Origin: Sutcliffiella horikoshii
GTDB lineage: Bacteria > Bacillota > Bacilli > Bacillales > Bacillaceae_I
Length of the DNA: 64,000 nt
NCBI RefSeq assembly: GCF_019931755.1
Contig: NZ_CP082921.1
Location: 1-64,000 of the forward strand
Reading direction: 5' to 3'
The notes under the pieces were generated by a model. The model did no database searches. It had not been told where the DNA came from and saw only the letters and a list, made by a program, of their open reading frames with translations. Shown piece by piece: positions 1 through 64,000 of the stretch. A program made the translations under genes and the position numbers. Within the stretch, counting starts at the first letter, position 1; each line of letters begins with the position of its first letter.

Positions 1-218
1 ATGAGTTAATTTTACCATAACTGAGTCCTCGTTTATTCCAAAAAATACACAAAATTCCAATGTATTTATATTTGATCGGAAATCCAAATTTGAAAATGAT
101 AGCAAGCAACCACATTTGTTGTTTTCTACAATATATTTATATGTTTTGAATGATTTATTGTTTTGTTGTTTTAGAGTGTCGAAATCCCTTGATATATAAG
201 GAATTATAAGTGCAAAAT

Positions 219-462
219 AACACTTATTTTGCGTAAACTATCACTTTTATTGCGTGTATTATCACTAATTTAGCTTTAAACAACACTGAAATTGCGTTAA
301 GTATCACAAATTTAACTTTTAACTATCACTTTTACTGCGCAAAATATCACTAATTTAGCGTTACCATCACTCTTATTGCGTTAATCTTAATAAAACTATC
401 ACTAATTTAGCGTTTGAATGTAAAAATACCATTCCTCATCTCAAACTATCACTAATTATGCG
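219..462. repeat. Iteron array of the plasmid replication origin
   Basis: About ten direct copies of a 16-19 base unit begin near 219, 237, 259, 281, 301, 321, 344, 363, 394 and 444. Two sub-types recur: ACTATCACTAATTTAGCG and ACTATCACTTTTATTGCG; some copies (281, 301) are degenerate. A perfect 9-base inverted repeat GCAAAATAA/TTATTTTGC (212-220, 224-232) overlaps the first copy. Arrays like this next to a Rep_3 gene are the usual binding sites for the initiator at theta-type origins. That this is oriV is inferred from its position and the gene that follows. Confidence 0.88.
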
Positions 463-552
463 TGACTTTAGCAGATTCTACCTATATTCCTTTACTGTAA
501 CCTAGAATTTTCTCAAGAGCGTTATAATATTTTTAGAAATTCCTTAATATGA

Positions 553-622
553 CGCAAAATAAGTGATAGTTATTACTTAAGGTCTCCAGCAAATTAGAGT
601 TAGCGCAAAATAAGTGATAGTT
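553..622. repeat. Two inverted iterons between array and rep
   Basis: Two copies of CGCAAAATAAGTGATAGTT (553-571 and 604-622) are the same unit as the iterons, in opposite orientation and closely matched to each other. They sit between the direct array and the rep promoter. Inverted iterons are known in related plasmids as sites for autorepression or handcuffing; that role here is inference. Confidence 0.8.
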
Positions 623-662
623 ACCACATATACGGGAATTATTGCTAAAATCTCTTTCTCTT

Positions 663-692
663 ACTATCACTTTTAGCTATACTAGTGATAGT
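663..692 (+). promoter_or_regulatory. Inverted half-iterons over the rep leader
   Basis: ACTATCAC (663-670) and GTGATAGT (685-692) form an 8-base inverted repeat built from the iteron core. It lies 5-20 bases ahead of the rep ribosome binding site GGAGGAGG (697-704). Rep dimers probably bind here to repress their own gene, as known for Rep_3 initiators. TAGCTATACT at 674-683 could supply part of a promoter, but I cannot define the -35 and -10 boxes with confidence. Confidence 0.6.
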
Positions 693-708
693 AATTGGAG
701 GAGGCATG

Positions 709-2001
709 ATGCAGTTGCAAAAAAATGAGGTACAATCTACTCCATATGAAATAGACATTAAGAATTGGGTAACAAAATCCAATCAGTTAATTGAAGCTAC
801 ATATAAGCTAACATTACAGGAACAAAGAATTTTACTTATCCTATCTAGTAAGGTCCAGCCTAATGATGAAGAACTTAAGGCATACAAGTTCAGGGTGCAA
901 GATTTTATGGACATAATCGGTATGAAGCCTGGTACTGGTTATTACTCGCATATTAAAGAAGTGGTGACAGCCCTACAAACGAAAACACTTACTATTAAGC
1001 AGGGTTCTAAAACAATGGTTGCTAACTGGCTTATCACTTCCATGTATGAAGATAATGAAGGCAGCGTAATACTAAAATTCAATCCTGATCTTAAACATCT
1101 CTTCTTAAATTTAAAAGAGAAGTTCACGTCCTATCAACTTGAGAACGTTATAAAGCTACACTCCCTATATTCGATTCGTATTTATGAGTTGTTAAAACAA
1201 TATACGAATATTGGTAAACGGCACTTTACCATTGAAGAGCTGAGAGAATATTTGGGTATTGAAACATCAAAATATAAACAATATGGCCACTTTAAAAGTA
1301 AGGTAATTAATGTTGCTCTCGAAGAGTTAAAGCTCAAAACTGACCTATCATTTACTTTTGAGGAACATAAAACCGGTAGAAAGGTAACATCCCTCACCTT
1401 CTATATTATTAATCATAAAAACACTCTAGTAAAAAAGATAGATCCTAAAAAAGTGCCTATTGAATATAGAGAGAGCGAACACTATAAAGGGTTACTGGAA
1501 CTAGGAATAGATGAAGAAAAAGTTAAATATCTAATAAATACATACAAAAAAGAGCAAATCCAAAGAAACATAGAGTATGTTCGAAGCAGGAAAACTCCAA
1601 TCGATAATGTGGGAGGATACTTATTTAATGCAATAAAAAAGGACTTTGCTTCATCTAATGTTAAGCAGGCCCCTACCCGCTCCTCTCGTTTCACAAGTGA
1701 TTATAACCAGGAGGAACAACTTGAATTACTGCAAGATGAAAAGCTTGATAAGTTACAATCTTATATGAAGCGTTATGCCGATACCAGCGCCTTTGAGGCA
1801 CATTGCTTAGAGGTAAAGAAGATAAAAGATAGACTATCACAAATGTCTAAAGAAAATCGAGACGTTGCATATGATAGCCTGGTAGAGATGATGAAAAGCG
1901 ATATAGAAATGCTGTCGAAAAGTGATAGAGGAATCAGGGAAACTCATGAGTTTAAAGATGACTATATAAAAGAGATTTATGAAAGCTTGCTGCAAGATTA
2001 A
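709..2001 (+). CDS. repB: Plasmid replication initiator, Rep_3 (RepB) family
   Basis: Initiator that binds the upstream iterons and opens the origin. The N-terminal half carries the family hallmark 'NQLIEATYKLTLQEQRILL', followed by the first winged-helix domain; a second winged-helix lies around residues 170-240. A charged C-terminal tail (about 300-430) is longer than in the small staphylococcal homologues, as is common for large Bacillus plasmids. GGAGGAGG at 697-704 supports ATG 709 (7 bases from the first GGAGG) or ATG 706; a GTG at 685 lies upstream of this site and inside the inverted half-iteron, so I do not favour it. Transcribed away from the iterons and followed by a terminator. 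Confidence 0.93.
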   Translation: MQLQKNEVQSTPYEIDIKNWVTKSNQLIEATYKLTLQEQRILLILSSKVQPNDEELKAYKFRVQDFMDIIGMKPGTGYYSHIKEVVTALQTKTLTIKQGSKTMVANWLITSMYEDNEGSVILKFNPDLKHLFLNLKEKFTSYQLENVIKLHSLYSIRIYELLKQYTNIGKRHFTIEELREYLGIETSKYKQYGHFKSKVINVALEELKLKTDLSFTFEEHKTGRKVTSLTFYIINHKNTLVKKIDPKKVPIEYRESEHYKGLLELGIDEEKVKYLINTYKKEQIQRNIEYVRSRKTPIDNVGGYLFNAIKKDFASSNVKQAPTRSSRFTSDYNQEEQLELLQDEKLDKLQSYMKRYADTSAFEAHCLEVKKIKDRLSQMSKENRDVAYDSLVEMMKSDIEMLSKSDRGIRETHEFKDDYIKEIYESLLQD

Positions 2002-2017
2002 TCTTAAAAATACCAAT

Positions 2018-2050
2018 AAAGCCCACACATTAAAAAGTGTTGGGCTTTTA
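2018..2050 (+). terminator. rep terminator
   Basis: AAAGCCCA (2018-2025) pairs with TGGGCTTT (2041-2048), extended by CAC/GTG around an A-rich loop. It starts 16 bases after the rep stop codon and is followed by a T-containing tract. Confidence 0.75.
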
Positions 2051-2211
2051 AAATATTTCTTCCATTTTACCCCTAACAACTTTGTTTACATATATAATAA
2101 AAATTGTAATAAAAAGGAGGTTAAGGTTGTGGATTCATGAAAAAAGATAACCTATGAGGTATTCATTCAAGTGGGAGTATATTTTAGAAAATCCTTTATA
2201 AGGAGAAAAAC

Positions 2212-3540
2212 ATGAAAGTTCATTTATCCAAATGGTTTGTAGCAATTTTTGCTTTATTTTTAATAACCGGATGTTCTTCAGCAAACATTAATTCTTCTAC
2301 AAGTAACGCCTCTGGCTCAGTAGAAGAGGTTAATGGTGATCAAGAAGAAGAAAAAACCGAAGTAAGTACTGATGCGGATGGAGAAAGTGAGTCAGGGGAA
2401 GAAAATTCTTCAATGGAGGAGGATGAAACCGAAGAAGAAACAACCACGGAAGCTAACCCAAGAGACGGACCATTAGAGCCATTAATTGTGCATTATATAG
2501 ATGTAGGTCAAGCAAACTCTGTTTTATTTGAGTACTCTAATGAAGGAGAACAATACTATATCTTGTACGATACGGGGGATTTTAACTCTAATAATGTAGT
2601 TAATTACCTAAATACACAAAATGTATCTCACTTAGATATCGTAATCGTTTCACACCCCCATGCTGACCACATAGGGCAACTCGATAAAATACTAGAAAAA
2701 TATGAAGTGTCAGAAGTTTGGATGTCAGGAGATACAGCTACTTCTCAAGTGTTCCAACGCGCGATAACAGCAATTGATAATTCAGGTGCAGACTATCATG
2801 AGCCACGTTCAGGTGAAGAGTATGATATTGGACCGCTAGAATTATTAGTAATTAATCCTACTAACATTAACGGTGATTTGAATAATGGTTCTGTTTCTAT
2901 GAAAGTAACTTATGGTGACATAAAGTTTATATTCACAGGAGATTCAGAAGCAAAGAGAGAAAGAGAAATGTTAAATCGCGGATTTGATTTGTCAGCTAAT
3001 ATACTCCAACTTGGTCATCATGGTTCTGAAACATCAACGGTTCAGGAGTTTTTGAAAGCGGTGAATCCAGAGGTTGGAATTTATAGTAGCGGAAGCGGAA
3101 ATCAGTACAACCACCCTTCTGAGAGTGTGATTTCAAGAGTATTGGACTATGGTACTGAAGTATATGGGACTGATGTGCATGGAACTATAGTGGTAGAAAC
3201 AGACGGTTCAGCTTATCAGATCAAAACAAATAAAGACGGTACAATCTTCCCTCCTTCTACTGGGAGCGGAAATACAACTGAAACGGAAGAACCTAAAGAG
3301 ACTTCTGTTGAAGAGCCCAAGGAAGAATCCCCTCCACTATCATCAGCAGGGTGTGTAGATATAAACCACGCTAGTATTGAAGAAGTACAAGAAATTATTC
3401 ATATCGGTCCAGCACGCGCAGAGGACCTCATAGAGCTTCGACCTTACAGCTCTATAGAAGATTTAACAAAGATTAAGGGTATTGGTCCAGCAAGGATTAA
3501 AGACATGCAGGAACAAGGATTAGCTTGCGTAGGAGAGTGA
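2212..3540 (+). CDS. Secreted MBL-fold lipoprotein with ComEA-like HhH tail
   Basis: Lipoprotein: signal peptide with lipobox LITGC (Cys about 21), then a Ser/Glu-rich linker (about 24-85). Residues 90-330 are a ComEC/Rec2-type metallo-beta-lactamase domain, with the metal motif HPHADH (about 148-153) and GHHGSETS (about 268). After a second acidic linker, residues about 380-442 form tandem helix-hairpin-helix motifs ('INHASIEEVQEIIHIGPARA'), as in ComEA. The order resembles a soluble ComEC nuclease domain fused to a ComEA DNA-binding domain, so an extracellular nuclease or DNA-handling role is likely; substrate unknown. The start has the strong site AAGGAGAAA. The stop overlaps the region used to start the DUF3006 gene, so the two are coupled. 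Confidence 0.88.
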   Translation: MKVHLSKWFVAIFALFLITGCSSANINSSTSNASGSVEEVNGDQEEEKTEVSTDADGESESGEENSSMEEDETEEETTTEANPRDGPLEPLIVHYIDVGQANSVLFEYSNEGEQYYILYDTGDFNSNNVVNYLNTQNVSHLDIVIVSHPHADHIGQLDKILEKYEVSEVWMSGDTATSQVFQRAITAIDNSGADYHEPRSGEEYDIGPLELLVINPTNINGDLNNGSVSMKVTYGDIKFIFTGDSEAKREREMLNRGFDLSANILQLGHHGSETSTVQEFLKAVNPEVGIYSSGSGNQYNHPSESVISRVLDYGTEVYGTDVHGTIVVETDGSAYQIKTNKDGTIFPPSTGSGNTTETEEPKETSVEEPKEESPPLSSAGCVDINHASIEEVQEIIHIGPARAEDLIELRPYSSIEDLTKIKGIGPARIKDMQEQGLACVGE

Positions 3541-3545
3541 TAGAA

Positions 3546-3812
3546 TTGTTAGGTTACATAGACAGAATAGAGGATAATAAACATGCAGTAATAATTGTAG
3601 AGACAGAGAGCAAGCAGTTTGTAGTTGATGCTGACACGCTTCCTACAGGTGTAACTGAAGGGAAATGGATTGATTTTAAACTGAATCAATACGGCGAGGT
3701 TAGCGAGATAACATTAAATAAAAGTAAACAGAATAAGATGACAACTGAAGTAAATAATGTCATGAATCAACTTCGTAGTAAGAAAAAAGAGAGTAAGTTC
3801 AAAAGAAAGTGA
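3546..3812 (+). CDS. DUF3006 family protein
   Basis: Small protein beginning LGYIDRIEDNKHAVIIVE, with beta-rich sequence and a Lys-rich C-terminus; this matches DUF3006, a family typically encoded directly after MBL-fold ComEC-like proteins, as here. Start chosen as TTG 3546 because AGGAG (3531-3535) lies 10 bases upstream; TTG 3525 is in frame but has no site. The ribosome binding site is inside the last codons of the preceding lipoprotein gene, indicating translational coupling. Function unknown; a regulatory or partner subunit for the MBL protein is an inference. Confidence 0.8.
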   Translation: MLGYIDRIEDNKHAVIIVETESKQFVVDADTLPTGVTEGKWIDFKLNQYGEVSEITLNKSKQNKMTTEVNNVMNQLRSKKKESKFKRK

Positions 3813-3834
3813 GGGATCCCCTTACTTTCTTTTT
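3803..3834. terminator. Bidirectional terminator between convergent genes
   Basis: AAGAAAGTGAGGG and CCCTTACTTTCTT flank a 3-base loop, with T-runs on both strands. It ends the rightward lipoprotein/DUF3006 operon and the leftward gene that stops at 3835, and overlaps the DUF3006 stop codon. Confidence 0.85.
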
Positions 3835-4026
3835 TTATAAAGTTATTCTAATTACCCCGTCTTCTCCACTCTTATACTTGGGTATATTCTTCTTTCTCGC
3901 TTCTCTCTGGATTAAACATTTTACCCACCCTGAAAAATTATCTTGTTGTTGAGCGAATCGGTAGCTGCTCTTTTCTTCTGGAATATCTAAGTTGAATTTA
4001 ATAGTTTTCACCTTTGAATTGGCCAT
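3835..4026 (-). CDS. Small conserved plasmid protein, possible RHH-like
   Basis: 63 residues, beginning MANSKVKTIKFNLDIPEEKS and containing 'QQQDNFSGWVKCLIQREARK'. A short basic beta-strand followed by two helices is the general layout of ribbon-helix-helix DNA-binding proteins, but I do not see a diagnostic motif, so that remains a guess. Strong ribosome binding site TAAGGAGGT. Last gene of the leftward cluster that starts further right. Confidence 0.65.
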   Translation of the reverse strand: MANSKVKTIKFNLDIPEEKSSYRFAQQQDNFSGWVKCLIQREARKKNIPKYKSGEDGVIRITL

Positions 4027-4086
4027 GAGAAAAACCTCCTTACATACTTAGAAACATTGTATGCAAGAAGGTTAAAGAACATGTTA

Positions 4087-4278
4087 TTAGGCTTGTTGTT
4101 TTACTCTATAACGTCTATGGTTTACTACTGTATAATTCGTCTCATAATCAAGGGTCCTAGCATCCTCTTTGGAAATTTCTACAATAACAGAATTGGGATT
4201 TATAATAGATACTCTTCCATTGAATTCTTGGTCCCCTCTAGAAAATGTAACGAGCTCTCCAAGTTTTGCTTTACGCAT
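4087..4278 (-). CDS. DUF2187 (YkvS-like) family protein
   Basis: 63 residues, MRKAKLGELVTFSRGDQEF..., a KOW/SH3-like beta barrel pattern (GELVTF...FNGRVSIINPNSVIVEI) typical of DUF2187 proteins of Bacillus. Ribosome binding site GGGGAGAGG. Its ATG overlaps the end of the Spo0E-like gene by 8 bases, so the two are translationally coupled. Function of the family is unknown; nucleic-acid binding is plausible from the fold. Confidence 0.8.
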   Translation of the reverse strand: MRKAKLGELVTFSRGDQEFNGRVSIINPNSVIVEISKEDARTLDYETNYTVVNHRRYRVKQQA

Positions 4279-4435
4279 AAATTTCCTCTCCCCTTTGAAT
4301 ACTTTTTTCTTTCTGTATTAGGAGAATTAATTCATCCAATTCTTTAGATACCTTTAGTGTATTAGCATTTTGCATACCATATTTCTTGGCTGTATTCAGT
4401 AATTCTAGCCTTTTATCTTCTAGTTTAGAAAACAT
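4271..4435 (-). CDS. Spo0E-like aspartyl-phosphate phosphatase (54 aa)
   Basis: A 54-residue gene, MFSKLEDKRLELLNTAKKYG..., with ribosome binding site GAGGTGAT. It carries the Spo0E family signature SKELDELI (residues 30-37; consensus SxELDxLI) between two predicted helices. Such proteins dephosphorylate Spo0A~P and delay sporulation. The size and helical hairpin match the short Spo0E/YnzD type. It overlaps the DUF2187 gene by 8 bases and is preceded by a terminator-like hairpin ending 30 bases upstream. A plasmid copy could let the element influence the host sporulation decision (inference). Confidence 0.82.
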   Translation of the reverse strand: MFSKLEDKRLELLNTAKKYGMQNANTLKVSKELDELILLIQKEKSIQRGEEIYA

Positions 4436-4465
4436 TATACATCACCTCTATTATTATATTTTCAC

Positions 4466-4514
4466 GAAAAAAAACCCAAAAATAAAGGCTGTAAAAGCCA
4501 ATATCAGTGGGTTT
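4466..4514 (-). terminator. Terminator/attenuator ahead of spo0E-like gene
   Basis: On the - strand AAACCCAC pairs with TTGGGTTT across an inner hairpin GGCT...AGCC, followed by T8. It lies 40 bases after the TGT-like gene and about 30 bases before the Spo0E-like start. It can end the first transcript or attenuate the second. A sigma-A-like promoter (TTTACA, 16 bases, TATAAT, reading leftward) lies just upstream near 4540-4565, so attenuation is possible. Confidence 0.7.
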
Positions 4515-4555
4515 CTCCCATACGCATTATTGTTACCTTTATTATACAATATATG

Positions 4556-5722
4556 TTAGATTTGTAAAAGCCTTAATTGCTTTTCTTGAAATTTTTCTAG
4601 TTTCAATAAACTTGAAAGGTTTTGAGCAATTATTGAAATCGTGCTCATTTCTGAAGGAGCATTTACTCTTTCGCCGGTCTCAACATTATAAATTTTCCTT
4701 TGTTTCTCAGATTTCCTAGCATTAAGGTAGGCAGTCGTATCCACTGAGAAAGGCATCATGTTCCATAACCATCTATTTGCTAGGCCCAGGCAGTGAAAAT
4801 TAACTGTTGGAAAAGAACCTAGCACCTGGCTTAATACCCTTTCAGCAACTTTTTTATCTTTAAGCATTAGTGGGATTAATCCCCCAATACAAATTACTTC
4901 ATGCTCCTCATCAACTAGTGTTTCAATATTTTCTAAGGAGTCATTTATTTGCCAAACTGGCCAGATTGTAGCGCTTGGACATAACTCATTTAGCCTTTTG
5001 AAATTCCTCTGTGTTTGGACTGGATCTCCTATAACATCTAAGTTAATAAATGCTTTTATTCGATTATCTTGGTACTCTTTATTAATAAAAGAAGCGTATT
5101 CTTCCAATGATATCATTTCTACATCATCATGTTGAAATAGTGAAAGCTGATTATCTTTTTCCATTCTTGTAATCATTTTTTGTTTAGCTCTATAAACCGA
5201 GAAAGCTCCACTATCAATAATTACATGAAAATTTTCGTCTAAAATCTTTTTCCAATGTTTATTGCCCCTAATATGAAAATAATTGAGTAGTAAATGCTTA
5301 CCGCCCAATTTTTTGTATAATTCCCTTATATTAGGGTCTTTTTCCAAGCCGGAAGCAAAGAGCCTCGTACCTAATAGGCTTAAACGGATTTCTTTGGACT
5401 CTAACTCTCTTAACATCACTTTACCTTTAAAAATTTCTATCAAAATGCCTAAAAGAGATGATGTAAAATTGCTGTATTTCTCTAAGCTTCTTCTTGTAAT
5501 TGTTTTACAGTCTATGAAATAGTTAATTGCCTTTCTTATCGCCTTTCTAGATATAGTAAAAGGCGTATTTCCTATTTCTGTACATACAGAGTATTTGTCG
5601 TCTCTCACAGCTATTATATAATTCGTTTTTCCTTTAGCTGTAAAAATTATGTTTTGTTTGTTTACTCGTCTTAAAAAGATTCTTTCAATCTGTCGTGCTT
5701 TTTGTTCAAACACTGTTTTCAC
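4556..5722 (-). CDS. TGT/DpdA-like transglycosylase superfamily protein
   Basis: 388 residues. The C-terminal two thirds show the pattern of the queuine tRNA-ribosyltransferase fold: IIDSGAFS (about 168-175, compare DSGGFQ of TGT), INLDVIGDP (about 224-232), PVWQ, ICIGG, HCLG (about 308) and PFSVDTTAYLNARK (about 323-336). The N-terminal ~150 residues are not recognisable. DpdA members of this superfamily put 7-deazaguanines into DNA in phages and genomic islands. Whether this one acts on tRNA or DNA, or has lost catalysis, cannot be told from sequence. The internal peptide NQLSLF (about 198) matches the sliding-clamp motif. Start ATG has GAGGTG, and a hairpin lies directly upstream. Confidence 0.6.
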   Translation of the reverse strand: MKTVFEQKARQIERIFLRRVNKQNIIFTAKGKTNYIIAVRDDKYSVCTEIGNTPFTISRKAIRKAINYFIDCKTITRRSLEKYSNFTSSLLGILIEIFKGKVMLRELESKEIRLSLLGTRLFASGLEKDPNIRELYKKLGGKHLLLNYFHIRGNKHWKKILDENFHVIIDSGAFSVYRAKQKMITRMEKDNQLSLFQHDDVEMISLEEYASFINKEYQDNRIKAFINLDVIGDPVQTQRNFKRLNELCPSATIWPVWQINDSLENIETLVDEEHEVICIGGLIPLMLKDKKVAERVLSQVLGSFPTVNFHCLGLANRWLWNMMPFSVDTTAYLNARKSEKQRKIYNVETGERVNAPSEMSTISIIAQNLSSLLKLEKFQEKQLRLLQI

Positions 5723-5739
5723 CTCTCTTTAAAATTGAA

Positions 5740-5769
5740 AAAGCAGGGCTAAAAAATAGCCGCTGCTTT
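5740..5769 (-). terminator. Attenuator-like hairpin before the TGT-like gene
   Basis: On the - strand AAAGCAG/CTGCTTT encloses GGCTA/TAGCC with one bulged base, and ends in T5. It sits between two leftward genes, 7 bases after the upstream stop and 17 bases before the next start codon, in the position of an attenuator. Confidence 0.7.
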
Positions 5770-5775
5770 AATGCT

Positions 5776-5991
5776 TTAATTAACACTCTCTATAAGTCTA
5801 CGTTTTTCTTCCATTAACTCTTCCACTAAAGCAACATCTACCTCATAGGTTGCTCTGTTAATTGCTCGATTTAAATACTTGAGCTGAGGACGGATTGCTA
5901 GATATTTATTAGAACGAGCTAGCTTAAATGTACTCTTACTTAAATCATAGGAAAAACCTAGTAACACTATAGCTAGTTTTGATAGTTTCAA
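5776..5991 (-). CDS. Small hypothetical protein
   Basis: About 71 residues from TTG 5991 (site AAAGGGTG, 8 bases); GTG 6000 overlaps the site. The N-terminus is hydrophobic (LAIVLLGFSYDL) and could be one membrane helix; the rest is Arg/Lys/Glu-rich and helical, with 'YEVDVALVEELMEEKRRLIE'. No family recognised. A terminator-like hairpin lies just upstream and another just downstream, so it is an individually attenuated unit. Confidence 0.55.
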   Translation of the reverse strand: MKLSKLAIVLLGFSYDLSKSTFKLARSNKYLAIRPQLKYLNRAINRATYEVDVALVEELMEEKRRLIESVN

Positions 5992-6020
5992 TAAAATCAC
6001 CCTTTCTTTAATTCTCTCTT

Positions 6021-6050
6021 AAAAAAGCAGGTTACTTATGAACTCCGCTT
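6021..6050 (-). terminator. Attenuator-like hairpin
   Basis: On the - strand AAGC-GGAGTT/AACCTGCTT with one mismatch and one bulge around a 7-base loop, followed by T7. It lies 30 bases upstream of the 5991 start. Confidence 0.55.
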
Positions 6051-6077
6051 AAATTAGTAAGTTCTAATGTTCGCAAC

Positions 6078-6398
6078 TTAATCCTTCTTTCCAGTTGCAG
6101 CCCTATTCGGAAACAAAGTAATGGTCGATTTTGTTTGTTCAAGGATAATTTCTGTCCAATCATCTATTAACCATCCTTTTTTCTCGAATAGTTCTAATGT
6201 TTTTAATGGTAAATCACCATAATTATCGCTATGAAATGAAAAGCTAATTTCACCTTCCTCATCTTCCTCTTGAAGCTGAACCCAATTGCCCGTCTTATCA
6301 CTAAAAACTTCTTCTAATGCTTCACGAACTTTTACTAGTGATCCTACTAGGAAAAAATCTGCCGCTCTACAATCTAACTCATATAATCTCTTTTCCAT
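6078..6398 (-). CDS. Hypothetical acidic protein
   Basis: 106 residues, MEKRLYELDCRAADFFLVGS..., with an acidic centre (QLQEEDEEGEI) and 'GWLIDDWTEIILEQTKSTITLFP'. No family recognised. Ribosome binding site AGGAG 10 bases upstream. The start lies inside the end of the next gene upstream (20-base overlap), so the two are translationally coupled. Probably a soluble alpha/beta protein. Confidence 0.65.
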   Translation of the reverse strand: MEKRLYELDCRAADFFLVGSLVKVREALEEVFSDKTGNWVQLQEEDEEGEISFSFHSDNYGDLPLKTLELFEKKGWLIDDWTEIILEQTKSTITLFPNRAATGKKD

Positions 6399-6792
6399 CT
6401 TTACAACACTCCTCTTTATGTTTAGTAAGCTTTTTCGAATTTCTCAAATGTTTGAAAGATATGATGTGATCAATATGCGACCTGTTAGTACTCTTAAGAG
6501 GTAGATCACTCATAATAGCTTTCATTTCATCTATGGATTGCTTTTCCCACTCTTCCAAATATGAAAGGACTTTCTCCTTTTTACACCAGGAAACAGTTAA
6601 ACTTTCAAATTTGTAGTAGCATTTAGTGCCTTCATCTTTCTTGTAGAAAGCATATTCTTGAATGGCATTTTCTGAGGTGGATACATTCAAAATAAAAAGG
6701 GATCCATGTTCAAAATACTGGTGGGGAATCTGAGTATTGCTGACTAATACATTCGCTAGTTCCTCCGCTTGGTTTTTCACTTTTAATAACAT
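6379..6792 (-). CDS. Hypothetical protein, first gene of its operon
   Basis: 137 residues, MLLKVKNQAEELANVLVSNT..., Lys-rich, ending 'HKEECCKDGKEII'. Not recognised. Site AGGAGAG 7 bases before ATG. First gene of a two-gene unit preceded by a long structured leader with two terminator hairpins (6825-6865 and 6905-6957). This suggests expression is held off unless antitermination occurs. Confidence 0.65.
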   Translation of the reverse strand: MLLKVKNQAEELANVLVSNTQIPHQYFEHGSLFILNVSTSENAIQEYAFYKKDEGTKCYYKFESLTVSWCKKEKVLSYLEEWEKQSIDEMKAIMSDLPLKSTNRSHIDHIISFKHLRNSKKLTKHKEECCKDGKEII

Positions 6793-6824
6793 TTGACCAC
6801 TCTCCTAAAAGGTTTTATATATAT

Positions 6825-6865
6825 AAAAAAGACGAAGTAAATTATAGTAATTTAAGTCGCCTTTG
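6825..6865 (-). terminator. Second terminator in the leader of 6792
   Basis: On the - strand GCGAC-TTAAATTA / TAATTTA-CTTCGTC forms a long hairpin followed by T6ATATA, 33-70 bases before the start codon. It is downstream of the first leader terminator. The SNF2-gene leader has the same two-terminator arrangement. Confidence 0.6.
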
Positions 6866-6904
6866 ATAACGCCTAGCGTTTATTAATATACAATTCTCGA
6901 AACG

Positions 6905-7037
6905 CAAAAAAAGCCCATGAGTAACAAGAACGGTTTTCCGTCTTGACCCATAGGCCCCAATAGTATAGTTAAGTATGCAGCTGACTGTTTTAGTCGCTAA
7001 ATAAAAAATGAAGATATTGTATAAGTTTATTATAGCA
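6905..7037 (-). ncRNA. Structured leader, class I copy 1
   Basis: Reading leftward: extended -10 TGCTATAAT (7029-7037), a T-rich stretch, hairpin motif AGC-GACT-AAAAC-AGTC-AGCTGC (6977-6998), about 40 bases of linker, then terminator GCCTATGGGTCAAGACGG ... CCGTTCTTG ... CATGGGC (6913-6957) with T7GCGTTT. Four other loci in the window have the same order of parts. Read as a 5' leader with a terminator, or as a small RNA; the ligand or partner is unknown. Confidence 0.65.
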
Positions 7038-7091
7038 AAAGTGTTCTGACCTTTTCCATAAAAAATAAAATGGATTCTTTGGCATGATTTT

Positions 7092-7136
7092 AAAAAAAGA
7101 GTAATTCTATGGGGTTTTCCCGGCGAATTACTCTTT
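7092..7136 (-). terminator. Terminator of the PAPS-reductase-like operon
   Basis: AAAGAGTAATTC (7096-7107) and GAATTACTCTTT (7125-7136) form a perfect 12-base stem with a T-run on the - strand, 60 bases after the stop of the Cys-rich gene. Confidence 0.85.
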
Positions 7137-7192
7137 TAACTATTTTATACTCTTCATTAATAGGATTGCTCCCGTTCAATTGACTCTATTAT

Positions 7193-7498
7193 CTAAAACA
7201 AACTAAGCTGAACCAGCTGACTCTCTTCATTCACCTTAGTTTTGTCTAAAACAGGTGATTCATCCTCAACCGGTTTACTAGTGATAGATTCGGGTATATT
7301 AAGTGTTTCAACAATCTTATCACTGCTTTTTTTCTGTTGGTTACGTTGGTAGCAAGTACAATACTCTTTTGCTTCTGGATCTTGCTCTTCCCAATAACAA
7401 TCGCTTTTTCCCATGTTGCATTCAGTGAAATGACCGCAACATGAAAACCCCTTCGCAAACCCAAGTTTAGTAAATCCTGTTCTTTCTTTTGCTCCCAT
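7193..7498 (-). CDS. Cys-rich small protein ending in a clamp-like motif
   Basis: 101 residues from ATG 7498 (site GGAGGAGAGG, 5 bases). The N-terminal half has at least seven cysteines (FSCCGHFTEC, SDCYWEEQ, EYCTCYQ), which could hold a metal or an Fe-S cluster. The C-terminal half is a polar linker ending exactly in QLSLF, the consensus bacterial sliding-clamp binding peptide. It follows the PAPS-reductase-like gene by 17 bases and is very probably in its operon. A cofactor or adaptor for that enzyme is an inference. Confidence 0.7.
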   Translation of the reverse strand: MGAKERTGFTKLGFAKGFSCCGHFTECNMGKSDCYWEEQDPEAKEYCTCYQRNQQKKSSDKIVETLNIPESITSKPVEDESPVLDKTKVNEESQLVQLSLF

Positions 7499-7515
7499 TC
7501 TTTCCTCTCCTCCCA

Positions 7516-8421
7516 TCACCATTTACAAGGTAAGTCAAAATCTAATGCAAGTTGATTCTGGCTTTTATCTCGGTTGATAAACTCCTTAAGTGGTACAGAC
7601 TTCCCTTTAACAAATTTCATAGTGTGACCTAACCTTTTCTCCATCTCCACTAATTCCTCAAATTCACTAGGAAAAGCCTTTGCGATATTGTTCATTTCTG
7701 TTGGAGAAAGGAAGATGCAGAACTTGCAGGAACAACGGCTTACATTGTATTTGGTATAACATGGGTGTGGTTCTATATCAGCAAGCTTCATTAGCTTCCA
7801 AACCTCATCAGTGCTGAGATGGTGAATCGGACGGTACCAATCTACAAATCTCTTTTTGGTTGGAGCGTTAGCAGCTTTATAAACCTTAAAATTCTGTGTT
7901 GCTAATATCTTTGCTCGCCTACTAGACTCATTTGACCTCTCCCCTGATAAGCAAAGGTAATTTCCTGGTCCAAGAGAGCGTACCCACTTAGCATAAGTGT
8001 CTCTTTTTTGATAGCTACTGCAGTATAAAGTTGATGGAGACGGCCATTTTCCTCTCTCTTCAATCCTTTGTTTCAACCCCGTATCACTTGCTATAATTGT
8101 TAGTTTAACTCCTAGTTTTTTACTACAATACTCTAAATAATGGTCAGTTTCCTCATAGTCAAAATATGCAGGTTGATTTGGATGACCATCGACGCGAAAA
8201 TGGATGAGCTTTAATCTGTTTGCAGGAACTTTGTATCCATAGATTAAGAGAAGCACCAATGCAATAGAATCTTTACCACCACTCATGCAGCAATGAATAT
8301 GGTTGTATTGTTCAAAATCCGGCATTTCTCTTGGTAAAGGTATAGCCAATTCCTCTGCGTACTTAATTAGATTTGTTGTCATATTTGATGCCCAACTAGC
8401 TATGAAAGTTTCCTCCTTCAT
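7516..8421 (-). CDS. PAPS-reductase-like (DndC-like) ATP pyrophosphatase
   Basis: 301 residues. The PP-loop SGGKDS (about 47-52) and following Rossmann-like segments place it in the phosphoadenosine phosphosulfate reductase superfamily. A cysteine cluster SRCSCKFCIF (about 227-236) recalls Fe-S containing members such as DndC. It is shorter than DndC, and no other dnd genes are visible, so I do not call it DndC. Phage and plasmid members of this family are mostly uncharacterised; base or sulfur modification is the general expectation. The C-terminus NQLALDFDL resembles a clamp-binding peptide. An AAGGG/CCCTT hairpin at 8429-8447 covers the AGGGAGGA upstream of the start. Confidence 0.75.
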   Translation of the reverse strand: MKEETFIASWASNMTTNLIKYAEELAIPLPREMPDFEQYNHIHCCMSGGKDSIALVLLLIYGYKVPANRLKLIHFRVDGHPNQPAYFDYEETDHYLEYCSKKLGVKLTIIASDTGLKQRIEERGKWPSPSTLYCSSYQKRDTYAKWVRSLGPGNYLCLSGERSNESSRRAKILATQNFKVYKAANAPTKKRFVDWYRPIHHLSTDEVWKLMKLADIEPHPCYTKYNVSRCSCKFCIFLSPTEMNNIAKAFPSEFEELVEMEKRLGHTMKFVKGKSVPLKEFINRDKSQNQLALDFDLPCKW

Positions 8422-8470
8422 TCACTAAAGGGCTGTCCTCCCTTACAATAGTTTAATATTCTAAAGTCAA

Positions 8471-8872
8471 TCATTTCCTTAATGCATGTTCACCTCTTGA
8501 ATAGACTACAGACCCCTCAAAATGAGCTTCAACAAGATGGTAAACAGGTTTGTTAACCATAAGGTCCACAAACTGTTCTGTCTTGTAAGGATCATAGTAA
8601 ATAACTCGATTGAATTCTTCTTTTTTATCCTGGTCAGCACTAATGAATGTACCTTTAATCCAGGCATGAACTCGTTTTCTCCGCTCTAAAAGAGTTTTAT
8701 CTCTCCCAGATTTACTAACAGTACATGTACAATCTTTCAGCTGTACAGTCCTAGCATGAGCAAGTACTTTTTGTGTCTTTGAGCACCTGATAGAAAAGTT
8801 GCCAGTATTAAGATTGCGATAAACATGGACAACGTCTCCTGTATTTACTTCTCTCCCCTTGAAAAATTCCAT
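8471..8872 (-). CDS. Hypothetical plasmid protein
   Basis: 133 residues from ATG 8872 (site GAAGGAG); an upstream in-frame start at 8893 has no site. Sequence MEFFKGREVNTGDVVHVYRN... suggests a beta-rich domain, followed by 'CTCTVSKSGRDKTLLERRKRVHAW'. Family not recognised. First gene of the operon with the PAPS-reductase-like and Cys-rich genes, 50 bases apart. Preceded by class I leader copy 2; a weak second promoter (-10 TATAAT near 8940-8950, leftward) may lie between. Confidence 0.6.
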   Translation of the reverse strand: MEFFKGREVNTGDVVHVYRNLNTGNFSIRCSKTQKVLAHARTVQLKDCTCTVSKSGRDKTLLERRKRVHAWIKGTFISADQDKKEEFNRVIYYDPYKTEQFVDLMVNKPVYHLVEAHFEGSVVYSRGEHALRK

Positions 8873-9002
8873 TATTATTCTCCTTCTTCCCATAAATAAA
8901 ACCGCTCCATCGTCTGATGAATACGGTTAACATAGGGATTTATTATAATCTTACCTATTTGTTCCTAAAGCAGAAAAAACAGTAGATACGCCATTTTTTG
9001 AA

Positions 9003-9164
9003 CACAAAAAAGGCCTTTGGACTGATAGGGCAGAAACAATCTGCTTAATCAGATCCAAAGACCTTGTTTATGATATGGGATAGCTGCTGGCTAAAAAGCC
9101 GCTTTTATTAGAAAAAGGTAAAATTTATTAATTTAATAATAGCAATTAAGACATGTAATATCAA
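9003..9164 (-). ncRNA. Structured leader, class I copy 2, with promoter
   Basis: Leftward promoter TTGATA (9159-9164), 17-base spacer, TATTAT (9136-9141) with TGC extension. Then hairpin AGC-GGCT-TTTT-AGCC-AGCAGC (9083-9103), a linker, and terminator AAGGTCTTTGGA ... TCCAAAGGCCTT with inner GCAGA/TCTGC hairpin (9011-9065), T6GTGTTC. The best-preserved complete example of the five-copy family. Confidence 0.7.
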
Positions 9165-9183
9165 TAGTTTCAGGTAAGTAAAA

Positions 9184-9224
9184 AAGAAGCAGCACTACTT
9201 TTACGAAAGTTTTTCTGCTCCTTT
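9184..9224 (-). terminator. Terminator of gene 9201
   Basis: On the - strand GGAGCAG ... CTGCTTC with inner ACTTT/AAAGT, followed by T6. It includes the end of the coding region. Confidence 0.6.
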
Positions 9225-9389
9225 ATCCTCAATTTTAGGCATTTTTAATTCCGCCTTATCTAAAAGCTCATGCATCTGATTGGCGTAATAACGCACTTCG
9301 TTTTTAGTTAGAGCGTTAATTAATTCTTCTCTTAATTCATGATACTTTTTCTTGTCTTCCTCGGTCATATAGGACCATAATTTACTCAT
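9201..9389 (-). CDS. Small helical protein, paralogue of 9487-9693
   Basis: 62 residues from ATG 9389 (site GAGGTGAG): MSKLWSYMTEEDKKKYHELR... It aligns with the next gene (9487-9693) through T-EE/QE, EL..ELINA, NEV...ANQMH.LLD.AE. Predicted all-helical. Function unknown; two such neighbours point to tandem duplication. A longer in-frame start at 9425 lacks a site. Confidence 0.65.
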   Translation of the reverse strand: MSKLWSYMTEEDKKKYHELREELINALTKNEVRYYANQMHELLDKAELKMPKIEDKGAEKLS

Positions 9390-9486
9390 TATCTCACCTC
9401 TTAGAAATAGTATTATTCCTATCAATGAGTATTCAATAGGTATATTTATTATTACATATTTTAACTATAAAAAAAACAACAAAAGG

Positions 9487-9693
9487 CTAAGCCCTTTGCT
9501 GCTTCTTTATGATTTGTCTCCCGGTAAACTTTATAGGTGCAGTTTTAATAGTTGCTACCCTACGTTCGGCTCTATTTAAAATGCTGTGTATTTCATTAGC
9601 AATTGCTTTAACTTCTCTCTGAGAATTAGAATTAATTAGTTCTATTTTTAGTTCATTAATAAGCTGCTTCTCCTGTTTCGTTAAACCAAACAT
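9487..9693 (-). CDS. Small helical protein, paralogue of 9201-9389
   Basis: 68 residues, MFGLTKQEKQLINELKIELI... with 'EVKAIANEIHSILNRAERR'; good site AGGAGG 8 bases upstream. Same helical pattern as its neighbour, plus a basic C-terminal tail (IKFTGRQIIKKQQRA). Its end forms part of a hairpin followed by T8 (near 9470-9500), which separates it from the 9389 gene. Function unknown. Confidence 0.65.
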   Translation of the reverse strand: MFGLTKQEKQLINELKIELINSNSQREVKAIANEIHSILNRAERRVATIKTAPIKFTGRQIIKKQQRA

Positions 9694-9746
9694 ACATTAT
9701 TCCTCCTAGTATGTAGTACTTCCCATAAAGGGGAATGAGCTGATAA

Positions 9747-10079
9747 TTATTGACCTAAGCGATCATTTAATTTGTTCAGCTCATCTGTTTTCGTTCTCTC
9801 AGTACTTAATTCTCTGTACAATAATACATTCTCTGCAGCCATACCAGCCATCACAGCTATTCCAAGTAACTCGCGAATATCACTTGGGTTAAACAAATAA
9901 TGGGTAGCAAAAACTGCCGCCAATGCACTAATTAGAATATCTGCAAAAAATCCTAATTGAATACTTTTTGGGCGCTTAATTTTTCTTGGGAAGATCAAAC
10001 TTTTATCGTGTCTAATTAAATGTGCAACTAAACCCGTAACCCCACCTGCTAAAATAGCAATTAGTACTGTTTGTAACAT
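9747..10079 (-). CDS. DUF4257 family membrane protein
   Basis: About 110 residues from ATG 10079 (site AAGGGAGTGAGAG). MLQTVLIAILAGGVTGLVAHL... and a second hydrophobic segment 'LGFFADILISALAAVFATHY' match DUF4257, a Bacillus family of two- or three-helix membrane proteins of unknown function. The C-terminus adds a polar coiled-coil-like tail (ELSTERTKTDELNKLNDRL). The start codon lies 25 bases after the T-run of class I leader copy 3, so its mRNA must read through that terminator. In-frame codons up to 10139 overlap the hairpin and are rejected. Confidence 0.75.
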   Translation of the reverse strand: MLQTVLIAILAGGVTGLVAHLIRHDKSLIFPRKIKRPKSIQLGFFADILISALAAVFATHYLFNPSDIRELLGIAVMAGMAAENVLLYRELSTERTKTDELNKLNDRLGQ

Positions 10080-10103
10080 ACTCTCACTCCCTTTCAGTAA
10101 AAT

Positions 10104-10257
10104 AAAAAAGACCTCTGGGACGACGAATGAAAAATACACGCAAAGCGTGTATCTTTAAAACGACGACCCAAAGGTCACTAAGCCTAATAGATATACCGCG
10201 AACCATAAAGGTTGCAAAAAAAGAAAAAAGAAAAAATGTTATGTAACTATTATATCA
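10104..10257 (-). ncRNA. Structured leader, class I copy 3
   Basis: Leftward extended -10 TGATATAAT (10249-10257), pyrimidine-rich stretch, hairpin GC-AACC-TTTAT-GGTT-CGCGG (10196-10215), linker, terminator GTGACCTTTGGG ... CCCAGAGGTC with CGTCGT/CGTCGT and ATACACG/CGTGTAT inner stems (10110-10176), T6. Only 25 bases separate it from the DUF4257 start, the clearest case for a cis-acting attenuator. Confidence 0.68.
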
Positions 10258-10331
10258 AGTATTTTATCAGGTTGCTATTACAGTTTTGTTAGATATTTTA
10301 CTTGAAGTACAAGGAATACGGTAAGAATCAC

Positions 10332-11570
10332 CTATTTACTCTGCATATTCTTAATCAACTGTGACAATGTACCGTCTGGCACTGTTGGCCCAGAATCACC
10401 TTTTAACAGCCCTGTGTCTGCTCTACTAAATAAAGACTGTAAAATAATAGTACGATCAGCTTCCGATACCCCTTTCTCTTGGATAAGAGAAAGATATACA
10501 TAAGTTAGTTGGAACCTTTCTTTTGCATCCCTTGATAGATGATATGCGCTTGTAGAAAGCAACACAAATAATCGAATTAAGTAGATGGCTATGGAAGATA
10601 CCACCGCAAAAATAACCATTGCTTTAATCGAATTTAATGTATATGTACCGTTAGGAAACAGAATTGACGGAGTAAAATATAACATAAATATGACCACAAT
10701 AGAAAAAATAAAAGATATACCAAGCGCCCACTTCCTCCAACGGTCTCCTCGGTTGTTATAAAAGTTATGTAAGTCATTCCAATATGTTGCAGGACCTTCT
10801 AATCTTAATTTCTCTCGATAAAGTTGCTCCATTTGTTCTAACTCTTTATTTTTATCTGCAACTAGTTTGTTTAATTCTTCTTGTTTTTTTTGAAAAAAAT
10901 CTTCTGAAGTGACTACCAACTCATCTTTCCAAGAATTCAGCTCCATCTTTAAAGTTGAGAATAATTCTTCGACTTCGTTCTGTTTATCTTTATAAGCTCC
11001 ATAAAGTTCATCACGGTCATTAGAAAAGGTTTCTTTTAGTTGCAATAGCGCTTGTTTAGGGGCATGAAGTTTTCTTTTTAATGCATTATTTTGTTCCTCG
11101 TAGATAAAACTTTGAAGCACCCCATTAAAATATTCTTTGCTGTTTAAATTTTTGTGGCCATTTCTTATTAAGAAATAATCAATAACCGCTTCTGCTTGAT
11201 CAGGACTAATATGATATCGCTCTATTATAAAATTAGCTAAATCTGTTTCTTTGTAAATATTGTACCAATTCCTCTGGAGTGATAAATTAATTGCTGAATT
11301 AAGGGAGATTGTCGCATTATGATGATTATTATTCTGTGAATTAATAGCAGTATCAAGATGCTTTTTCACTCCTGTGAAATGGGAGTGGATCTTTTGACAA
11401 TTGGCTCCCGTTTTCAATTCACTCCAAAAATCCACCTGTTCGCTTATAAATTGATAAAAATATTGAAAGTCTCCTTTAAAATCTTTTTTGATATCTTCTG
11501 GATAGAGTGTCAAGATTACGTTTTTACTTTTAAATTGTTCTAATAATGTTCCTTCAAGTGTAGCAGTCAT
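10332..11570 (-). CDS. Coiled-coil protein with two C-terminal TM helices
   Basis: 412 residues. N-terminal globular part (1-170), long coiled coil (about 190-255: 'LVADKNKELEQMEQLYREKL'), then two membrane helices (about 290-312 and 325-350), and a C-terminal cytosolic part including 'RFQLTYVYLSLIQEKGV'. I think this is a DUF6161-like membrane protein, but that is from memory of the pattern. Such proteins occur in accessory regions and are of unknown role; membrane-linked defence or entry exclusion are possibilities only. Site AAAGGAGC; a likely promoter (TTGGTA, 16, TATAGT) lies just upstream, without an attenuator. Confidence 0.6.
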   Translation of the reverse strand: MTATLEGTLLEQFKSKNVILTLYPEDIKKDFKGDFQYFYQFISEQVDFWSELKTGANCQKIHSHFTGVKKHLDTAINSQNNNHHNATISLNSAINLSLQRNWYNIYKETDLANFIIERYHISPDQAEAVIDYFLIRNGHKNLNSKEYFNGVLQSFIYEEQNNALKRKLHAPKQALLQLKETFSNDRDELYGAYKDKQNEVEELFSTLKMELNSWKDELVVTSEDFFQKKQEELNKLVADKNKELEQMEQLYREKLRLEGPATYWNDLHNFYNNRGDRWRKWALGISFIFSIVVIFMLYFTPSILFPNGTYTLNSIKAMVIFAVVSSIAIYLIRLFVLLSTSAYHLSRDAKERFQLTYVYLSLIQEKGVSEADRTIILQSLFSRADTGLLKGDSGPTVPDGTLSQLIKNMQSK

Positions 11571-11745
11571 ATAGATTGCTCCTTTAAGTTTTATTTAATC
11601 AGTCAATATTAAGGAATTACTATACTTCTATGGTAACAAATACCAAGTGAACAAGGAAATACATTTTTATATAAAGTTAGGTGCAAAGCTTAGTGAGAAA
11701 ATAAAAGCTCTATAAAAAGAGGCCAAAAGTAAAAGGAAATCTAAA

Positions 11746-11770
11746 AAAACGTCCTAATTCTGGACGTTTT
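11746..11770 (-). terminator. Terminator of the 12386-11769 operon
   Basis: AAAACGTCC (11746-11754) and GGACGTTTT (11762-11770) with a 7-base loop and T7 on the - strand. Confidence 0.85.
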
Positions 11771-11918
11771 ATATTTCTTTCTTATTTATTATTTTTTTAA
11801 TTTCACTATTGAAAAATCCCCTATCTGTTCTGTTTTCTGCATTCATCATCGCTTCCTGCAGCCTAATTATTCTAGTTCTTTCTTCTGCGTTTAGCTTATG
11901 ATATATATAATTACTCAT
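11769..11918 (-). CDS. Small helical protein, third member of the paralogue set
   Basis: 49 residues from ATG 11918 (site AAGGAAAA): MSNYIYHKLNAEERTRIIRL... with 'MMNAENRTDRGFFNSEIKKI'. The layout (L-T/N-x-EE ... L...ELINA ... N-E-I..I) recalls the 9201 and 9487 proteins, but identity is lower. Its ATG overlaps the stop of the lipoprotein gene, so the two are coupled. Function unknown. Confidence 0.6.
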   Translation of the reverse strand: MSNYIYHKLNAEERTRIIRLQEAMMNAENRTDRGFFNSEIKKIINKKEI

Positions 11919-12078
11919 TCGTTTTTCCTTCCATACCAAAGTCAGGTCCAGGTGCAATCATTTTAGCACCAGGATAGCTGAATATACCATCGCCTGTTTT
12001 AATAATATTGTTCTCTTTCGGCCCGCAGCCTGCTGTTAATAAAGTAGCTATTAAAATAATGAATAATAACCTTTTCAT
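11911..12078 (-). CDS. 55-residue lipoprotein
   Basis: MKRLLFIILIATLLTAGCGP: basic N-terminus, hydrophobic core and lipobox LTAGC (Cys 18), then about 37 mature residues including 'GDGIFSYPGAKMIAPG'. It starts 2 bases after the stop of the upstream gene and overlaps the following gene at ATGAGTAA, so it is the middle gene of a tight three-gene operon. Small plasmid lipoproteins often act in surface or entry exclusion, or as lysis or immunity factors; there is no direct evidence for any of these here. Confidence 0.78.
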   Translation of the reverse strand: MKRLLFIILIATLLTAGCGPKENNIIKTGDGIFSYPGAKMIAPGPDFGMEGKTNE

Positions 12079-12080
12079 TT

Positions 12081-12386
12081 TTACTCAACTCCCAAATCTA
12101 AGTTAATCTTAGATATTTTTGCGATGTATTCCAAGCAGTCTATAACAGGATATCTAACTAGTTTTTCATCCTGATTAAATGTAATACCCACTTCTTTCAG
12201 CCTTTCTATAAGGGCGGTTATCGATATTTGCTTTCTTGCCACCTGATTGAAATGATATAATACTACTTTTTTCCAAACTTTTTGAGAACCATTAATATAT
12301 CCCTCCCCTACATAGGTATGATTTATAATTCGCTCTATTTTTTCATTTTTTTTATCATTTTCCATCCGTTTTTCCAATGTTATCAA
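12081..12386 (-). CDS. Hypothetical protein, first gene of lipoprotein operon
   Basis: About 101 residues from TTG 12386 (site AAGGAGGG, 9 bases): ITLEKRMENDKKNEKIERII..., containing 'HTYVGEGYINGSQKVWKKVV'. Upstream in-frame codons overlap the attenuator hairpin and are rejected. Not recognised; probably soluble and helical. Directly downstream of an attenuator whose T-run touches the ribosome binding site. Confidence 0.6.
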   Translation of the reverse strand: MITLEKRMENDKKNEKIERIINHTYVGEGYINGSQKVWKKVVLYHFNQVARKQISITALIERLKEVGITFNQDEKLVRYPVIDCLEYIAKISKINLDLGVE

Positions 12387-12405
12387 TACCGGTTCCCTCC
12401 TTAAC

Positions 12406-12454
12406 GTAAAAAACGCCCAGCACAAAAACGAAACAAGTTCGAATGTACTGGGCG
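12406..12454 (-). terminator. Attenuator fused to the ribosome binding site
   Basis: On the - strand CGCCCAG/CTGGGCG encloses a loop with CGAA/TTCG pairing, followed by T6ACG and immediately AAGGAGGG. A leftward -10 (TGGTATAAT, near 12487-12495) lies just upstream, giving a very short leader that is almost all terminator. Confidence 0.75.
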
Positions 12455-12496
12455 ATTCCCATAGAAATATTTATTTATGAATATATTATACCATTA

Positions 12497-12775
12497 TTAA
12501 ACTAATAATGGATTTTTTTCATGTATTTTTGCTAACGCAGCGTCTAATATTGTTGCCTCAATTATAGGATGATACATACCTTTAATTGACTGGAATACAC
12601 TATTCTTCCCATGCTTTATACATAGATCCACTAAGCTCCAAGTAGAGCTTACTTTCTTTAGTGTTACTTTTGAAAGGTATTCTTCTCTTCCTTCATCTGC
12701 AATCAAGATACCTCTTATAACTAGAACATCAATAGAAGTTTTTTCTTCAGTTACTAACTCTGCATTAATAAACAT
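12497..12775 (-). CDS. Hypothetical protein
   Basis: 92 residues from ATG 12775 (AGGGGAG, 8 bases): MFINAELVTEEKTSIDVLVI... A beta-rich N-terminal half, then 'MYHPIIEATILDAALAKIHE'. No family recognised. Stands alone between the XRE gene and the lipoprotein operon; the end of the gene overlaps the promoter of the latter. Confidence 0.6.
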   Translation of the reverse strand: MFINAELVTEEKTSIDVLVIRGILIADEGREEYLSKVTLKKVSSTWSLVDLCIKHGKNSVFQSIKGMYHPIIEATILDAALAKIHEKNPLLV

Positions 12776-12844
12776 AATCACCGCTCCCCTGTCTTAGTAT
12801 TAATACAGGTTATGCAGCACAATATTGTTTTATTCAGGGTTATT

Positions 12845-13075
12845 TCACCAAAAGTCATTAGGATCAATATATCTATCATGTTTTTTTAGAACCTTGATAA
12901 TCATTTTTGCAGTTTGTATGGTAGGTACTCTCTCTTTATCGTTTGCAAGCTGGCTTATTAAGCCTTCACTAACTTTTGCACATTCTGCTAACCACACTTG
13001 TTTTATACCATGCTCTTCTAGGTATCTGCCAAAAGGAGTCTTTCTTTTTCTCTTTTTCGTCCTTACTCCTGTCAT
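12845..13075 (-). CDS. XRE-family helix-turn-helix regulator
   Basis: 76 residues, nearly all of which is one HTH_3 domain: 'FGRYLEEHGIKQVWLAECAK' then 'VSEGLISQLANDKERVPTIQTAKMI'. Very basic N-terminus (TKKRKRKTP). Site GGGAGGGTG. A Cro/CI-type repressor size. Upstream DNA has the palindrome TTTAAATATTTAAA (13151-13164) and the repeat GCGACATTTCGACA (13182-13195), which are candidate operators. Confidence 0.8.
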   Translation of the reverse strand: MTGVRTKKRKRKTPFGRYLEEHGIKQVWLAECAKVSEGLISQLANDKERVPTIQTAKMIIKVLKKHDRYIDPNDFW

Positions 13076-13400
13076 AATTCACCCTCCCAAAAGTCGAATT
13101 AATAAGAAGTATGGTCTATTTTATGTTTATTTAAACGTTTCTTTAAGCTCTTTAAATATTTAAAGAAATCTTTAATGAATGGCGACATTTCGACACTTAA
13201 TTTTCAGCTAGATTACAAGGTTTCGATTTGGTATCTATGATTCTATTACTCAATTAGACAAAATACATATAGGACTTTCGGCTTCATAATTTCGTGTTTT
13301 TCAGCATACCTTGCTATCACTTGGAAACAACAAGAAAAAGCCCCATTGTATCCAAGTGATAGCATGGGACTTTCCAATTTTTTTTAAAGATTATTTAATT
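13076..13400. other. Intergenic region with iteron-like inverted repeat
   Basis: Contains the XRE promoter region (candidate operators at 13151-13164 and 13182-13195) and a perfect 13-base inverted repeat GCTATCACTTGGA/TCCAAGTGATAGC (13313-13325, 13351-13363). The arms include TATCACTT, the iteron core. A leftward terminator stem AAAGTCCCAT/ATGGGGCTTT (13336-13374) overlaps the right arm and serves the Hfq-like gene. No gene seen. Confidence 0.6.
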
Positions 13401-13613
13401 TTAAAAATTCATATGTGTTAGCGGTATAATGGTCATGATTTGAGCCTTATAATACATTTGTTGATAGTTATTTACTTTTAGAATGATAGTGTACTCATCA
13501 AAATTGGTTAGTTGACCTTTTATTATTTTTCCACTCTTTAATGTAAGGGAAATGGGTATCTTTCTTTTACGAATTTCATTCAGAAAAGCGCTTTGAATGT
13601 CAATCTTTCTCAT
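13401..13613 (-). CDS. hfq: Hfq-like RNA chaperone (Sm-like)
   Basis: 70 residues from ATG 13613 (AGGAG, 8 bases). MRKIDIQSAFLNEIRKRKIP... aligns along its length with Bacillus Hfq: the N-terminal helix IQSAFLNEIRK, Sm1 strands 'LKSGKIIKGQLTNFDEYTII' (compare [21 protein letters not shown]) and Sm2 YKAQIMTIIP in place of YKHAIS.. . The Sm2 His is replaced, so RNA binding may differ from chromosomal Hfq. A plasmid copy is notable given the many structured leaders here; a link is inference. Confidence 0.78.
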   Translation of the reverse strand: MRKIDIQSAFLNEIRKRKIPISLTLKSGKIIKGQLTNFDEYTIILKVNNYQQMYYKAQIMTIIPLTHMNF

Positions 13614-13644
13614 ACTTGGGACTCCTAGCAACAAAATTTATTAC

Positions 13645-14103
13645 TTACTTTCTCACTCTTACTCTTAGCCCATTTATTGATAGTTCTCTACCTAAGGCCG
13701 TAGCATAATAATCTTCTCCATTATGTTCAATTGATGTATAAACCCAATATTCTTCATTATAAGAAGGATTAAAATATAATATTTCACATGGATATCCACT
13801 GGAGAATTCGAGTCCAGAAGGTAATTCGTAGCGATCTCGTATATTTTTTGTTAAGAGCCCTTCATCTATAACAGGCTTCTTAAGATACTCTAAACGATAA
13901 TATACATCCTCTAACTTATCAAACATGCTACGATATTCAGATTGGAGAAACTCTGAGTCTAAATCATTAGAATCAGATTCTATATTCTCTGCATCATCTC
14001 CTAATTTATAAAGTAGCTTTTGTATTCCTCCTTGCAAGATATTAAATTCTTTTGTTTCTTCTTCGAGCGTAATTTTCATGGAACTCTTATTGAAATAAGT
14101 CAT
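13645..14103 (-). CDS. Hypothetical acidic protein
   Basis: 152 residues from ATG 14103 (AAAGGGGA, 6 bases). MTYFNKSSMKITLEEETKEF..., an acidic middle (DDAENIESDSNDLDSEFL) and a beta-rich C-terminus with 'YPCEILYFNPSYNEEYWVYT'. Not recognised. In a leftward run with the 14394 and 15404 genes (gaps of 12 and 2 bases), so probably co-transcribed. Confidence 0.6.
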   Translation of the reverse strand: MTYFNKSSMKITLEEETKEFNILQGGIQKLLYKLGDDAENIESDSNDLDSEFLQSEYRSMFDKLEDVYYRLEYLKKPVIDEGLLTKNIRDRYELPSGLEFSSGYPCEILYFNPSYNEEYWVYTSIEHNGEDYYATALGRELSINGLRVRVRK

Positions 14104-14115
14104 AGTCAATCCCCT

Positions 14116-14394
14116 TTAACTATCAATTTTATGAATTAAGTCATTATGATAAAATATCCCCTGGTATCCGCCAAAATCAACCGTATAACAAATTTTTAAC
14201 CCAAGATGAATTGAAATTATTCTCCCAGTCTTATTAGCAAAATCTCTTAGATAATAATAATCTTCTAATTGGGTATTTTCTAGGGCAGCAGAAGGCAATT
14301 TTACTTTTACTAGTGCATTTACCTTATAATTCTCTGTAATCTGTACTTTTTCCTCTTCCAATTCTACAAATTCAAAGATTGTTAACTGATTCAC
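14116..14394 (-). CDS. Hypothetical protein with N-terminal clamp-like peptide
   Basis: 92 residues starting (GTG) MNQLTIFEFVELEEEKVQIT.... The N-terminal QLTIFEF resembles a sliding-clamp binding peptide and resembles the N-terminus MNQLSFFEI of the 61611 gene. The remainder is beta-rich: 'VNALVKVKLPSAALENTQLE', 'GLKICYTVDFGGYQGIFYHN'. Family not recognised. Two bases downstream of the HTH gene. Confidence 0.6.
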   Translation of the reverse strand: MNQLTIFEFVELEEEKVQITENYKVNALVKVKLPSAALENTQLEDYYYLRDFANKTGRIISIHLGLKICYTVDFGGYQGIFYHNDLIHKIDS

Positions 14395-14396
14395 AA

Positions 14397-15404
14397 CTAA
14401 ATATCGCCTTTTTCTTCGGTGTCTTCATTCAAATTCCAAGCTGTGTTAAAAGCTTCTATGGATAATTGTTCCATAGACTTATTCTCTTTTTTTGCTCTTT
14501 TTCGAATATACTCTTTTAATTGACTTGGAACAGTAATAATCAAGGTCTCAAGATCACTATCAATATAAAAACCATCCTGCTGGATTAGTATTTTTCCCTC
14601 TAGTAGGTGTTTTTGGAACAAGTCTAATAACTGTTTATCTTTTGATTTAATTAGGACCGGCTTAACTTCCATTTCAATATACTGAGCATCTATGTTATAT
14701 CTAATATTCTGTGGGCCCGTAGCAATATATACTAATTCTATGGCTGCATAAACATCACTCTTTATACTGTGTGGCCTGGGGAATTTAAACTTAACATATC
14801 CTCTTTTTGTGTTATATTCTTTGTTGTCTATAATCTGATATGGCTCAAACCCTCGACTAGTACCAACCTCCAACGAATACTCTTCACCGTTTTCGGTTAT
14901 TATTTTTCCGGTACTACCTTTGATAGTCATAAGTCTGGCATGTTCATGAGTATATTTGTTAACAAACAATTGAAAAAGCAACAAACCTTTATCCTTTATG
15001 TAAAAGTCTTTTCTATCAACTTTTTGGTCCGCAACTACATGATGCTCGCGTTGCCACCGTTCTACCTCCTCTGGTGCAATAAAATAGATTTCTCTACCTC
15101 TGTACAATTGCTTTTCAGCTTTTAAAACATTGTCATGAATATAAGCATTTATCGTAGTAATGTGTATTCCTAATTTATCTGCTACTTCTCCAGTAGTTAG
15201 TCCCGGCTTCATAAATTTCTTTTCTAATTTCTCAACCTCTTCTACAGCAAACACCTTCGTTCTTCTCATTCTCCATTTATGATCGTAAAGTGGAACAAGC
15301 TTCTTTTCACGAACATACTTATAAATTGTATTAGGAGTTACGTTCAGGCGTTCTGCAACCTCTGCAGTTGTTAGGAAATTTTTCTCTTCTTTTTTGTCTA
15401 CCAT
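14397..15404 (-). CDS. Regulator with two MerR/excisionase-type HTH domains
   Basis: 335 residues from ATG 15404 (GAGG, 7 bases; ATG overlaps the upstream TAA). Two HTH_17-like domains: FLTTAEVAERLNVTPNTIYK (about 10-29) and GLTTGEVADKLGIHITTINA (about 70-90), each followed by a short wing. The C-terminal 200 residues are unassigned but end with a ribbon-helix-helix-like stretch 'QLKEYIRKRAKKENKSMEQL'. Likely a plasmid transcription regulator or partition-type DNA-binding protein; targets unknown. Confidence 0.75.
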   Translation of the reverse strand: MVDKKEEKNFLTTAEVAERLNVTPNTIYKYVREKKLVPLYDHKWRMRRTKVFAVEEVEKLEKKFMKPGLTTGEVADKLGIHITTINAYIHDNVLKAEKQLYRGREIYFIAPEEVERWQREHHVVADQKVDRKDFYIKDKGLLLFQLFVNKYTHEHARLMTIKGSTGKIITENGEEYSLEVGTSRGFEPYQIIDNKEYNTKRGYVKFKFPRPHSIKSDVYAAIELVYIATGPQNIRYNIDAQYIEMEVKPVLIKSKDKQLLDLFQKHLLEGKILIQQDGFYIDSDLETLIITVPSQLKEYIRKRAKKENKSMEQLSIEAFNTAWNLNEDTEEKGDI

Positions 15405-15748
15405 TAACAATCCTCACGTTCTGTATTTGGATTTTTAAATAAGTACATAAAAATCATTATAAATGTAGCAATCCATAGGATTACTTTGCTAATGTTTAGT
15501 ATTTTGTATGCATTGTTTTTAGTATCATCTAACGGTGAGGTCAGAGCAATTGAATCATTTGTTACAGATAAATTATTTACTTCATAGAAATTTGGCGAAA
15601 ACAAAAATTTAAAAGATTCTGCTATTCCTAGATAAGCTCCTGTAGGGATAACCCACATTAGTAATAGTCCCACCCAAAATCCCATCCATATAATTAATCC
15701 CCAATCTATTTTTTTGATATTTAAAATAGGTCTAAGAAAATAATTCAT
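15404..15748 (-). CDS. Small two-helix membrane protein
   Basis: 114 residues with two hydrophobic segments: 'WGLIIWMGFWVGLLLMWVIP' (about 16-36) and 'VILWIATFIMIFMYLF' (about 88-104). The loop between them (about 50 residues) would be outside. Site AAGGAGAG. Its stop overlaps the start of the HTH gene (TAATG). Function unknown. Confidence 0.65.
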   Translation of the reverse strand: MNYFLRPILNIKKIDWGLIIWMGFWVGLLLMWVIPTGAYLGIAESFKFLFSPNFYEVNNLSVTNDSIALTSPLDDTKNNAYKILNISKVILWIATFIMIFMYLFKNPNTEREDC

Positions 15749-15944
15749 AGAAACTCTCCTTTTTCTCCACCAAGTGAAAATCCTATTTGTCGGAGATCCA
15801 TATTATCTATACCTTGCATTCTAGCATTTTTCTCCAACAATAATAAACGCGAATAATACCTATAGGTACTTAAAGAGATTTTTTCTTCTTTATTAAGTTC
15901 TAAAGGTTACGTTGAATTACTTCATATTCTTGTTGAAACAACAT
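15745..15944 (-). pseudogene. Frameshifted small gene
   Basis: Starts ATG 15944 with a perfect GTAGGAGG site, encodes MLFQQEYEVIQRNL, then meets TAG. A -1 shift at CTTTAG restores an open frame continuing LELNKEEKISLSTYRYYSRL... to GGEKGEFL and a TGA that overlaps the next ATG. Context, site and coupling all argue that this was a ~66-residue gene. The shift site is not a classical slippery heptamer, so decay or a base-call error is more likely than programmed shifting. Confidence 0.55.
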
Positions 15945-16010
15945 TATTAAGAACCTCCTACCTTTTTCTGGGTTAAAACATATATATTAGCTGTAGATAG
16001 CCAGAATTCT

Positions 16011-16046
16011 AGTAAAAAGGGAGAACAGAAATTAATCTATTCTCCT
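16011..16046 (-). terminator. Attenuator upstream of the 15944 gene
   Basis: On the - strand GGAGAATAGA/TCTGTTCTCC, 6-base loop, then CTTTTT. About 70 bases before the 15944 start. A second hairpin, AGTTTCAT/ATGAAACT (16061-16079), lies just upstream. No gene seen in 15945-16188. Confidence 0.6.
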
Positions 16047-16188
16047 ATTATTTTAAAACTAGTTTCATAGAATGAAACTGTTTCTTTGATTTCACTCTTC
16101 CAATTAGTTATTATACATCATCCAATGTTTATATCGTTTATTTCTCTCTATTTTCAAATAAAATCCGAGTTTCTTCTATTATATATAC

Positions 16189-16581
16189 TTATATTGCTAC
16201 TGTTACCTCTCTACCGTTTGGTCTAATAAACCTAACATAATCAAAATCATGTGAATCTAAATTTAAGCAGAATGGTTGCTCCAAATTGGATATGTTCAGC
16301 TCTTCTTGGTATCTGTCTTTAAGGTGCCGAACTAATCTCATTGCGCTCTTAATTTCTTTATCAGCCCTTTTTGTAACTACAAATTTACTTAGTTTCTCAT
16401 GGAATGCAAAACCGATACCTATTAGTTCACGACGTTCGGGTTTTGAAGCGCCTTTAGCCTTCCATTCGATTAACGCTCCCTGTAGCGACCAGTGTTTGCT
16501 TACAGTAGCTTGATAGATAGGTACATTTTTTCCATTGTATTTTACTGTGGCTAAAATATTGTTCTCATCATAAGTTGCCAT
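16189..16581 (-). CDS. Hypothetical plasmid protein
   Basis: 130 residues, MATYDENNILATVKYNGKNV..., with 'KGASKPERRELIGIGFAFHE' and 'RLVRHLKDRYQEELNI'. Mixed alpha/beta, basic. Site GAGAGGAG. Starts 5 bases after the stop of the 17183 gene, so second in a two-gene operon. Not recognised. Confidence 0.62.
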   Translation of the reverse strand: MATYDENNILATVKYNGKNVPIYQATVSKHWSLQGALIEWKAKGASKPERRELIGIGFAFHEKLSKFVVTKRADKEIKSAMRLVRHLKDRYQEELNISNLEQPFCLNLDSHDFDYVRFIRPNGREVTVAI

Positions 16582-16586
16582 AAATA

Positions 16587-17183
16587 CTACTCCTCTCTTT
16601 GATTCTTTAGTAAAGAATAATTGTCTGGTTTTAAAGGATAAAATGTAACATTCTTATCAGTATGAATGGTTAGTGGATAGACATCCATTTTAGAGTTTGT
16701 CCTTTTGTTTATAACAACTGGAATAAATTCTTTTTGGTTCTTAAGGTACCCCGTATGCCCTTCATACCAGTTGACAGCATCTTCAGCTACAATATGCTCC
16801 CTTCCAAACACCGCTTTCTCTATTAATTCCTCTTCATTCACTTTCTCTAATGCTATTGGCATTACTTTTAACCTTCTAATGCCTTTCATAACGATTCCTA
16901 TAGGATACTTATTCCTTGGTTTAACATCATAGATAACAGCAAGTTCCCCGGTGTCCTTCCTTCTAACCAATAAACCAGGTTTTGCCTCATTCAGTGATAA
17001 AGCAGCTCCTTCTTCCACGCTGTAAGAATATCCAGTCCTTTTCTGCTTGATCTGCTGAATAACTGCTTCTTCCGCTAATCGAAGCAGTTGTTCTGTAGGA
17101 GTATTGTTATTAACCTCCAAGGTCACCTGAACTGGCTTAAAATCTAGGCGTACCGTTTTTGTTACTTTTTTACTCATTTCCAT
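16587..17183 (-). CDS. Hypothetical plasmid protein
   Basis: About 198 residues from ATG 17183 (GAAAGGG). The N-terminus is basic (MSKKVTKTVRLDFKPVQVT), and the centre is beta-rich: 'KPGLLVRRKDTGELAVIYDV'. Family unknown. Its immediate 5' sequence (AGAAAGGGTGTTTAT) is nearly the same as that before the 63793 gene, suggesting related leaders or copied translation signals. Confidence 0.62.
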   Translation of the reverse strand: MEMSKKVTKTVRLDFKPVQVTLEVNNNTPTEQLLRLAEEAVIQQIKQKRTGYSYSVEEGAALSLNEAKPGLLVRRKDTGELAVIYDVKPRNKYPIGIVMKGIRRLKVMPIALEKVNEEELIEKAVFGREHIVAEDAVNWYEGHTGYLKNQKEFIPVVINKRTNSKMDVYPLTIHTDKNVTFYPLKPDNYSLLKNQREE

Positions 17184-17257
17184 AAACACCCTTTCTAAAA
17201 GTTTTTTCTAAGGATTGAAGTATCATAGATAAATTTACCAACTTATCTAATAATTTC

Positions 17258-17286
17258 ATTATAAGTTATTTAACATAGGATTACAA
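17258..17286 (-). promoter_or_regulatory. Sigma-A promoter of the 17183-16189 operon
   Basis: Reading leftward: TTGTAA (17281-17286), 17 bases, TATAAT (17258-17263), followed by a 75-base leader without a terminator. Confidence 0.7.
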
Positions 17287-17606
17287 TATTAAAAGTAATA
17301 TATGTATATTAAGTTATAAGTAGTAATATAAATTGTAGTAGGATTATCTAAACTAATATTCTATTATTTTATATATATGGCATATAAATAGGATTTAAAT
17401 TATTATTAATATATGTATATTAATAATTATAAAAACATCTATATTGAATAATAAGTTATTAATAACATTGGTTACTTCACGTTATCTCAAAAAAAACTGA
17501 GGTGAATTCACCTCAGTCTCACCTTGTACTATTCTCATCCGTGAAGATTAATGTTGCTACATTTCACCATCTAGTAAGATTGAAGCAAACAAGGAGTGAA
17601 CTCTAA
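17287..17606. other. AT-rich intergenic region with two palindromes
   Basis: Very AT-rich spacer between the leftward plasmid genes and the rightward recombinase. ATTATTAATATA/TATATTAATAAT (17402-17413, 17416-17427) is a perfect 12-base inverted repeat. ACTGAGGTGAATTCACCTCAGT (17496-17517) is a perfect palindrome followed on the - strand by T8, so it is a leftward terminator, blocking transcription from the recombinase side. No gene seen. Confidence 0.65.
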
Positions 17607-18773
17607 ATGATTACTCGTCACTTACCAAATTTAACGAATTCAACCACTCTTCCCGCCATACCTATATTAATATCCAACCTAATGGATAATCGTCACTATA
17701 AAAAACTTGTGCTTAGGCGACAGTATAATAAAAAGTTTGGATACGAGAGGTTTCATGATTTTAATGACATAGAAATGATCTATTACTACGTTCATAATCA
17801 AAAAAACATTGATGATTTAAAAAATAAAAGCGAAAGAACCAAAGTGGAATATCTGAGAGAGCTTTTACACTTCTCAAAACACCTGGTTGATTATAATCTT
17901 GAAATTTCCTTAGATATTGAAATGAGAGATGGCTCTTTATTTAAAGGATTAGAAGAAGATCAATTAGAAAAGTATCAAAATTGGCTGGTGTACGAAGCCC
18001 CCATGGTTTTATATAAAAAGGAAAAATTCACTGCTACTACATTGGCCAAGAAAACTACTATAATAAAGGGATTTCTACGCTTTTTATATGATGTAGGGTA
18101 TATCCAGAAAAATATAATAGGAGGGTTAAAGGCAGCAACAGTAAAAAAAGAGGATCTTCCTAATAAAGACCTTAGCCCCACTGAAGTTTTAAAACTGCTA
18201 GAATTTCTCAAGGCTGAAAATCACTCAATTCTCTTCGGTATAATTCATGTTTTAGTTACTACTGGTATTAGAAATAGTGAGTTTTGTCAGCTGAAAGTGA
18301 GAGATCTTAAACGTAATTTTTCTACGGGAGACTATTATATTGATGTAAATGGTAAAGGAAATAAAAATAGAACTTGCGTAATTAAGCCAAAAGTTTATCA
18401 AAGCATATTAGAATTTAGAAAGATGAGAGACCTTGATACGAAGTTAAGCATATCAGATGAAAGCTACCTGTTCACTACCAACACAGGAAGACCATATACT
18501 AATTCCTATTTCTCTACCTATTTAAAAAATGCAATTGCCAGGATACCATTAGAAATTTTAAAAAATAGGGAAAGTCCGATTGGTCCTCACACATTTAGAC
18601 ATGCTTTTGCTATTATCTCTCATTATAGCGGGGCAAATATTTTAGATATCAGTAGAAGTTTGGGGCATGAGAACATTTCAACTACCACCGAGATTTATTT
18701 AGCAAAGGTTTTTGCCCAGGAAAGAAATTCAGTACATCAATGGAAGAATGGCGAATTAAAGGACTTCATATAA
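17607..18773 (+). CDS. Tyrosine recombinase/integrase
   Basis: 388 residues. The catalytic set is visible: Arg in TTGIRNSE (about 221), HTFRH (His and Arg about 328-331), LGHENISTTTEIY (His about 354, Tyr about 364). An N-terminal SAM-like core-binding domain lies at about 55-165. Site AAGGAGTGA. Length and arms resemble phage and plasmid XerD-like integrases. It stands at the junction between plasmid genes and the metal island, and may have been the island's integrase or a multimer-resolution enzyme. Confidence 0.9.
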   Translation: MITRHLPNLTNSTTLPAIPILISNLMDNRHYKKLVLRRQYNKKFGYERFHDFNDIEMIYYYVHNQKNIDDLKNKSERTKVEYLRELLHFSKHLVDYNLEISLDIEMRDGSLFKGLEEDQLEKYQNWLVYEAPMVLYKKEKFTATTLAKKTTIIKGFLRFLYDVGYIQKNIIGGLKAATVKKEDLPNKDLSPTEVLKLLEFLKAENHSILFGIIHVLVTTGIRNSEFCQLKVRDLKRNFSTGDYYIDVNGKGNKNRTCVIKPKVYQSILEFRKMRDLDTKLSISDESYLFTTNTGRPYTNSYFSTYLKNAIARIPLEILKNRESPIGPHTFRHAFAIISHYSGANILDISRSLGHENISTTTEIYLAKVFAQERNSVHQWKNGELKDFI

Positions 18774-18774
18774 G

Positions 18775-18960
18775 AGGCTGGGACAAAAGAATTTAACCAA
18801 AGAAAATCCGAACTAAAATTCATGATTCTACGATTAGAATGTTGAATTAGTGTAGCATTGAAATAAAGTTTAATTAAATTAACTCTATAAACCTTGATAA
18901 AATAGCAAATAGAAAAAGCGTGTTTTGAAAAAAGATTGATCAAAACACGCTTTTTCTGTG
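18775..18960 (+). repeat. Dispersed 'GAGGCTGGGACA' element, copy 1, with terminator
   Basis: Starts two bases after the recombinase stop with GAGGCTGGGACAAAA, contains AAAATCCGAACTAA and ATTGAAATAAAGT, and ends in a strong hairpin AAAAGCGTGTTTTG/CAAAACACGCTTTT (18914-18927, 18941-18954) with T5. A second copy with the same order of segments lies at 40452-40639 on the - strand. I recall similar intergenic elements in Bacillaceae genomes but cannot verify the name. It also terminates the recombinase transcript. Confidence 0.65.
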
Positions 18961-19105
18961 ATCCTTATTCCATTAAAGCGCCCGATTCTTGAATAAGCAG
19001 TTACCTACTATTAGCTGGTTTTGCGGAAGACTTGAATTTGAGATAACTTGTACTATGACCTTAAATTAAAGCTGCTTGGTTGTTTAATTCCAATTATTTC
19101 ATAAA

Positions 19106-19179
19106 GAGCTGTATGGATCGAGAGGTTCACATATAGTTCTGTGAAAGGCTATGGGTGAAAATCCCATTGGCTACTCGAC
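19106..19179 (+). mobile_element. 3' remnant of a group II intron (domains V-VI)
   Basis: 19106-19139 is a 34-base domain V: GAGCTGTATG pairs with CATATAGTTC, the AGC triad is at positions 2-4, and there is a GAGA tetraloop (19120-19123) and a two-base bulge (19128-19129). It is followed by a domain VI hairpin (ATGGG...CCCAT) and the 3' end CTACTCGAC. The 5' domains and the reverse transcriptase are absent, so the copy is dead. The end closely resembles group IIC-type introns of Oceanobacillus, a family that often inserts near terminators; one lies 150 bases upstream. Confidence 0.8.
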
Positions 19180-19580
19180 TGATAAGTCGGGGTTAGTCCC
19201 CACCTCCAAGTCGAATAAAATCAATGGCCATGATCCTCATCTTCATACACAAACGGATCTTCCGGAGGGGCGATCAGCTCCAGTTCTTTTATTTGCAAGA
19301 ATGGGATGCTATTACCACCATACTATATACCTAATATATCCTACCCATTGTATGTACGATTTCTTAATGATAATTATTTCATAACCCAAAAATCCCTACA
19401 ATAAGTATTATTATTTGAGCCCCATTCCTTGTTCTAGGTTCGCGCGCTATATTTTAAAAAAGCACCCGCTCGGCTAACTGTAAGGTTTAATGCGACTTGG
19501 CAATACTGAAACTAATAACATGTAAAATTAACTTTAGAATTAGTTAATCTTGAGATAGTTACATTTCTATAGAAAAAAAT
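19180..19580. other. Intergenic scar without a recognisable gene
   Basis: About 400 bases after the intron remnant. GGGG-TTA-GTCCCC-type short hairpins directly follow the intron end (19189-19202). No convincing reading frame with a ribosome binding site; base composition varies (more GC near 19240-19300), consistent with stitched fragments. Confidence 0.5.
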
Positions 19581-19616
19581 ATATTGAAGGAAGGGAGAGC
19601 TCCCTTCCTTCAATAT
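19581..19616. terminator. Terminator of cadA copy 1
   Basis: Perfect 17-base inverted repeat (ATATTGAAGGAAGGGAG and its complement) around two bases, with T-runs on both sides; four bases after the cadA stop. Confidence 0.9.
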
Positions 19617-19619
19617 ATT

Positions 19620-22178
19620 TTATCTTAGCAACCTCATACTATTAATTATTACAATTAATGCTGCCCCTGTATCACTTAGGACTGCCATCCATAAAGTTAA
19701 ATCACCAGTAAAAATCAGTAACAATGCCACTAGCTTTGTAAGTAGAGAAAACCACACATTTTGTTTGATAATGGTCAACGCTTTTCTACTCAATCGTATA
19801 GTATGAGGAAGTTTCTCAAGATTATCAGCCATCAACACAATATCCGCTGTTTCCATGGCAGTATCCGTACCGGCTCCACCCATGGCAATACCTAAATCAG
19901 CTGTGGCTAGGGCGGGAGCATCATTGATTCCATCTCCCACCATGGCTACTCGTTTCCCTTCAAGCTGAAGTTTCTTCACAGCTTCCACTTTATCTTCAGG
20001 CATCAATTCTGCAAAATAGCGATTCACCCCTGTTTGGGATGCGATTTTCTTTGCGGTTCCTTCATTATCCCCTGTTAGCATCACCATTTCATCAATCCCA
20101 ACTTGTTTTAGCTTATCGATAGCTTGAACAGTGATGGTTCTGATTGCATCTGAAACCGCGATAATACCGAGCACTTCGGTACGTGTACCAATAAGAATCA
20201 GCGTGTTTCCTTCATGCTGTAATTGCTTGATTTGTTTTTCTAGTTCGGAAAGGGATAAATTAAATTCTTCATACAATTTTGGATTCCCCACAAAATACTC
20301 TTGACCATTAATGGTAGCTTGAGCACCTTTGCCTACGAGTGTTTTGAAAGTTTCCCCATTTAGTACTTGAATTCCTTTCTCTGCAGCGTAAGTGGTGATA
20401 GCTTTCGCAATAGGGTGGTTGGAATGCTCTTCAATTGTACGTGCTATTGCAAGCAGATTTTCCTCTGTACTGTTTAAAGGTAAGACCTGAGAAACTTTTG
20501 GTTTTCCTTCCGTTAACGTACCTGTTTTGTCAAAGGCTATGGCATTAATGGCTCCAGCTTTTTCAAGGAAGGTACCTCCTTTAATTAAAACACCATTTTT
20601 AGCAGCATTTCCAATAGCAGAAACAATCGCAACCGGTGTAGAAATCACGAGAGCACAAGGACATGCAACAACAAGCAATGCTAATCCTTTATAGGTCCAT
20701 TCAGACCATGTTCCGATTCCAAGTAAAGGTGGTCCTATTATGATTAGTAATGCTATTATAAAAACTATCGGGGTATAGATGCTTGCAAACCGGTCTACAA
20801 ATGCTTGGGTAGGGGCTTTCTTTTCCTGTGCTTCTTCCACAAGATGAATGATTTTAGCGATTGCTGTATCTTCCACAAGCTTAGTTATTCTGACTTCCAA
20901 TGATCCACTTTCGTTTACCGTTCCAGCAAAAACGGGGTCTCCAACTTCTTTATCAACCGGAATGGACTCGCCAGTAATCGGAGCCTGATTTACAGTGGAA
21001 ATGCCGGAAACAACATCCCCATCCAAGGGGATTTTCTCGCCAGGCTTAACGATAATAATGTCTCCTACTGAAACGTCATCAACAGGGACTTTTAATAATT
21101 GATTCCCTTTTTTTACCACTGCTTCTGATGGTGCCAAATCCATTAAACTACGAATAGATTCTCTAGTACGCTCAATGGACTTATTTTGAAGTGTATTCCC
21201 TAATGCGAATAGCCACACTACTGTAGCCCCTTCGAACCATTCTCCAATTAGAGCAGCTCCGATTGCTGCGGCAGACATGAGAACATTCATATCCAGGGAA
21301 CGACTTTTGATTGCATAGTAAGCACTTCTGATCGGTTTGAATCCACCTACAACAATTGCCGCTGCATATAAAAGAGTGACAAGAATGGGATAGAATCCTG
21401 CATAGGTACCAAAAAAACCAACTGCTAAAAATCCTCCTGAAATAGCTGTTAAAGGCACTTCTTTTCTTTTTTTATTTGGAGTGGAACCATCTTTGGAAAT
21501 AGGGGAAGCAACGAATCCAGCCCTTTTTACCTCTTTCATAATCTCTTGATTATTTGTCTCGTGTACAACATGCATTTTCCCAGTTGAAAAATTCACTCGA
21601 ACGTCCTTAATCGCTGGATTCAAGCTAAGGTGTTTTTCGATGGTTGCTGCACATGCACCGCAATCCATCCCTTCTACTTGAAAGGTATGAACTTGTTTGG
21701 AAGCTTGATACGATACAACATGAAATCCCAGGTTTTTTACTTGTTTTTCAATTTTCCCGTTTAGAGAAGATACCCCGGTTTCCACCTGCATCTTACCTGC
21801 ACTGTAGTTGACATTTACCTTGTTCACGCCTTCTATTTTGGAAATACTTTTCTCGATTGTGGCTGCACAAGAGGGACAGTCCATCCCTTTGACTTCATAC
21901 TGCAGTTTCTCGACTACATTTGGTGTAGCTGAAAGATGTTCGACCAGGGAATTGTCTGATTTTCCGCTACAACAAGCTGAAACCTTTTTATCATCATCCA
22001 TTCTTTCTTCCTCCTTACAGCATGAGGCAGGATGGACATTTTCATTGTGATGTGTTGTATTACTGCAGCATGAGTCCTTTTCCAAATTCCCCTGCAAAAG
22101 AGGAATGGAAGAGGAGGAATCTTGCATACTATCATTCTTGGAACAACAACTATTTGATTTTGGTTGATCTGTTGACAT
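19620..22178 (-). CDS. cadA: Cd/Zn/Pb-exporting P1B-type ATPase CadA, copy 1
   Basis: About 852 residues from ATG 22178 (site GAAGGGTGAG); an upstream in-frame ATG at 22217 has no site. A Cys-rich N-terminal tail (repeated CC pairs, 'NSCCSKN', 'ASCCKEE') is followed by two HMA domains, GMDCPSCAATIE and GMDCGACAATIE. Then the ATPase core with CPC in [11 protein letters not shown] (about 506), DKTGT (about 547), HP motif NHPIAKA and GDGINDAP. The CPC motif and CadC neighbour indicate divalent cation efflux at the cell membrane. Longer than the pI258 CadA because of the extra HMA and Cys tail. 59 bases after cadC; same operon. Confidence 0.95.
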   Translation of the reverse strand: MSTDQPKSNSCCSKNDSMQDSSSSIPLLQGNLEKDSCCSNTTHHNENVHPASCCKEEERMDDDKKVSACCSGKSDNSLVEHLSATPNVVEKLQYEVKGMDCPSCAATIEKSISKIEGVNKVNVNYSAGKMQVETGVSSLNGKIEKQVKNLGFHVVSYQASKQVHTFQVEGMDCGACAATIEKHLSLNPAIKDVRVNFSTGKMHVVHETNNQEIMKEVKRAGFVASPISKDGSTPNKKRKEVPLTAISGGFLAVGFFGTYAGFYPILVTLLYAAAIVVGGFKPIRSAYYAIKSRSLDMNVLMSAAAIGAALIGEWFEGATVVWLFALGNTLQNKSIERTRESIRSLMDLAPSEAVVKKGNQLLKVPVDDVSVGDIIIVKPGEKIPLDGDVVSGISTVNQAPITGESIPVDKEVGDPVFAGTVNESGSLEVRITKLVEDTAIAKIIHLVEEAQEKKAPTQAFVDRFASIYTPIVFIIALLIIIGPPLLGIGTWSEWTYKGLALLVVACPCALVISTPVAIVSAIGNAAKNGVLIKGGTFLEKAGAINAIAFDKTGTLTEGKPKVSQVLPLNSTEENLLAIARTIEEHSNHPIAKAITTYAAEKGIQVLNGETFKTLVGKGAQATINGQEYFVGNPKLYEEFNLSLSELEKQIKQLQHEGNTLILIGTRTEVLGIIAVSDAIRTITVQAIDKLKQVGIDEMVMLTGDNEGTAKKIASQTGVNRYFAELMPEDKVEAVKKLQLEGKRVAMVGDGINDAPALATADLGIAMGGAGTDTAMETADIVLMADNLEKLPHTIRLSRKALTIIKQNVWFSLLTKLVALLLIFTGDLTLWMAVLSDTGAALIVIINSMRLLR

Positions 22179-22237
22179 AATTCTCACCCTTCGTCCGGTA
22201 TTCCTGTTGTCATCCATATCTAAGTATGGAATACTCT

Positions 22238-22621
22238 CTATTCCTTGACCACTTCTTCTTTGTAATGTATTAATGCAATAGATACTAATTGGTGAATATG
22301 ATCATCAGCCAATGAATAAAACACTAATTTTCCTTCTTTACGATACTTCGCCAGGTTCATACTCCTTAACAATCTCAGATGATGGGACGCAGTGGCAGTG
22401 GAAGATCCAATGATATTCGCCACATCACAAACGCACAATTCTTTCTCCAAAGTTAAAGCATAAGCAATCTTTATTCTGGTGGAATCGGAGAGTGCTTTAA
22501 AAATCAACTCCACTCCGTTTACTTCTTCTACTCTATTTTTTAGGGTATTAACCTTTGGTTCATCAAAGCAAAAAGTTTCACAAGTGTCCTTTTCAGCAGT
22601 TTGAATCAATTTTTCTGACAT
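22238..22621 (-). CDS. cadC: ArsR/SmtB-family repressor CadC, copy 1
   Basis: About 127 residues from ATG 22621 (site AGGAGTGGGG). The CadC signature is present: N-terminal [20 protein letters not shown] with the alpha-3 metal ligands, helix-turn-helix SSTATASHHLRLLR, and a C-terminal YSLADDHIHQLVSIALIHYKEE. Binds two candidate operators upstream (22636-22657 and 22705-22730) and releases them on Cd, Pb or Zn. Divergent from the copC-like operon. Confidence 0.93.
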   Translation of the reverse strand: MSEKLIQTAEKDTCETFCFDEPKVNTLKNRVEEVNGVELIFKALSDSTRIKIAYALTLEKELCVCDVANIIGSSTATASHHLRLLRSMNLAKYRKEGKLVFYSLADDHIHQLVSIALIHYKEEVVKE

Positions 22622-22635
22622 GTGTTTCCCCACTC

Positions 22636-22657
22636 CTATTCAAACGTTCATTTGATT
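22636..22657. promoter_or_regulatory. CadC operator half next to cadC
   Basis: TATTCAAA-CGTTCA-TTTGATTA: inverted arms TCAAA/TTTGA with a 6-base spacer, the same spacing as the operator at 22705. It overlaps the cadC leader. Confidence 0.6.
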
Positions 22658-22672
22658 ATTAGTTCTAAGATT

Positions 22673-22750
22673 ATGTTATGCCATGTTTTTAATATTGTCA
22701 AAACTTTATTCAAATACCCTTTTGAATAAATGTTCTTACTTTGTTAGAAT
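22673..22750. promoter_or_regulatory. Divergent promoters with CadC-type operator
   Basis: Operator: TTTATTCAAA-TACCCT-TTTGAATAAA, perfect 10-base arms (22705-22714, 22721-22730). Leftward cadCA promoter: TTGACA (22696-22701), 17 bases, TAACAT (22673-22678). Rightward copC promoter: TTGAAT (22722-22727), 17 bases, TAGAAT (22745-22750), with its -35 inside the operator. One repressor therefore probably controls both directions. Confidence 0.72.
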
Positions 22751-22784
22751 GAATCCGATAAAGAATAATATTGGAGGCATCCTT

Positions 22785-23300
22785 ATGAACAAAGCAATTA
22801 TCCTGACGATCATCTTATCGATTTTTTCCTTTAATCAAGTTTCAGCTCATACAGGTCTGGAAAGTTCCGATCCTGTTCAAGGAGACACAGTAAGTGATGA
22901 GTTGCAAGAGGTCATCCTTAATTTTGAAACAAAAGTAGAAGCTAATAGCACATTGACAGTCCTCGATCCAAAAGAAACAGAAGTTCCTGTAGAAGTGGAA
23001 ATTAGCGGGCAGCAAATGAAGGGGATACTGAGTCAGCCATTGGAAGCTGGCGACTATCAAGTACTGTGGAAAATAATTGGAGCTGACGGACATCCGATTG
23101 AAGGAGAGGTTACTTTTTCTGTAAGTAGTGACGAAACAGTAACTGAGCAACAGGAAGATAATCATTCTGAAGAAGTGGATCGCAGTATTGAAGGGATTGA
23201 GCATAATACTTTGCCTTCCTATATCCTCCCATCTATCGTGGGTATATTCTCCATTACGATACTTGTTAGCCTCTGGTGGTTCTTGAGGAGGAAAATATAA
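22785..23300 (+). CDS. CopC-domain copper-binding protein
   Basis: 171 residues from ATG 22785 (site GGAGG). Signal peptide ending near VSAHTGLESSDP, so the mature protein begins with the His typical of CopC copper sites. Then a CopC beta-sandwich ('ILNFETKVEANSTLTVLDPK', DGHPIEGEVTFSV), an acidic linker and a C-terminal membrane anchor (about 145-168). In Bacillus, CopC and CopD are often fused as YcnJ; here they are separate, adjacent genes (4-base gap). Likely binds copper outside the membrane for import by CopD. Confidence 0.85.
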   Translation: MNKAIILTIILSIFSFNQVSAHTGLESSDPVQGDTVSDELQEVILNFETKVEANSTLTVLDPKETEVPVEVEISGQQMKGILSQPLEAGDYQVLWKIIGADGHPIEGEVTFSVSSDETVTEQQEDNHSEEVDRSIEGIEHNTLPSYILPSIVGIFSITILVSLWWFLRRKI

Positions 23301-23303
23301 TCA

Positions 23304-24395
23304 ATGTTTTTCTTAGGAGTAATAAGTGAAACCATTCTTTATTTGTGCTTCTCGATCCTAATGGGAAGTTTCATTCTTTATGCGGTGCCTGAACGATACC
23401 GTCCATCTATTTACGTTCCAAGGAACGTCATGCTACTTGCTACTGGCGGGATTGCGATTCTATCTTTTACCCCAGTGGCAATTCTGGTTCTCTATCTCTA
23501 TAAAGATATTGGAATATGGAACACCTTACAGAGTGTTCTATTTACGTTTGAAGTAGGGAAAGCCTGGGTCATCACTTATTTTATAGCTACCTTTCTCTTT
23601 ATCTTTATTGTGTGGTTCGATATTCGAAAGCGTGCACTTTTTTCTTTTATAGGAATTGCTTTTACCCTTGTATTGATACTTGCTCTGGGTTATGCAAGTC
23701 ATGCCAGTTCCTATGACCCCATAACTGGTTTTCTCACCCACTCCACCCATTTTACAGCCGTAACGGTTTGGGTAGGTATATTGTTTGTTGTAGGCTGGAA
23801 GTCCACTAATTATGCTAACTGGCTTTCATTCTTAAAATGGTACACACCATTATCTATCCTTTGTTTAAGTGTGACGATTCTCTCTGGGCTTTATCTAATG
23901 AACTTTGTAATAGATTACGAGTTCTATACGAACTCCTGGATGCTGACATATGGACAAACCCTACTTTTAAAGCACATCTTGGTCTTACCATTGTTAGCAT
24001 ACGCTTTTATTAATGGCATATTTATAAAAAATACCTTAAGAAAACAATCAGCTTTTGATCCAAGACCATGGACAAAAGCTGAAGGAATCATCATCGGCTT
24101 TATTTTTGCTGCAACTGCCGCATTAGGACAACAATCTCCACCCCACGAAACAGATATTACAAAGGATACAGTTTCAACATTGTTTACCTATTTTTATCAA
24201 GGTAAGTACACGGAGAACATGGTACTAGGTTTAGAAATGTCCTTAACAAGTGTCTTGTTGTTAATTTGTGCGACGACTTTTTTCGCCTTGATGATATACT
24301 CATTCATGAAAAAGGCTGGTCCATTACTGACGTTTATACTGGGAGTGTTTTTAACTATATCCAGTTATCTTACCATTTTAGTTAGTATTCAGTAG
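23304..24395 (+). CDS. CopD-family membrane protein
   Basis: 363 residues with about nine membrane helices. Contains the CopD segment 'LALGYASHASSYDPITGFLT' with conserved His residues (HASS, HSTHFTAVTVWVG), and a later KHILVLPLLAYAFING. Four bases after the copC-like gene; probable partner in copper uptake to supply the copper enzymes encoded nearby. Confidence 0.82.
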   Translation: MFFLGVISETILYLCFSILMGSFILYAVPERYRPSIYVPRNVMLLATGGIAILSFTPVAILVLYLYKDIGIWNTLQSVLFTFEVGKAWVITYFIATFLFIFIVWFDIRKRALFSFIGIAFTLVLILALGYASHASSYDPITGFLTHSTHFTAVTVWVGILFVVGWKSTNYANWLSFLKWYTPLSILCLSVTILSGLYLMNFVIDYEFYTNSWMLTYGQTLLLKHILVLPLLAYAFINGIFIKNTLRKQSAFDPRPWTKAEGIIIGFIFAATAALGQQSPPHETDITKDTVSTLFTYFYQGKYTENMVLGLEMSLTSVLLLICATTFFALMIYSFMKKAGPLLTFILGVFLTISSYLTILVSIQ

Positions 24396-24412
24396 GAAAA
24401 GGAGAAATTAAC

Positions 24413-25093
24413 ATGTCCAAAAACAATAAATCACCATTCAAGTTAATAGTTATCGTAACGCTACTTATCATTGGAATTATTGCGGCTCTTGTAATCATTA
24501 CAAACCAAGATAATGACAATGACGGAAAATCTTTGGATAACACCCCATCCATCGAAGGGCAACCCGTTCTTGGCGAAGAGGATGCACCAGTTACAATTGT
24601 AGAGTTCGGGGACTTTAAATGTCCTGCTTGCAAAGCATGGGGGGAAAATATTTACCCTCAACTTATCAATGATTATGTAGATTCCGGAAAAGTTAAATTC
24701 GCTTATATTAATGTTCTTTTTCATGGCGAAGAGTCCGCATTAGGAGCAGCTGCTGCTGAAGCAATCAGAAAACAGAACCCAGATGAATATTGGGAGTTTC
24801 ATAAAAAGCTTTTCGATGCACAGCCTTCAGCAAATCACGATGGATTATGGATTACAACAGATAAGGTGATGGAAGTGGCTAGTGAACTACCTGATATAGA
24901 TATGGAACAATTTAAAACTGATCTGAAAAGCCAGGAAATTATAGATGCTGTAACACATGATAATGATCTTACCGAAGAGTTTAAAATCAGTCAGACTCCA
25001 ACCATCATGGTGAATGATAAAGTGTTGGCTGACCCATTTGACTATGATAAAATCCAATCGTTAATTGAGTCTGAGCTTGAAGGTGATGAATAA
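24413..25093 (+). CDS. bdbD: DsbA-like thiol-disulfide oxidoreductase BdbD
   Basis: 226 residues. N-terminal membrane anchor (about 9-28), then a thioredoxin fold with inserted helices: FGDFKCPACKAWG (CPAC about 69-72), and cis-Pro loop QTPTIMVND. Oxidises cysteines in exported proteins. Its stop overlaps the start of bdbC at TAATG, the standard bdbDC arrangement. Likely helps fold the Cys-containing exported metal proteins nearby. Confidence 0.9.
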   Translation: MSKNNKSPFKLIVIVTLLIIGIIAALVIITNQDNDNDGKSLDNTPSIEGQPVLGEEDAPVTIVEFGDFKCPACKAWGENIYPQLINDYVDSGKVKFAYINVLFHGEESALGAAAAEAIRKQNPDEYWEFHKKLFDAQPSANHDGLWITTDKVMEVASELPDIDMEQFKTDLKSQEIIDAVTHDNDLTEEFKISQTPTIMVNDKVLADPFDYDKIQSLIESELEGDE

Positions 25094-25530
25094 TGAAAAA
25101 GGTCGAAGAGGCATCTGGCCAGATCTATCTATATTTGGCTTGGGTAGTTGCCACAGTCGCTACGCTAGGAAGCCTGTATTTCAGTGAAATACGAGGCTTT
25201 ATACCATGTGAATTATGCTGGTACCAGCGGATTCTGATGTATCCAATGGCCCTTATCCTTGGGATTTCAACCTTCCAGAATGATAGCTCCGGCAAGAAAT
25301 TTGCTCTGCCGATGGCCGTAATAGGTTGGTGCATTTCGCTGTATCACTATTTAATTCAAAAGGTTCCTGGATTTGCGGAGATTAAACCGTGTGTCAATGG
25401 CGTTCCCTGTAATGCACAATATATTAATTGGTTTGGATTCGTTACGATACCATTCCTTGCATTAACTGCCTTTTCATTAATTATTCTTTTACTCGCTCTA
25501 TTGAGTATGAAACAAAGGAAACAAAAATAA
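25093..25530 (+). CDS. bdbC: DsbB-like quinone oxidoreductase BdbC
   Basis: 145 residues, four membrane helices. First Cys pair in CELCWYQR (about 38-41), second pair in CVNGVPC (about 99-105): the DsbB pattern that re-oxidises BdbD using quinone. Start overlaps the bdbD stop. Confidence 0.92.
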   Translation: MKKVEEASGQIYLYLAWVVATVATLGSLYFSEIRGFIPCELCWYQRILMYPMALILGISTFQNDSSGKKFALPMAVIGWCISLYHYLIQKVPGFAEIKPCVNGVPCNAQYINWFGFVTIPFLALTAFSLIILLLALLSMKQRKQK

Positions 25531-25549
25531 AGGAAGACTAAGAAAGACA

Positions 25550-25577
25550 CTTGCAGCATTTTGGCAAGTGTCTTTTT
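25550..25577. terminator. Bidirectional terminator bdbC / sco
   Basis: AAGACACTTGC / GCAAGTGTCTT with an 8-base loop; A- and T-runs flank both sides. It separates convergent bdbC and sco. Confidence 0.85.
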
Positions 25578-25585
25578 CAATGTAA

Positions 25586-26173
25586 CTAGTTCTCATTCAC
25601 AATCTTTACATGCTCGATGACTTCCTCAAAAGGCACATCTAAACCGTCATAACTCTTGATAATAACTCCCTCCTGGTTAATGAGATAGAAGCTCGTACCA
25701 TGTACAACTTCTCCTCCCCCTTTAGGCTTGGCTACTATTGTTTTAAAATTCTTCTGTCCAAACGCTTCTATTTCTTGTTGTGTGTAGCCCGTAACAAAAT
25801 TCCAATTCGAATAATTGATATCAAAACGGCTGCCAAACTCTTTCAGCACTTCTGGAGTATCTACCTCAGGATCTACTGAAAACGAGAGATATTGGACATC
25901 CAAGCCTTCTTCTTCTGTTTTCTTTTGCAGTTTAGACATATTTGCTGTCATCGGGGAACAAACTGTCGTGCAGCTTGTAAAGATAAAAGATGCAATAGTA
26001 ACATTCCCTTTTATGTCTTCTAAACTGTACTCTTTTTCGTCCTGATTGACAGCGGAGAACTCCTCTAGTTTCCAATTTGTCTGGTCCGGAATCTTTCCAC
26101 TACCAAAACCACATGAAGAAAGAATTAATAAAAGGACGCTAAGCATTCCTAAAAAAGTAGATTTGTTTCGCAA
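25586..26173 (-). CDS. SCO1/SenC-family lipoprotein
   Basis: 195 residues. Signal peptide with lipobox LILSSC (Cys about 21). Thioredoxin fold with the copper site CTTVC (about 68-72, in FIFTSCTTVCSPM) and the distal His in VVHGTSFYL (about 160). SCO proteins deliver copper to the CuA site of cytochrome oxidase or act as thiol reductases; in this setting copper handling for exported copper proteins is equally likely. Confidence 0.9.
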   Translation of the reverse strand: MRNKSTFLGMLSVLLLILSSCGFGSGKIPDQTNWKLEEFSAVNQDEKEYSLEDIKGNVTIASFIFTSCTTVCSPMTANMSKLQKKTEEEGLDVQYLSFSVDPEVDTPEVLKEFGSRFDINYSNWNFVTGYTQQEIEAFGQKNFKTIVAKPKGGGEVVHGTSFYLINQEGVIIKSYDGLDVPFEEVIEHVKIVNEN

Positions 26174-26330
26174 TCTGTTTCATCCTTTACTGTAAAATAA
26201 GTAACAACAACGGAATCGTATCATGCTCCGAAGAAGAAAGAAAGATTACCTAAACTTTGTTCATAGAAATTTCTTGAATAGCGAAATATATTCAAAAATT
26301 CATTGCTCTCAGTCTTTATAAATATTAAAA

Positions 26331-26352
26331 TATGAGTATATGTGCATATATA
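26331..26352. promoter_or_regulatory. CzrA-type operator 1 (oxidoreductase gene)
   Basis: ATATGAGTATATGTGCATAT with a perfect core TATATG-TG-CATATA (26337-26350). The same 20-base pattern (ATATG-nn-yATATG-nn-CATAT) occurs upstream of czcD and of the multicopper oxidase. It lies just before the ribosome binding site, so an ATG within it (26332) is not the start codon. Confidence 0.7.
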
Positions 26353-26367
26353 AAGGTGGTCTTTATT

Positions 26368-27414
26368 ATGATTTATGATGCTTTAGTAATTGGAGCTGGC
26401 CAAGCAGGCTTATCCATGGGTTATTATTTAAAGAAGACTTCGCTATCCTTTTTACTCCTAGATGAACATTCTCGAATCGGGGAATCCTGGAGAAAAAGAT
26501 ACGATTCCCTTGTGCTATTTACCCCAAAGTCGTACAGCTCTTTACCCGGCATGGGAGTAGAAGGATGTCCCAGCCAATTTCCTACAAAAGAGGAAATTTC
26601 CATGTATCTAGAGAGTTATGCTGCCCACTACCAGCTTCCAATCCAGCTAAACACTCAAGTGAAAAAACTAACGAAAGAAATGGAGCTTTTTGTTGTGGAG
26701 ACCAATGGTTCTACACTTAGGGCAAGAAACGTTATAGTATGCACTGGGCCTTTCCATACTCCCAGTATTCCTACCATTGCTAAAACACTATCCACTACCA
26801 TAAACCAGATGCATTCCTCTGAATATCGTAACCCCTCCCAATTGGCATCAGGTTCTGTGTTGGTAGTAGGTGGAGGAAATTCAGGTGCACAAATTGCAAT
26901 AGAAATTGCAAACCAAGGCTATGACACATACCTTTCTGTAAGTAAAAGTCTAACTCACTTACCCTTAACCATTGCGAATAAAAGCATCTTTTGGTGGCTA
27001 GATCGCACCAAAATTCTTCGAGCAGATAAAAATACGCTAGTTGGAAAAGCCTTTCGAAAAAGAGGCGATGTCATTTTTGGTACAGAGTTAAATGATGCAG
27101 TTGCAGAAGGGAAAATCACTATTAAGAAAAGAAGCGTTGGGGCAACTGATCAAACCATTCTCTTTGCTGATCAAACTACCCTTAATCCAGATAATATTAT
27201 ATGGGCTACAGGATATACCCCGGATTATTCCTGGATAGATATGCCTAACATTATCCAAGAAAAAGAGTGGCCGTTACATGAAAGGGGAGTTACAAGTATT
27301 AAGGGGCTTTTCTTCCTAGGAATGCCTTGGCAGTCCCAACGCGGTTCCGCTTTGTTACTTGGTGTTGGAAGTGATGCCGGTTTTATTCATCAAAAAATAT
27401 TAGAAAATAACTAA
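26368..27414 (+). CDS. FAD/NAD(P)-dependent oxidoreductase (CzcO-like)
   Basis: 348 residues from ATG 26368 (AAAGGTGG). N-terminal FAD-binding GAGQAG (in ALVIGAGQAGLSMGYYLK), second Rossmann motif VVGGGNSG for NAD(P), and IIWATGYTPDYSW near the C-terminus. Matches the flavin-monooxygenase-like group called CzcO because it often lies beside cation diffusion facilitators. Here it shares operator-type sequence with czcD and precedes czrA. Its reaction is not known. Confidence 0.8.
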   Translation: MIYDALVIGAGQAGLSMGYYLKKTSLSFLLLDEHSRIGESWRKRYDSLVLFTPKSYSSLPGMGVEGCPSQFPTKEEISMYLESYAAHYQLPIQLNTQVKKLTKEMELFVVETNGSTLRARNVIVCTGPFHTPSIPTIAKTLSTTINQMHSSEYRNPSQLASGSVLVVGGGNSGAQIAIEIANQGYDTYLSVSKSLTHLPLTIANKSIFWWLDRTKILRADKNTLVGKAFRKRGDVIFGTELNDAVAEGKITIKKRSVGATDQTILFADQTTLNPDNIIWATGYTPDYSWIDMPNIIQEKEWPLHERGVTSIKGLFFLGMPWQSQRGSALLLGVGSDAGFIHQKILENN

Positions 27415-27522
27415 TCCTTCAATTTTTTCTCATCTCTTATTACATAACAATAATTTCCGATTCTATGTATTTCCCAGTACAATCATATATAATAAAGGTA
27501 TTAACTTGAAGGAGTTTATGTT

Positions 27523-27828
27523 ATGAATAAGAGCAACATTGAATTAGATTCAGAAACATTGAACATGGTTTCTCAGACATTCAAGGCACTATCGGACCCT
27601 ACAAGACTGAGAATCCTTCACCTGCTTTTTGATGGAGAGTTTTCGGTTAACGATATCGCAGAGAACTTAGGCCTCTTGCAGTCCACAGTATCACACCAAC
27701 TCCGCTTACTGAAGAGTCTGCGATTGGTGAAATTCCGCAGAGAAGGAACAACTATTTATTACTCGCATGATGATCAACATGTCATTGACATATTGCAGCA
27801 GACCATACAACATACCAAACATAGTTAA
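27523..27828 (+). CDS. czrA: ArsR-family zinc sensor CzrA
   Basis: 101 residues. ArsR fold: [16 protein letters not shown], recognition helix [14 protein letters not shown], and the alpha-5 metal site D-x-H...H-x-x-H ([17 protein letters not shown]) that in CzrA binds Zn or Co across the dimer. No alpha-3 cysteines, unlike the CadC copies. Site AAGGAG. Probably represses the operators at 26331, 28829 and 29690. Confidence 0.9.
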
Positions 27829-27849
27829 TTTGGAGTGTGTAACTCCATA

Positions 27850-27885
27850 AAAAATAAACGCTCCCAATTCGAGCGTTTATTTTTT
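27850..27885. terminator. Bidirectional terminator czrA / czcD
   Basis: AAATAAACGCTC / GAGCGTTTATTT with a 7-base loop and T6. Confidence 0.87.
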
Positions 27886-27890
27886 ATGAA

Positions 27891-28808
27891 TCAGTTGCAA
27901 AGATCCCCTTCACAATTCTCTCCAATCAAATCAATTTGAATGGTAGTGTGCTCAAGATGGTAATTATGGTGTAAAAGTGTTTGTGCTGTTTTTAAAATAT
28001 CCTGCTGATTCACGTCTACATCGATAACGATGTGACAACTTAATGCAGGGAATTCGGATGTGATGGACCAAACGTGCAGGTCGTGCACATCTCTTACTCC
28101 CGTAATCTGGAGCAACGACTCTTTAATCTCCTTCACATTTATATTGCTTGGTGCCCCCTCCATCAGAATGTGAAAGGAATCTTTTGTTACGCGATACCCA
28201 CTAATTATTATTAGAACTGCTACTATTACGCTTGCAATCGGATCAGCCAAATTCCATCCAAAAACCATGATGAGTAAAGCCGCCGTTATAGCCCCCACTG
28301 ATCCAAGGAGATCCCCCAGTACATGTAGGAAGGCACTCCTGACATTCAAGTTTTCGTCCTTATCTCCGCTCATTAGAATATATGCAGCTATAATATTCAC
28401 AAGTAATCCTAACACAGAGATAATTAGCATCCCGCCACTGATCACTTCAGGAGGGCTTTGAATTCTTTTGTAGGCCTCCCAGAATATATAAACGGAAATG
28501 CCTATTAATGTGACACCATTTATGAAAGCAGCAAGGATTTCGAACCGTTTATATCCAAATGTTTTCGAAAGTGTTGCCTGCTTTTCTCCAAATGTTAACG
28601 CCAAATAACTTAATCCTAAGGCAACAGCATCACTTAGCATGTGTCCTGCATCGGATAATAAGGCCAAACTGTTGGTCAGTATTCCCCCAATCACTTCCAC
28701 GATCATATAGGTGGCAATAATGATGAACGAAAGTTTCAGAGCTTTTTTATTCTTACTGCCATGATGATGATGTCCATGGTCATGGCTGTGACTATGATGA
28801 GCTCCCAT
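27891..28808 (-). CDS. czcD: Cation diffusion facilitator CzcD (Zn/Cd/Co efflux)
   Basis: 305 residues from ATG 28808. His-rich N-terminus (HHSHSHDHGHHHHG), six membrane helices, with metal-site motifs 'LALLSDAGHMLSDAVALG' (HxxxD) in helix 2 and VLGDLLGS in helix 5, then the cytosolic CDF dimerisation domain (DVHDLHVWSI...). Zn/H+ antiporter. An operator-like palindrome lies 20 bases upstream. Convergent with czrA. Confidence 0.93.
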   Translation of the reverse strand: MGAHHSHSHDHGHHHHGSKNKKALKLSFIIIATYMIVEVIGGILTNSLALLSDAGHMLSDAVALGLSYLALTFGEKQATLSKTFGYKRFEILAAFINGVTLIGISVYIFWEAYKRIQSPPEVISGGMLIISVLGLLVNIIAAYILMSGDKDENLNVRSAFLHVLGDLLGSVGAITAALLIMVFGWNLADPIASVIVAVLIIISGYRVTKDSFHILMEGAPSNINVKEIKESLLQITGVRDVHDLHVWSITSEFPALSCHIVIDVDVNQQDILKTAQTLLHHNYHLEHTTIQIDLIGENCEGDLCN

Positions 28809-28828
28809 CAAGAATCATCCCTTCTTTA

Positions 28829-28848
28829 TATGTATATATGTTCATATA
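28829..28848. promoter_or_regulatory. CzrA-type operator 2 (czcD)
   Basis: ATATGTATATATGTTCATAT with perfect core TATATG-TT-CATATA (28835-28848), matching the pattern at 26331 and 29690. Confidence 0.72.
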
Positions 28849-28891
28849 TACATTATTACAATCTTATTTGTTAACATCAATACATTTTTTA

Positions 28892-29590
28892 TTATTTTTC
28901 CACAATAATATGAAAAGTAATACTTAAAATAATTCCCGTCAATAAAAAGAAGTATGCCTGTTTTCTGGACAACCGGTTCCAGTAAGAAAGAATGAATTCG
29001 TGTAAGGAAGTAAAAAAGATAAGACTGCCAGTCATAGCAATTAATACACTTTGAACTCGGTCTGTTATGGAAAAAAAAATTCCTAATGACATAAAGCTAA
29101 TAAAAAGAAGAGCAAAAGGTACATAGTACAGGAGGGATTTCCAAGATGCTTCTCCTTTTGATAAAAGTGCTAGGGTAATTGCAAACCCTTCTGGAATATG
29201 GTGAATTCCGGACAGTATCGTAAGCGATGTGAAAATTTCAGTTTTATGAATGATAGCCCAAAGAGTAAGGCTGAAAGGAATGGTATGTAAAATCATTGCC
29301 AGAAAAATAAGCAATACAGAATGATTTGCTTTCTCGAAAGAGTGCAGGAAAAAATGGAGTGTTATAAATAAAGACAGCCCAATCATACTGCCAACTGCTA
29401 AACTTTCTATATCTCTCTCATTCATAGCTAGTGGAATTATCTCTATACAGACTACTCCAATTAATAATGCACCACATAGTAGAAAGATACCGTAAACAGA
29501 TCGTTGGAACAGATAAAAAATTCCTATCGCACTACCTCCCCCGACTCCTAAACAAACCAATAAGAACATTCCAATTGTCCATTGCTCCAT
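28892..29590 (-). CDS. ZIP-family metal transporter
   Basis: 232 residues from ATG 29590 (AAGGA, 8 bases); an ATG at 29599 overlaps the site. Eight membrane helices; helix 5 has SGIHHIPEGFAITLAL, the HxxE core of ZIP transporters, and helix 4 has AMILHTIPFSLTLWA. Direction of transport cannot be read from sequence; ZIPs usually import. About 80 bases from czcD and in the same direction, but separated by the czcD operator. Confidence 0.85.
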   Translation of the reverse strand: MEQWTIGMFLLVCLGVGGGSAIGIFYLFQRSVYGIFLLCGALLIGVVCIEIIPLAMNERDIESLAVGSMIGLSLFITLHFFLHSFEKANHSVLLIFLAMILHTIPFSLTLWAIIHKTEIFTSLTILSGIHHIPEGFAITLALLSKGEASWKSLLYYVPFALLFISFMSLGIFFSITDRVQSVLIAMTGSLIFFTSLHEFILSYWNRLSRKQAYFFLLTGIILSITFHIIVEK

Positions 29591-29682
29591 GAGTGCCATC
29601 CTTTACTAAATTAGTAGTTTATTCACCTTCAAATTGTCCTATTCGGTTTCAAAAATATTTATTTCTTTATTATTTTATATGG

Positions 29683-29711
29683 TTGACAATATGAACATAT
29701 GCACATATTAT
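29683..29711 (+). promoter_or_regulatory. Promoter and CzrA-type operator 3 (multicopper oxidase)
   Basis: TTGACA (29683-29688), 17 bases, TATTAT (29706-29711). The spacer is almost entirely an operator, ATATGAACATATGCACATAT (29689-29708). It drives the rightward oxidase-ZIP-tatA operon behind a leader of about 185 bases, in which I see no clear structure; a 10-codon frame at 29740-29772 has a poor ribosome site. Confidence 0.75.
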
Positions 29712-29900
29712 GAAATTAAAGTTGGCCTAAGGAAACTTTATGAGCTTATACCAATTTATTAGCGTGAGGTGAAACCTAAATAGTAATAAATTAGAAATTA
29801 TCTTTAAATTTTCTATTAAAAGGATAGTCCCTATAGGCATTCAATGTAGTTATTTATCATAAAAGTTGCATATAGGCAATTTTTTAAGAGGAGGTAAAGT

Positions 29901-30932
29901 ATGGATAAGGAAAAGGAAGAACAGCAAAAAATATCTCGTCGTGATATTTTGAAGATTGGATCAGTTGGAGCCGTAGGACTTGCAGGGAGTTATTTTTTAA
30001 ACAAGGTTGCTCCATATACAGGAACAGCCAACGCTTCTTCTCACAATAATCACAAGAAGAACAATGGTCATGCCAATCATGCGAACATGACGGATAATTC
30101 CAAAACGAGCGGTTATAAGATGGCTGAGCGATTGCTCACTGAATTTGATTATGGAAAAGTGAGTACCCTGCCTAATGGTCAAACTCTCAGAACATACGAA
30201 GTCGTTGCAATTGATAAAGAAATCGAAATCGCTAAGGGGATCAAGTTTCCTGGATGGACGTACAATGGAACCATTCCAGGACCAACCTTCCGGTGTACAG
30301 AAGGTGATATGCTGCGATTCAACTTTATTAACCAAGGCAGCCATCCACACTCCATTCACTTTCATGGCATCCACCCACCTGAAATGGATGGAATAGAACC
30401 AATCTATCCAGGTCAATCTTTCACGTATGAATTTGAAGCGAAACCTTACGGACTACAAGTCTATCATTGCCATGTACTCCCTTTGGCTCGTCATATTCAT
30501 AAAGGACTTTATGGGAATTTTATCATTGATCCTAAGACACCTAGAAAACCAGCGAAAGAGCTTAACATGGTCATGAACGCTTATGACTTGGACTTAGACG
30601 GAGCGAACGAATTCTACACTGTGAACGGCTATGCGTTTGCATTTATGAATCATCCAATAAAGATAAAAAAAGATGAACTCGTCCGAATTTATTTGAGCAA
30701 TCTAACGGAATTTGATTTATTGAACTCGTTCCATCTTCATGCTAACTATTTTACGTATTATCCAACTGGAAGAGACGACAACCCCTCCCAGTTCACCGAT
30801 ACGATTATGCAATGTCAAGGTGAACGTGGAATCGTTGAAGTCCGTTTCCCATACAAAGGGAAATATATGTTCCATGCTCATGTCAGTGAATTCGCTGAAC
30901 TGGGTTGGATGGGATTCTTTGAGGTCGAGTAA
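29901..30932 (+). CDS. Tat-exported two-domain multicopper oxidase
   Basis: 343 residues. Tat signal SRRDILK (about 10-16) with hydrophobic SVGAVGLAGSYFL. Cupredoxin domain 1 has HSIHFHG (about 153-159) and YHCHVLPLARHIHKG (about 192-206), giving type 1 and type 2/3 ligands; domain 2 has SFHLHANYF and MFHAHVSEF. The His/Asn-rich linker (HNNHKKNNGHANHANM) may also bind metal. Matches two-domain multicopper oxidases, relatives of nitrite reductase; substrate could be Cu(I), Mn or Fe. Encoded with its own TatA two genes downstream. Site AAGAGGAGGT. Confidence 0.9.
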   Translation: MDKEKEEQQKISRRDILKIGSVGAVGLAGSYFLNKVAPYTGTANASSHNNHKKNNGHANHANMTDNSKTSGYKMAERLLTEFDYGKVSTLPNGQTLRTYEVVAIDKEIEIAKGIKFPGWTYNGTIPGPTFRCTEGDMLRFNFINQGSHPHSIHFHGIHPPEMDGIEPIYPGQSFTYEFEAKPYGLQVYHCHVLPLARHIHKGLYGNFIIDPKTPRKPAKELNMVMNAYDLDLDGANEFYTVNGYAFAFMNHPIKIKKDELVRIYLSNLTEFDLLNSFHLHANYFTYYPTGRDDNPSQFTDTIMQCQGERGIVEVRFPYKGKYMFHAHVSEFAELGWMGFFEVE

Positions 30933-30946
30933 AAGGAGGGATGAAG

Positions 30947-32116
30947 ATGAAGATTAAATGGTTGATTGCTGGACTTATCCCATTGATTTTGTTAGTCGGC
31001 GTACTTGGTTGGGTGTTAAAAAATGGAGCAGGAGTTGAACAAGATCCTGCTGCTCCAATTGAAGTATTAAACATTGAGAGAATAAAAGTAACAGTCTCTG
31101 GGTTCGAGCTTAACGTGAGCAACACGGGACCTGAAACATTAAAGATTTCACAGGTTATGGTGGATGATTCGGTTTGGGATTTCACTGTCTCTCCTAGTCA
31201 AACACTTGAACGATTTGATGATGGTAATATTGTGATCAACTACCCATGGGTAAAAGGAGATCCCCATCTGATAAAACTGATTACGGAAAATGGCATCATC
31301 ACAGAAGGTGAGGTTCCTGTTGCAAATTTAACACCAATGCCCACTTGGGAAAACTTTTTGAATTACGGTTTTATAGGATTTTATGTAGGAATTGTACCTA
31401 TCACACTAGGATTGTTATGGTATCCGTTCATGAAACGCTTTAAGCGTAAATGGATCAATGCAATTTTAGCATTAACAGTTGGCTTATTGCTCTTTTTATT
31501 CGTAGGAACTTTAGCTGATGGGTTTGAGATAGGAGCTGAAGCACCTTCTGTATTTCAAGGAAACATGGTGGTCATCATCGGAGCAGTTCTTACATTCCTC
31601 CTACTGATTGGTTTCGATCAGTATCAACAAAAGAAGCTGGAGTCCAAAGGATATTCTCCTTATGCCATTGCCTTACTCATGGCAACAGGGATAGGACTCC
31701 ATAACTTCGGTGAAGGTCTGGCCATCGGATCTTCTTTTGCCCTAGGGGAAGCAGCACTCGGAACCTTTTTAATTATCGGATTCACATTGCATAACATCAC
31801 AGAAGGAATCGGAATCGCAGCACCGTTACTAAAATCGAAACCACGATTTAGGGACTTCGTTCTCTTAGGATTAATCGCAGGTGCACCAGCTATATTGGGT
31901 ACTTGGTTTGGGGGCTTTGTCTTCTCACCAATCTGGGGAGCGTTATTCTTAGGAATTGGAGCAGGTGCTATCCTGCAAGTCATCTTTGTTATCACAAAGA
32001 TGCTTATCGAAGACCATAAAAAGTTCAAAGAACCTTCTGTCTCTTGGTTAAATCTTTCTGCATTCTCTGCTGGTATGCTTATCATGTACTTTACCGCATT
32101 TTTCGTAAAATTTTAA
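30947..32116 (+). CDS. ZIP-family transporter with extracellular N-domain
   Basis: 389 residues from ATG 30947 (AAGGAGGG). One N-terminal membrane helix, a beta-rich extracellular domain (about 25-130: 'VTVSGFELNVSNTGPETLKI'), then about eight helices with the two ZIP metal motifs GLHNFGEGLAIG and TLHNITEGIGIA. The fused extracellular domain is unusual for a ZIP. It starts 14 bases after the oxidase stop, so it probably works with the oxidase. Confidence 0.83.
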   Translation: MKIKWLIAGLIPLILLVGVLGWVLKNGAGVEQDPAAPIEVLNIERIKVTVSGFELNVSNTGPETLKISQVMVDDSVWDFTVSPSQTLERFDDGNIVINYPWVKGDPHLIKLITENGIITEGEVPVANLTPMPTWENFLNYGFIGFYVGIVPITLGLLWYPFMKRFKRKWINAILALTVGLLLFLFVGTLADGFEIGAEAPSVFQGNMVVIIGAVLTFLLLIGFDQYQQKKLESKGYSPYAIALLMATGIGLHNFGEGLAIGSSFALGEAALGTFLIIGFTLHNITEGIGIAAPLLKSKPRFRDFVLLGLIAGAPAILGTWFGGFVFSPIWGALFLGIGAGAILQVIFVITKMLIEDHKKFKEPSVSWLNLSAFSAGMLIMYFTAFFVKF

Positions 32117-32128
32117 GGAGGGATAGCT

Positions 32129-32347
32129 ATGTTAGGACCTGGAAGCTGGGTATTAGTGGGAGCAGCTGCTCTTATTATCTTCGGACCGAAAAAACTTCCC
32201 GAATTAGGTAAAGCTGTTGGAACAACGCTTAGAGAATTTAAGAAGTCAACACAAGGCCTCATGGATGAGGATGAAAAAAACCTCAACGCGATACCGACTC
32301 ATAAAAGTACTGACACTCATAGAAAACAAAGGAGCCACCTGTCTTAA
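32129..32347 (+). CDS. tatA: TatA-family twin-arginine translocase subunit
   Basis: 72 residues: a short N-terminus, membrane helix [20 protein letters not shown] with the [10 protein letters not shown] hinge, amphipathic helix '[15 protein letters not shown]', then an acidic tail. No TatC nearby, so it must use a chromosomal one. Its placement after a Tat substrate (the oxidase) parallels the dedicated tatA-substrate pairs known in Bacillus (PhoD, EfeB). Confidence 0.9.
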
Positions 32348-32362
32348 TCAAGGTGGCTCCTC
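32329..32362 (+). terminator. Terminator of the oxidase operon
   Basis: AGGAGCCACCT / AGGTGGCTCCT with a 10-base loop overlapping the tatA stop, followed by a T-rich tract. Confidence 0.88.
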
Positions 32363-32466
32363 TAGTTTTTGTACCTTGGTAAATTTTATTTAGATATACT
32401 TTCTATGCACGTTCTTACCGTCATAAGTAAAAGTACGTTCTTCTTCTCAATAACCGACTCCATATA

Positions 32467-32505
32467 GGGGTACCACCAACAGTTTGACATAAAACCCACG
32501 CTAAG
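32467..32505. mobile_element. Terminal inverted repeat of a Tn3-family transposon
   Basis: Begins GGGGTACCACCAACAG and ends ACCCACGCTAAG, about 39 bases. This is the layout of Tn3/Tn4430-type ends (GGGGTACCGCCAGC...CACGCTAAG). The GGGG outer end faces left, so the element extends to the right, over cadD-cadA-cadC and the broken resolvase and transposase genes. I found no matching right end before 39850, in keeping with truncation of the transposase. Confidence 0.78.
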
Positions 32506-32985
32506 CAAATTTCGACATAAAATAAGCCGATGATTCCCTACGCTAAGGAATCATCGGCTTATTAAACTATTCTAGTCGTTTTATTATCTGTATAAATCCA
32601 GACATATTTCCATTTGGTTATTCATGATAATCAATCCAAACATGCTGGTACTTGCCAATTTTAGGGTTCCTTTGTGGTAACTCCTCAGTTTTTTTTATTG
32701 AAATGGTAGTTAGCCCCTGTGTTGCAAGTTAATATAATAGGGCTTCATAAGCTGCACTCTGTATTAGTGACAGGATATGACCAATGCTATATTTACTTTA
32801 ATGTCCCACTAGCAAACACAAAGAATAAAAAGGCCAAAAATAGCAGACTTTGAAGCTGGTGCAACTGGGTAGACAAGCAATTACTTTTATCCAATAGTTA
32901 GTTGGTTAAGGCGGGTTCCATTATTTGTAAATAAGAAAACCAAAAGTCCCAACTGTTAACTAGAGCGACTTTTGAAGATTATTTT
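32506..32985. other. Gene-poor segment inside the Tn3 remnant
   Basis: Contains a strong hairpin AATAAGCCGATGATTCC and its complement (32521-32537, 32547-32563). On the - strand an open stretch without a start (32618-32731) ends '...NPKIGKYQHVWIDYHE' and stop; it looks like the tail of a lost gene that I do not recognise. Otherwise no gene seen. Confidence 0.5.
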
Positions 32986-33654
32986 TTAATAATTTATTAA
33001 ACTCAAAAGGGCACTGAAAGTTTCGTTCTCCACCATGATATAGATTCCTAAACCAATAAAGACAATGGGTATAATCCACCTACCGTAATTCTCTAAGGTT
33101 TCAGAGACATGTTTAAAAGCTGTCAAACGATATCCAATAAAACACCAAATTGCAACCATAATAAAGAAAGTAATAACCGTTACTGCTAGTTGGTTCATGG
33201 TTAAAGTAGAGAAGAAAGGAACATATATTCCAATGTTATCTCCGCCATTAGCAAATGTTATAAATGCTACACTTAAAAAGACACTATTATACTTTCCAGA
33301 ATTTAAACTTGAAAGAATTGCATTTTCATCCTCATCTTCTCCCTTTATAAACAACATAATCCCTAAATAGATTGGAATTAGTCCAAGTAATCCTACCCAT
33401 TTCTCTGGAATTAACATAACTCCAAAAGTTCCTAAGAGACTAACTACTACTAACAAGGTAAAACCTAGATATTGTCCAATAATTATATCCTTAGGGGATA
33501 TATGCTTATTCTCTATCTGGTTACCTTTTAAACCTTCACTCGTTTTCACCTGTGCTTTTGCCTGTGAAAATAGCAGCATCAAAACAAAAATATCATCAAT
33601 ATTGGTAACTATAAATGCCCCTATTGCAGAAATAACGGTCAAAATTAAAGTCAA
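32986..33654 (-). CDS. cadD: CadD-family cadmium resistance transporter
   Basis: 222 residues, about six membrane helices: 'VISAIGAFIVTNIDDIFVLM' at the N-terminus and FANGGDNIGIYVPFF in the middle are hallmarks of the CadD family. Confers Cd efflux on staphylococcal plasmids. TTG start at 33654 with only a weak site; the second TTG (codon 5) is an alternative. Not obviously coupled to cadCA but inside the same transposon. Confidence 0.88.
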   Translation of the reverse strand: MTLILTVISAIGAFIVTNIDDIFVLMLLFSQAKAQVKTSEGLKGNQIENKHISPKDIIIGQYLGFTLLVVVSLLGTFGVMLIPEKWVGLLGLIPIYLGIMLFIKGEDEDENAILSSLNSGKYNSVFLSVAFITFANGGDNIGIYVPFFSTLTMNQLAVTVITFFIMVAIWCFIGYRLTAFKHVSETLENYGRWIIPIVFIGLGIYIMVENETFSALLSLINY

Positions 33655-33770
33655 TTACATCAACTCTCTAACTAATTTTTTATTATATTTAGAAGTTATA
33701 CTATTAATGAGACCATTTTAGAAAAGGAATTTCCATCTGTCTGGAAGAGCCCTTTTTAGCACTTTTCCCT

Positions 33771-35948
33771 TTATTCTTTCACTCTCATTAGTCGCAAACC
33801 ATTTAGTGCTACTAGAAGGGTTGCGCCCATATCGGAAAGAATGGCAATCCAGAGCGTTAACCAACCTGGGATAACCAATAGTAAGGCAATAAATTTAATA
33901 GCAATTGCAAAAGTAATGTTAGCTTTGATTATATTAAGAGTTTTCCGGCTAAGTTTTACAGTGAATGGAAGTTTTCTTAAATCGTCTCCCATTAGAGCGA
34001 CGTCTGCAGTTTCTAAGGCTGTGTCTGTACCAGCTCCACCCATTGCAATACCAACTGTTGAGGCCGCCAATGCAGGTGCATCATTGACCCCATCTCCTAC
34101 CATTGCTACGTTGCCATACTCGGATCTCAACTGTTTAATAAAGTCTAATTTGTCCTGTGGCATTAATTCTGCCTCTATATCAGATACTCCAACCTGCCCT
34201 CCGATAGCATTCGCAGTACCTTTGTTATCACCAGTAAGCATAATTGTTTTTTTGATTCCAAGTTGATGTAACTTTTGAATAATTTCCTTACTTGACTCAC
34301 GAACTTCATCAGCAACTGCAATAACTGCAAGTATTTCTTTTTCGGTTCCAATAATCATGGCTGTCTTACCTTGATTTTGAAGAGTAGTAACATTTTGCTC
34401 TAAGTCTTTATCGAAATCATTAGTCAATAATTCCTTAAAGAGTTTCGGGCTACCGATATAATAAGTCGTCCCGTTTACGATACCCTTTATACCCTTTCCT
34501 GTGATAGAAGAGAAATCCTCTACCTGTACGTCAGAATTAGTAATGTTTTCTTCTTCTGCTTTTTTCATGATGGCTGAAGCAAGAGGATGCTGAGAACGAT
34601 ACTCCAATGCAGTAATAATGGATAGTAATTCTTTTTCATTTATCTGTTTGTTTAACACATTATAATCAGTTACAGCTGGGACCCCTTTTGTTAATGTTCC
34701 TGTTTTATCGAATGCAATAGCCTTTAAAGCGCCCATTTCTTCTAAATACACTCCGCCTTTTACAAGGACCCCTTTTTTCGCAGCATTTCCAATCGCTGAA
34801 ACAATAGAAATAGGAGTCGATATGACCAAAGCACAAGGACAACCAACAACAAGAACAGCTAATCCTTGATAAACCCATGTTTCCCAACTGCCATCAAAGA
34901 ATAATGGAGGGACTATAGCAACTAATGCTGCAATGATCATAATGATCGGTGTGTAATATTTTGCGAATTTATCAACAAATGCTTGCGAAGGAGCACGTTC
35001 CCCTTGTGCTTCCTCTACAAGATGAATAATTTTAGAAATTGTTGTATCTTCTACAAGTTTCGTTATTTTTACTTCAAGTAATCCTTCTTCATTTAAGGTA
35101 CCTGCAAATACTTCATTATCAACCGTTTTCTCAACAGGGACTGATTCACCTGTAATAGCTGCTTGGTTAACGGCAGAGTACCCACTTACAACTACACCAT
35201 CCATCGCAATCTTTTGACCAGGTTTTACAATCATGATATCCCCAACAGCAATATCATCAACATGAATCATTATTTCTTGTCCATTACGTCTAACAAGTGC
35301 CTCTTTAGGAGCGATATCCATTAATGAACGAATCGATTGTCTTGCTCTATCCATAGAGAATCGCTCAAGTGCTTCACTGATTGCAAAGAGAATAACAACA
35401 ATGGCAACTTCTGCCCATTCTCCAATAATAGCACCACCTATAACAGCCACTGTCATAAGGGTTTTCATATCAAATTCAAAACGTAGTAAGTTTTGCAAAC
35501 CAACTTTAAAAAGTGATAATCCTCCGATAAACATGGATGCTAAAAACAATAAGGTAGTAACAATGTTCTCTTCTCCATTCACATACGAGGAAAGATAACC
35601 AAAGGCAATCAATAAGGAAGCATAAAGTAGAGCACTATGCTTCTTATAAAACGGCACTTTATCTTCTTTCGTATCTTCTTTTACCTCTTGTGATGCTTGG
35701 CGAGCAGATTTTTCAGGTGTCACTTTGAGATTCTCAAATGCACCTGCTTTTTCTAGTTCTTCTATCGTTGCATTACCATAAACAGCAATTTTAGATGCAC
35801 CAAAATTTACTTTTGCATCCTCAACTCCAGATAGCTGTTTTACATTTTTTTCGAATTTACCCGCGCAGTTTGCGCAAGTAAAACCTTGTACACGATAGTC
35901 CTTCTTTTCTTGTTCAGATGTTATTGCCTTTTGATCAGACATTGACAT
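33771..35948 (-). CDS. cadA: Cd/Zn/Pb-exporting P1B-type ATPase CadA, copy 2
   Basis: 725 residues, one HMA domain ([12 protein letters not shown], about 18-29), ATPase core with CPC ([11 protein letters not shown], about 371), DKTGT (about 412), QHPLASA and GDGVNDAP. This is the length and layout of the staphylococcal pI258 CadA. It differs from copy 1 in lacking the Cys-rich tail and second HMA domain, so the two were acquired separately. The start overlaps the end of cadC by 14 bases (ATG 35942 is an alternative). Confidence 0.95.
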
Positions 35949-36303
35949 TCACTTCTTTCTTATGTTCTAGTACAATCGTCATTATTTGTCTAATATGTTC
36001 ATCGTCTAACGAATAAAACGCTAGTTTTCCTTCTTTTCTATATCTTACAATCCCCTGCTTATGTAGGGTCCTTAAATGATGAGAAGCATTTGCCACCGTA
36101 ATACCAATAATATTTGCTATATCACACACACATAACTCTTCGTCTTGACACAAAGCATAGGTAATCTTTGCCCTATTTTCATCCGCAATTGCTTTTAACA
36201 TTTGGGCAACACTAACAATATCGATTGTTTTTAAATCACCTTGTATTCGATTGACCTTTTCCTCGTCATAACAAAAAATTTCACAAGTATCTTTCTTATT
36301 CAC
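35935..36303 (-). CDS. cadC: ArsR-family repressor CadC, copy 2
   Basis: 122 residues from GTG 36303 (site GGGGTGATAAT). [34 protein letters not shown] and a C-terminal [18 protein letters not shown] are all as in pI258 CadC. Controls the operator at 36319. Confidence 0.95.
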
Positions 36304-36318
36304 ATTATCACCCCATTA

Positions 36319-36386
36319 ATATTCAAGTGTTCACTTGAATATAGTATATACCTTTCCTTGGTTAATATTCAAGTGAATATTTGAAT
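36319..36386. promoter_or_regulatory. cad operator, copy 2
   Basis: ATATTCAAGTG-TT-CACTTGAATAT, a perfect 11-base inverted repeat (36319-36342), is the classical cad operator. A weaker second site ATTCAAGTGAATATTTGAAT lies at 36367-36386. The TTCAA/TTGAA core is shared with the copy 1 operators (TTCAAA/TTTGAA), so cross-talk between the two CadC proteins is possible. Confidence 0.8.
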
Positions 36387-36574
36387 GAAAAACATAAAAT
36401 GATTTTTTATAGTAGTAATTCCCATTAACGAACGTTTTAGGGATTAATTTTTACTCCTCCATAATTCAGTAGTTTTTATGTTTTTCATTCCCTAAAAGCT
36501 TCCCTTTAACATCTTTCCCTAAATTGACTCCGAATCCGAATTAGGGAATAATTATTTTGAAGGAGTGAATTAAA
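36387..36574. other. Probable res (resolution) region of the Tn3 remnant
   Basis: Between cadC and the resolvase remnant; holds inverted motifs TTCCCTAA (36488-36495) and TTAGGGAA (36540-36548) plus further TTAGGG/CCCTAA copies (near 36439 and 36519). Tn3-family resolvases act on such arrays next to their gene. Assignment rests on position. Confidence 0.45.
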
Positions 36575-37158
36575 ATGGGGAAAATCTTTGGATATGCTCG
36601 TGTTTCTACTCAAAATCAAATTTTAGATCTTCAAATTGATGCTTTAGAAAAAGCAGGAGCAGCTGTTATTTACAAAGAGAAAATAACTGGAACAAGAAAC
36701 AGAATTATAACGACTTCTAAAGGCTATAAGTAAAGTTGATTCTGTGGTCGTTTATAAGTTGGATTGTATCTCAAGGTCTACAAAACATCTAATTGAATTG
36801 GTTGAAACCTTTGAAGAAAAAAAGGTCATTTTCCATACAGGATAATATTGATACTTCAACAGCTATGGGACGTTTTTTCTTCCGAACAATGGCGAGTAAT
36901 GCTGAACTTGAACGAGATATTATCAGTGAGCGTACAAAATCAGGATTACAATCTGCAAGAATGAGAGGCCGAAATGGGGGGAGACCTTCCAAAGACTCCA
37001 AGTTGGTGGAACGTGCTTTAAAACTACATTCATCTAAACAATTTAGCATCAAAGGAATTACGGATATTACGGGTGTTAGTAAATCAGTGTTGTATCGCGA
37101 GCTTTGGAAAAAAATTAAACCTTCTGGTTGGATTAGGGGGCTTTTCCTGTGTATCTAA
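36575..37158 (+). pseudogene. Broken serine resolvase (Tn3-type tnpR)
   Basis: Starts MGKIFGYARVSTQNQILDLQ with the catalytic Ser in ARVST, then stops after 52 codons. Homology continues in other frames: SKVDSVVVYKLDCISRSTKH, ELVETFEEKKV, then SIQDNIDTSTAMGRFFFRTM to the HTH end 'GITDITGVSKSVLYRELWKK'. At least two frameshifts and a small deletion near codon 44; LDCISR replaces the usual LDRISR. Inactive. Confidence 0.85.
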
Positions 37159-37698
37159 GAGCGAGAGAACTACTTACACTTGATCAAAGAAGGATTTTTT
37201 GATAATCCCGTCTACTTTATGGGAATTAGCGTATTACTATACCCTTACTCAAGATGATATTGAGGTAATAAGACGTAGAAGAAGAGATCATAATCGATTG
37301 GGATTCGATATTCAAATTTGTCTTTTTCGTTACCCTGGTTGGTCTCTCTCAGATATCAAGAATGTTCCTGATAAGGTGATATACTATGTTGCTAATCAGT
37401 TACAAGTAGATGCAAGTGAATTTAAGCGATATTCTGAACGAGAGCAAACAAAACATGAACATATGGAGGAAATACGAAAGTATTATGGTTTTTCTAATTT
37501 TTCAGCAAGTCATATCGGATTATTTCACAGGCATTACTCCCCCATGCAATTGAAAATTCAAATGCCCTGTTCCTAATAAGGATGACTTTAGAAGAAATGC
37601 GAAAGCGAAAAATCATTCTGCCTGCTATGACAATGATTGAAAGATTAGTATTGATTAGTATGGGATACAAGGCGACGGGCAAAGGAGAAAATATATAA
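37149..37698 (+). pseudogene. Truncated Tn3-family transposase (5' part of tnpA)
   Basis: From GTG 37149: YLRARELLTLDQRRIF, stop, then shifted IIPSTLWELAYYYTLTQDDI ... 'VIRRRRRDHNRLGFDIQICL' ... 'GFSNFSASH', another shift, and 'MTLEEMRKRKIILPAMTMIE' to GYKATGKGE. This is only the first ~180 residues of a ~990-residue Tn3 transposase (DUF4158 region). Frameshifted and cut; the right part of the transposon is missing. Confidence 0.85.
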
Positions 37699-37704
37699 TT
37701 CACT

Positions 37705-37747
37705 CTTTAAGGGGTAGTGACAGCTTCGCTGGTACTACCCCTTAAGG
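37705..37747. terminator. Strong hairpin at the end of the transposase remnant
   Basis: TTAAGGGGTAGT (37708-37718) / ACTACCCCTTAA (37734-37745) with inner CAGC/GCTG. No T-run on either side. It may end the leftward remnant gene or be a recombination scar at the point of transposase truncation. Confidence 0.55.
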
Positions 37748-38110
37748 AAAGTTCCCGATTTTCCCCTTTTTTAATAGTACAGGGATGGACCATTTCCATT
37801 TAATAACGCCTAAAGGAAATAATCCAATGAGTATGATTGCCGGACCGATAAAAATTCGAATCCAAGGAAAGAAATTGGTTAAGGTAGCTTCGATTTCTTT
37901 ACCGAAAACCCATATTATTATCCCCACTATGGAAAAAGCTAAAACTTTCCCCATAGTAAAAAGCTAAACATCCCCCCATGCTATTTTTTTGTAAAGATTT
38001 ATTACCATACAACATAAGCGCGCCTAAATTCCCTGTGATTTGACAAGGTACCAGAGAACCTACCACACCTAATATCAATGCAAATAGTATTGGAATCCTT
38101 CAAAAGGCAT
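37742..38110 (-). pseudogene. Broken CcdA/DsbD-like membrane protein
   Basis: The last part is an open frame, MGKVLAFSIVGIIIWVFGKE ... FIGPAIILIGLFPLGVIKWK (37742-37954). Upstream, in another frame, GVVGSLVPCQITGNLGALML has the Pro-Cys of CcdA/DsbD-type membrane thiol transporters. The junction near 37955-37985 and the 5' end are out of frame. A decayed relative of the ccdA gene that follows upstream at 38278. Confidence 0.65.
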
Positions 38111-38277
38111 CGCCATATTAAAGAAATGCTGCAGAAAAAAATTACTGAATTTATTAAATATCTCATACATATGAATTATCCTCCTACTTCTCTAATCATA
38201 GTTAAAATAATTCATAAAACATTGTATATACTTGATAAATTTATGACATATTACTTGGTAAACTTATTGATCAACAT

Positions 38278-38985
38278 TTAAAATCCAGTGAACCCTCCAA
38301 ACCAACTAACTAATACAGCAATAATTTTGGTCATTAAATTAAAGTACAATAAGACTCCCATCAAAATCATTATTGAACCTCCCACTTTCATAAATAATGC
38401 ACTATGCTTTTTAATAAAAGTCATTTTATTAATAAATAAGGTCATTAAAAGAAAAGGAATGGAAAATCCTAATACATAAAAAAACATGTAAATAAATCCT
38501 TTCCCTGGATCTGTTACACCTAAGGCGATGACACCAGCAAGGATTGGACCTGAACAAGGCGTCCAACCAGCAGCAAAACCAATGCCAATCAAAACTGTAC
38601 CTAAATAACCTGTAGGTCTCTTTTGAAATTTAACTTTTTTATCAGAAAGTAGGAAGTTGAAATTTAGAAGCCCTGTAAGGACTAAACCAAAGAACACCAT
38701 GACGATAGCGCCAAGTTGCCGTAATAAATTTTGATTACCTATAAAAAAAGTACCAATAAATGACGTGGAGAGCCCTAAAGCTAAAAAGATAATTGAAAAT
38801 CCTACTAAAAATAAAATGGTATGAACAAAAGCTTTCCCACGTAGAATACCTTTTTCATTTTTTAAATCATTTACAGACACTCCAGTAATATAGGAAAGAA
38901 AAGCAGGATATAAAGGAAGCGCACATGGTGAAATAAATGATAAGAAACCTGCACCAAATGCTAGAAATAAGTTTAGATGCTCCAT
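38278..38985 (-). CDS. ccdA: CcdA-family cytochrome c biogenesis/thiol transporter
   Basis: 235 residues from ATG 38985 (AGGAGG, 9 bases). Six membrane helices, each half with a Pro-Cys motif: FISPCALPLYP (about 18-28) and GWTPCSGPILA. Moves reducing power across the membrane to extracellular thioredoxin-like proteins. The ResA-like gene lies upstream in the same direction, about 330 bases away across a terminator, giving a reductant-shuttle pair. Confidence 0.92.
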   Translation of the reverse strand: MEHLNLFLAFGAGFLSFISPCALPLYPAFLSYITGVSVNDLKNEKGILRGKAFVHTILFLVGFSIIFLALGLSTSFIGTFFIGNQNLLRQLGAIVMVFFGLVLTGLLNFNFLLSDKKVKFQKRPTGYLGTVLIGIGFAAGWTPCSGPILAGVIALGVTDPGKGFIYMFFYVLGFSIPFLLMTLFINKMTFIKKHSALFMKVGGSIMILMGVLLYFNLMTKIIAVLVSWFGGFTGF

Positions 38986-39137
38986 TAAAAAAGACCTCCT
39001 GAAGTTGTTTATAAAGTTCAAGTATCTACTATCATAATTTCTAAGACAATCTAACAGTATTTAGAAGAAAGTAAGGATAACGTATTTTTAGAACTTGTTT
39101 AGGCTTTAGATTAATTAAGCTAACTTTTTTAATTTTA

Positions 39138-39184
39138 CAAATAAAAAAGTCGTTCCTAAACTTAAAAGGAAATCGACTTTTGTT
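39138..39184 (-). terminator. Terminator of the ResA-like gene
   Basis: On the - strand AAAAGTCGATTTCCT / AGGAACGACTTTTTT with one unpaired base, ending in T6. A second inverted repeat GATATCCC/GGGATATC (39226-39233, 39262-39269) lies just upstream; its role is unclear. Confidence 0.7.
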
Positions 39185-39317
39185 TATAAATCGCTTAACA
39201 TACAAATTTTTATAAAAATAGTAGCGATATCCCGTTCTTATTCCGAAACTATTTCAACCGTGGGATATCTTAATAATGGCGATAAACAAATTTAGTCTCA
39301 AACAGTTATTGAACTTC

Positions 39318-39848
39318 TTAAGGGTTTGGCTTAATCATTTCCATGAATTCTTTCACTCTTGCCTCTGTTAATTCTCCTGAATGCTTTTTTACTACAATGC
39401 CATTTTGGTCAAGTAATATTGTGGTAGGTAATGGAAGAACTCCATAAGCCTGTCTTACTTGATCATTTCTATCCATGGGAATAGGAAATGTCATTCCATG
39501 GCGATCTCGAAATTTTTCAACTGCCAGATCTGTTTCCTGTATATTTACTGCAAGGATTTCTACACCTTGCTCTTTGTATACTTGATACTGTTTCTCCATG
39601 TAAGGCATCTCACGCTCACAAGGCTTACACCAAGTTCCCCAGAAGTTTAAAAACACCCCTTGCCCTTCATAGTCAGAAAGCATTACTTGGTTGCCCTCTA
39701 AGTCTGTTAGAACAAAATTCGGTGCTTTATCTCCAACCTCTACTATTTCACCAGATTGAACAAAATTTATGTACATCGTATATCCTACTGCAATCACCAT
39801 TACGGCTAAGATAACCGAACGCATAATCAGTCTTTGCTTTTTATTCAA
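39318..39848 (-). CDS. resA: ResA-like membrane-anchored thioredoxin
   Basis: 176 residues; TTG start with AGGAGAGAG. One N-terminal membrane anchor (about 12-30), then a thioredoxin fold with 'FLNFWGTWCKPCEREMPYME' (CKPC about 73-76) and cis-Pro loop PLPTTILLD. Matches ResA, which reduces apocytochrome c outside the membrane and takes electrons from CcdA. In this island it may also keep exported metal-protein cysteines reduced, opposing BdbCD. Confidence 0.88.
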   Translation of the reverse strand: MNKKQRLIMRSVILAVMVIAVGYTMYINFVQSGEIVEVGDKAPNFVLTDLEGNQVMLSDYEGQGVFLNFWGTWCKPCEREMPYMEKQYQVYKEQGVEILAVNIQETDLAVEKFRDRHGMTFPIPMDRNDQVRQAYGVLPLPTTILLDQNGIVVKKHSGELTEARVKEFMEMIKPNP

Positions 39849-40931
39849 TTACATCTCTCTCCTATGGTTGATATTTTAGTATTGAGGCAATTATAGCATT
39901 CACTGTATGCCAATCTGAGATAAAAGTGTGAAGGTTTTATGAAAGTGAATCTTCCTAGTAGAGGATATTGCCCACCTTTATAAAGGAATGAGCATAAACG
40001 GGGAGAAGAATAAATAACTCTTTACTGAAATGATCGATAAATTGCTAATGATTTTCTGTGTAAATCAAATTAAAAGTATATAGCTGATTTTTCCATTAAA
40101 CTAGAAACCCAGCTTTTATTTTTTAGATTAATTATAAAAAAGTGTTTATTGAAATTGACTTATACCACCAGTTCAGAATCAATTATTGTAGTTGATTAAA
40201 TATTTTTATTAGGCTCTGACTTTGTATTTTATACGTTAGTTAATGGGATGCGGTTAAGATTTACACTGACCATTATCTAAAAATCCTCTACATCTATATT
40301 TTTTCCAATTTACAATTAGCTCGTATTTCATTCTTTAGATTGATATTCAAGTTGCTTTTCTACTTTATACCACAATCTGGCCCTTTAACGGAACAACTAA
40401 TTATCACTCAACAGTTCCTTAATCAATCTTTCAATTCATATGTTCTTTTCCTTTTCACTATAAAAACACCCCTTTAGATAATCTAAAGGGGTAAAACGGT
40501 ACAACTTTTTTATAAACGATATAACTTTATTCAAAACGGTACATCTTTTTTATAAACGGTACGACTTTATTTCAATTCCACAATTAGTTCGGATTTTTTC
40601 TATTAAGGCTTATTGAACATTATAGTTATGTCCCAGCTAAACTATAAACAGGTTAGAACTAATATCGTAGCTATAACTCAAAGAATAGGGAATTCCTTAT
40701 GATACAGATTTATTACCACTACTACTACTAGAACTCGGTGTTGATTTTTCTAATTCATCCCCTGTATATAATAATGTATGTTTAGCTTTAAGCATGTTAT
40801 TAGCCCATTATCTATGATTATCATCAAATATTATTGTTTTTAATTCATTTGTCTTAAAATAACGTTAGGAATTCTAATATTACAAATTTCGACATTTTCC
40901 TTTATAATATTGTTTACAAGGGGATGATATT
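39849..40931. other. Long intergenic region with dispersed element copy 2
   Basis: Over 1 kb with no convincing gene. Contains the dispersed element (see 40452-40639). On the - strand a 32-codon frame (40699-40797, MLKAKHTLLYTGDELEKSTP then Ser-rich) lies close to the PlcR-like regulator, but has no good ribosome site or signal sequence; I note it without calling it. The likely regulator promoter includes TATAAT near 40901-40907. Confidence 0.55.
40452..40639 (-). repeat. Dispersed element, copy 2, with four 20-base tandem repeats
   Basis: Leftward: TAGCTGGGACATAAC, then AAAAAATCCGAACTAA and ATTGAAATAAAGT (shared with the 18775 copy), then four tandem units of exactly 20 bases at 40494-40573 (on the + strand AAACGGTACAACTTTTTTAT and variants), then hairpin ACCCCTTTAGA/TCTAAAGGGGT with T5. 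The repeats resemble those at 61675-61757, which also precede a terminator hairpin. Confidence 0.7.
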
Positions 40932-41819
40932 ATGGATCCTATATTAATAGGAAATAAAATTAAAGAACTTCGAATTAAAGTCGGATACTCTCAAGAAGAG
41001 TTAGCAGATGGTATTTGTACTCAAGCTCAAATAAGCAAGATTGAAAGAGGAGTTGGATATCCTTTCGCCAATACCCTTTTCTATATATCCAAAAAGCTAG
41101 GAGTTGATCCTAACTATTTCTTTGATATTGGAACTACCCCTAACCTAGATTATGTAAAAAAAATAAAAAAACAAATTAATTCTCTTAAGCTATCATTTAA
41201 GTATCAAGAGATATTGAAAATAATTAATAGAGAAATAACAAATCCTTTATTTAAAGAAAATAAGATTAACTTACAGTTTCTTTTATGGCATAAAGGTATA
41301 GTAGAATTTGAATATTTCAGAGATTATGAGGATGCTGTAGATACCTATGAGCAGGCTTTTCATCTAACTCCTGTAGATAAGATATGGAGTGACCAACAAA
41401 TTGAAATTGCTCTTAGTCTAGGATCTACACATAATCAAGTGAATGAAATTGATAAAGCCATACGTTTGTACAACCTAATAAGAGAGGAAATAAGGAAAAA
41501 ACCATTAGTTAAAAGCCCACGTATCTATTTACGGTATTGCTATACCCTTGCAAGGGCTTATACCCGGGTAACCCAGTACCACGAATCCATCAAGCTCTGT
41601 AAAGAAGGGATAGATTATTGCATTTCGGAGCAATCGCTAATGGTTTTTGGGGAATTCCATTATCAAATAGGCTATAATTACGAATTAATGGAGGAGTGGC
41701 CTGCAGCTTCACAGTACTATAATGAGGCAAGAACAATCTTTCGTCTCAATCGAAATACTAACTATGACAATATCTTAGAAGACAAAATCAAATTGGTTAC
41801 AGATAAAATGAAAGAGTAG
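40932..41819 (+). CDS. PlcR/NprR-type (RNPP) regulator, first copy
   Basis: 295 residues. XRE-type HTH at 7-60 ('GNKIKELRIKVGYSQEELAD', TQAQISKIERG), then degenerate TPR repeats ('LWHKGIVEFEYFRDYEDAVD', 'YCYTLARAYTRVTQYHESIK'). The layout and length match peptide-sensing RNPP regulators (PlcR). 31% or so identity to the second copy cannot be computed by eye, but HTH residues correspond closely. No signal-peptide-type peptide gene is visible next to it. Terminator after the stop at 41851-41883. Confidence 0.82.
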   Translation: MDPILIGNKIKELRIKVGYSQEELADGICTQAQISKIERGVGYPFANTLFYISKKLGVDPNYFFDIGTTPNLDYVKKIKKQINSLKLSFKYQEILKIINREITNPLFKENKINLQFLLWHKGIVEFEYFRDYEDAVDTYEQAFHLTPVDKIWSDQQIEIALSLGSTHNQVNEIDKAIRLYNLIREEIRKKPLVKSPRIYLRYCYTLARAYTRVTQYHESIKLCKEGIDYCISEQSLMVFGEFHYQIGYNYELMEEWPAASQYYNEARTIFRLNRNTNYDNILEDKIKLVTDKMKE

Positions 41820-41850
41820 GAAACAATTCCTCTCACTGCAAATTCAGTAA

Positions 41851-41883
41851 AAAAGAAGCCCCTTCACTTTGGTAGCTTCTTTT
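41851..41883 (+). terminator. Terminator of the first RNPP regulator
   Basis: AAAAGAAGC / GCTTCTTTT enclosing CC..GG, followed by a T-rich tract. Confidence 0.75.
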
Positions 41884-41969
41884 ATCATACTGCTATTAGT
41901 CTTTGTATATGACTGGTTGACTAGCATACTGGAGTAAGTATTCGTCTAATTGATTAAATTTACTGCCAT

Positions 41970-42137
41970 CTATAATTTTTTCCGATATAGAGGGTTAGTT
42001 AAAGAATTGGGAAAACTTTTTTGCTTACGGTTTCGTAAGCTTTTATAGAAATCTTGCTCCTTTCTCTCTTTTACTGAGGAAAAAGGTTCAATATACTCCT
42101 CTTTAATTATCTTCTTTTGCCATTCTATCTGTCCCAT
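41970..42137 (-). CDS. Small basic protein (55 aa)
   Basis: MGQIEWQKKIIKEEYIEPFS ... FYKSLRNRKQKSFPNSLTNP, 55 residues, site AAAGGGTGATAAA. It starts 4 bases after the stop of the CoiA-like gene, so it is the last gene of that operon. Very basic; nucleic-acid binding is plausible, family unknown. Confidence 0.6.
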   Translation of the reverse strand: MGQIEWQKKIIKEEYIEPFSSVKERKEQDFYKSLRNRKQKSFPNSLTNPLYRKKL

Positions 42138-42141
42138 TTTA

Positions 42142-42993
42142 TCACCCTTTACTATTTAATATTTGTATGAACTTATCAGATTTGATACTCAATTCACTTC
42201 TTTTTATATCCTGGTTATAGGCATTCTTTTTTAAGTAACCATAGGAGATAACCTCTTTGCCTACAAGCTGCTCATCCCGTAATGAAAAATGTTTGAAGTA
42301 TTTATCAAAAACCACTAAGGAAAACTTAGAATTATTGTAAGACTCAAAAGCTATAAAATAGACTTTTTCCCGACGTATTACTCTCTCGACTTTTCCATAA
42401 ACAAAATAAGGTGTTTCTAATAATTCGTTACTCCAATGGAGCGGATATGCCTTGTCGGAATGTAAAATAAGTTTGGAAATCGGAATCTTTGTTCCTTTTA
42501 CCTGTACAACTATACTAGATAAAATACCTGGATCGTAGGATGTTAAGAGATTAACGATTGCTTTTAAAGAGCCAATACTTTTAGTGGATTCGTTCTCCTG
42601 TTTAATCTTTATCTCTGTAGGGTCAATAGGTTTTTTCTCCTTTTCTTCCCGCTCGACTGTCTTAGGTTCATAATCTGGATCTAGTTTATTGAAATTTATT
42701 TTTACGATATTCTGCTTTATTCCACCTTTTAGCATTCCTTCCTGATATTCTTTTACCTTATTGATTGACTCAAGGAATGAAAGTGGCCTATAAAATCCAC
42801 AATTAATATGGTGCTTATTCTCTTCTGATTTACCTGTGGTTTTAAAATGTGGAGCCATATGATCGCTGCCCTTCACAAATATGACTGGTGCTTTGCAGGA
42901 TTTATCGTAACAGTATAGACTATTTCCATGAATCTCAGAATTAAATTCATCCGCGGTGACTATTTTACCGTTAGATAGTACGGCTGATTGCAT
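42142..42993 (-). CDS. CoiA-like zinc-finger protein with C-terminal OB-like part
   Basis: 283 residues. N-terminal ~75 residues 'YCYDKSCKAPVIFVKGSDHM' ... 'HFKTTGKSEENKHHINCGFY' give Cys and His spacing (CxxxxC ... H ... HxxC) like the N-terminal zinc domain of competence protein CoiA. A Lys/Glu-rich linker follows (about 110-135); the C-terminal half is beta-rich ('VYGKVERVIRREKVYFIAFE'). Adjacent to topB; DNA processing in the plasmid's life cycle is the likely area. Confidence 0.65.
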   Translation of the reverse strand: MQSAVLSNGKIVTADEFNSEIHGNSLYCYDKSCKAPVIFVKGSDHMAPHFKTTGKSEENKHHINCGFYRPLSFLESINKVKEYQEGMLKGGIKQNIVKINFNKLDPDYEPKTVEREEKEKKPIDPTEIKIKQENESTKSIGSLKAIVNLLTSYDPGILSSIVVQVKGTKIPISKLILHSDKAYPLHWSNELLETPYFVYGKVERVIRREKVYFIAFESYNNSKFSLVVFDKYFKHFSLRDEQLVGKEVISYGYLKKNAYNQDIKRSELSIKSDKFIQILNSKG

Positions 42994-43011
42994 TATCTTT
43001 ATACCTCCATT

Positions 43012-45222
43012 CTATAAACTTACTTTGTTTGGTGGGAAGGTTAATGAAAGTCTCTTTTTATTTTCATCCCATACAATAAAAGCATCGTAATATTCATCCG
43101 TTTTATTTTTCTTCTTAAACCCAGTTAATAATCCACTATTTCCTGTCTCTAGAATCTTAGAAACTATCTTAGAGGTCAGCTCTTTAGTAAGAAAAGTCTT
43201 TGGAATACTAAAATCACACCCAGTTACACGAAAGCTAGAGCAACCATAAAAATTGCCTTTGTCAACTACAGGCTCTCCACATGATTTGCAGTTTCCAACT
43301 TGTTCATTATTATTAATTTTGGACTCGGAGGTTGATAAAAGGCTTTTTTCAATTTCCCATGATGGTGCCTTATCTTGCAATTCCTGAATTAGCTGAGTTA
43401 CCAGCTCATTCACACGGTTAATAAAAGGTTCGTGTTTCCTTTTTCCTGTACCGATTTCTTCAAGGTATCTTTCCATATTCCCTGTAGTGATAGGTGATGA
43501 TATCCAACAACCTTCTCCTAGTACTTCTATTAACTGTCTACCTTTAGGGGTTAAATAGATTTGGTTATCGTTTATATCGATATAGGATTTTGCAATAATT
43601 TGCTTTATTATGGATGCTCTGGTAGCAACGGTCCCTAGACTTAGTTCTTTTGTAGAGTAATCTCCTCGGGCATCTTTTTCTACAGTTCTTCCTGCTTGTT
43701 CCATAACTTTTACTATTTGCCCCTGAGTATATCTTGGGGGTGCCATCGTTTTTCCCTCAATTGTTTCTAAACTATCAATCTTAACTACGTCCCCTACTGC
43801 TAAAGTAGGAATGAATTCATCTGTTTCTTTGTTATTTACAGCCGGATTACTTAGCTTTAATACTGATCTCCAACCAGGCTCCACTAATTGTTTACCTTTT
43901 GTAACGAAAGTGAATTGTTCATCAATTAAAGTAACAATAGATGTACGATTGTATATAGCAGGGGGATGGTGAGCAGCAATAAAACGTAAGGCTATCATTT
44001 GATAAATACGCTGTTCATCTGAAGTTAATGACATTATATCTGGTGTCTCTATTGTAGGAATAATTGCATAGTGATCGTCGACATTCTTCCCATCCACGAA
44101 ACGTTTATTACTACTAATGTCAGGTATTGGTGTTGGAAAATATGTTGAAAACGAAGTTATCTGACCGAGAGCGGCAAGAATATCGGGGAATTCTAAGGCT
44201 TCATTTTCTGATACTACCCTTGGTTGAGCTCTTGGATAACTAATCGCACCTTTTATATATAAGTCTTGAGCAAGATCAAGAACCTTATCAGGAGCATATT
44301 TATATAATGTATTTGCCTCTTCTTGAAGTGCAGTAAGATTGTAGAACTGAGGAGGAGGTACTTCTTGTTGATTAATTTCTACCTTGTGTACACGTGCTTC
44401 CTTAGAAGTACAATAAATTTTCAATGACTCCGCTTTTTCTTTATCCATAATATTTTCCATACTATCAATACACCACTTACCCTGGTATGCTTTTTCACCG
44501 GCAGAAAAAGAGCCTTTAATGTTCCAGAATGGAGTGCTTTTAAAGTTCGAATTTTCATTTTCACGTTTATAAATGATTGATAATAAACTTGTTTGTACTC
44601 TTCCTATACTGTATAGAGAGTCCCCAACAAGTTTTTCTTTCATTAGAATACTTACACATCTACTTAAATTTATGCCGATAATCCAATCACTTTTTTGTCT
44701 GGTTTGTGCTTCTATAAAAAGATTATGATGATACTTGTCATCCTTTAATTCTTGAAAAGCCTTTAAAACTGCAGGTTTTGTCAGAGAAGAACACCAAAGA
44801 CGTTTAACGGGTTTTTTATTGTTAACATACATGAGTATTTCAGTGACTATCAGCTGGCCTTCTCGCTCGATATCTCCACCATGAATGATGAAATTAATTT
44901 TGGGATTGTTGATCCACTTTTTTATATTGCTGAATATGCTGCTCTTTTGTTTATCAACCTGAAACTTGAATTGATCCGGAATAATCGGCAAATGATCAAG
45001 TTGCCAGTTGCGATAACTAGCTGAATATTTATCGGCGTCTACAAGTTGTAATACATGACCTAAACACCATACCGCTATAGCACCAGAAGGCAAATACTTG
45101 TTGGGAGATACCTCTATATGCGTTTTACAATCCTTCATAGGGAAGGCGGAACACACTTTACGGGCCTGGGCAGGCTTTTCAAAGATAATTAGTGGGCATT
45201 TCTGTTGATTGCTTATAATAAT
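43012..45222 (-). CDS. topB: DNA topoisomerase III-like protein (type IA)
   Basis: About 737 residues. Type IA features: Toprim start LIIFEKPAQARKVCSAFP, 'FIIHGGDIEREGQLIVTEIL', active-site region LYSIGRVQTSLLS... and GAISYPRA with the catalytic Tyr, ending with a zinc ribbon CKSCGEPVVDKGNFYGCSSF. Plasmid topB proteins decatenate daughter plasmids. No ATG, GTG or TTG lies between the upstream stop and the Toprim start in this frame: the only candidates are ATT 45222 or 45219 (AAAGGA site 5-8 bases upstream) or an ATG at 45363 deep inside the preceding gene. A frameshift after ATG 45226 is another option. Confidence 0.8.
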   Translation of the reverse strand: MIISNQQKCPLIIFEKPAQARKVCSAFPMKDCKTHIEVSPNKYLPSGAIAVWCLGHVLQLVDADKYSASYRNWQLDHLPIIPDQFKFQVDKQKSSIFSNIKKWINNPKINFIIHGGDIEREGQLIVTEILMYVNNKKPVKRLWCSSLTKPAVLKAFQELKDDKYHHNLFIEAQTRQKSDWIIGINLSRCVSILMKEKLVGDSLYSIGRVQTSLLSIIYKRENENSNFKSTPFWNIKGSFSAGEKAYQGKWCIDSMENIMDKEKAESLKIYCTSKEARVHKVEINQQEVPPPQFYNLTALQEEANTLYKYAPDKVLDLAQDLYIKGAISYPRAQPRVVSENEALEFPDILAALGQITSFSTYFPTPIPDISSNKRFVDGKNVDDHYAIIPTIETPDIMSLTSDEQRIYQMIALRFIAAHHPPAIYNRTSIVTLIDEQFTFVTKGKQLVEPGWRSVLKLSNPAVNNKETDEFIPTLAVGDVVKIDSLETIEGKTMAPPRYTQGQIVKVMEQAGRTVEKDARGDYSTKELSLGTVATRASIIKQIIAKSYIDINDNQIYLTPKGRQLIEVLGEGCWISSPITTGNMERYLEEIGTGKRKHEPFINRVNELVTQLIQELQDKAPSWEIEKSLLSTSESKINNNEQVGNCKSCGEPVVDKGNFYGCSSFRVTGCDFSIPKTFLTKELTSKIVSKILETGNSGLLTGFKKKNKTDEYYDAFIVWDENKKRLSLTFPPNKVSL

Positions 45223-45233
45223 ACATTCCTTTC

Positions 45234-45539
45234 TTATGCAGCGCTTATGATTCCAAGACCTTTCTGAATTGCGCCACTTGCTCCGAAACCATTTACATAT
45301 TCTATTGGTTTCCCACTCTTCTTGCAAAGCTCCTTCACGATATCCATGGATACATGACCACAAGCTCCTAACAATACGACTACAACGTCTGCTTTCTTGA
45401 TAATGCTACGAAATTCTTTCTTATTTCCTCCATTACGGGTTTTACCAGAGTGAAATAACACCTCGCAACCCATTTTCTTCCCCACTTGTTTATAAGTACT
45501 TTCTTGACTCCCACCAAAAATAGCAATTTTCTTTTTCAT
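45234..45539 (-). CDS. DUF2325 family protein
   Basis: 101 residues, MKKKIAIFGGSQESTYKQVG..., Rossmann-like with IIKKADVVVVLLGACGHVSM. DUF2325 proteins often accompany replication or partition genes on Gram-positive plasmids; molecular function unknown. Site AAAGGAGAG. Upstream, TTGTATTA/TAATACAA (45570-45577, 45585-45592) plus a further TAATACA (45561-45567) look like an operator. First gene of the topB operon. Confidence 0.82.
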   Translation of the reverse strand: MKKKIAIFGGSQESTYKQVGKKMGCEVLFHSGKTRNGGNKKEFRSIIKKADVVVVLLGACGHVSMDIVKELCKKSGKPIEYVNGFGASGAIQKGLGIISAA

Positions 45540-45560
45540 CGTTAATCTCTCCTTTTTAAA

Positions 45561-45592
45561 TAATACATTTTGTATTACTTTAAATAATACAA
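45561..45592. promoter_or_regulatory. Candidate operator before DUF2325-topB
   Basis: Inverted TTGTATTA/TAATACAA with 7-base spacer, and a direct third half-site 3 bases away. Lies 22-53 bases upstream of the start codon, where a repressor would block the promoter. Binding protein unknown. Confidence 0.5.
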
Positions 45593-45639
45593 CAGGAGCA
45601 TCAACTTTGTAAATTGTTTTTGTATTTTTCTGATATTAA

Positions 45640-46302
45640 TTATGTTACCTCGGTACTTATCCAACCTTCACTTATACTCTTTACGACAGCACCAACACGA
45701 CTGTTTACATTTAATTTCTTCTGGATGCTTGTGGAATAATTATGAACAGTAGGCTCTGAAACAAATAATGCTTTTGCAATTTCTTTATTTGTTAAATCTA
45801 AAGCCATAGCTTCTAATATCTCCCACTCTTTATGAGTAAGTAAATCCGTTGGTCTTAAAGATTGTGTGTTTTTTACTTGATGTTTCTCTCGTTCAAACAA
45901 TTTGGATAATATGTGACGATTAACCCTCTGGTCTACATATACTTCTCCTTTCATAACAAATGATATAGCATCTAACAATGTTGTTAATTGATTATTTTTT
46001 AGTAGAATCCCTTTCACTCCAAGAAAGAAGCAATCTAGGATATATACTTCTTCATTCTTATCCGACAACAGTAATAGGTTATGTGAAATCTTTGCTAAGC
46101 TTTCTATTACTTTCATTTCCTTTGCCACATCTATACTAGGTGGTTCAACAATTAATATACTTGAATTAGATATCCACTCTATATTGTTTTTCCAAGTTGA
46201 AATACTGAATACATTTATCTCATTACATTCAGGGAAATGTATTTGCAAAAGAGTTTTTAAACCCTCTCCTTGATACCTTTCCATCACTAGACTTATTTTC
46301 AA
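45640..46302 (-). CDS. LuxR-type response-regulator-like transcription factor
   Basis: 220 residues. C-terminal LuxR HTH: 'LTHKEWEILEAMALDLTNKE', IAKALFVSEPTVHNYSTSI, KKLNVNSRVGAVVKS. The N-terminal ~125 residues look like a receiver domain (SNSSILIVEPPSI, 'FFLGVKGILLKNNQLTTLLD') but without the clear acidic pocket and phospho-Asp context, so it is probably phosphorylation-independent. An attenuator hairpin precedes the gene. Confidence 0.83.
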   Translation of the reverse strand: MKISLVMERYQGEGLKTLLQIHFPECNEINVFSISTWKNNIEWISNSSILIVEPPSIDVAKEMKVIESLAKISHNLLLLSDKNEEVYILDCFFLGVKGILLKNNQLTTLLDAISFVMKGEVYVDQRVNRHILSKLFEREKHQVKNTQSLRPTDLLTHKEWEILEAMALDLTNKEIAKALFVSEPTVHNYSTSIQKKLNVNSRVGAVVKSISEGWISTEVT

Positions 46303-46326
46303 AACCTACTCCTTCCTAACAGAAAA

Positions 46327-46373
46327 ATCCCTCTATACAGACATACCTAAAAAGGCGTCTAATATAGAGGGAT
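46327..46373 (-). terminator. Attenuator before the LuxR-type gene
   Basis: On the - strand ATCCCTCTATATTAGAC / GTCTGTATAGAGGGAT with few mismatches, then T5, 20 bases before the start region of the gene. Confidence 0.75.
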
Positions 46374-46405
46374 CTCCCTTGTTATATAATTATGGTCAAT
46401 TTAAA

Positions 46406-46430
46406 AAGCTCTATATATATTATAGAGCTT
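46406..46430 (-). terminator. Terminator of the SNF2-to-46455 operon
   Basis: AAGCTCTATA / TATAGAGCTT with a 5-base loop and T5 on the - strand, about 25 bases after the 46455 stop. Confidence 0.85.
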
Positions 46431-46454
46431 CTACTTGGCATAAAACAATATAAA

Positions 46455-46976
46455 TTAACCTAAATTTATCAATTTTGAATCTTTAAGCATCGCATATTTA
46501 CCAATTCCATCTTGATTTACATACCAACACATAACAGAAGCAATAGGTCCCGCTGCACCGTGATCATGTAATGGTACAGGAGAAGAATATTGTCTTGTTG
46601 ATTCTATAGTTTTATTTAAAGCTATGATTTTTTTTGTAGATTTATCAATTACCCAACATCCAAAAGTTTGATCAGGAGAAACATACCAAAAAGCATCTGA
46701 CCTATCTACTTTTCTTACCGGTTGAAATGGATATCCTTCATCATTTATTACATTAGAATAGGAGGCGTGTTGCATATGTTTAGACCAGGAGTAGTCCAAT
46801 GATTCATTAGTACTTTTAGACAAAACCTTCTTTTCACAGGATAAGAAAACCGAAGGTTTTGCTACCTCAATGTTTTTCCAATATCCGCACTGATCGGTTA
46901 AACCATCGTACATCATGCAGTCTGTTTGGCATGTCTGTATTTTTTTCTTTGGATTATTAACTACTAGTTTTAACAC
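46455..46976 (-). CDS. Cys-containing hypothetical protein
   Basis: 173 residues from GTG 46976 (AGGAGG, 6 bases). N-terminal Cys cluster ('CQTDCMMYDGLTDQCGYW'), then 'SDAFWYVSPDQTFGCWVIDK' and 'GPIASVMCWYVNQDGIGKYA', two similar tryptophan-rich segments that may be repeats of one domain. Lipid or secretion signal absent. Last gene of the long leftward operon; family unknown. Confidence 0.65.
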   Translation of the reverse strand: MLKLVVNNPKKKIQTCQTDCMMYDGLTDQCGYWKNIEVAKPSVFLSCEKKVLSKSTNESLDYSWSKHMQHASYSNVINDEGYPFQPVRKVDRSDAFWYVSPDQTFGCWVIDKSTKKIIALNKTIESTRQYSSPVPLHDHGAAGPIASVMCWYVNQDGIGKYAMLKDSKLINLG

Positions 46977-46998
46977 ACGGCACCTCCTAAAATCCAAT

Positions 46999-47586
46999 TT
47001 ATGTGGACATAAATACGACTGGTATAATCGTGGAGAGAGTTGCAACTAAAATCGAACCTACCAGAAGACGCCTACTCCACCTATGATAATCTGGATGTCT
47101 TATTAGTTTATGGTTGAATCTGAACAATAGGCTTGTTAAGAGCATACCGACTGCTATAAATACCCCTGTAGCGGTCAAAAAACTCATAATATCTTTTATA
47201 AGAGTGGGTACGCCCATTACTGTAGTGGAATAGAATAATATAGGCCCTCCTCTTAATAAGAGAATTACTACTAATGATGAAAGCATTATTCCAGCCGACC
47301 ATTTCATCCACTGACCATTCTTAAATAATAATGACATAGCATAGCCAATTACTGCAACAATAAATATTATTGTAATTATATTCATTCCTACTTCATACAC
47401 CGTAGGGAGCGAACTATCAAGTGAAGTCATCATATTATGAAAGAAACCAGATGAATCAGTTGGTGTTATGGGAGCGTTTGGATCCCTTGGATTAGGCAAT
47501 ATATTACTTACAGCATATATATTATGTTGCATAAATAATGTCTGAAAGCCACATAAAGCCATGAAACTAAAGACTATCTTCCTCAT
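46999..47586 (-). CDS. Polytopic membrane protein, secretion-system-like
   Basis: 195 residues: signal-like N-terminus (MRKIVFSFMALCGFQTLFMQ), then four membrane helices (about 66-86, 97-115, 130-155, 170-192). Size, signal and helix pattern recall small membrane subunits of conjugative type IV systems (VirB2/TrbC/TrbL-like), but there is no diagnostic motif and no other transfer gene is evident. Its start overlaps the stop of the 48239 gene. Confidence 0.6.
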   Translation of the reverse strand: MRKIVFSFMALCGFQTLFMQHNIYAVSNILPNPRDPNAPITPTDSSGFFHNMMTSLDSSLPTVYEVGMNIITIIFIVAVIGYAMSLLFKNGQWMKWSAGIMLSSLVVILLLRGGPILFYSTTVMGVPTLIKDIMSFLTATGVFIAVGMLLTSLLFRFNHKLIRHPDYHRWSRRLLVGSILVATLSTIIPVVFMST

Positions 47587-48239
47587 TTGGCAGCTGCCTT
47601 ATAGACATTCTTTACTTTTTCTTTTCTTACTTCCCAGACCATCTTTCCATTAACAACAGGTACTTTAGCATAAAGTGAGTGTTGTTTCATACTCTTTTCA
47701 TCTGCTATATCTGTAATGGCAGACCAATTTTCTGCAACCTTAGCATTCGGTTTGCCTTTTTGTAGAGTTATTCCAAACTCTTTAGCGTTAATGTTTATAC
47801 CAAAGATAATATTTCTTAACTTCTTTCTAGAACCTTTGAACTCCACAAATTCAATATACTTATGAAATTGAGACAGGCTTTGGTACGAACGATAAACAGC
47901 TGCTAGAACATCATGTACCCTTTCGCCAAACTCCAGGTTGAGTTTTACTTGAATATCATTGTCTTTAAAAGTGCCATCTTGTTTGACTTGAATTGTTACA
48001 GTAACACCTTTTCGAACTTTTTGAATGAATGGACTTAACCAACTAAGGTAAGTATATTCTAAATAATCTAGTACATTTTCATAATAATCTTCTGTAGGTA
48101 CTATATCCGGGCTGCCATAACTTTCAATAGTTACCTGTTTCTCGCGTTCATTATACTTTAGTTCTATTACTTCTACCGCCAATGACTCTTCTTTCAGGTT
48201 ATCAATATAGTCTATTATACTATTCACTTGTAAAAACAT
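47583..48239 (-). CDS. Hypothetical protein in SNF2 operon
   Basis: 218 residues from ATG 48239 (AGGGG). MFLQVNSIIDYIDNLKEESL..., mixed alpha/beta, with 'SRKKLRNIIFGININAKEFG'. Overlaps the following membrane-protein gene by 4 bases. Not recognised. Confidence 0.62.
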   Translation of the reverse strand: MFLQVNSIIDYIDNLKEESLAVEVIELKYNEREKQVTIESYGSPDIVPTEDYYENVLDYLEYTYLSWLSPFIQKVRKGVTVTIQVKQDGTFKDNDIQVKLNLEFGERVHDVLAAVYRSYQSLSQFHKYIEFVEFKGSRKKLRNIIFGININAKEFGITLQKGKPNAKVAENWSAITDIADEKSMKQHSLYAKVPVVNGKMVWEVRKEKVKNVYKAAAK

Positions 48240-48377
48240 GGTTTTACCCCTTTCCATATCCCTATTCTAAATTTTATTTTCTTTAGGCATTTATGTCCAC
48301 CAATTTTCGACAAATATTCCTACATAACTAAAACTTTAGTACAAAAGTACCAGAGGGCGTAAAAATATTACTCCTTC

Positions 48378-48465
48378 CCAAAATGCACCATCCATTCTAG
48401 ATGCATTTTGGAAAAGAGGCGACTAGGACTGTGAACATCTAGCCTTATAGTCGCGTCTTATTTTG
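48378..48465 (-). terminator. Tandem hairpins between 48467 and 48239
   Basis: On the - strand, first a stem with GCGACTA ... TAGTCGC (48415-48457) ending CTCTTTT, then CCAAAATGCA/TGCATTTTGG (48378-48387, 48402-48411) directly followed by GAAGGAG. The first looks like a terminator for 48467; the second is a very stable hairpin in the leader of the 48239 gene. No gene in 48240-48466. Confidence 0.6.
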
Positions 48466-48466
48466 A

Positions 48467-49114
48467 TTAAATTGCTTCTGCTATTTCAATCTCATCGTCA
48501 TACCAGTAATATTCTGCTTCGTCGGGAATACAATATTCCTGATGCTGAAGCCTTTGAATATCTAGTACTTCAACAACTTCAACACGGTCTTTCATTCTGT
48601 TCACTTGTAAAGATAGAATGTCACCATGTTGTACTTTTCTTGCAAAGTCATTAAGATCTAGCCATATGCGAGTGCCATCTGACACATGTACGTATTCTCT
48701 TTCTATACCGACGACACTAACCATCCAGTTCTGAAGCCCCTCTTTATTATCAGATATTTTAGTTGAGCCAAGTACGGTTGGTATTACCTCTTCTTTTTCC
48801 TCATAAACCCAATCTGCAAGGGACAATCCATCATCGTCACTTGTAACGCTCATTTCTGAAACCAACTCTTGGAATAGACTTTCCGCTTCGGTTCCTTCAA
48901 TGTCTGAGTGTGCCAATACCATTGAAGAATCTAAAGCTGCAGTTGGTTGTTCTAATTCAGTAAATACTTCCTCAAAAACAAAGTTTTCTTGTGGAAAGTA
49001 ATAAGGACAATCTAAATGTTTTTGTTTATAGTGGCTATATAGAAATTTTTCCATTAAGTAAAGCTCAGCAAATAATATTATTAGAATCTGTGTAGCAATA
49101 ATTAACATACTCAC
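48467..49114 (-). CDS. Membrane-anchored acidic protein
   Basis: 215 residues. N-terminal membrane helix (MLIIATQILIILFAELYLM), then an acidic, low-complexity stretch (about 50-130) and a C-terminal beta-rich domain ('SVVGIEREYVHVSDGTRIWL', 'HGDILSLQVNRMKDRVEVVE'). Start GTG 49114 or ATG 49108, both after AGGAGAGAGG. Family unknown; sits 18 bases after the helicase gene. Confidence 0.6.
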   Translation of the reverse strand: MSMLIIATQILIILFAELYLMEKFLYSHYKQKHLDCPYYFPQENFVFEEVFTELEQPTAALDSSMVLAHSDIEGTEAESLFQELVSEMSVTSDDDGLSLADWVYEEKEEVIPTVLGSTKISDNKEGLQNWMVSVVGIEREYVHVSDGTRIWLDLNDFARKVQHGDILSLQVNRMKDRVEVVEVLDIQRLQHQEYCIPDEAEYYWYDDEIEIAEAI

Positions 49115-49132
49115 TTGTTATCCTCTCTCCTT

Positions 49133-52100
49133 TTAAAATAGGTCGAATGCTAATTGCCCATCCACTGGTCCTTTTTTTCGCTTACTAACTGATTCGGATT
49201 CGACAATTTTTGACACTATACTTTTGTCATGTTGACGTTGTGGCGCTGTTAGATGGTCTAGCAGTGCTACATCATCTACAAAGTCCATACCGAATGCAGT
49301 AGTCATATCCACTTCTAGGACTTGGTTTTTTACCGAAAATCCTAAGATAAGACCTCTCTTTATATTTTCAGCAATAGTAGTGCCATTACGATTAATGACG
49401 TTCCTAGTTGCTTCAGTATCAACTTGATGGCTAACCCATTTGAGTAGTTGGTCTCGGATAGATAGTGGCTTTTGCTTCTTTTTCTTGCCAATTCCAGATA
49501 AGATTTCTCTAGCTCGGTCAGAGTGTTGACTTACCCAGTCTTCCGTTGAACCCTTAAGAACCTTGTTACCTTTCTTAACAGATTCAATTAACATGGATTG
49601 TAGATCTCCCTCATCACCTAACATTGCTGAGAGTCCGTCACTAGATACTTCCCCGTTTATAGCAGCTGTTGCTCTATTTTTTTGAGCAATAAGAGTGGCC
49701 ATGCTCTCCTGGAAGGTCTCTTTATATTGGATGTAATATAGACGGCATTCTTGATCTTGACCTATTCTCCATGCTCTTCTAGCACTCTGGTTAATCGTAA
49801 AGAGTGACCAGCTGAACTGATAATAGATTAGCGTAGGGGTACACAGAAGATCTAAGCCTACCTTTACTAGCTCTTGTGAGACGATACAAACATCGAAGTT
49901 TTCATCTTCCATTTTCTTTTTAAGCCAAGTAGAACGCTGGTTACCTTTAACTGTTCCAGTATCTAGAACACACACCTTTGCTCCAACCTTTTCTAAAACC
50001 TCTTTTAGTCGAGGTCTCAAATCTCGCCCAGGATTAGATGAACCTGTATCTCGCACATAAACAATGCTCTTTCTACCCTCAGACATCTCGGATTCGATTA
50101 TCTCTTGCAACTTCTTCTCTTTATTAAGCAATTTATCCGTTGATAAATGCTTAGCTTTCCAAATTAACGCCCTGTCCCCTTCCTCTTGCTTCATCGTGCA
50201 ATCTGGAAAAGTGAATGGATTATCTGGATATGCAATACCATAATCAGTCATAGGTAAGTAAAGCTTAAATCCATCATCTCTTTGGTCAATTTGGTGCTCA
50301 AAAGTATTTATCATCTCTTGGTAGTGTTCTTTTGTTTCCTCATCCATGTCTACAAAAATTGTAGGAGTGTCTACAAGTTCTACTGGATCAGGCCATACAT
50401 CTTTCAGCCTCACATTAATAACATTGTGGACCATAAACTTTCCATAAATGAAAGGTGAAATACCAGGAAGTATTTTTTCTGTTCGTCTTACACCACCTCT
50501 AGAATTCGTGTTACTAAATTCCGAAGATTCTTTTCTCTCATATATAGTTTCTTCTATATTTCCAAATTCCTCATTAAATCTTCTTACTTCGCTATATTGA
50601 TAGCCGCTCGCCACCATATCTTGAGGGAACAATCTCCATAGCAAATAATAAATATCCTCAGCGCGTCCTCCAAATAGAGTTCCTGTACCAGCAATCACCT
50701 TCTTGGAAACAGCAGCAAGGGAACCGAGGCTCACACCTTGGGCTGTCATACCGGCCTTTAATTCATGAACTTCGTCACACAAAGATATATCAAAGAAATT
50801 TTTCATTCTTCTTCTGATATATTCAATGGTTGCGAGTTTTCTAGGCATCCCCACAACTTTGTCAGGCTCCTTTTGGGTGTGTTGGATGTGCTCTACTAAT
50901 TTGTTATTGTTTTGCTCAATAGCTTGAACTAATTTTTTTTCATGTTCTTTCCATTCGCTGAAGCTTCGATAACGTGTTGGCACTCTTTTGCTCCAAAGAT
51001 TCTCACCGCACTCACTACAAAAAGCATTTTGTGGCTTTGCGCTATTTTTCAATCTTCTAGAAGAACTAAACTCATCCTCCATCATAGTGCGTTTTGTGTG
51101 TTCATCCACTTCTTGGCCATCTTCCGTAACAACAACATTCGTAGACTCTATTACTTGGTGTGCTTGACCGCAGCTTGGACAATAGTAACCATAACGATAC
51201 GGATTCCTATCATTCGTTTTTTGTATTAGTGTCTTCTTTTCTTGAAAAGTCACAGCAGGCATTAACCTACTATCTCCTCTCATCGTCGTAAAACTAATAA
51301 CAAAGAAAGTAGGCTTAATAGGTTTAGGTCTACCATTTGCAGTCCATTGATTATGAAAGCGAATGAGTTGTTCTGTTCTCTCTATTACATGGACCTCTGC
51401 ATGAGGAACAATCTCCCTAATTTCATCTGGCCATTTAACAGTCAAAGATGGCGGAACCATCAAGCAGGCAAAATAACCAACCTTCCCTTTCATACGATTA
51501 TATCCATCAGCAATACTTGTCATCATCGCGCTTTTTCCCGTGGACATTTCACCCTGGATAATAACAGCTTTTTGTTCATTCAGTCGTTTAGATACTGCTG
51601 TCGCAACATGGGCCTGAACCGGGAACAATTCCCTTGGATAGCTTTTAAAATGTTCTAAACTACTATCCTGGAGCGGATCATGTGTAGGCGTAACTTCTTG
51701 AGACAACTTTTCGACCATATCATCTGAGTAGTCAACCATATAATTGGTTAAATCATCTATATTACTTACTGCTTCTCCAGATCCTTCAACAGGAAATGAT
51801 AATACCTTACTCTTAATCATTCTTGATATTAAATCATCAGCCGCTTCTTCTGTAAGATTTATCTTTAGTAGAGATAAACCGTCTGGGAAAAGGTTCGTAT
51901 CATAATAAAGTGGAACCTGTTCAAGATGCTTACATCTTAAAAGCTCGTTATAAACATCCTTTTTCCATTCCTCCAAAATATGCAAGCCGTATTTACTTCC
52001 TCCTAGCAAGTTAGCAATATCTTCTGCAGGCTCGCCTTCAAAGGACAGCACATACTCTTCATTGGCCAATACCTTTTCATGGACAATTGCTAATGCTTTA

Positions 52101-52507
52101 CGGTTCTGGTTAATCGTAATCGGAAATTTTTCATAGGCGCCTTTTTCAGCCGATATTCGGAACTCCCTTTCAAACTCATAGGAAGTTAAAGTTTTGTTTC
52201 CATGGCCAAAATACAACCCGTTACTCCCTATATCCATTGCACCTTTCATACTCTGTAAAGTAGAATCGTTTCCAGCAACAATGGTCATAAGGATTTTAGG
52301 TTGTTGCCACTGGTGTTCGGGGGCTTCACAAGCAAGCGCATAACAGAAAGCATTTTGCCATGATTGGTCCAAGTACACCTCAAGCTGCTTCGGTTGGTCT
52401 GTGGTCTCCACAATTTGGTTGTAATTAATTATTTTCATAAAAAATAGCCTAGCTAGAACGCTAGACTTCACCTCTCTTTCAGTTTGTTTTAAGCTGTAAC
52501 GCTTCAC
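49133..52507 (-). CDS. SNF2-type DEAD/H helicase with zinc fingers
   Basis: 1124 residues. Walker A IIQGEMSTGKSAMM (about 316-329), zinc-finger insert CPSCGQ (about 445) and CSECGEN (about 501), DEVH (about 576-579), C-terminal helicase motifs 'VSQELVKVGLDLLCTPTLIY' and QSARRAWRIGQDQECRLYYI (about 900-925). This is the SNF2-like group found in phages and conjugative elements. The last residues QLAFDLF form a clamp-binding-like peptide. GTG start at 52507 is weakly supported; ATG 52438 (MKIINYNQ) is an alternative. First gene of a long operon behind class I leader copy 4. Confidence 0.85.
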   Translation of the reverse strand: MKRYSLKQTEREVKSSVLARLFFMKIINYNQIVETTDQPKQLEVYLDQSWQNAFCYALACEAPEHQWQQPKILMTIVAGNDSTLQSMKGAMDIGSNGLYFGHGNKTLTSYEFEREFRISAEKGAYEKFPITINQNRKALAIVHEKVLANEEYVLSFEGEPAEDIANLLGGSKYGLHILEEWKKDVYNELLRCKHLEQVPLYYDTNLFPDGLSLLKINLTEEAADDLISRMIKSKVLSFPVEGSGEAVSNIDDLTNYMVDYSDDMVEKLSQEVTPTHDPLQDSSLEHFKSYPRELFPVQAHVATAVSKRLNEQKAVIIQGEMSTGKSAMMTSIADGYNRMKGKVGYFACLMVPPSLTVKWPDEIREIVPHAEVHVIERTEQLIRFHNQWTANGRPKPIKPTFFVISFTTMRGDSRLMPAVTFQEKKTLIQKTNDRNPYRYGYYCPSCGQAHQVIESTNVVVTEDGQEVDEHTKRTMMEDEFSSSRRLKNSAKPQNAFCSECGENLWSKRVPTRYRSFSEWKEHEKKLVQAIEQNNNKLVEHIQHTQKEPDKVVGMPRKLATIEYIRRRMKNFFDISLCDEVHELKAGMTAQGVSLGSLAAVSKKVIAGTGTLFGGRAEDIYYLLWRLFPQDMVASGYQYSEVRRFNEEFGNIEETIYERKESSEFSNTNSRGGVRRTEKILPGISPFIYGKFMVHNVINVRLKDVWPDPVELVDTPTIFVDMDEETKEHYQEMINTFEHQIDQRDDGFKLYLPMTDYGIAYPDNPFTFPDCTMKQEEGDRALIWKAKHLSTDKLLNKEKKLQEIIESEMSEGRKSIVYVRDTGSSNPGRDLRPRLKEVLEKVGAKVCVLDTGTVKGNQRSTWLKKKMEDENFDVCIVSQELVKVGLDLLCTPTLIYYQFSWSLFTINQSARRAWRIGQDQECRLYYIQYKETFQESMATLIAQKNRATAAINGEVSSDGLSAMLGDEGDLQSMLIESVKKGNKVLKGSTEDWVSQHSDRAREILSGIGKKKKQKPLSIRDQLLKWVSHQVDTEATRNVINRNGTTIAENIKRGLILGFSVKNQVLEVDMTTAFGMDFVDDVALLDHLTAPQRQHDKSIVSKIVESESVSKRKKGPVDGQLAFDLF

Positions 52508-52557
52508 ACTCTACCTAATCTCACCCACTTTCATAAGTAGTATTATCTATATAAAAA

Positions 52558-52580
52558 AGAGAATAGAATAAAACTTCTCT
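52558..52580 (-). terminator. Second terminator in the SNF2 leader
   Basis: On the - strand AGAGAA / TTCTCT with an 11-base loop and T6ATATA, 50-70 bases before the start. It lies downstream of the first leader terminator, the same arrangement as in the leader of the 6792 gene. Confidence 0.55.
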
Positions 52581-52601
52581 TTGTAAACATCCTTTTGAAC
52601 G

Positions 52602-52774
52602 CAAAAAAGCCCTTGGACAACTAGTATAAGCACATTAAGAATGTGTCTTTTCTAATTGCCCAAAGGCTACTGTTTAAAAGTTTACTTGATAAACTGCTAA
52701 CACTATTGTGTCGCGAAAAAAAGCATATTACTTAAATATAAGTATATTATACCCATAGTTCTTATCTTCGACAA
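52602..52774 (-). ncRNA. Structured leader, class I copy 4, with promoter
   Basis: Leftward promoter TTGTCG (52769-52774), 17 bases, TATAAT (52746-52751). Hairpin GC-G-ACAC-AATA-GTGT-T-AGCAG (52694-52714), linker, terminator TAGCCTTTGGGCAATTAG ... CTAGTTGTCCAAGGGC with inner GACACATT/AATGTGC (52609-52669), T6GCGTTC. Heads the SNF2 operon. Confidence 0.7.
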
Positions 52775-52804
52775 GGACTTATATTACCGTGAAACATAAA
52801 AATA

Positions 52805-52828
52805 GCCTACCTGGATGGACCGGTAGGC
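52805..52828 (-). terminator. Terminator of the signal-peptide gene
   Basis: GCCTACC (52805-52811) / GGTAGGC (52822-52828) followed on the - strand by TATTTTT, about 75 bases after the 52904 stop. Confidence 0.8.
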
Positions 52829-52903
52829 ATTATTTCACTTTCTATCTCATTCTTTTTTGGGATATGGAATTAAAGATAGAAAGGGAAAAACTAGATTAAG
52901 ATT

Positions 52904-53056
52904 TTAGTCCACAGAAGGGATATCTGGTTGAGTCCTTGAGTAAGAACCCATTTCACTATTAGGTGATTTGTTAGATGCTTCAGCCACAGAATGAATACCC
53001 TGGCTAACTAGTAGTAAAACTACACAAAGTGAAAATATAGATACCAATTTTTTCAT
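52904..53056 (-). CDS. NprX/PapR-like signalling pro-peptide (50 aa)
   Basis: MKKLVSIFSLCVVLLLVSQG: classical signal peptide, then a short mature part ending SYSRTQPDIPSVD. Strong site GGGAGGGTAATT. It is divergent from, and 167 bases away from, an RNPP-type regulator gene. Pro-peptides of this size with an export signal and an active C-terminus are the partners of NprR (NprX, core SKPDIVG) and PlcR (PapR). The TQPDI core resembles SKPDI. I infer that the exported, processed C-terminal peptide re-enters the cell and switches the 53223 regulator. Confidence 0.78.
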   Translation of the reverse strand: MKKLVSIFSLCVVLLLVSQGIHSVAEASNKSPNSEMGSYSRTQPDIPSVD

Positions 53057-53222
53057 AATTACCCTCCCAATTAATGCCAAGCTCTAGTATTATTATAATA
53101 CATAATATAATTTGATGTAATGCTGATGTCATGCTATTTTTTATGTAAAATGCTTGTATTGCTTTTAATTTTGAGTATATATACCTAAAATAACACATTT
53201 GTCGTATTTTGGAGGTGCACAA

Positions 53223-54122
53223 ATGGGGATTAGTAGTAAAGAGATCGGAATAGAAATAAAACGTTTAAGGAAGATGCGTTCAATCTCACAAAGTGAGTTA
53301 GCAGAAGGAATTTGTTCACAGACAACTATTAGTAGTATTGAAATAGGTAGAGCTTTTCCTAGTGTAGATATCCTATACCATTTATCTAACCGTCTTAACG
53401 TGACAATGGATTATTTCTTTCAACATACAACGAGTCAAAATCAAATTTATACAAGTGAAACCATAAAAAACATAGAGCGGTTATTAAAAGCACAGAATTA
53501 TATAGAAATTCTAGAAATCACAACATTCGAACGAAAGTTAAGGGAAAGTAGAAATTTAGGCGGGAACTTTAATCAATTTATAGACTGGCATCATTATAGA
53601 GCTTCTCAACTTAATGGGGATATTACATGGAAAGAATGTGTGGAGAAACTAAGTACATTAGTTAAAAGTAGAGAGTTAAATACTACTCAATTCCAAGCAT
53701 TAAAGATAAAAAATGTTATAGCAAATGTATTGTCGGAAAATAAAGAAGATGATGCAGCTCAAAAGATTTATGAAGATATCTTAAAGGAAAATATCCCCCT
53801 TGAAGCGTACCAAAGATTTAAACTTAAAGTATATTTCAACTTGGCCAAACTCCATTTTTATAAAGAGGAATATACAAACTCTGTAGAAATTGCGCAGAAT
53901 GGGATTGATTTATCTATTAATCTTGAAGACATGTCTATGTTAGGTAATTTATACTTACAAGCAGCTAGAAGTATGATTAATCTGGATTTTAACAAGGAGA
54001 AGATAATTGATTATATAGAAAAAGCCCGTTTTTATTGCAAGGTTTTAAATAAATGTTGGCATATTGAATTCATAGATCATCTTGAGAAAGATTACTATCA
54101 AAAAATGGATTATATAAATTAA
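53223..54122 (+). CDS. NprR/PlcR-type peptide-sensing regulator, second copy
   Basis: 299 residues from ATG 53223 (GGAGGTG, 5 bases). XRE HTH at 5-60 ('GIEIKRLRKMRSISQSELAE', SQTTISSIEIG), then helical TPR-like repeats to the end ('FNLAKLHFYKEEYTNSVEIA'). Same family as 40932-41819. Its gene is divergent from the pro-peptide gene, the usual receptor-signal linkage. Targets may be both divergent promoters and plasmid operons. Confidence 0.85.
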   Translation: MGISSKEIGIEIKRLRKMRSISQSELAEGICSQTTISSIEIGRAFPSVDILYHLSNRLNVTMDYFFQHTTSQNQIYTSETIKNIERLLKAQNYIEILEITTFERKLRESRNLGGNFNQFIDWHHYRASQLNGDITWKECVEKLSTLVKSRELNTTQFQALKIKNVIANVLSENKEDDAAQKIYEDILKENIPLEAYQRFKLKVYFNLAKLHFYKEEYTNSVEIAQNGIDLSINLEDMSMLGNLYLQAARSMINLDFNKEKIIDYIEKARFYCKVLNKCWHIEFIDHLEKDYYQKMDYIN

Positions 54123-54143
54123 AATATATCAAAAACGACAAAC

Positions 54144-54170
54144 AAACCGGGTCAACAAGTTGCCCGGTTT
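54144..54170 (+). terminator. Terminator of the second RNPP regulator
   Basis: AAACCGGG (54144-54151) / CCCGGTTT (54163-54170), then a T-rich tract; also faces the end of the convergent NTPase gene. Confidence 0.8.
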
Positions 54171-54199
54171 ATTTGTTATAGTAGTTCATACTTTATCCT

Positions 54200-57100
54200 T
54201 TACGAATTCTCTAGATTTTTCCTATTATTAATTCTAATTTTATTCTCATTTACACTATACGAAGAAATATAGTGTTTATCCTTAAGTGTCTGTACTAAAT
54301 CTAGGTGCAATTTATTATTCTTAATCTGCGGCCGTTTACCATTTTCAGCTATCTCTGCATAAGGTTCACCCAATTTTGTTAACAATTCTGTAATAGTTGC
54401 AAAATCAAATTCTTCAATCTGTTTACTGATTAACTTAAGCTTCCAACCTACACTCATATCAACGGCCATTAACCAATTTATTACTTCCACTGATACTTCC
54501 AAACGATTTTCTAGGATAAAGTCAGCTAATTCCTCAGAAAATGCCGTATCTTCTTCTGATAAGGCAGCCACGTCCAGTGCCTCAATCAAATGGATTTTAT
54601 ACTTTTTCGGGACGCGTATTGAATGAAATAGTTGCACCATAATCTCATGCTCCAACGGATAGTCATTCATATTTTCTATAAACTGTTTAATATTTTCCTC
54701 TAAGTATAAGCCAACAAGGTCTTTGTAACTGGCAATCAAAGAATGAAAATTCTCAATGCTCAACATCAGCACACCCTGAACAATCATTTTTTTCACTCTT
54801 TTCTTAGGTAAGGAAAGGGATTCAACTGGAAAAGAGCTGAAATTGACGATACTTCTTGATAATACATCAAAGGACGTTTCAGTGAGTTGCTGATTTTCAA
54901 TTATTGCTTCAGACACTTTTTCCAGAGTATCTACATCAAACTCAATAGCATCCCCTATATAATGCTTAGATAGCTCTCCTGCAACCTCTGGGTTATTGAG
55001 GTAGTTAACCAAATCCGCATCAATACTTTTTCCCTCTTGGAAATATGCAACCACATTTGACCAGGTTACCTTGATTTTTTTGGAACTAATAAGCACTGGC
55101 CAAATTGTATGTATTACTTTTGTGATATCTGTAACTACTACCGGTTGCTCGGCAATTATAGATTCCTTTAAATACAATGGAATTTCTTTATGATTTATTA
55201 AATCAATAATTCCCTGCTCCGTTTCTTCCTTGATCGCCACTTTTAATAGCACTTGCTGCACATAAGTTTCGATATTTTCATCAATAAAATTGAAGATATC
55301 TTGCCGCTCGGATTGCTGAATGGCAGAATAAGATAATTGTTCAGTAGTTACCCCAAGGATGGTTGCTAGTGTACTTGGATTAATTTCATATAATTCATTT
55401 TCAACAATAAAATCAAAAAGTTCCTGATCGCTCGTTAGTTTATTTAGATCCGAAAATTTAACATCTAGTTCTAGTAATATTTGCATTCCTTTGTTTTTAT
55501 CTGATGGTGCTATCGTTAGGAAATCATTATGATGCGCGATAAAGTTTGATAAATTCTGTCTTTTATTAATCTTTATAATATCGCTAACTTCGGCAAAAGC
55601 GAGGATATCAGACACATAACTATCTTTTTCTTCCGCTGGAAAATTCGATTCTTTTTCTATAAAATTCCATATATTGCTCCATCTTCTACAAGTGGAATGG
55701 ATGAATCTTTGCTTATGTGTAGCAGTTTGCCTGAACCCGGCAATAAAATGGATAGATTCCTTCGTTTCGTTGGCTAGTTGGGTAATGATGTCCTCGTAAT
55801 AATTTTGGTAAGGTTCACAATGGCTATTTTGCATCAGATGGTCAAGTAAGTAATAATTGAGGATTTCCACTTGCTTAAATTCATTTCCATTCAAACGTTC
55901 GATTATTTTATCGATATTGTACAGAGAATGATTTGCTTCTAACGGTTCATGATTTTTAACACTTAGGATGAATTTCATATCTGCTTCGGTTAAGCTACCT
56001 GGATGGAAGTAAGTGAGATAGTGGTTATACATCTCATCAATGTATCCATGGCGCAGCAGGTAAATTAACAGCTTTTTATCATAAATATCCTCTGAGAAAA
56101 CGTCTTGTGGGTCACTTTCTTCAATTAACTCTTTCAAGGATTTGGAGCTAGCTTCTGCTTTTTGCAGTTTTAGCCTGGCTATTTGTTCCTTGAGGAGTTC
56201 TATTCTGTTTTCTTCACGTAATGTTATATATTCCTCTCTCTCAAAGTAGTTTTTCTTAGTGCCAAAGACTGTCGCGATTTGGTCTGATTTGGCTTGTGAT
56301 TTACTACCGTTTGGCAAGTTATAATTAATTCTAACTGCTTGTTTCAAATTATCGAAAAAACTTTGTGTGTTAATGTTTTCATTACCATAATAAGCTTCAG
56401 ACCCCATGGTTATATGATATTGATTGTAATTAACCTTTTTAAAAATCCCTAGTGCATCGATATAAATCACTTGCAATTCTTTTAATGAAGTCAGTGTTTC
56501 CTGCTCGGTCCCTTTTATCTTTGCCTCTAGCTCTTCAATTTCCTTTTCTAGAGTTTGTGTTCGAGTGCGAACAATCGCGGATTTACTTTGCAAAACGTCG
56601 TAGACAAGTCCTTTATTATATTGCAATTGAGAGAAGTCAAACGGATAAATATTTTTATAGATAACCATAGCTAAGAGCCTATTCAAATCAAGGTCTATCC
56701 CCCCTAGCTTGTTTCTGTAAATAATAAATTCGTTAAAAATATTTTTTAGAATCCGCATATCATCTATGTAAATCGTCACATCATTTAAGAATTTCCTGTC
56801 TATTTTGTCAGTGTACGGTAACCTGTCAATTTTCTCCGTTAATTTATCTATAGAGTTTGAAGAGTTTATGATCGGGATAACTGGGATAATAAAGTCAAAA
56901 AATTTCGTACGATTTTTGCTGAAATCAATTGTGTCTTTAACGGTGTTGCTACTCTTATCAGCAACACCGAAGATTTCATCCTTTACGGCATATATAAACA
57001 CAATCCTACGTTTGATTTGCTCGGAGCTATTGATGAGCCCATTCAACTCTCGTAAACTTTCAAATATATTTAAGTTATTAAAGCGATCTAAATCCTCGAA

Positions 57101-57883
57101 AATAACAACATCATACTTAGTAGCTTCAAAGAAATAAAGAATTTCATCGAGGTACTTATCAAAAATGGACTCGGCTTCTACATTACTCTTTTCAATTGTC
57201 GCGTTTGCTATTGACACTTTATTGAAATTTAGATTGCCGCGAATTATGTTGTAAATTTCTTTAAGAAAGAAAAACGGAAACAACAAGGTAACTGCAATCA
57301 GTAAGAAGGCCCATAAGATTTTTAAAGGTTCTCTACTACTAAAGTTTTGTTGAAGTAGTGTGCCATTATATATATCCATTAGGTATGTTGGTTGAAATAA
57401 ATAAATACTTGCTATCACGGATACTAGTAATAATGTTAGATAAAGGATAATACTGCTATTTTTCACATGTTTAATTCGTTTGAAGCGCGAAAATGGAATG
57501 GTACGATTTCTGACGCGATATATCATCTGTTGAAGAATGCTTTTTTCCAGTTCTTTCTCGCCGGTTTGCCCTTCTTTTGGTCGAAAGGTTGCTAAAGATA
57601 TATTTAAAAAGTGGTACTTGTCTCTATACTTTTCTTCATATGTCTTAAGTACGCTACTCTTTCCTGAACCGTACGGCCCAGTCAAAGCAATGTTATGCAC
57701 CTTGTCATTCTCCAATCCCCAGCTTATTGCCTCAGCATATTTACCATTTTTATCAATGTCAGTGCTTGGCGTTAAGTCCTCGAATAAGCTCTTGGGCTTG
57801 TTTTCATCAGAAGCAAGTTTAGTTTGAAGCTTGGTAAGGCCGGTGGTTAGTTTCGTTAACGCTTGGATAATCCATTTCTTCAT
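54200..57883 (-). CDS. YobI-family P-loop NTPase
   Basis: 1227 residues. 'LTPSTDIDKNGKYAEAISWG' followed by Walker A TGPYGSGKSSVL (about 66-77) is characteristic of YobI-like NTPases. Two membrane helices (about 128-148 and 172-198) interrupt the NTPase domain, as in KAP P-loop proteins, and Walker B VVIFEDLDRF lies at about 261-270. The remaining ~900 residues are helical and repeat-like. Membrane-associated KAP/YobI NTPases are suspected defence or surveillance proteins. Single gene with its own promoter, flanked by terminators, a layout typical of an accessory cargo gene. Confidence 0.78.
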   Translation of the reverse strand: MKKWIIQALTKLTTGLTKLQTKLASDENKPKSLFEDLTPSTDIDKNGKYAEAISWGLENDKVHNIALTGPYGSGKSSVLKTYEEKYRDKYHFLNISLATFRPKEGQTGEKELEKSILQQMIYRVRNRTIPFSRFKRIKHVKNSSIILYLTLLLVSVIASIYLFQPTYLMDIYNGTLLQQNFSSREPLKILWAFLLIAVTLLFPFFFLKEIYNIIRGNLNFNKVSIANATIEKSNVEAESIFDKYLDEILYFFEATKYDVVIFEDLDRFNNLNIFESLRELNGLINSSEQIKRRIVFIYAVKDEIFGVADKSSNTVKDTIDFSKNRTKFFDFIIPVIPIINSSNSIDKLTEKIDRLPYTDKIDRKFLNDVTIYIDDMRILKNIFNEFIIYRNKLGGIDLDLNRLLAMVIYKNIYPFDFSQLQYNKGLVYDVLQSKSAIVRTRTQTLEKEIEELEAKIKGTEQETLTSLKELQVIYIDALGIFKKVNYNQYHITMGSEAYYGNENINTQSFFDNLKQAVRINYNLPNGSKSQAKSDQIATVFGTKKNYFEREEYITLREENRIELLKEQIARLKLQKAEASSKSLKELIEESDPQDVFSEDIYDKKLLIYLLRHGYIDEMYNHYLTYFHPGSLTEADMKFILSVKNHEPLEANHSLYNIDKIIERLNGNEFKQVEILNYYLLDHLMQNSHCEPYQNYYEDIITQLANETKESIHFIAGFRQTATHKQRFIHSTCRRWSNIWNFIEKESNFPAEEKDSYVSDILAFAEVSDIIKINKRQNLSNFIAHHNDFLTIAPSDKNKGMQILLELDVKFSDLNKLTSDQELFDFIVENELYEINPSTLATILGVTTEQLSYSAIQQSERQDIFNFIDENIETYVQQVLLKVAIKEETEQGIIDLINHKEIPLYLKESIIAEQPVVVTDITKVIHTIWPVLISSKKIKVTWSNVVAYFQEGKSIDADLVNYLNNPEVAGELSKHYIGDAIEFDVDTLEKVSEAIIENQQLTETSFDVLSRSIVNFSSFPVESLSLPKKRVKKMIVQGVLMLSIENFHSLIASYKDLVGLYLEENIKQFIENMNDYPLEHEIMVQLFHSIRVPKKYKIHLIEALDVAALSEEDTAFSEELADFILENRLEVSVEVINWLMAVDMSVGWKLKLISKQIEEFDFATITELLTKLGEPYAEIAENGKRPQIKNNKLHLDLVQTLKDKHYISSYSVNENKIRINNRKNLENS

Positions 57884-58033
57884 TAATACACCTACTATAC
57901 TGTAATTTATGAGGTGCGCCTGATACCGACGCTTTGCTTACAGAATCTTTCATTTTTTACTAAATTAATAATAACATTAGTAGTAAATTAGTGTGATTTT
58001 TTTACATTTTTAAATTCTTTTTTAATAAAAAAA

Positions 58034-58057
58034 CGAAAGTCTATTTTCAGACTCTCG
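58034..58057 (-). terminator. Terminator between 58076 and 57883
   Basis: CGAAAGTCT / AGACTCTCG (one G-U type mismatch) with a 6-base loop and T7 on the - strand, 20 bases after the stop of the 58264 gene. 57884-58033 carries the NTPase promoter region and no gene. Confidence 0.78.
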
Positions 58058-58075
58058 CTCTTTTTTAGTATTTTC

Positions 58076-58264
58076 TTAAAGGAATTTAGAATATACATCC
58101 ATGTATAAATGATCTTCTATTACATTAGTGTCAAATATAATTTTCCAAATCTGTTCCCTATCTATTTCAGGGTTTCTCTTCTTTAAATCAGTAAACATAA
58201 ATTTTATGAACTTATCCTCGTCAGCTAATTTTTCCATTGCAACTACATCAAATTTAATTTTCAT
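58076..58264 (-). CDS. Small acidic protein
   Basis: 62 residues, MKIKFDVVAMEKLADEDKFI..., all-helical prediction, site AAAGAGGTGG. Starts 23 bases after the methyltransferase stop and probably shares its transcript. Could be a modulator of the enzyme; no family recognised. Confidence 0.6.
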   Translation of the reverse strand: MKIKFDVVAMEKLADEDKFIKFMFTDLKKRNPEIDREQIWKIIFDTNVIEDHLYMDVYSKFL

Positions 58265-58287
58265 TTTCTACCACCTCTTTAGAATTA

Positions 58288-59697
58288 CTAAATGACTAAC
58301 TCAAGCTGTCCAGTTGTCGATTCGTTTAAAGGTTGGACAACTTCTTTTTTAAGCTCTTTAATAACGTTCCGACTCTTAGTCGCATATTTATATAGAGTTT
58401 TCCCTATAGTGCTTCCAATAGCTTGGATCACTCTACAATCAACAGATTGTCCTAGGAATTCCGCAATTCTTGTCATAGGTGTATAACTAGGGAATACCAG
58501 AGATTCTGGAACAGCTAGTATGCGTCGAATTTCGTTATTAGTTAGGAATCTCCAGCTCTTTTTATCTTCACTAAGGACATAACTAGACGATGCGCATTGA
58601 GCGCGATACCTTTTGGGAATTGAGTTTAGCTTTTTAGCTTCTCGAGTTACAAAAGTGCGTTCTAGACTTCTGTCCTTCCAAGAAGAAGCTCTGCTTTTAA
58701 ATTTATCCATCCATTCATCAACAGATTTCCAGTCATGGGTAACATGTTTAGAATCCAAAAAATCCTTTAATTTTTTCCTTTTTACTTTAGGTGCTTGTGG
58801 AAATTGGAAATCCTCAAACAATTCTTCATCACGAAATGCTACACAATATACTCTATTGCGGAGCGCTATACTACCAAAGTCGTATGCTTCGATTTGTCGT
58901 TCACTAAAGTAAGGATATTCATTTACTATCAAGTCTTTGAGTAGTCTCCAGGTGTCACTTTTAAAATATTGTGGTACATTTTCAAAGAAGAGAACTTTTG
59001 CTCTGCTACTCTTTATTATCTTTGCAGCTGCTATTGCTAAATTGTTCATTACATCAGAAGAAAGGTCACCTAATTTACTGTGGGATGAGCATGGAAGCGT
59101 CAAAAACGCAAGATCTGCTTCTACTACTTCATTAACATCTCTCATATCAGCATTTACCAAGTATGAGTATGGATGATTGAATTTTAATACTTCTGCAGCA
59201 TCTAACTCCATTTCAATTTCTTGTACAGAAGAATATAGGCCCGTTGAAATTAATGCCTCTGTGCCTATACCCACACCAGCACACACACTAAGAACTTTAA
59301 ACCTTTGGTCTGGATTTGCCGTTAATGTGACGGTTTCGGTTAGGTTATAGTGTAGAGGACGAATGATAATCTCACTTCTTTCTCCTTCACGGTAAACTCG
59401 GACTTCTACCTTTTGCTTTACATCTAGAATATTTGCATATTTCTCTCCCGCGGTATCTACTATCGGCCTTTTAATACCTGTCTTCCTATTCTCTCTCCCA
59501 CTGACTTTAATAGAATGGTCATAATCTTCACATGAATAATTACGTAATGTAATTTCCTTGTCTTGCTCATTTATACTCACAAATAGCTGATCGGAATAAT
59601 TTAAATTGGCTGTTTCGCAAACAAGTGATTGTAACCATATCCCCGGCTTTTTAGCTTTTTCTCTTACAGAATAAATTTTATTTAATAGAATCTTCAT
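58288..59697 (-). CDS. C5-cytosine DNA methyltransferase-like protein
   Basis: 469 residues. N-terminal extension of ~130 residues. SAM motif LSVCAGVGIGTEALIS (about 136-151), catalytic PCSSH (about 201-205; motif IV normally PCQ), ENVP (motif VI, about 238-241), and RNRVYCVAF (motif VIII, normally QxRxR). A target domain (about 285-390) precedes motif X near the C-terminus. No restriction enzyme nearby, so an orphan methylase. The C-terminus TTGQLELVI is a weak clamp-like peptide. A hairpin just upstream of the start can attenuate it. Confidence 0.83.
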   Translation of the reverse strand: MKILLNKIYSVREKAKKPGIWLQSLVCETANLNYSDQLFVSINEQDKEITLRNYSCEDYDHSIKVSGRENRKTGIKRPIVDTAGEKYANILDVKQKVEVRVYREGERSEIIIRPLHYNLTETVTLTANPDQRFKVLSVCAGVGIGTEALISTGLYSSVQEIEMELDAAEVLKFNHPYSYLVNADMRDVNEVVEADLAFLTLPCSSHSKLGDLSSDVMNNLAIAAAKIIKSSRAKVLFFENVPQYFKSDTWRLLKDLIVNEYPYFSERQIEAYDFGSIALRNRVYCVAFRDEELFEDFQFPQAPKVKRKKLKDFLDSKHVTHDWKSVDEWMDKFKSRASSWKDRSLERTFVTREAKKLNSIPKRYRAQCASSSYVLSEDKKSWRFLTNNEIRRILAVPESLVFPSYTPMTRIAEFLGQSVDCRVIQAIGSTIGKTLYKYATKSRNVIKELKKEVVQPLNESTTGQLELVI

Positions 59698-59715
59698 AGT
59701 CTTCCTCCCAAAAAA

Positions 59716-59748
59716 AGAGAAAACCTCCCTAGATAAGAAGTTTTCTCT
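59716..59748 (-). terminator. Attenuator before the C5-methyltransferase
   Basis: On the - strand AGAGAAAAC / GTTTTCTCT, then T7, immediately followed by GGGAGGAAG; the T-run is 19 bases from the start codon. Confidence 0.78.
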
Positions 59749-59760
59749 CTTTAATATTAA

Positions 59761-61611
59761 TTAAAGTAATTTTGCAATTTCTTTTACAAGATTCTCAACC
59801 TTCTCGTGGATTTTTATCTTTTCCTCACCAGATGGGTATGCAATAGAGTCAGTAGTGCCTACCACTAAATAATCTGATTGTCTGTTCTGTTTCTTTAGGA
59901 AGGCTTCGATATACGATTCAAACGCTCTAGCAAAAAGTTCACAATCCGCAGCCCAGTACTTTACCTTCCCTCCATCTAATGCCAAAGCATTTTGATAGAA
60001 TTTTGAAGTGTTTGATGGATAAGGGATTCTATCCGGCCTTTTACCATGTACTTGTTGGTCTAACCAAGCTAGGGCTTGAGCAAGCTTTTTAAACTCTTTA
60101 AAGTACTTATTCTCTAACTTTTCTACTTCTTTTTGTATAGAAGAAGTTTGATAGTATTCTAGCATTTCTATCTCCTCTTTGAGGTCGTTATCTTGCTCTG
60201 CCTTTAAAAGTTCTATAGCATGTGCTAAATTTTCCGCTTGTCTGTAGAATCTTCCTACGGATAAGGTTTCCCTAGGCTTGACTCCTGGTTTATTTTCATT
60301 AATGAAATAAGCAGTAGAGTTTCCAACTTTAATAGCTGTCATTAACTCTGTCATCGCCTCAATTACAGACTCTGGTAAATTATCACCATAACCTTCTAGC
60401 TCTGATAAATAGTGAGATTTCCCATTTTTAAAGTTATGAGAAAAGTCATACAAGAAGTTATCAAGGCTATGCCCAAACTCATGAGCTAACACACCTAGTG
60501 TACCTTTATTTTTTGTGAAGTTAATAACCTTCTGGCCTCTCTCGTAATGTCCAAGTGCTTTACCTCGCCCACGTGCTCCAAATGATAACTTCAATCTATT
60601 TTTTAAAGACAATGATGTATCATTGACCTCTAAAACATCAGCTAAGTCCATCAGTGCTTCAGAGCATCGGAAGATGTGTTCAGATGCACTTTTATCTTCA
60701 ACATAATGACCAAATTGTATGGCTGGAAACCCAAAGTATTCTGCAAGATCCTCAGGCATTTTTATAGTACTTATCCTTCCATTAGTTCGATCAGGCCGCT
60801 CTGGTAATGATCTCTCCCAAACAGGCTTGTTTGCTTTTTTTCCTGTTTTCTGTAAACCAGTTGCTTTTCTATCTAACAAATCTGACCATTTATTCACCTT
60901 TTGAGCGGATTTAATGGTGCTATTCAAACTAGTTTGCTTTGTAAAGAGATTTTTAAATTTATCTCCGAGAATAGAAATCTTTATTTCACCAACATTTATG
61001 AGGTGGTCTTTTACTGACTTATACCTTTTCAAACGACGACTTAAAGTAAAATAAGTACGCACTTTTGTATTTCCTGTCTCCTCCATACTAGATATGGTTT
61101 TAGTAAGACTATTAATTTTCTCTTCAACTTCATCCAGACTATAATGTTCATAGTTCAGAAGAGTGCCCATTTCGCTTATAAACTTCTGTACATCAGCCCA
61201 CAGGATGAGGGAATTAAAACGTGTCAACAGCTCTTCTGATGCATTTAGGTACATCATTCTACAATCTGTACTATCTTTAGGAGCTGTCTCAACTCTATTG
61301 ATGATTAGTTGCTTTAAGCGTGCTACCTCTGGCTCAGTCCCTTTTTCTTTTTCCTCTAGTAAAGAAAACTGTGAAAAAAGTTCTTGCTTGGTTATGAGTT
61401 CTGCAGCAAGTACAGCGGACTCGTTCTCTATCTCCATTAATAGTTCCTTACTCTTCTTCTCTGAAAACAATTTTCTTAATGCAGCTTGTTGCTTTCTGGA
61501 TCCTTGAATTGTTTCTCCTACGTCATAAGAAACTTTATTTTTCGTCTGGGCATCAGTACGATTTTCTAATACTTTCTCCTGGTTAATTTCAAAAAAGCTA
61601 AGTTGATTCAT
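59761..61611 (-). CDS. Polyvalent-protein-type zinc peptidase-like protein
   Basis: 616 residues from ATG 61611 (AAGGAGAGA); upstream in-frame codons overlap the attenuator. The centre 'GTLGVLAHEFGHSLDNFLYD' carries HEFGH (about 376-380), preceded by GHYERGQKVINFTKNKG. This is the domain seen in large polyvalent proteins of conjugative elements and phages, a predicted zinc protease often co-injected. N-terminal half is helical. The very N-terminus MNQLSFFEIN resembles a clamp-binding peptide. Confidence 0.75.
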   Translation of the reverse strand: MNQLSFFEINQEKVLENRTDAQTKNKVSYDVGETIQGSRKQQAALRKLFSEKKSKELLMEIENESAVLAAELITKQELFSQFSLLEEKEKGTEPEVARLKQLIINRVETAPKDSTDCRMMYLNASEELLTRFNSLILWADVQKFISEMGTLLNYEHYSLDEVEEKINSLTKTISSMEETGNTKVRTYFTLSRRLKRYKSVKDHLINVGEIKISILGDKFKNLFTKQTSLNSTIKSAQKVNKWSDLLDRKATGLQKTGKKANKPVWERSLPERPDRTNGRISTIKMPEDLAEYFGFPAIQFGHYVEDKSASEHIFRCSEALMDLADVLEVNDTSLSLKNRLKLSFGARGRGKALGHYERGQKVINFTKNKGTLGVLAHEFGHSLDNFLYDFSHNFKNGKSHYLSELEGYGDNLPESVIEAMTELMTAIKVGNSTAYFINENKPGVKPRETLSVGRFYRQAENLAHAIELLKAEQDNDLKEEIEMLEYYQTSSIQKEVEKLENKYFKEFKKLAQALAWLDQQVHGKRPDRIPYPSNTSKFYQNALALDGGKVKYWAADCELFARAFESYIEAFLKKQNRQSDYLVVGTTDSIAYPSGEEKIKIHEKVENLVKEIAKLL

Positions 61612-61642
61612 ATATAATCTCTCCTTAAGTTTAATATTTAAA

Positions 61643-61670
61643 AGAGAGACAAGCATATGCTTATCTCTCT
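61643..61670 (-). terminator. Attenuator before the peptidase-like gene
   Basis: On the - strand GAGAGATAAGCA / TGCTTGTCTCTC, loop-less palindromic centre, then T4AAAT; 30 bases before ATG 61611. Confidence 0.78.
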
Positions 61671-61674
61671 ATCA

Positions 61675-61757
61675 GTAACCAACATTTATGTCGTTGGTAT
61701 CTAACTTTATTGTTCGGTATCCAACTTTAATGTCGCTGGTTACCAACATTTTTTGTC
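61675..61757 (-). repeat. Four tandem ~20-base repeats before an attenuator
   Basis: Units begin 61675, 61696, 61716 and 61738 (20-22 bases): on the + strand GTAACCAACATTTATGTCGTT, GGTATCTAACTTTATTGTTC, GGTATCCAACTTTAATGTCG and GGTTACCAACATTTTTTGTC. They fill the gap between the DUF6094 stop and the attenuator of the 61611 gene. The repeat (consensus on the - strand AATAAAGTTnGATACC) resembles the repeats at 40494-40573, which also precede a hairpin. Either DNA operator sites or an RNA protein-binding array. Confidence 0.72.
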
Positions 61758-61761
61758 AAAA

Positions 61762-62826
61762 TCAAACGAACTTTTTGATGAGCCCACTAGGTGTTATCGC
61801 TTTTACTGATACTTCCCGGACTGTTCGGATTTTGGTCATTTTAGTTGTACTTCCACTCTCATGATATTGTGTATCTTCAGTCTTTACCTTTTTAACGATT
61901 TCAAGACCTTGTACAGCGTGTAGTTTATCGCCTGTACCAATAAGCCCATTAACTGCTCCAGAAGCTAATAAAAGAGCCATTTGCCCCTGAGCAATGTTAA
62001 TGATCGGATTTCCTCCAATTTCAAGTTTCTTAGGCTTTGTTCTTTCTTTGAATGCTTGAAAACCCTTATTATTTTTTATTGCTTCTACGAAGTTCACCTT
62101 ATTTTCTATTTTTGAATAAAAGGTACGAATTTCAGTAGGACCGCTCGGAATCGTCCAGGTACGTTTACCTATCGCTACATCTAATGGGGTGACAGATTTT
62201 AAAACAAATTCTTCAGACTCCATGTTTTGAAGAAACGAGTTCACTTTTTGATTGTATTCTTTAAACTTCTCTTTTTTCTTTATCCCGATAAATAAACATT
62301 GCTTAAAGTCTTCATAATCTTCATCTGTAAACCTTAAGATACCAGCTTTATCAAAATGGGTAGAAAGAAAGCGGCTAATTTTCTTATCAGCGAAACGATA
62401 ACTAGGAATTACATAAACTAGTATGCCTTCTGGGGCAAGATACTTAGTGTTTCTTACTAGCTCTAAATATTCCTTTCGATCTGCCTCATCGTCATCATAA
62501 CCTTTCATAGCAAAATCGTATGGTGGATTACAATAGACCATACTGAAAGCGTCGTTGCTGATTACCATACTTTCAATAGGTGCTTGGGTACAATAATCTA
62601 TTAGTTCTTCTGCTTTCGCTGCTCTCCTCTTGTCCAATTCCACTCCATATGTTTTAACTGTATATTCACTGTTCTCCCCAAGTTGCTTTAGAATTTCACC
62701 TTCTCCGCATGTAGGGTCGAAAATAGAACACTCACCACTAAAATGAAGTAATTGCTTTAAATAGTTTCCTTGTCTTGTAGGGGTAGCGAAAAACCCTGCC
62801 CTAATTTTATTTCCAATATTACTCAT
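61762..62826 (-). CDS. DUF6094 class I SAM methyltransferase
   Basis: 354 residues from ATG 62826 (AGGAGC). 'MSNIGNKIRAGFFATPTRQG' matches the start of DUF6094 proteins. SAM motif FDPTCGEGEILKQL (about 35-48) and YCNPPYD (NPPY about 98-101), the catalytic motif of adenine-N6 or related amino-methylases. An extended C-terminal part follows. Common near helicases of the SNF2 type on plasmids and phages. Substrate unknown. Confidence 0.82.
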   Translation of the reverse strand: MSNIGNKIRAGFFATPTRQGNYLKQLLHFSGECSIFDPTCGEGEILKQLGENSEYTVKTYGVELDKRRAAKAEELIDYCTQAPIESMVISNDAFSMVYCNPPYDFAMKGYDDDEADRKEYLELVRNTKYLAPEGILVYVIPSYRFADKKISRFLSTHFDKAGILRFTDEDYEDFKQCLFIGIKKKEKFKEYNQKVNSFLQNMESEEFVLKSVTPLDVAIGKRTWTIPSGPTEIRTFYSKIENKVNFVEAIKNNKGFQAFKERTKPKKLEIGGNPIINIAQGQMALLLASGAVNGLIGTGDKLHAVQGLEIVKKVKTEDTQYHESGSTTKMTKIRTVREVSVKAITPSGLIKKFV

Positions 62827-62860
62827 AGATAATAGCTCCTCTCTTTTATGAAAAATAAAA

Positions 62861-62890
62861 AGAGCATTTAACCCCAAGGTCAAATACTCT
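62861..62890 (-). terminator. Attenuator before the DUF6094 gene
   Basis: On the - strand AGAGTATTTGACC / GGTTAAATGCTCT, then T5, 28 bases before the start region. Confidence 0.75.
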
Positions 62891-62906
62891 AATCGTAACT
62901 CTCTTA

Positions 62907-63380
62907 TTAATAAGGTGGTGCATCATCATAATTCGATGAAGAAGACCAACCCCAACCACTATCAGTATTATTGTTCTCCCGTTGAAATTGATTGTTATCA
63001 TGTTGCTCATAATGATTGCTAGAATTGCTTGCAGCTTCAAGGTTCTTCTTACTTTTAGCCAAGAACTGTACTTGTTCCGCTACAATTTCTGTAACATATT
63101 GTGTTTTACCTTCTGCATCTTCATAAGTACGGGTTTGCACTCTTCCTACTACACCAGCAAGATCACCTTGAGCCAAATACTTACAACTGTGTTTTGCTAA
63201 TTCTCCCCATATTACAACTGATGGAAAATCAGAAGGAACCTTACCAGATTGATCAGGCTTAGCACCATGACGCTTGCAAGCTAAAATCATATTGGTAACA
63301 GGTTTACCTCCCGAAGTTTCATTTAACGTTAGTTCCTTTGTTAATCTGCCAACTAAAGTGACGGTATTGATGCTAGACAT
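62907..63380 (-). CDS. ssb: Single-stranded DNA-binding protein
   Basis: 157 residues. OB fold: MSSINTVTLVGRLTKELTLN ... 'VVIWGELAKHSCKYLAQGDL', VGRVQTRTYED...VTEIVAEQVQFL. An Asn/Ser-rich linker is followed by the acidic tip DDAPPY, equivalent to DDDLPF, which recruits partner proteins. A plasmid-type SSB for replication or transfer intermediates. Site GGGAGG; follows the 63793 gene and precedes the DUF6094 gene. Confidence 0.93.
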   Translation of the reverse strand: MSSINTVTLVGRLTKELTLNETSGGKPVTNMILACKRHGAKPDQSGKVPSDFPSVVIWGELAKHSCKYLAQGDLAGVVGRVQTRTYEDAEGKTQYVTEIVAEQVQFLAKSKKNLEAASNSSNHYEQHDNNQFQRENNNTDSGWGWSSSSNYDDAPPY

Positions 63381-63445
63381 TAATAATTCCTCCCTAAGAA
63401 TATTAGTTTTATTACTCTCTCTTCACCTATTAGCAACCGTAATTA

Positions 63446-63793
63446 TTAATCGTCTAGACCAAAAAAGTAATCAAAGAGCCTAGTTCTAATTGATTGCTTC
63501 TGCTTTACAGGGCTTTTACTACCAATATAGTATTCTTTCTCCCCTAAGAAGCTCCACACGATAGTTTGACCAGTCTGTCGCTCCATACAATCCACAAAGT
63601 GAAGTACTTCAACAACAGCCTTTTCTCGGTTTTCTGCTCTACAAGGGAAAATACGACGTTCTCCGTCCTTGAAGATAATCTCCGCTTTAATACGCTTTTG
63701 TCTAGTAATCACTTGCAAAGTTGGACGATTTGCCAAGTATTCTGTAACTGCGTCTTTCTTTCCTCCGATAAGTTCCACTAATGTTTGTGCCAT
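63446..63793 (-). CDS. Conserved hypothetical protein, first gene of ssb operon
   Basis: 115 residues from ATG 63793 (AGAAAGGGTG). MAQTLVELIGGKKDAVTEYL..., beta-rich centre 'KRIKAEIIFKDGERRIFPCR' and C-terminal 'RTRLFDYFFGLDD'. Not recognised. Behind class I leader copy 5, with the start only 38 bases after the terminator T-run. Its 5' sequence resembles that of the 17183 gene. Confidence 0.65.
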   Translation of the reverse strand: MAQTLVELIGGKKDAVTEYLANRPTLQVITRQKRIKAEIIFKDGERRIFPCRAENREKAVVEVLHFVDCMERQTGQTIVWSFLGEKEYYIGSKSPVKQKQSIRTRLFDYFFGLDD

Positions 63794-63828
63794 GTTAATA
63801 AACACCCTTTCTAAGAGTTTTTTAAACG

Positions 63829-63999
63829 CAAAAAAGCACCCTTTAGAAATGATTGGTTTAACCAAAATGGTTTGATCAATCACCCCAAAGAGTGCATGCG
63901 TTTATGAAATATAAGGTCCGCTAACCTTAAAAGGTTGCTTAATAAAAAAAGAGAGAAGTAATATATGTTAATTATACTAATTAATAGTTGTAATCACAA
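63829..63999 (-). ncRNA. Structured leader, class I copy 5, with promoter
   Basis: Leftward promoter TTGTGA (63994-63999), 17 bases, TATAAT (63971-63976). Hairpin GC-AACC-TTTTAA-GGTT-AGCGG (63918-63938), linker, terminator GCACTCTTTGG ... CTAAAGGGTGC with GTGATTG/CAATCA and AAACCA/TGGTT inner stems (63836-63895), T6GCGTTT. Its hairpin arms are the same AACC/GGTT as in copy 3. Confidence 0.7.
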
Positions 64000-64000
64000 C

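What the first reader, a model, noticed from the sequence alone, without database searches (positions are those of the whole stretch)
6905..7037. A five-copy family of structured leader RNAs, first copy
Five leftward operons (starts at 6792, 8872, 10079, 52507, 63793) have the same leader plan: promoter, T-rich stretch, a small hairpin GC-(4-bp stem)-loop-(stem)-(A/C)GCnG, 40-50 bases, and a strong terminator, mostly with CUUUGG/CCAAAG arms and U6-GCGUU. Stem sequences differ but compensate (GACT/AGTC, GGCT/AGCC, AACC/GGTT, ACAC/GTGT), which is good evidence for a selected RNA structure. The ext/consensus promoter and terminator define transcripts of about 120-150 bases. They may be attenuators needing an antiterminator, or a plasmid small-RNA family. 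I recall an Rfam 'Bacillus-plasmid' motif but cannot tell whether it is the same. This is my first choice for an undescribed regulatory system.
Basis: partly seen in the sequence, partly recalled or inferred. Interest (0 to 1): 0.85.

Follow-up and report, generated by a model that had tools for sequence, protein, structure and literature searches.

The report
Plasmid leader RNAs switching shared operons
A family of large plasmids of Bacillus relatives carries six to ten copies each of one small structured RNA leader that should stop transcription in front of the plasmid's DNA-handling genes unless something overrides it, which looks like an undescribed shared on/off switch for those genes.

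Summary
All five leaders are real; the 167,860-bp plasmid holds nine, and the search of its genome found none elsewhere. Nine related plasmids hold 70 copies; 21 of 397 sampled genomes of the order hold 98 matches. No Rfam family matches. Each leader has a promoter-like -10, a U-rich 5' end, a small hairpin (P1) with one bulged base, a linker and a long terminator. P1 pairs in 97.4% of cells against at most 36% when slid. The same operons carry it: SSB 9/9, Rad52-DnaN 9/9, DUF4258/DUF3854 8/9. Two Planococcus plasmids keep the layout there with a re-coded P1, which suggests a cognate trans-acting factor. New here: sequence beyond the terminator is co-selected with the linker (P2) and the 5' end (P0), so read-through RNA can close into a three-way junction. 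Best reading: a multi-operon attenuator released by antitermination; a conserved S1-domain protein is an unproven candidate factor. It works most like LoaP/dfn and resembles pLS20 EGeRS regulons in logic, but belongs to neither. No transcript data exist.

The parts
7029..7037 (-). copy 1: extended -10 promoter element TGCTATAAT
   Evidence: best -10-like box ends 28-36 nt before P1 in 49 of 61 copies
6980..6997 (-). copy 1: bulged hairpin P1, GC-GACT-aaaac-AGTC-A-GC
   Evidence: R1 50.1 bits; covariation
6912..6956 (-). copy 1: terminator hairpin, arms GGCCTATGGG/CTCATGGGCT, followed by T tract and GCGTT (to 6901)
6831..6861 (-). copy 1: second terminator-like hairpin before the ORF at 6379-6792
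   Evidence: 8 of 61 copies have one by the strict rule, 0 in block shuffles
9136..9144 (-). copy 2: -10 promoter element TGCTATTAT
9086..9102 (-). copy 2: P1, GC-GGCT-tttt-AGCC-A-GC, upstream of the Phage_L5_gp82 / PAPS-reductase-like genes
   Evidence: R1 47.7 bits; Pfam
9010..9065 (-). copy 2: terminator, AAGGTCTTTGGA/TCCAAAGGCCTT, then T tract and GTGTT
10249..10258 (-). copy 3: -10 promoter element, TATAAT
10198..10215 (-). copy 3: P1, GC-AACC-tttat-GGTT-C-GC
   Evidence: R1 54.5 bits
10110..10176 (-). copy 3: terminator GACCTTTGGG/TCCCAGAGGTC with apical hairpin; ATG of the DUF4257 gene at 10079, a little after the T tract
   Evidence: terminator read by eye; the script chose the apical hairpin
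52746..52754 (-). copy 4: -10 promoter element, TATAAT
52696..52715 (-). copy 4: P1, GC-GACAC-aata-GTGTT-A-GC (with a G-U pair), upstream of the DEAD/DEAH helicase gene
   Evidence: R1 51.4 bits
52608..52668 (-). copy 4: terminator AGCCTTTGGGC/GTCCAAGGGCT, then T tract and GCGTT
52446..52467 (-). copy 4: second terminator-like hairpin, just before a possible ATG start of the helicase (it lies inside the ORF if the GTG at 52507 is the start)
63971..63978 (-). copy 5: -10 promoter element, TATAAT
63920..63938 (-). copy 5: P1, GC-AACC-ttttaa-GGTT-A-GC, upstream of DUF6018-SSB
   Evidence: R1 55.4 bits
63897..63906 (-). copy 5: linker strand of P2 (CATAAACGCA)
   Evidence: 8-bp pairing with TGCGTTTA at 63823-63830
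63836..63895 (-). copy 5: terminator hairpin GCACTCTTTGGGG/TTCTAAAGGGTGC, followed by the T tract
63823..63830 (-). copy 5: tail strand of P2 (TGCGTTTA), at the end of the T tract
63791..63812 (-). copy 5: ribosome-binding region and ATG of the DUF6018 gene; its AGAAAGGG can pair with the U-rich 5' end (P0)

Best explanation
Each leader is a transcription attenuator of one plasmid regulon. Default (inferred from the hairpin plus U tract): RNA polymerase starts at the promoter, makes the U-rich 5' end and the bulged hairpin P1, and stops at the terminator, giving a short RNA (about 115-140 nt for the five window copies, counted from 7 nt after the -10 box). To express the operon, a trans-acting factor matched to that plasmid lineage recognises P1 (and possibly the linker) and modifies the polymerase so that it passes this terminator and, in some leaders, a second one before the gene. 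Once read through, sequence after the terminator pairs with the linker (P2) and the RNA 5' end (P0), closing a three-way junction that hides the 5' end, probably to shape stability or ribosome access. The regulon is DNA-handling and establishment-type genes (SSB, Rad52-sliding clamp, ArdC-like/helicase, DUF3854, PAPS-reductase-like). The candidate factor I favour is the plasmid's conserved S1-domain protein, encoded next to the coupling-protein and relaxase-like genes. Shown here: anatomy, family, covariation, orthologous placement, two P1 classes. Inferred: termination, antitermination, the factor, the timing.
For: 70 copies on nine plasmids with a clean score gap; P1 covariation; same operons on different plasmids; nine class II P1 copies in two Planococcus plasmids, eight ahead of genes matching the same families by sequence and one directly ahead of SSB; a hairpin plus T tract assigned in 65 of 65 P1-parsed copies, 61 usable; second terminator-like hairpins in 8 of 61 leaders, which favours a polymerase-modifying mechanism; P2 and P0, own versus permuted z -6.7 and -4.5, within-plasmid 0/20000 each, 28 held-out leaders after removing repeats: P2 0/20000, P0 10/20000, control z +0.3; P0 signal lies after the inferred start, not in the promoter. 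S1 protein: 15 of 15 S1-positive genomes among 397 are leader-positive; Pfam S1 and profile match to ribosomal protein S1. Precedent: the dfn leader needs a small hairpin, a NusA-dependent terminator and LoaP (passages of PMC12691694).
Against: No transcript, termination or binding data. S1 presence is confounded with the plasmid backbone (37 families are in all nine plasmids). Six leader-positive genomes have no S1 match at E 1e-30 (G008, G073, G099, G122, G216, G320): G073, G099 and G216 show backbone relatives near the leader, but G008, G122 and G320 show little or none. Two Virgibacillus leaders keep a terminator and a P2-like pairing but no clear P1 by eye. One Rossellomorea copy has lost the terminator 3' arm. 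Some copies outside the nine plasmids have no ORF close behind. P0 is partly compositional: chimeric leaders form P0 of 6 or more pairs in 70-80% against 85% for own; a scan with 18-nt downstream windows reached only z -2.6; on held-out class I copies alone P0 gives 1065/20000, and on class II alone P2 gives 967/20000. In one search one measure, the number of pairs with a two-sided change (5 against 4.2), does not exceed the shuffles, and that alignment was fitted to the P1 structure.
Confidence: 0.6

Rival explanations
1. Termination-promoting attenuator: read-through is the default just after entry, and a plasmid protein binding P1 helps terminate once the plasmid is established (TRAP-like logic).
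For: Same anatomy; establishment-type genes are the sort that should be shut off after entry (passages and one section of PMC8708921).
Against: The terminator stems are long and followed by a U tract, so they should form unaided; second terminator-like hairpins in 8 of 61 leaders.
Confidence: 0.15
2. The terminated leader RNAs act in trans as a small-RNA family (sponge for an RNA-binding protein, or antisense to the matching mRNA 5' end through the P0 and P2 strands).
For: Promoter and terminator; some copies without a close ORF; P0/P2 co-selection cannot by itself tell cis from trans pairing.
Against: Copies sit in front of the same operons on different plasmids, with the script's start codon 25-65 nt after the T tract in most of 61; the mRNA already carries the complementary strands in cis.
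Confidence: 0.12
3. Single-stranded-DNA element (Frpo/ssi-like promoter or single-strand origin) used when the plasmid enters as one strand.
For: Inverted repeats upstream of SSB, ArdC-like and Rad52 genes; such promoters for leading-region genes are recalled (related papers seen only as a search listing).
Against: The P0 signal lies after the inferred transcription start; windows over the promoter give z between -1.4 and +2.5; a promoter-like sequence lies just upstream; copies point in both directions on one plasmid.
Confidence: 0.05
4. A metabolite-sensing riboswitch whose expression platform is the terminator.
For: Structured leader with terminator.
Against: P1 is small and its stem varies freely; the operons are DNA-handling functions, not a metabolic pathway; no Rfam riboswitch match in the window.
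Confidence: 0.03

Closest known systems
LoaP / dfn leader antitermination (Bacillus velezensis; PMC12691694, passages read)
   Same: Small hairpin in a 5' leader, intrinsic terminator behind it, factor that lets polymerase pass it.
   Different: dfn hairpin is a UNCG type; LoaP is a NusG paralogue and this genome gave one NusG-family match, on the chromosome; here many operons of one plasmid share the leader, and read-through RNA can close into P0/P2.
conAn antitermination of pLS20 (PMC8955417, three passages read; the primary paper was not held)
   Same: Conjugative plasmids of Bacillus relatives; RNA element near a promoter; terminators to be passed.
   Different: conAn sits at the start of one long conjugation operon as a protein plus an RNA; here there are 6-10 short leaders per plasmid (nine plasmids) and none lies directly ahead of the relaxase-VirD4-S1 block.
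EGeRS1 / EGeRS2 establishment regulatory sequences of pLS20 and p576 (PMC8708921, passages and one section read)
   Same: One regulatory sequence repeated in front of several establishment operons (ArdC and others); EGeRS1 blocks read-through and is rich in inverted repeats.
   Different: EGeRS1 is 420-750 bp and showed no constitutive promoter; EGeRS2 is a promoter with repressor sites. The leader here is about 150-200 bp with its own promoter-like sequence; R1 has no good match in 26 kb of pLS20 that hold the EGeRS1 operons (best 14.6 bits).
Lambda-type nut sites with N protein (recalled)
   Same: Lineage-specific hairpin recognised by a cognate protein, processive antitermination.
   Different: No N-like protein identified here; the terminator lies directly behind the hairpin.

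Membership tests
LoaP-regulated leaders | NusG-paralogue (LoaP) encoded in the genome | tested here: not met
   One NusG-family match in the genome, on chromosomal contig C1
LoaP-regulated leaders | UNCG-tetraloop hairpin | tested here: not met
   P1 loops are variable and mostly U-rich, with a bulged base in the stem
LoaP-regulated leaders | Intrinsic terminator downstream of the hairpin in the leader | tested here: met
   (predicted, not measured)
conAn | RNA element at the start of the long conjugation operon | tested here: not met
   Leaders sit in front of other operons; by coordinates none lies directly ahead of the relaxase-VirD4-S1 block in the nine plasmids
EGeRS1 | Sequence relationship to the 420-750-bp pLS20 elements | tested here: not met
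   R1 best 14.6 bits on 26 kb of pLS20; tested with this model only
EGeRS1 | No constitutive promoter | not testable with these tools
   Promoter-like sequences are present here; activity untested
Rfam families (4227, release 15) | Score above the family's gathering cut-off | tested here: not met
   No match in the window, none relevant at E up to 5, and three matches in five further stretches, none on a leader
Transcription attenuator (general kind) | Leader terminator between promoter and first gene, with regulated read-through | tested here: inconclusive
   Anatomy met; read-through is inferred from P0/P2 co-selection, not measured

The most novel reading that the evidence does not exclude
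A plasmid-encoded S1-domain protein made with the DNA-transfer genes is a processive antitermination factor that recognises the bulged hairpin P1, so that one protein switches on all establishment and DNA-repair operons together, and plasmid lineages have re-coded the hairpin (class I and class II) so that each factor works only on its own leaders; the read-through RNA then locks itself into a three-way junction.
Probability: 0.22. Interest if true: 0.88.

Novelty: new variant of a known kind. Interest (0 to 1): 0.74.

Why it matters
How large plasmids of Gram-positive bacteria turn on their establishment genes is partly open: for EGeRS1 plasmids the authors state that the mechanism is unknown (PMC8708921, passage read). 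Here is a compact RNA element with a clear anatomy, found in 15 of 135 sampled genera and in front of the same genes on the nine plasmids compared, whose hairpin has been re-coded in at least one lineage. If the reading holds it gives a testable regulon-wide RNA switch, a possible new class of antitermination protein, and a sequence tag for finding establishment genes in plasmids whose genes are mostly unannotated.

Tried and rejected
NusG paralogue as factor: one match, on the chromosome. Rfam membership: none. pLS20 EGeRS1 relation: no good R1 match in 26 kb. An antiterminator in which the linker or P1 pairs with the terminator's apical part: own pairing weaker than permuted (z +3.4 and +1.9). 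P1 pairing with the tail: z -0.5. P0 as part of an ssDNA promoter: no signal in promoter windows. Lactiplantibacillus pLB1-2A and B. paralicheniformis pBP1, which share a distant helicase: no S1 match and no R1 match. Class II P1 pattern in the order sample: 0 of 397 genomes, so class II is known here only from two Planococcus plasmids. R1 on stretches of about 41 kb or less of Metabacillus, Sporosarcina, Paenibacillus, Cytobacillus YPW-V2, Bacillaceae C02, pLB1-2A and pBP1 gave nothing above 17 bits, a strict script scan of the same seven printed nothing, and a looser one gave chance-looking hits that I did not count; on whole records only Cytobacillus YPW-V2 of these seven has one match (37.3 bits). 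Metabacillus and Sporosarcina stretches show leader-like layouts by eye, not tested statistically.

Literature: nine searches showed no description of this element in their listings of the held open-access library; subscription papers were not searched.

Full report
WHERE IT IS. The window is bases 1-64000 of a 167,860-bp contig (C4) of a 4.5-Mb genome. The nearest named relatives of its helicase and S1 genes are large plasmids of Rossellomorea, Halobacillus, Cytobacillus, Terribacillus, Priestia, Niallia, Virgibacillus and Planococcus. Annotated relatives carry PrgI-family, DUF87 (VirB4-like), TraM-recognition (VirD4-like) and replication-relaxation genes, so I treat them as conjugative-type plasmids; PLSDB typing calls the two that I fetched whole by name non-mobilizable.

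THE OBSERVATION. All five leaders are as described. I built a covariance model (R1, 65 positions, 7 pairs) from 15 copies: five of the window, three more of C4, two of Rossellomorea p25 and five of Halobacillus pLDW-31. It finds nine copies on C4 and none elsewhere in the genome at E up to 1 (150 of 1751 first-look candidates were scored). On 1.47 Mb, covering nine whole plasmids, it reports 77 matches at E up to 1: 76 score 30 bits or more, the remaining one 20.9. Six of the 76 are second reports of a copy in overlapping stretches, leaving 70 copies (6-10 per plasmid), 55 of them not used to build the model. Of 18 genomes of the family, 3 have matches; of 397 sampled from the order, 21, with 98 matches (stricter filters, 13 candidates scored per genome); of 398 sampled from the class, 3, all three already in the order sample. 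The own genome is among these.

P1 IS A REAL RNA HAIRPIN. On a MAFFT alignment of the 15 copies, RNAalifold predicts exactly this hairpin, with two-sided changes in 4 of 6 pairs. On the 77 matches (71 distinct rows, one of them the 20.9-bit match) 97.4% of cells form standard pairs; 72 cells have changes on both sides against 17.2 in shuffles, and sliding the partner by 1-3 columns drops pairing to at most 36%. That alignment was fitted to the P1 structure, some rows are near relatives, and the count of pairs with a two-sided change (5 against 4.2) does not exceed the shuffles. P1 is GC, a stem, a loop, the other stem strand, one bulged base, GC, N, G. In 65 copies parsed by script the bulge is A in 59, C in 3 and T in 3. 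Five of the 70 copies were not parsed: by eye three have 3-bp stems and two are irregular.

TERMINATOR. The script assigned a hairpin plus T tract to all 65 parsed copies. I dropped four on inspection and used 61. Dropped: C4 10165 and P14 36159, where the script chose the apical hairpin but the CTTTGG arms are there by eye; Hal 27661, where an interrupted T tract misled it; and Ros 12893-12956, where the 3' arm is missing. That last copy lies about 180 bp upstream of an intact one. Of the 61 kept, at least one (Ros 5138) has its arms off register. A second terminator-like hairpin before the gene is found in 8 of 61 by a strict rule, none in block shuffles; in two of the eight (the helicase leaders of C4 and P14) this depends on which start codon is used.

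SAME OPERONS ON DIFFERENT PLASMIDS. Leaders precede DUF6018 of the SSB operon in 9 of 9 plasmids, Rad52-DnaN in 9 of 9, and DUF4258/DUF3854 in 8 of 9. They also precede the helicase or the ArdC-like gene before it, the L5-gp82/PAPS-reductase-like genes, DUF4257 genes and others, in subsets. By coordinates none lies directly ahead of the relaxase-VirD4-S1 block. Copies point both ways on one plasmid.

A SECOND HAIRPIN CLASS. Two Planococcus plasmids have the same backbone genes, but R1 finds only one copy above 30 bits there (33.5). A generic scan found nine leaders with the same plan but another P1: GUC, stem GARC, loop, GYUC, bulged U or C, GAC, GG. The pattern occurs nine times in the four Planococcus loci and in none of the other 180 loci held, and in 0 of 397 genomes of the order, where the reversed control pattern occurs eight times. 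By sequence, eight of the nine lie ahead of genes of the same families: F27 Rad52 twice, F37/F5 (DUF4258/DUF3854) twice, F35 twice, F18 DUF6018 once, F105 ArdC-like once; the ninth (L146 47169) lies ahead of an unmatched small gene directly before SSB. I fetched all but about 11 kb of one plasmid and 50 of 329 kb of the other. So the layout and the target genes are kept while the hairpin is re-coded with its pairing intact. That is what a cognate trans-acting factor would produce, as recalled for lambda-type N proteins.

PAIRING ACROSS THE TERMINATOR. The linker often carries YAAACRY and the tail after the T tract GYGTTTR. I tested whether each copy's linker pairs better with its own tail than with other copies' tails. 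For 61 copies the mean duplex energy is -4.42 own against -2.93 permuted (0 of 20000). Of ten segment pairs tested this way, two stand out: linker with tail (P2, z -6.7) and the U-rich 5' end with the stretch 5-35 nt after the T tract (P0, z -4.5); the other eight lie between -1.2 and +3.4. Permuting only within each plasmid gives P2 z -7.0 and P0 z -4.6 (0 of 20000 each). With 18-nt downstream windows the P0 signal is weaker (best z -2.6, at 2-14 nt after the tract); with 18-nt upstream windows it peaks 6 nt before P1 (z -3.6), inside the transcript, and promoter windows give -1.4 to +2.5. A held-out test used 26 class I loci (five dropped because the script found no P1) and ten Planococcus copies. 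After removal of one double count and two loci from a genus already used, 28 leaders remain: P2 z -5.2 (0 of 20000), P0 z -3.5 (10 of 20000), control +0.3. Class I (18): P2 -4.4, P0 -1.7 (1065 of 20000). Class II (9): P2 -1.7 (967 of 20000), P0 -3.9 (6 of 20000). In minimum-energy folds of read-through leaders, P0 (6 or more pairs) appears in 52, P1 in 50, P2 (4 or more pairs) in 44 and the terminator in 61 of 61. Chimeras with another copy's downstream part form the joint P0+P1+P2 fold in 21-33% against 48% for own, and P0 alone in 70-80% against 85%; P0 is therefore partly compositional.

WHAT THIS MEANS. The P0 and P2 downstream strands exist only in RNA that has passed the terminator, so selection on them implies that read-through RNA is made and its fold matters, unless the short RNA pairs with the mRNA in trans. 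The simplest reading is an attenuator with two states: stopped (P1 plus terminator) and read-through (three-way junction). That a factor is needed is inferred from the terminator, the second terminators and the re-coding of P1.

CANDIDATE FACTOR. A protein of 296 residues on C4 with an S1 domain (Pfam E 8e-12; profile match to ribosomal protein S1, up to three stretches) is in all nine plasmids. Among the 397 genomes it occurs in 15, all leader-positive. Six leader-positive genomes have no match at E 1e-30; they have one or two leaders each. Three (G073, G099, G216) show backbone relatives near the leader, three (G008, G122, G320) little or none. Of 12 named plasmids looked at whole, 10 have an S1 relative at E up to 0.001 and 5 an R1 match at E up to 0.05; the Planococcus lenghuensis plasmid is R1-negative but has class II leaders. 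This co-occurrence does not separate the S1 gene from the other 36 families present in all nine plasmids. It was chosen because it is the RNA-binding-type protein that I recognised among the conserved families; not every family was scanned.

COMPARED WITH WHAT IS KNOWN. In mechanism it most resembles the dfn leader, where a small hairpin, a NusA-dependent terminator and LoaP act together (PMC12691694, passages), but the hairpin type and factor family differ. In logic it resembles the establishment regulons of pLS20 and p576 (PMC8708921, passages and one section), without a match of the model. conAn (PMC8955417, three passages) acts at the head of one long operon. I file it under none of these. 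Nine literature searches listed no description.

VERDICT. A real, widespread, apparently undescribed RNA leader family; new variant of a known kind (attenuation/antitermination). The mechanism is likely but untested, and the factor is a candidate only.

Noticed in passing
window 19098-19179 (+): Below-cut-off Rfam match to a group II intron model (36.7 bits, cut-off 40): a possible group II intron remnant on the plasmid.
   Followed up: no
window 52439-52507 (-): The helicase ORF opens with GTG at 52507, but a terminator-like hairpin (52467-52446) lies between it and an ATG just after it, so the true start may be that ATG.
   Followed up: partly
L008 12714-12956 (-): Rossellomorea p25 has two leaders in tandem; the upstream one has lost the terminator's 3' arm.
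   Followed up: partly
L147 24660-24840, 29350-29560 (+): Virgibacillus leaders keep a promoter-like box, U-rich start, terminator and a P2-like pairing but show no clear P1 by eye: a possible natural P1-less variant.
   Followed up: partly
L138 18220-18400 and 19790-19995 (+); L139 35490-35640 (+): Metabacillus pB218 (hairpin GCTC..GAGC, twice) and Sporosarcina pSP10 (TTCCACCC..GGGAGGAA) have leader-like layouts by eye, perhaps further P1 classes.
   Followed up: partly
L008 20227-20451 (-): Rossellomorea p25 carries a gene annotated as the RNA chaperone Hfq.
   Followed up: no
L122 19185-20357 (-): Bacillus paralicheniformis pBP1 carries a flagellin (hag) next to a gene annotated as carbon storage regulator.
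   Followed up: no
L097 11425-11505 (-); L012 25317-25387 (+): A c-di-GMP-I riboswitch (72.3 bits) and a tRNA gene lie on leader-bearing plasmids.
   Followed up: no
L153 (G008:C2, 18,297 bp): A small contig of the same genus carries a single leader with no ORF close behind it: an orphan copy.
   Followed up: partly
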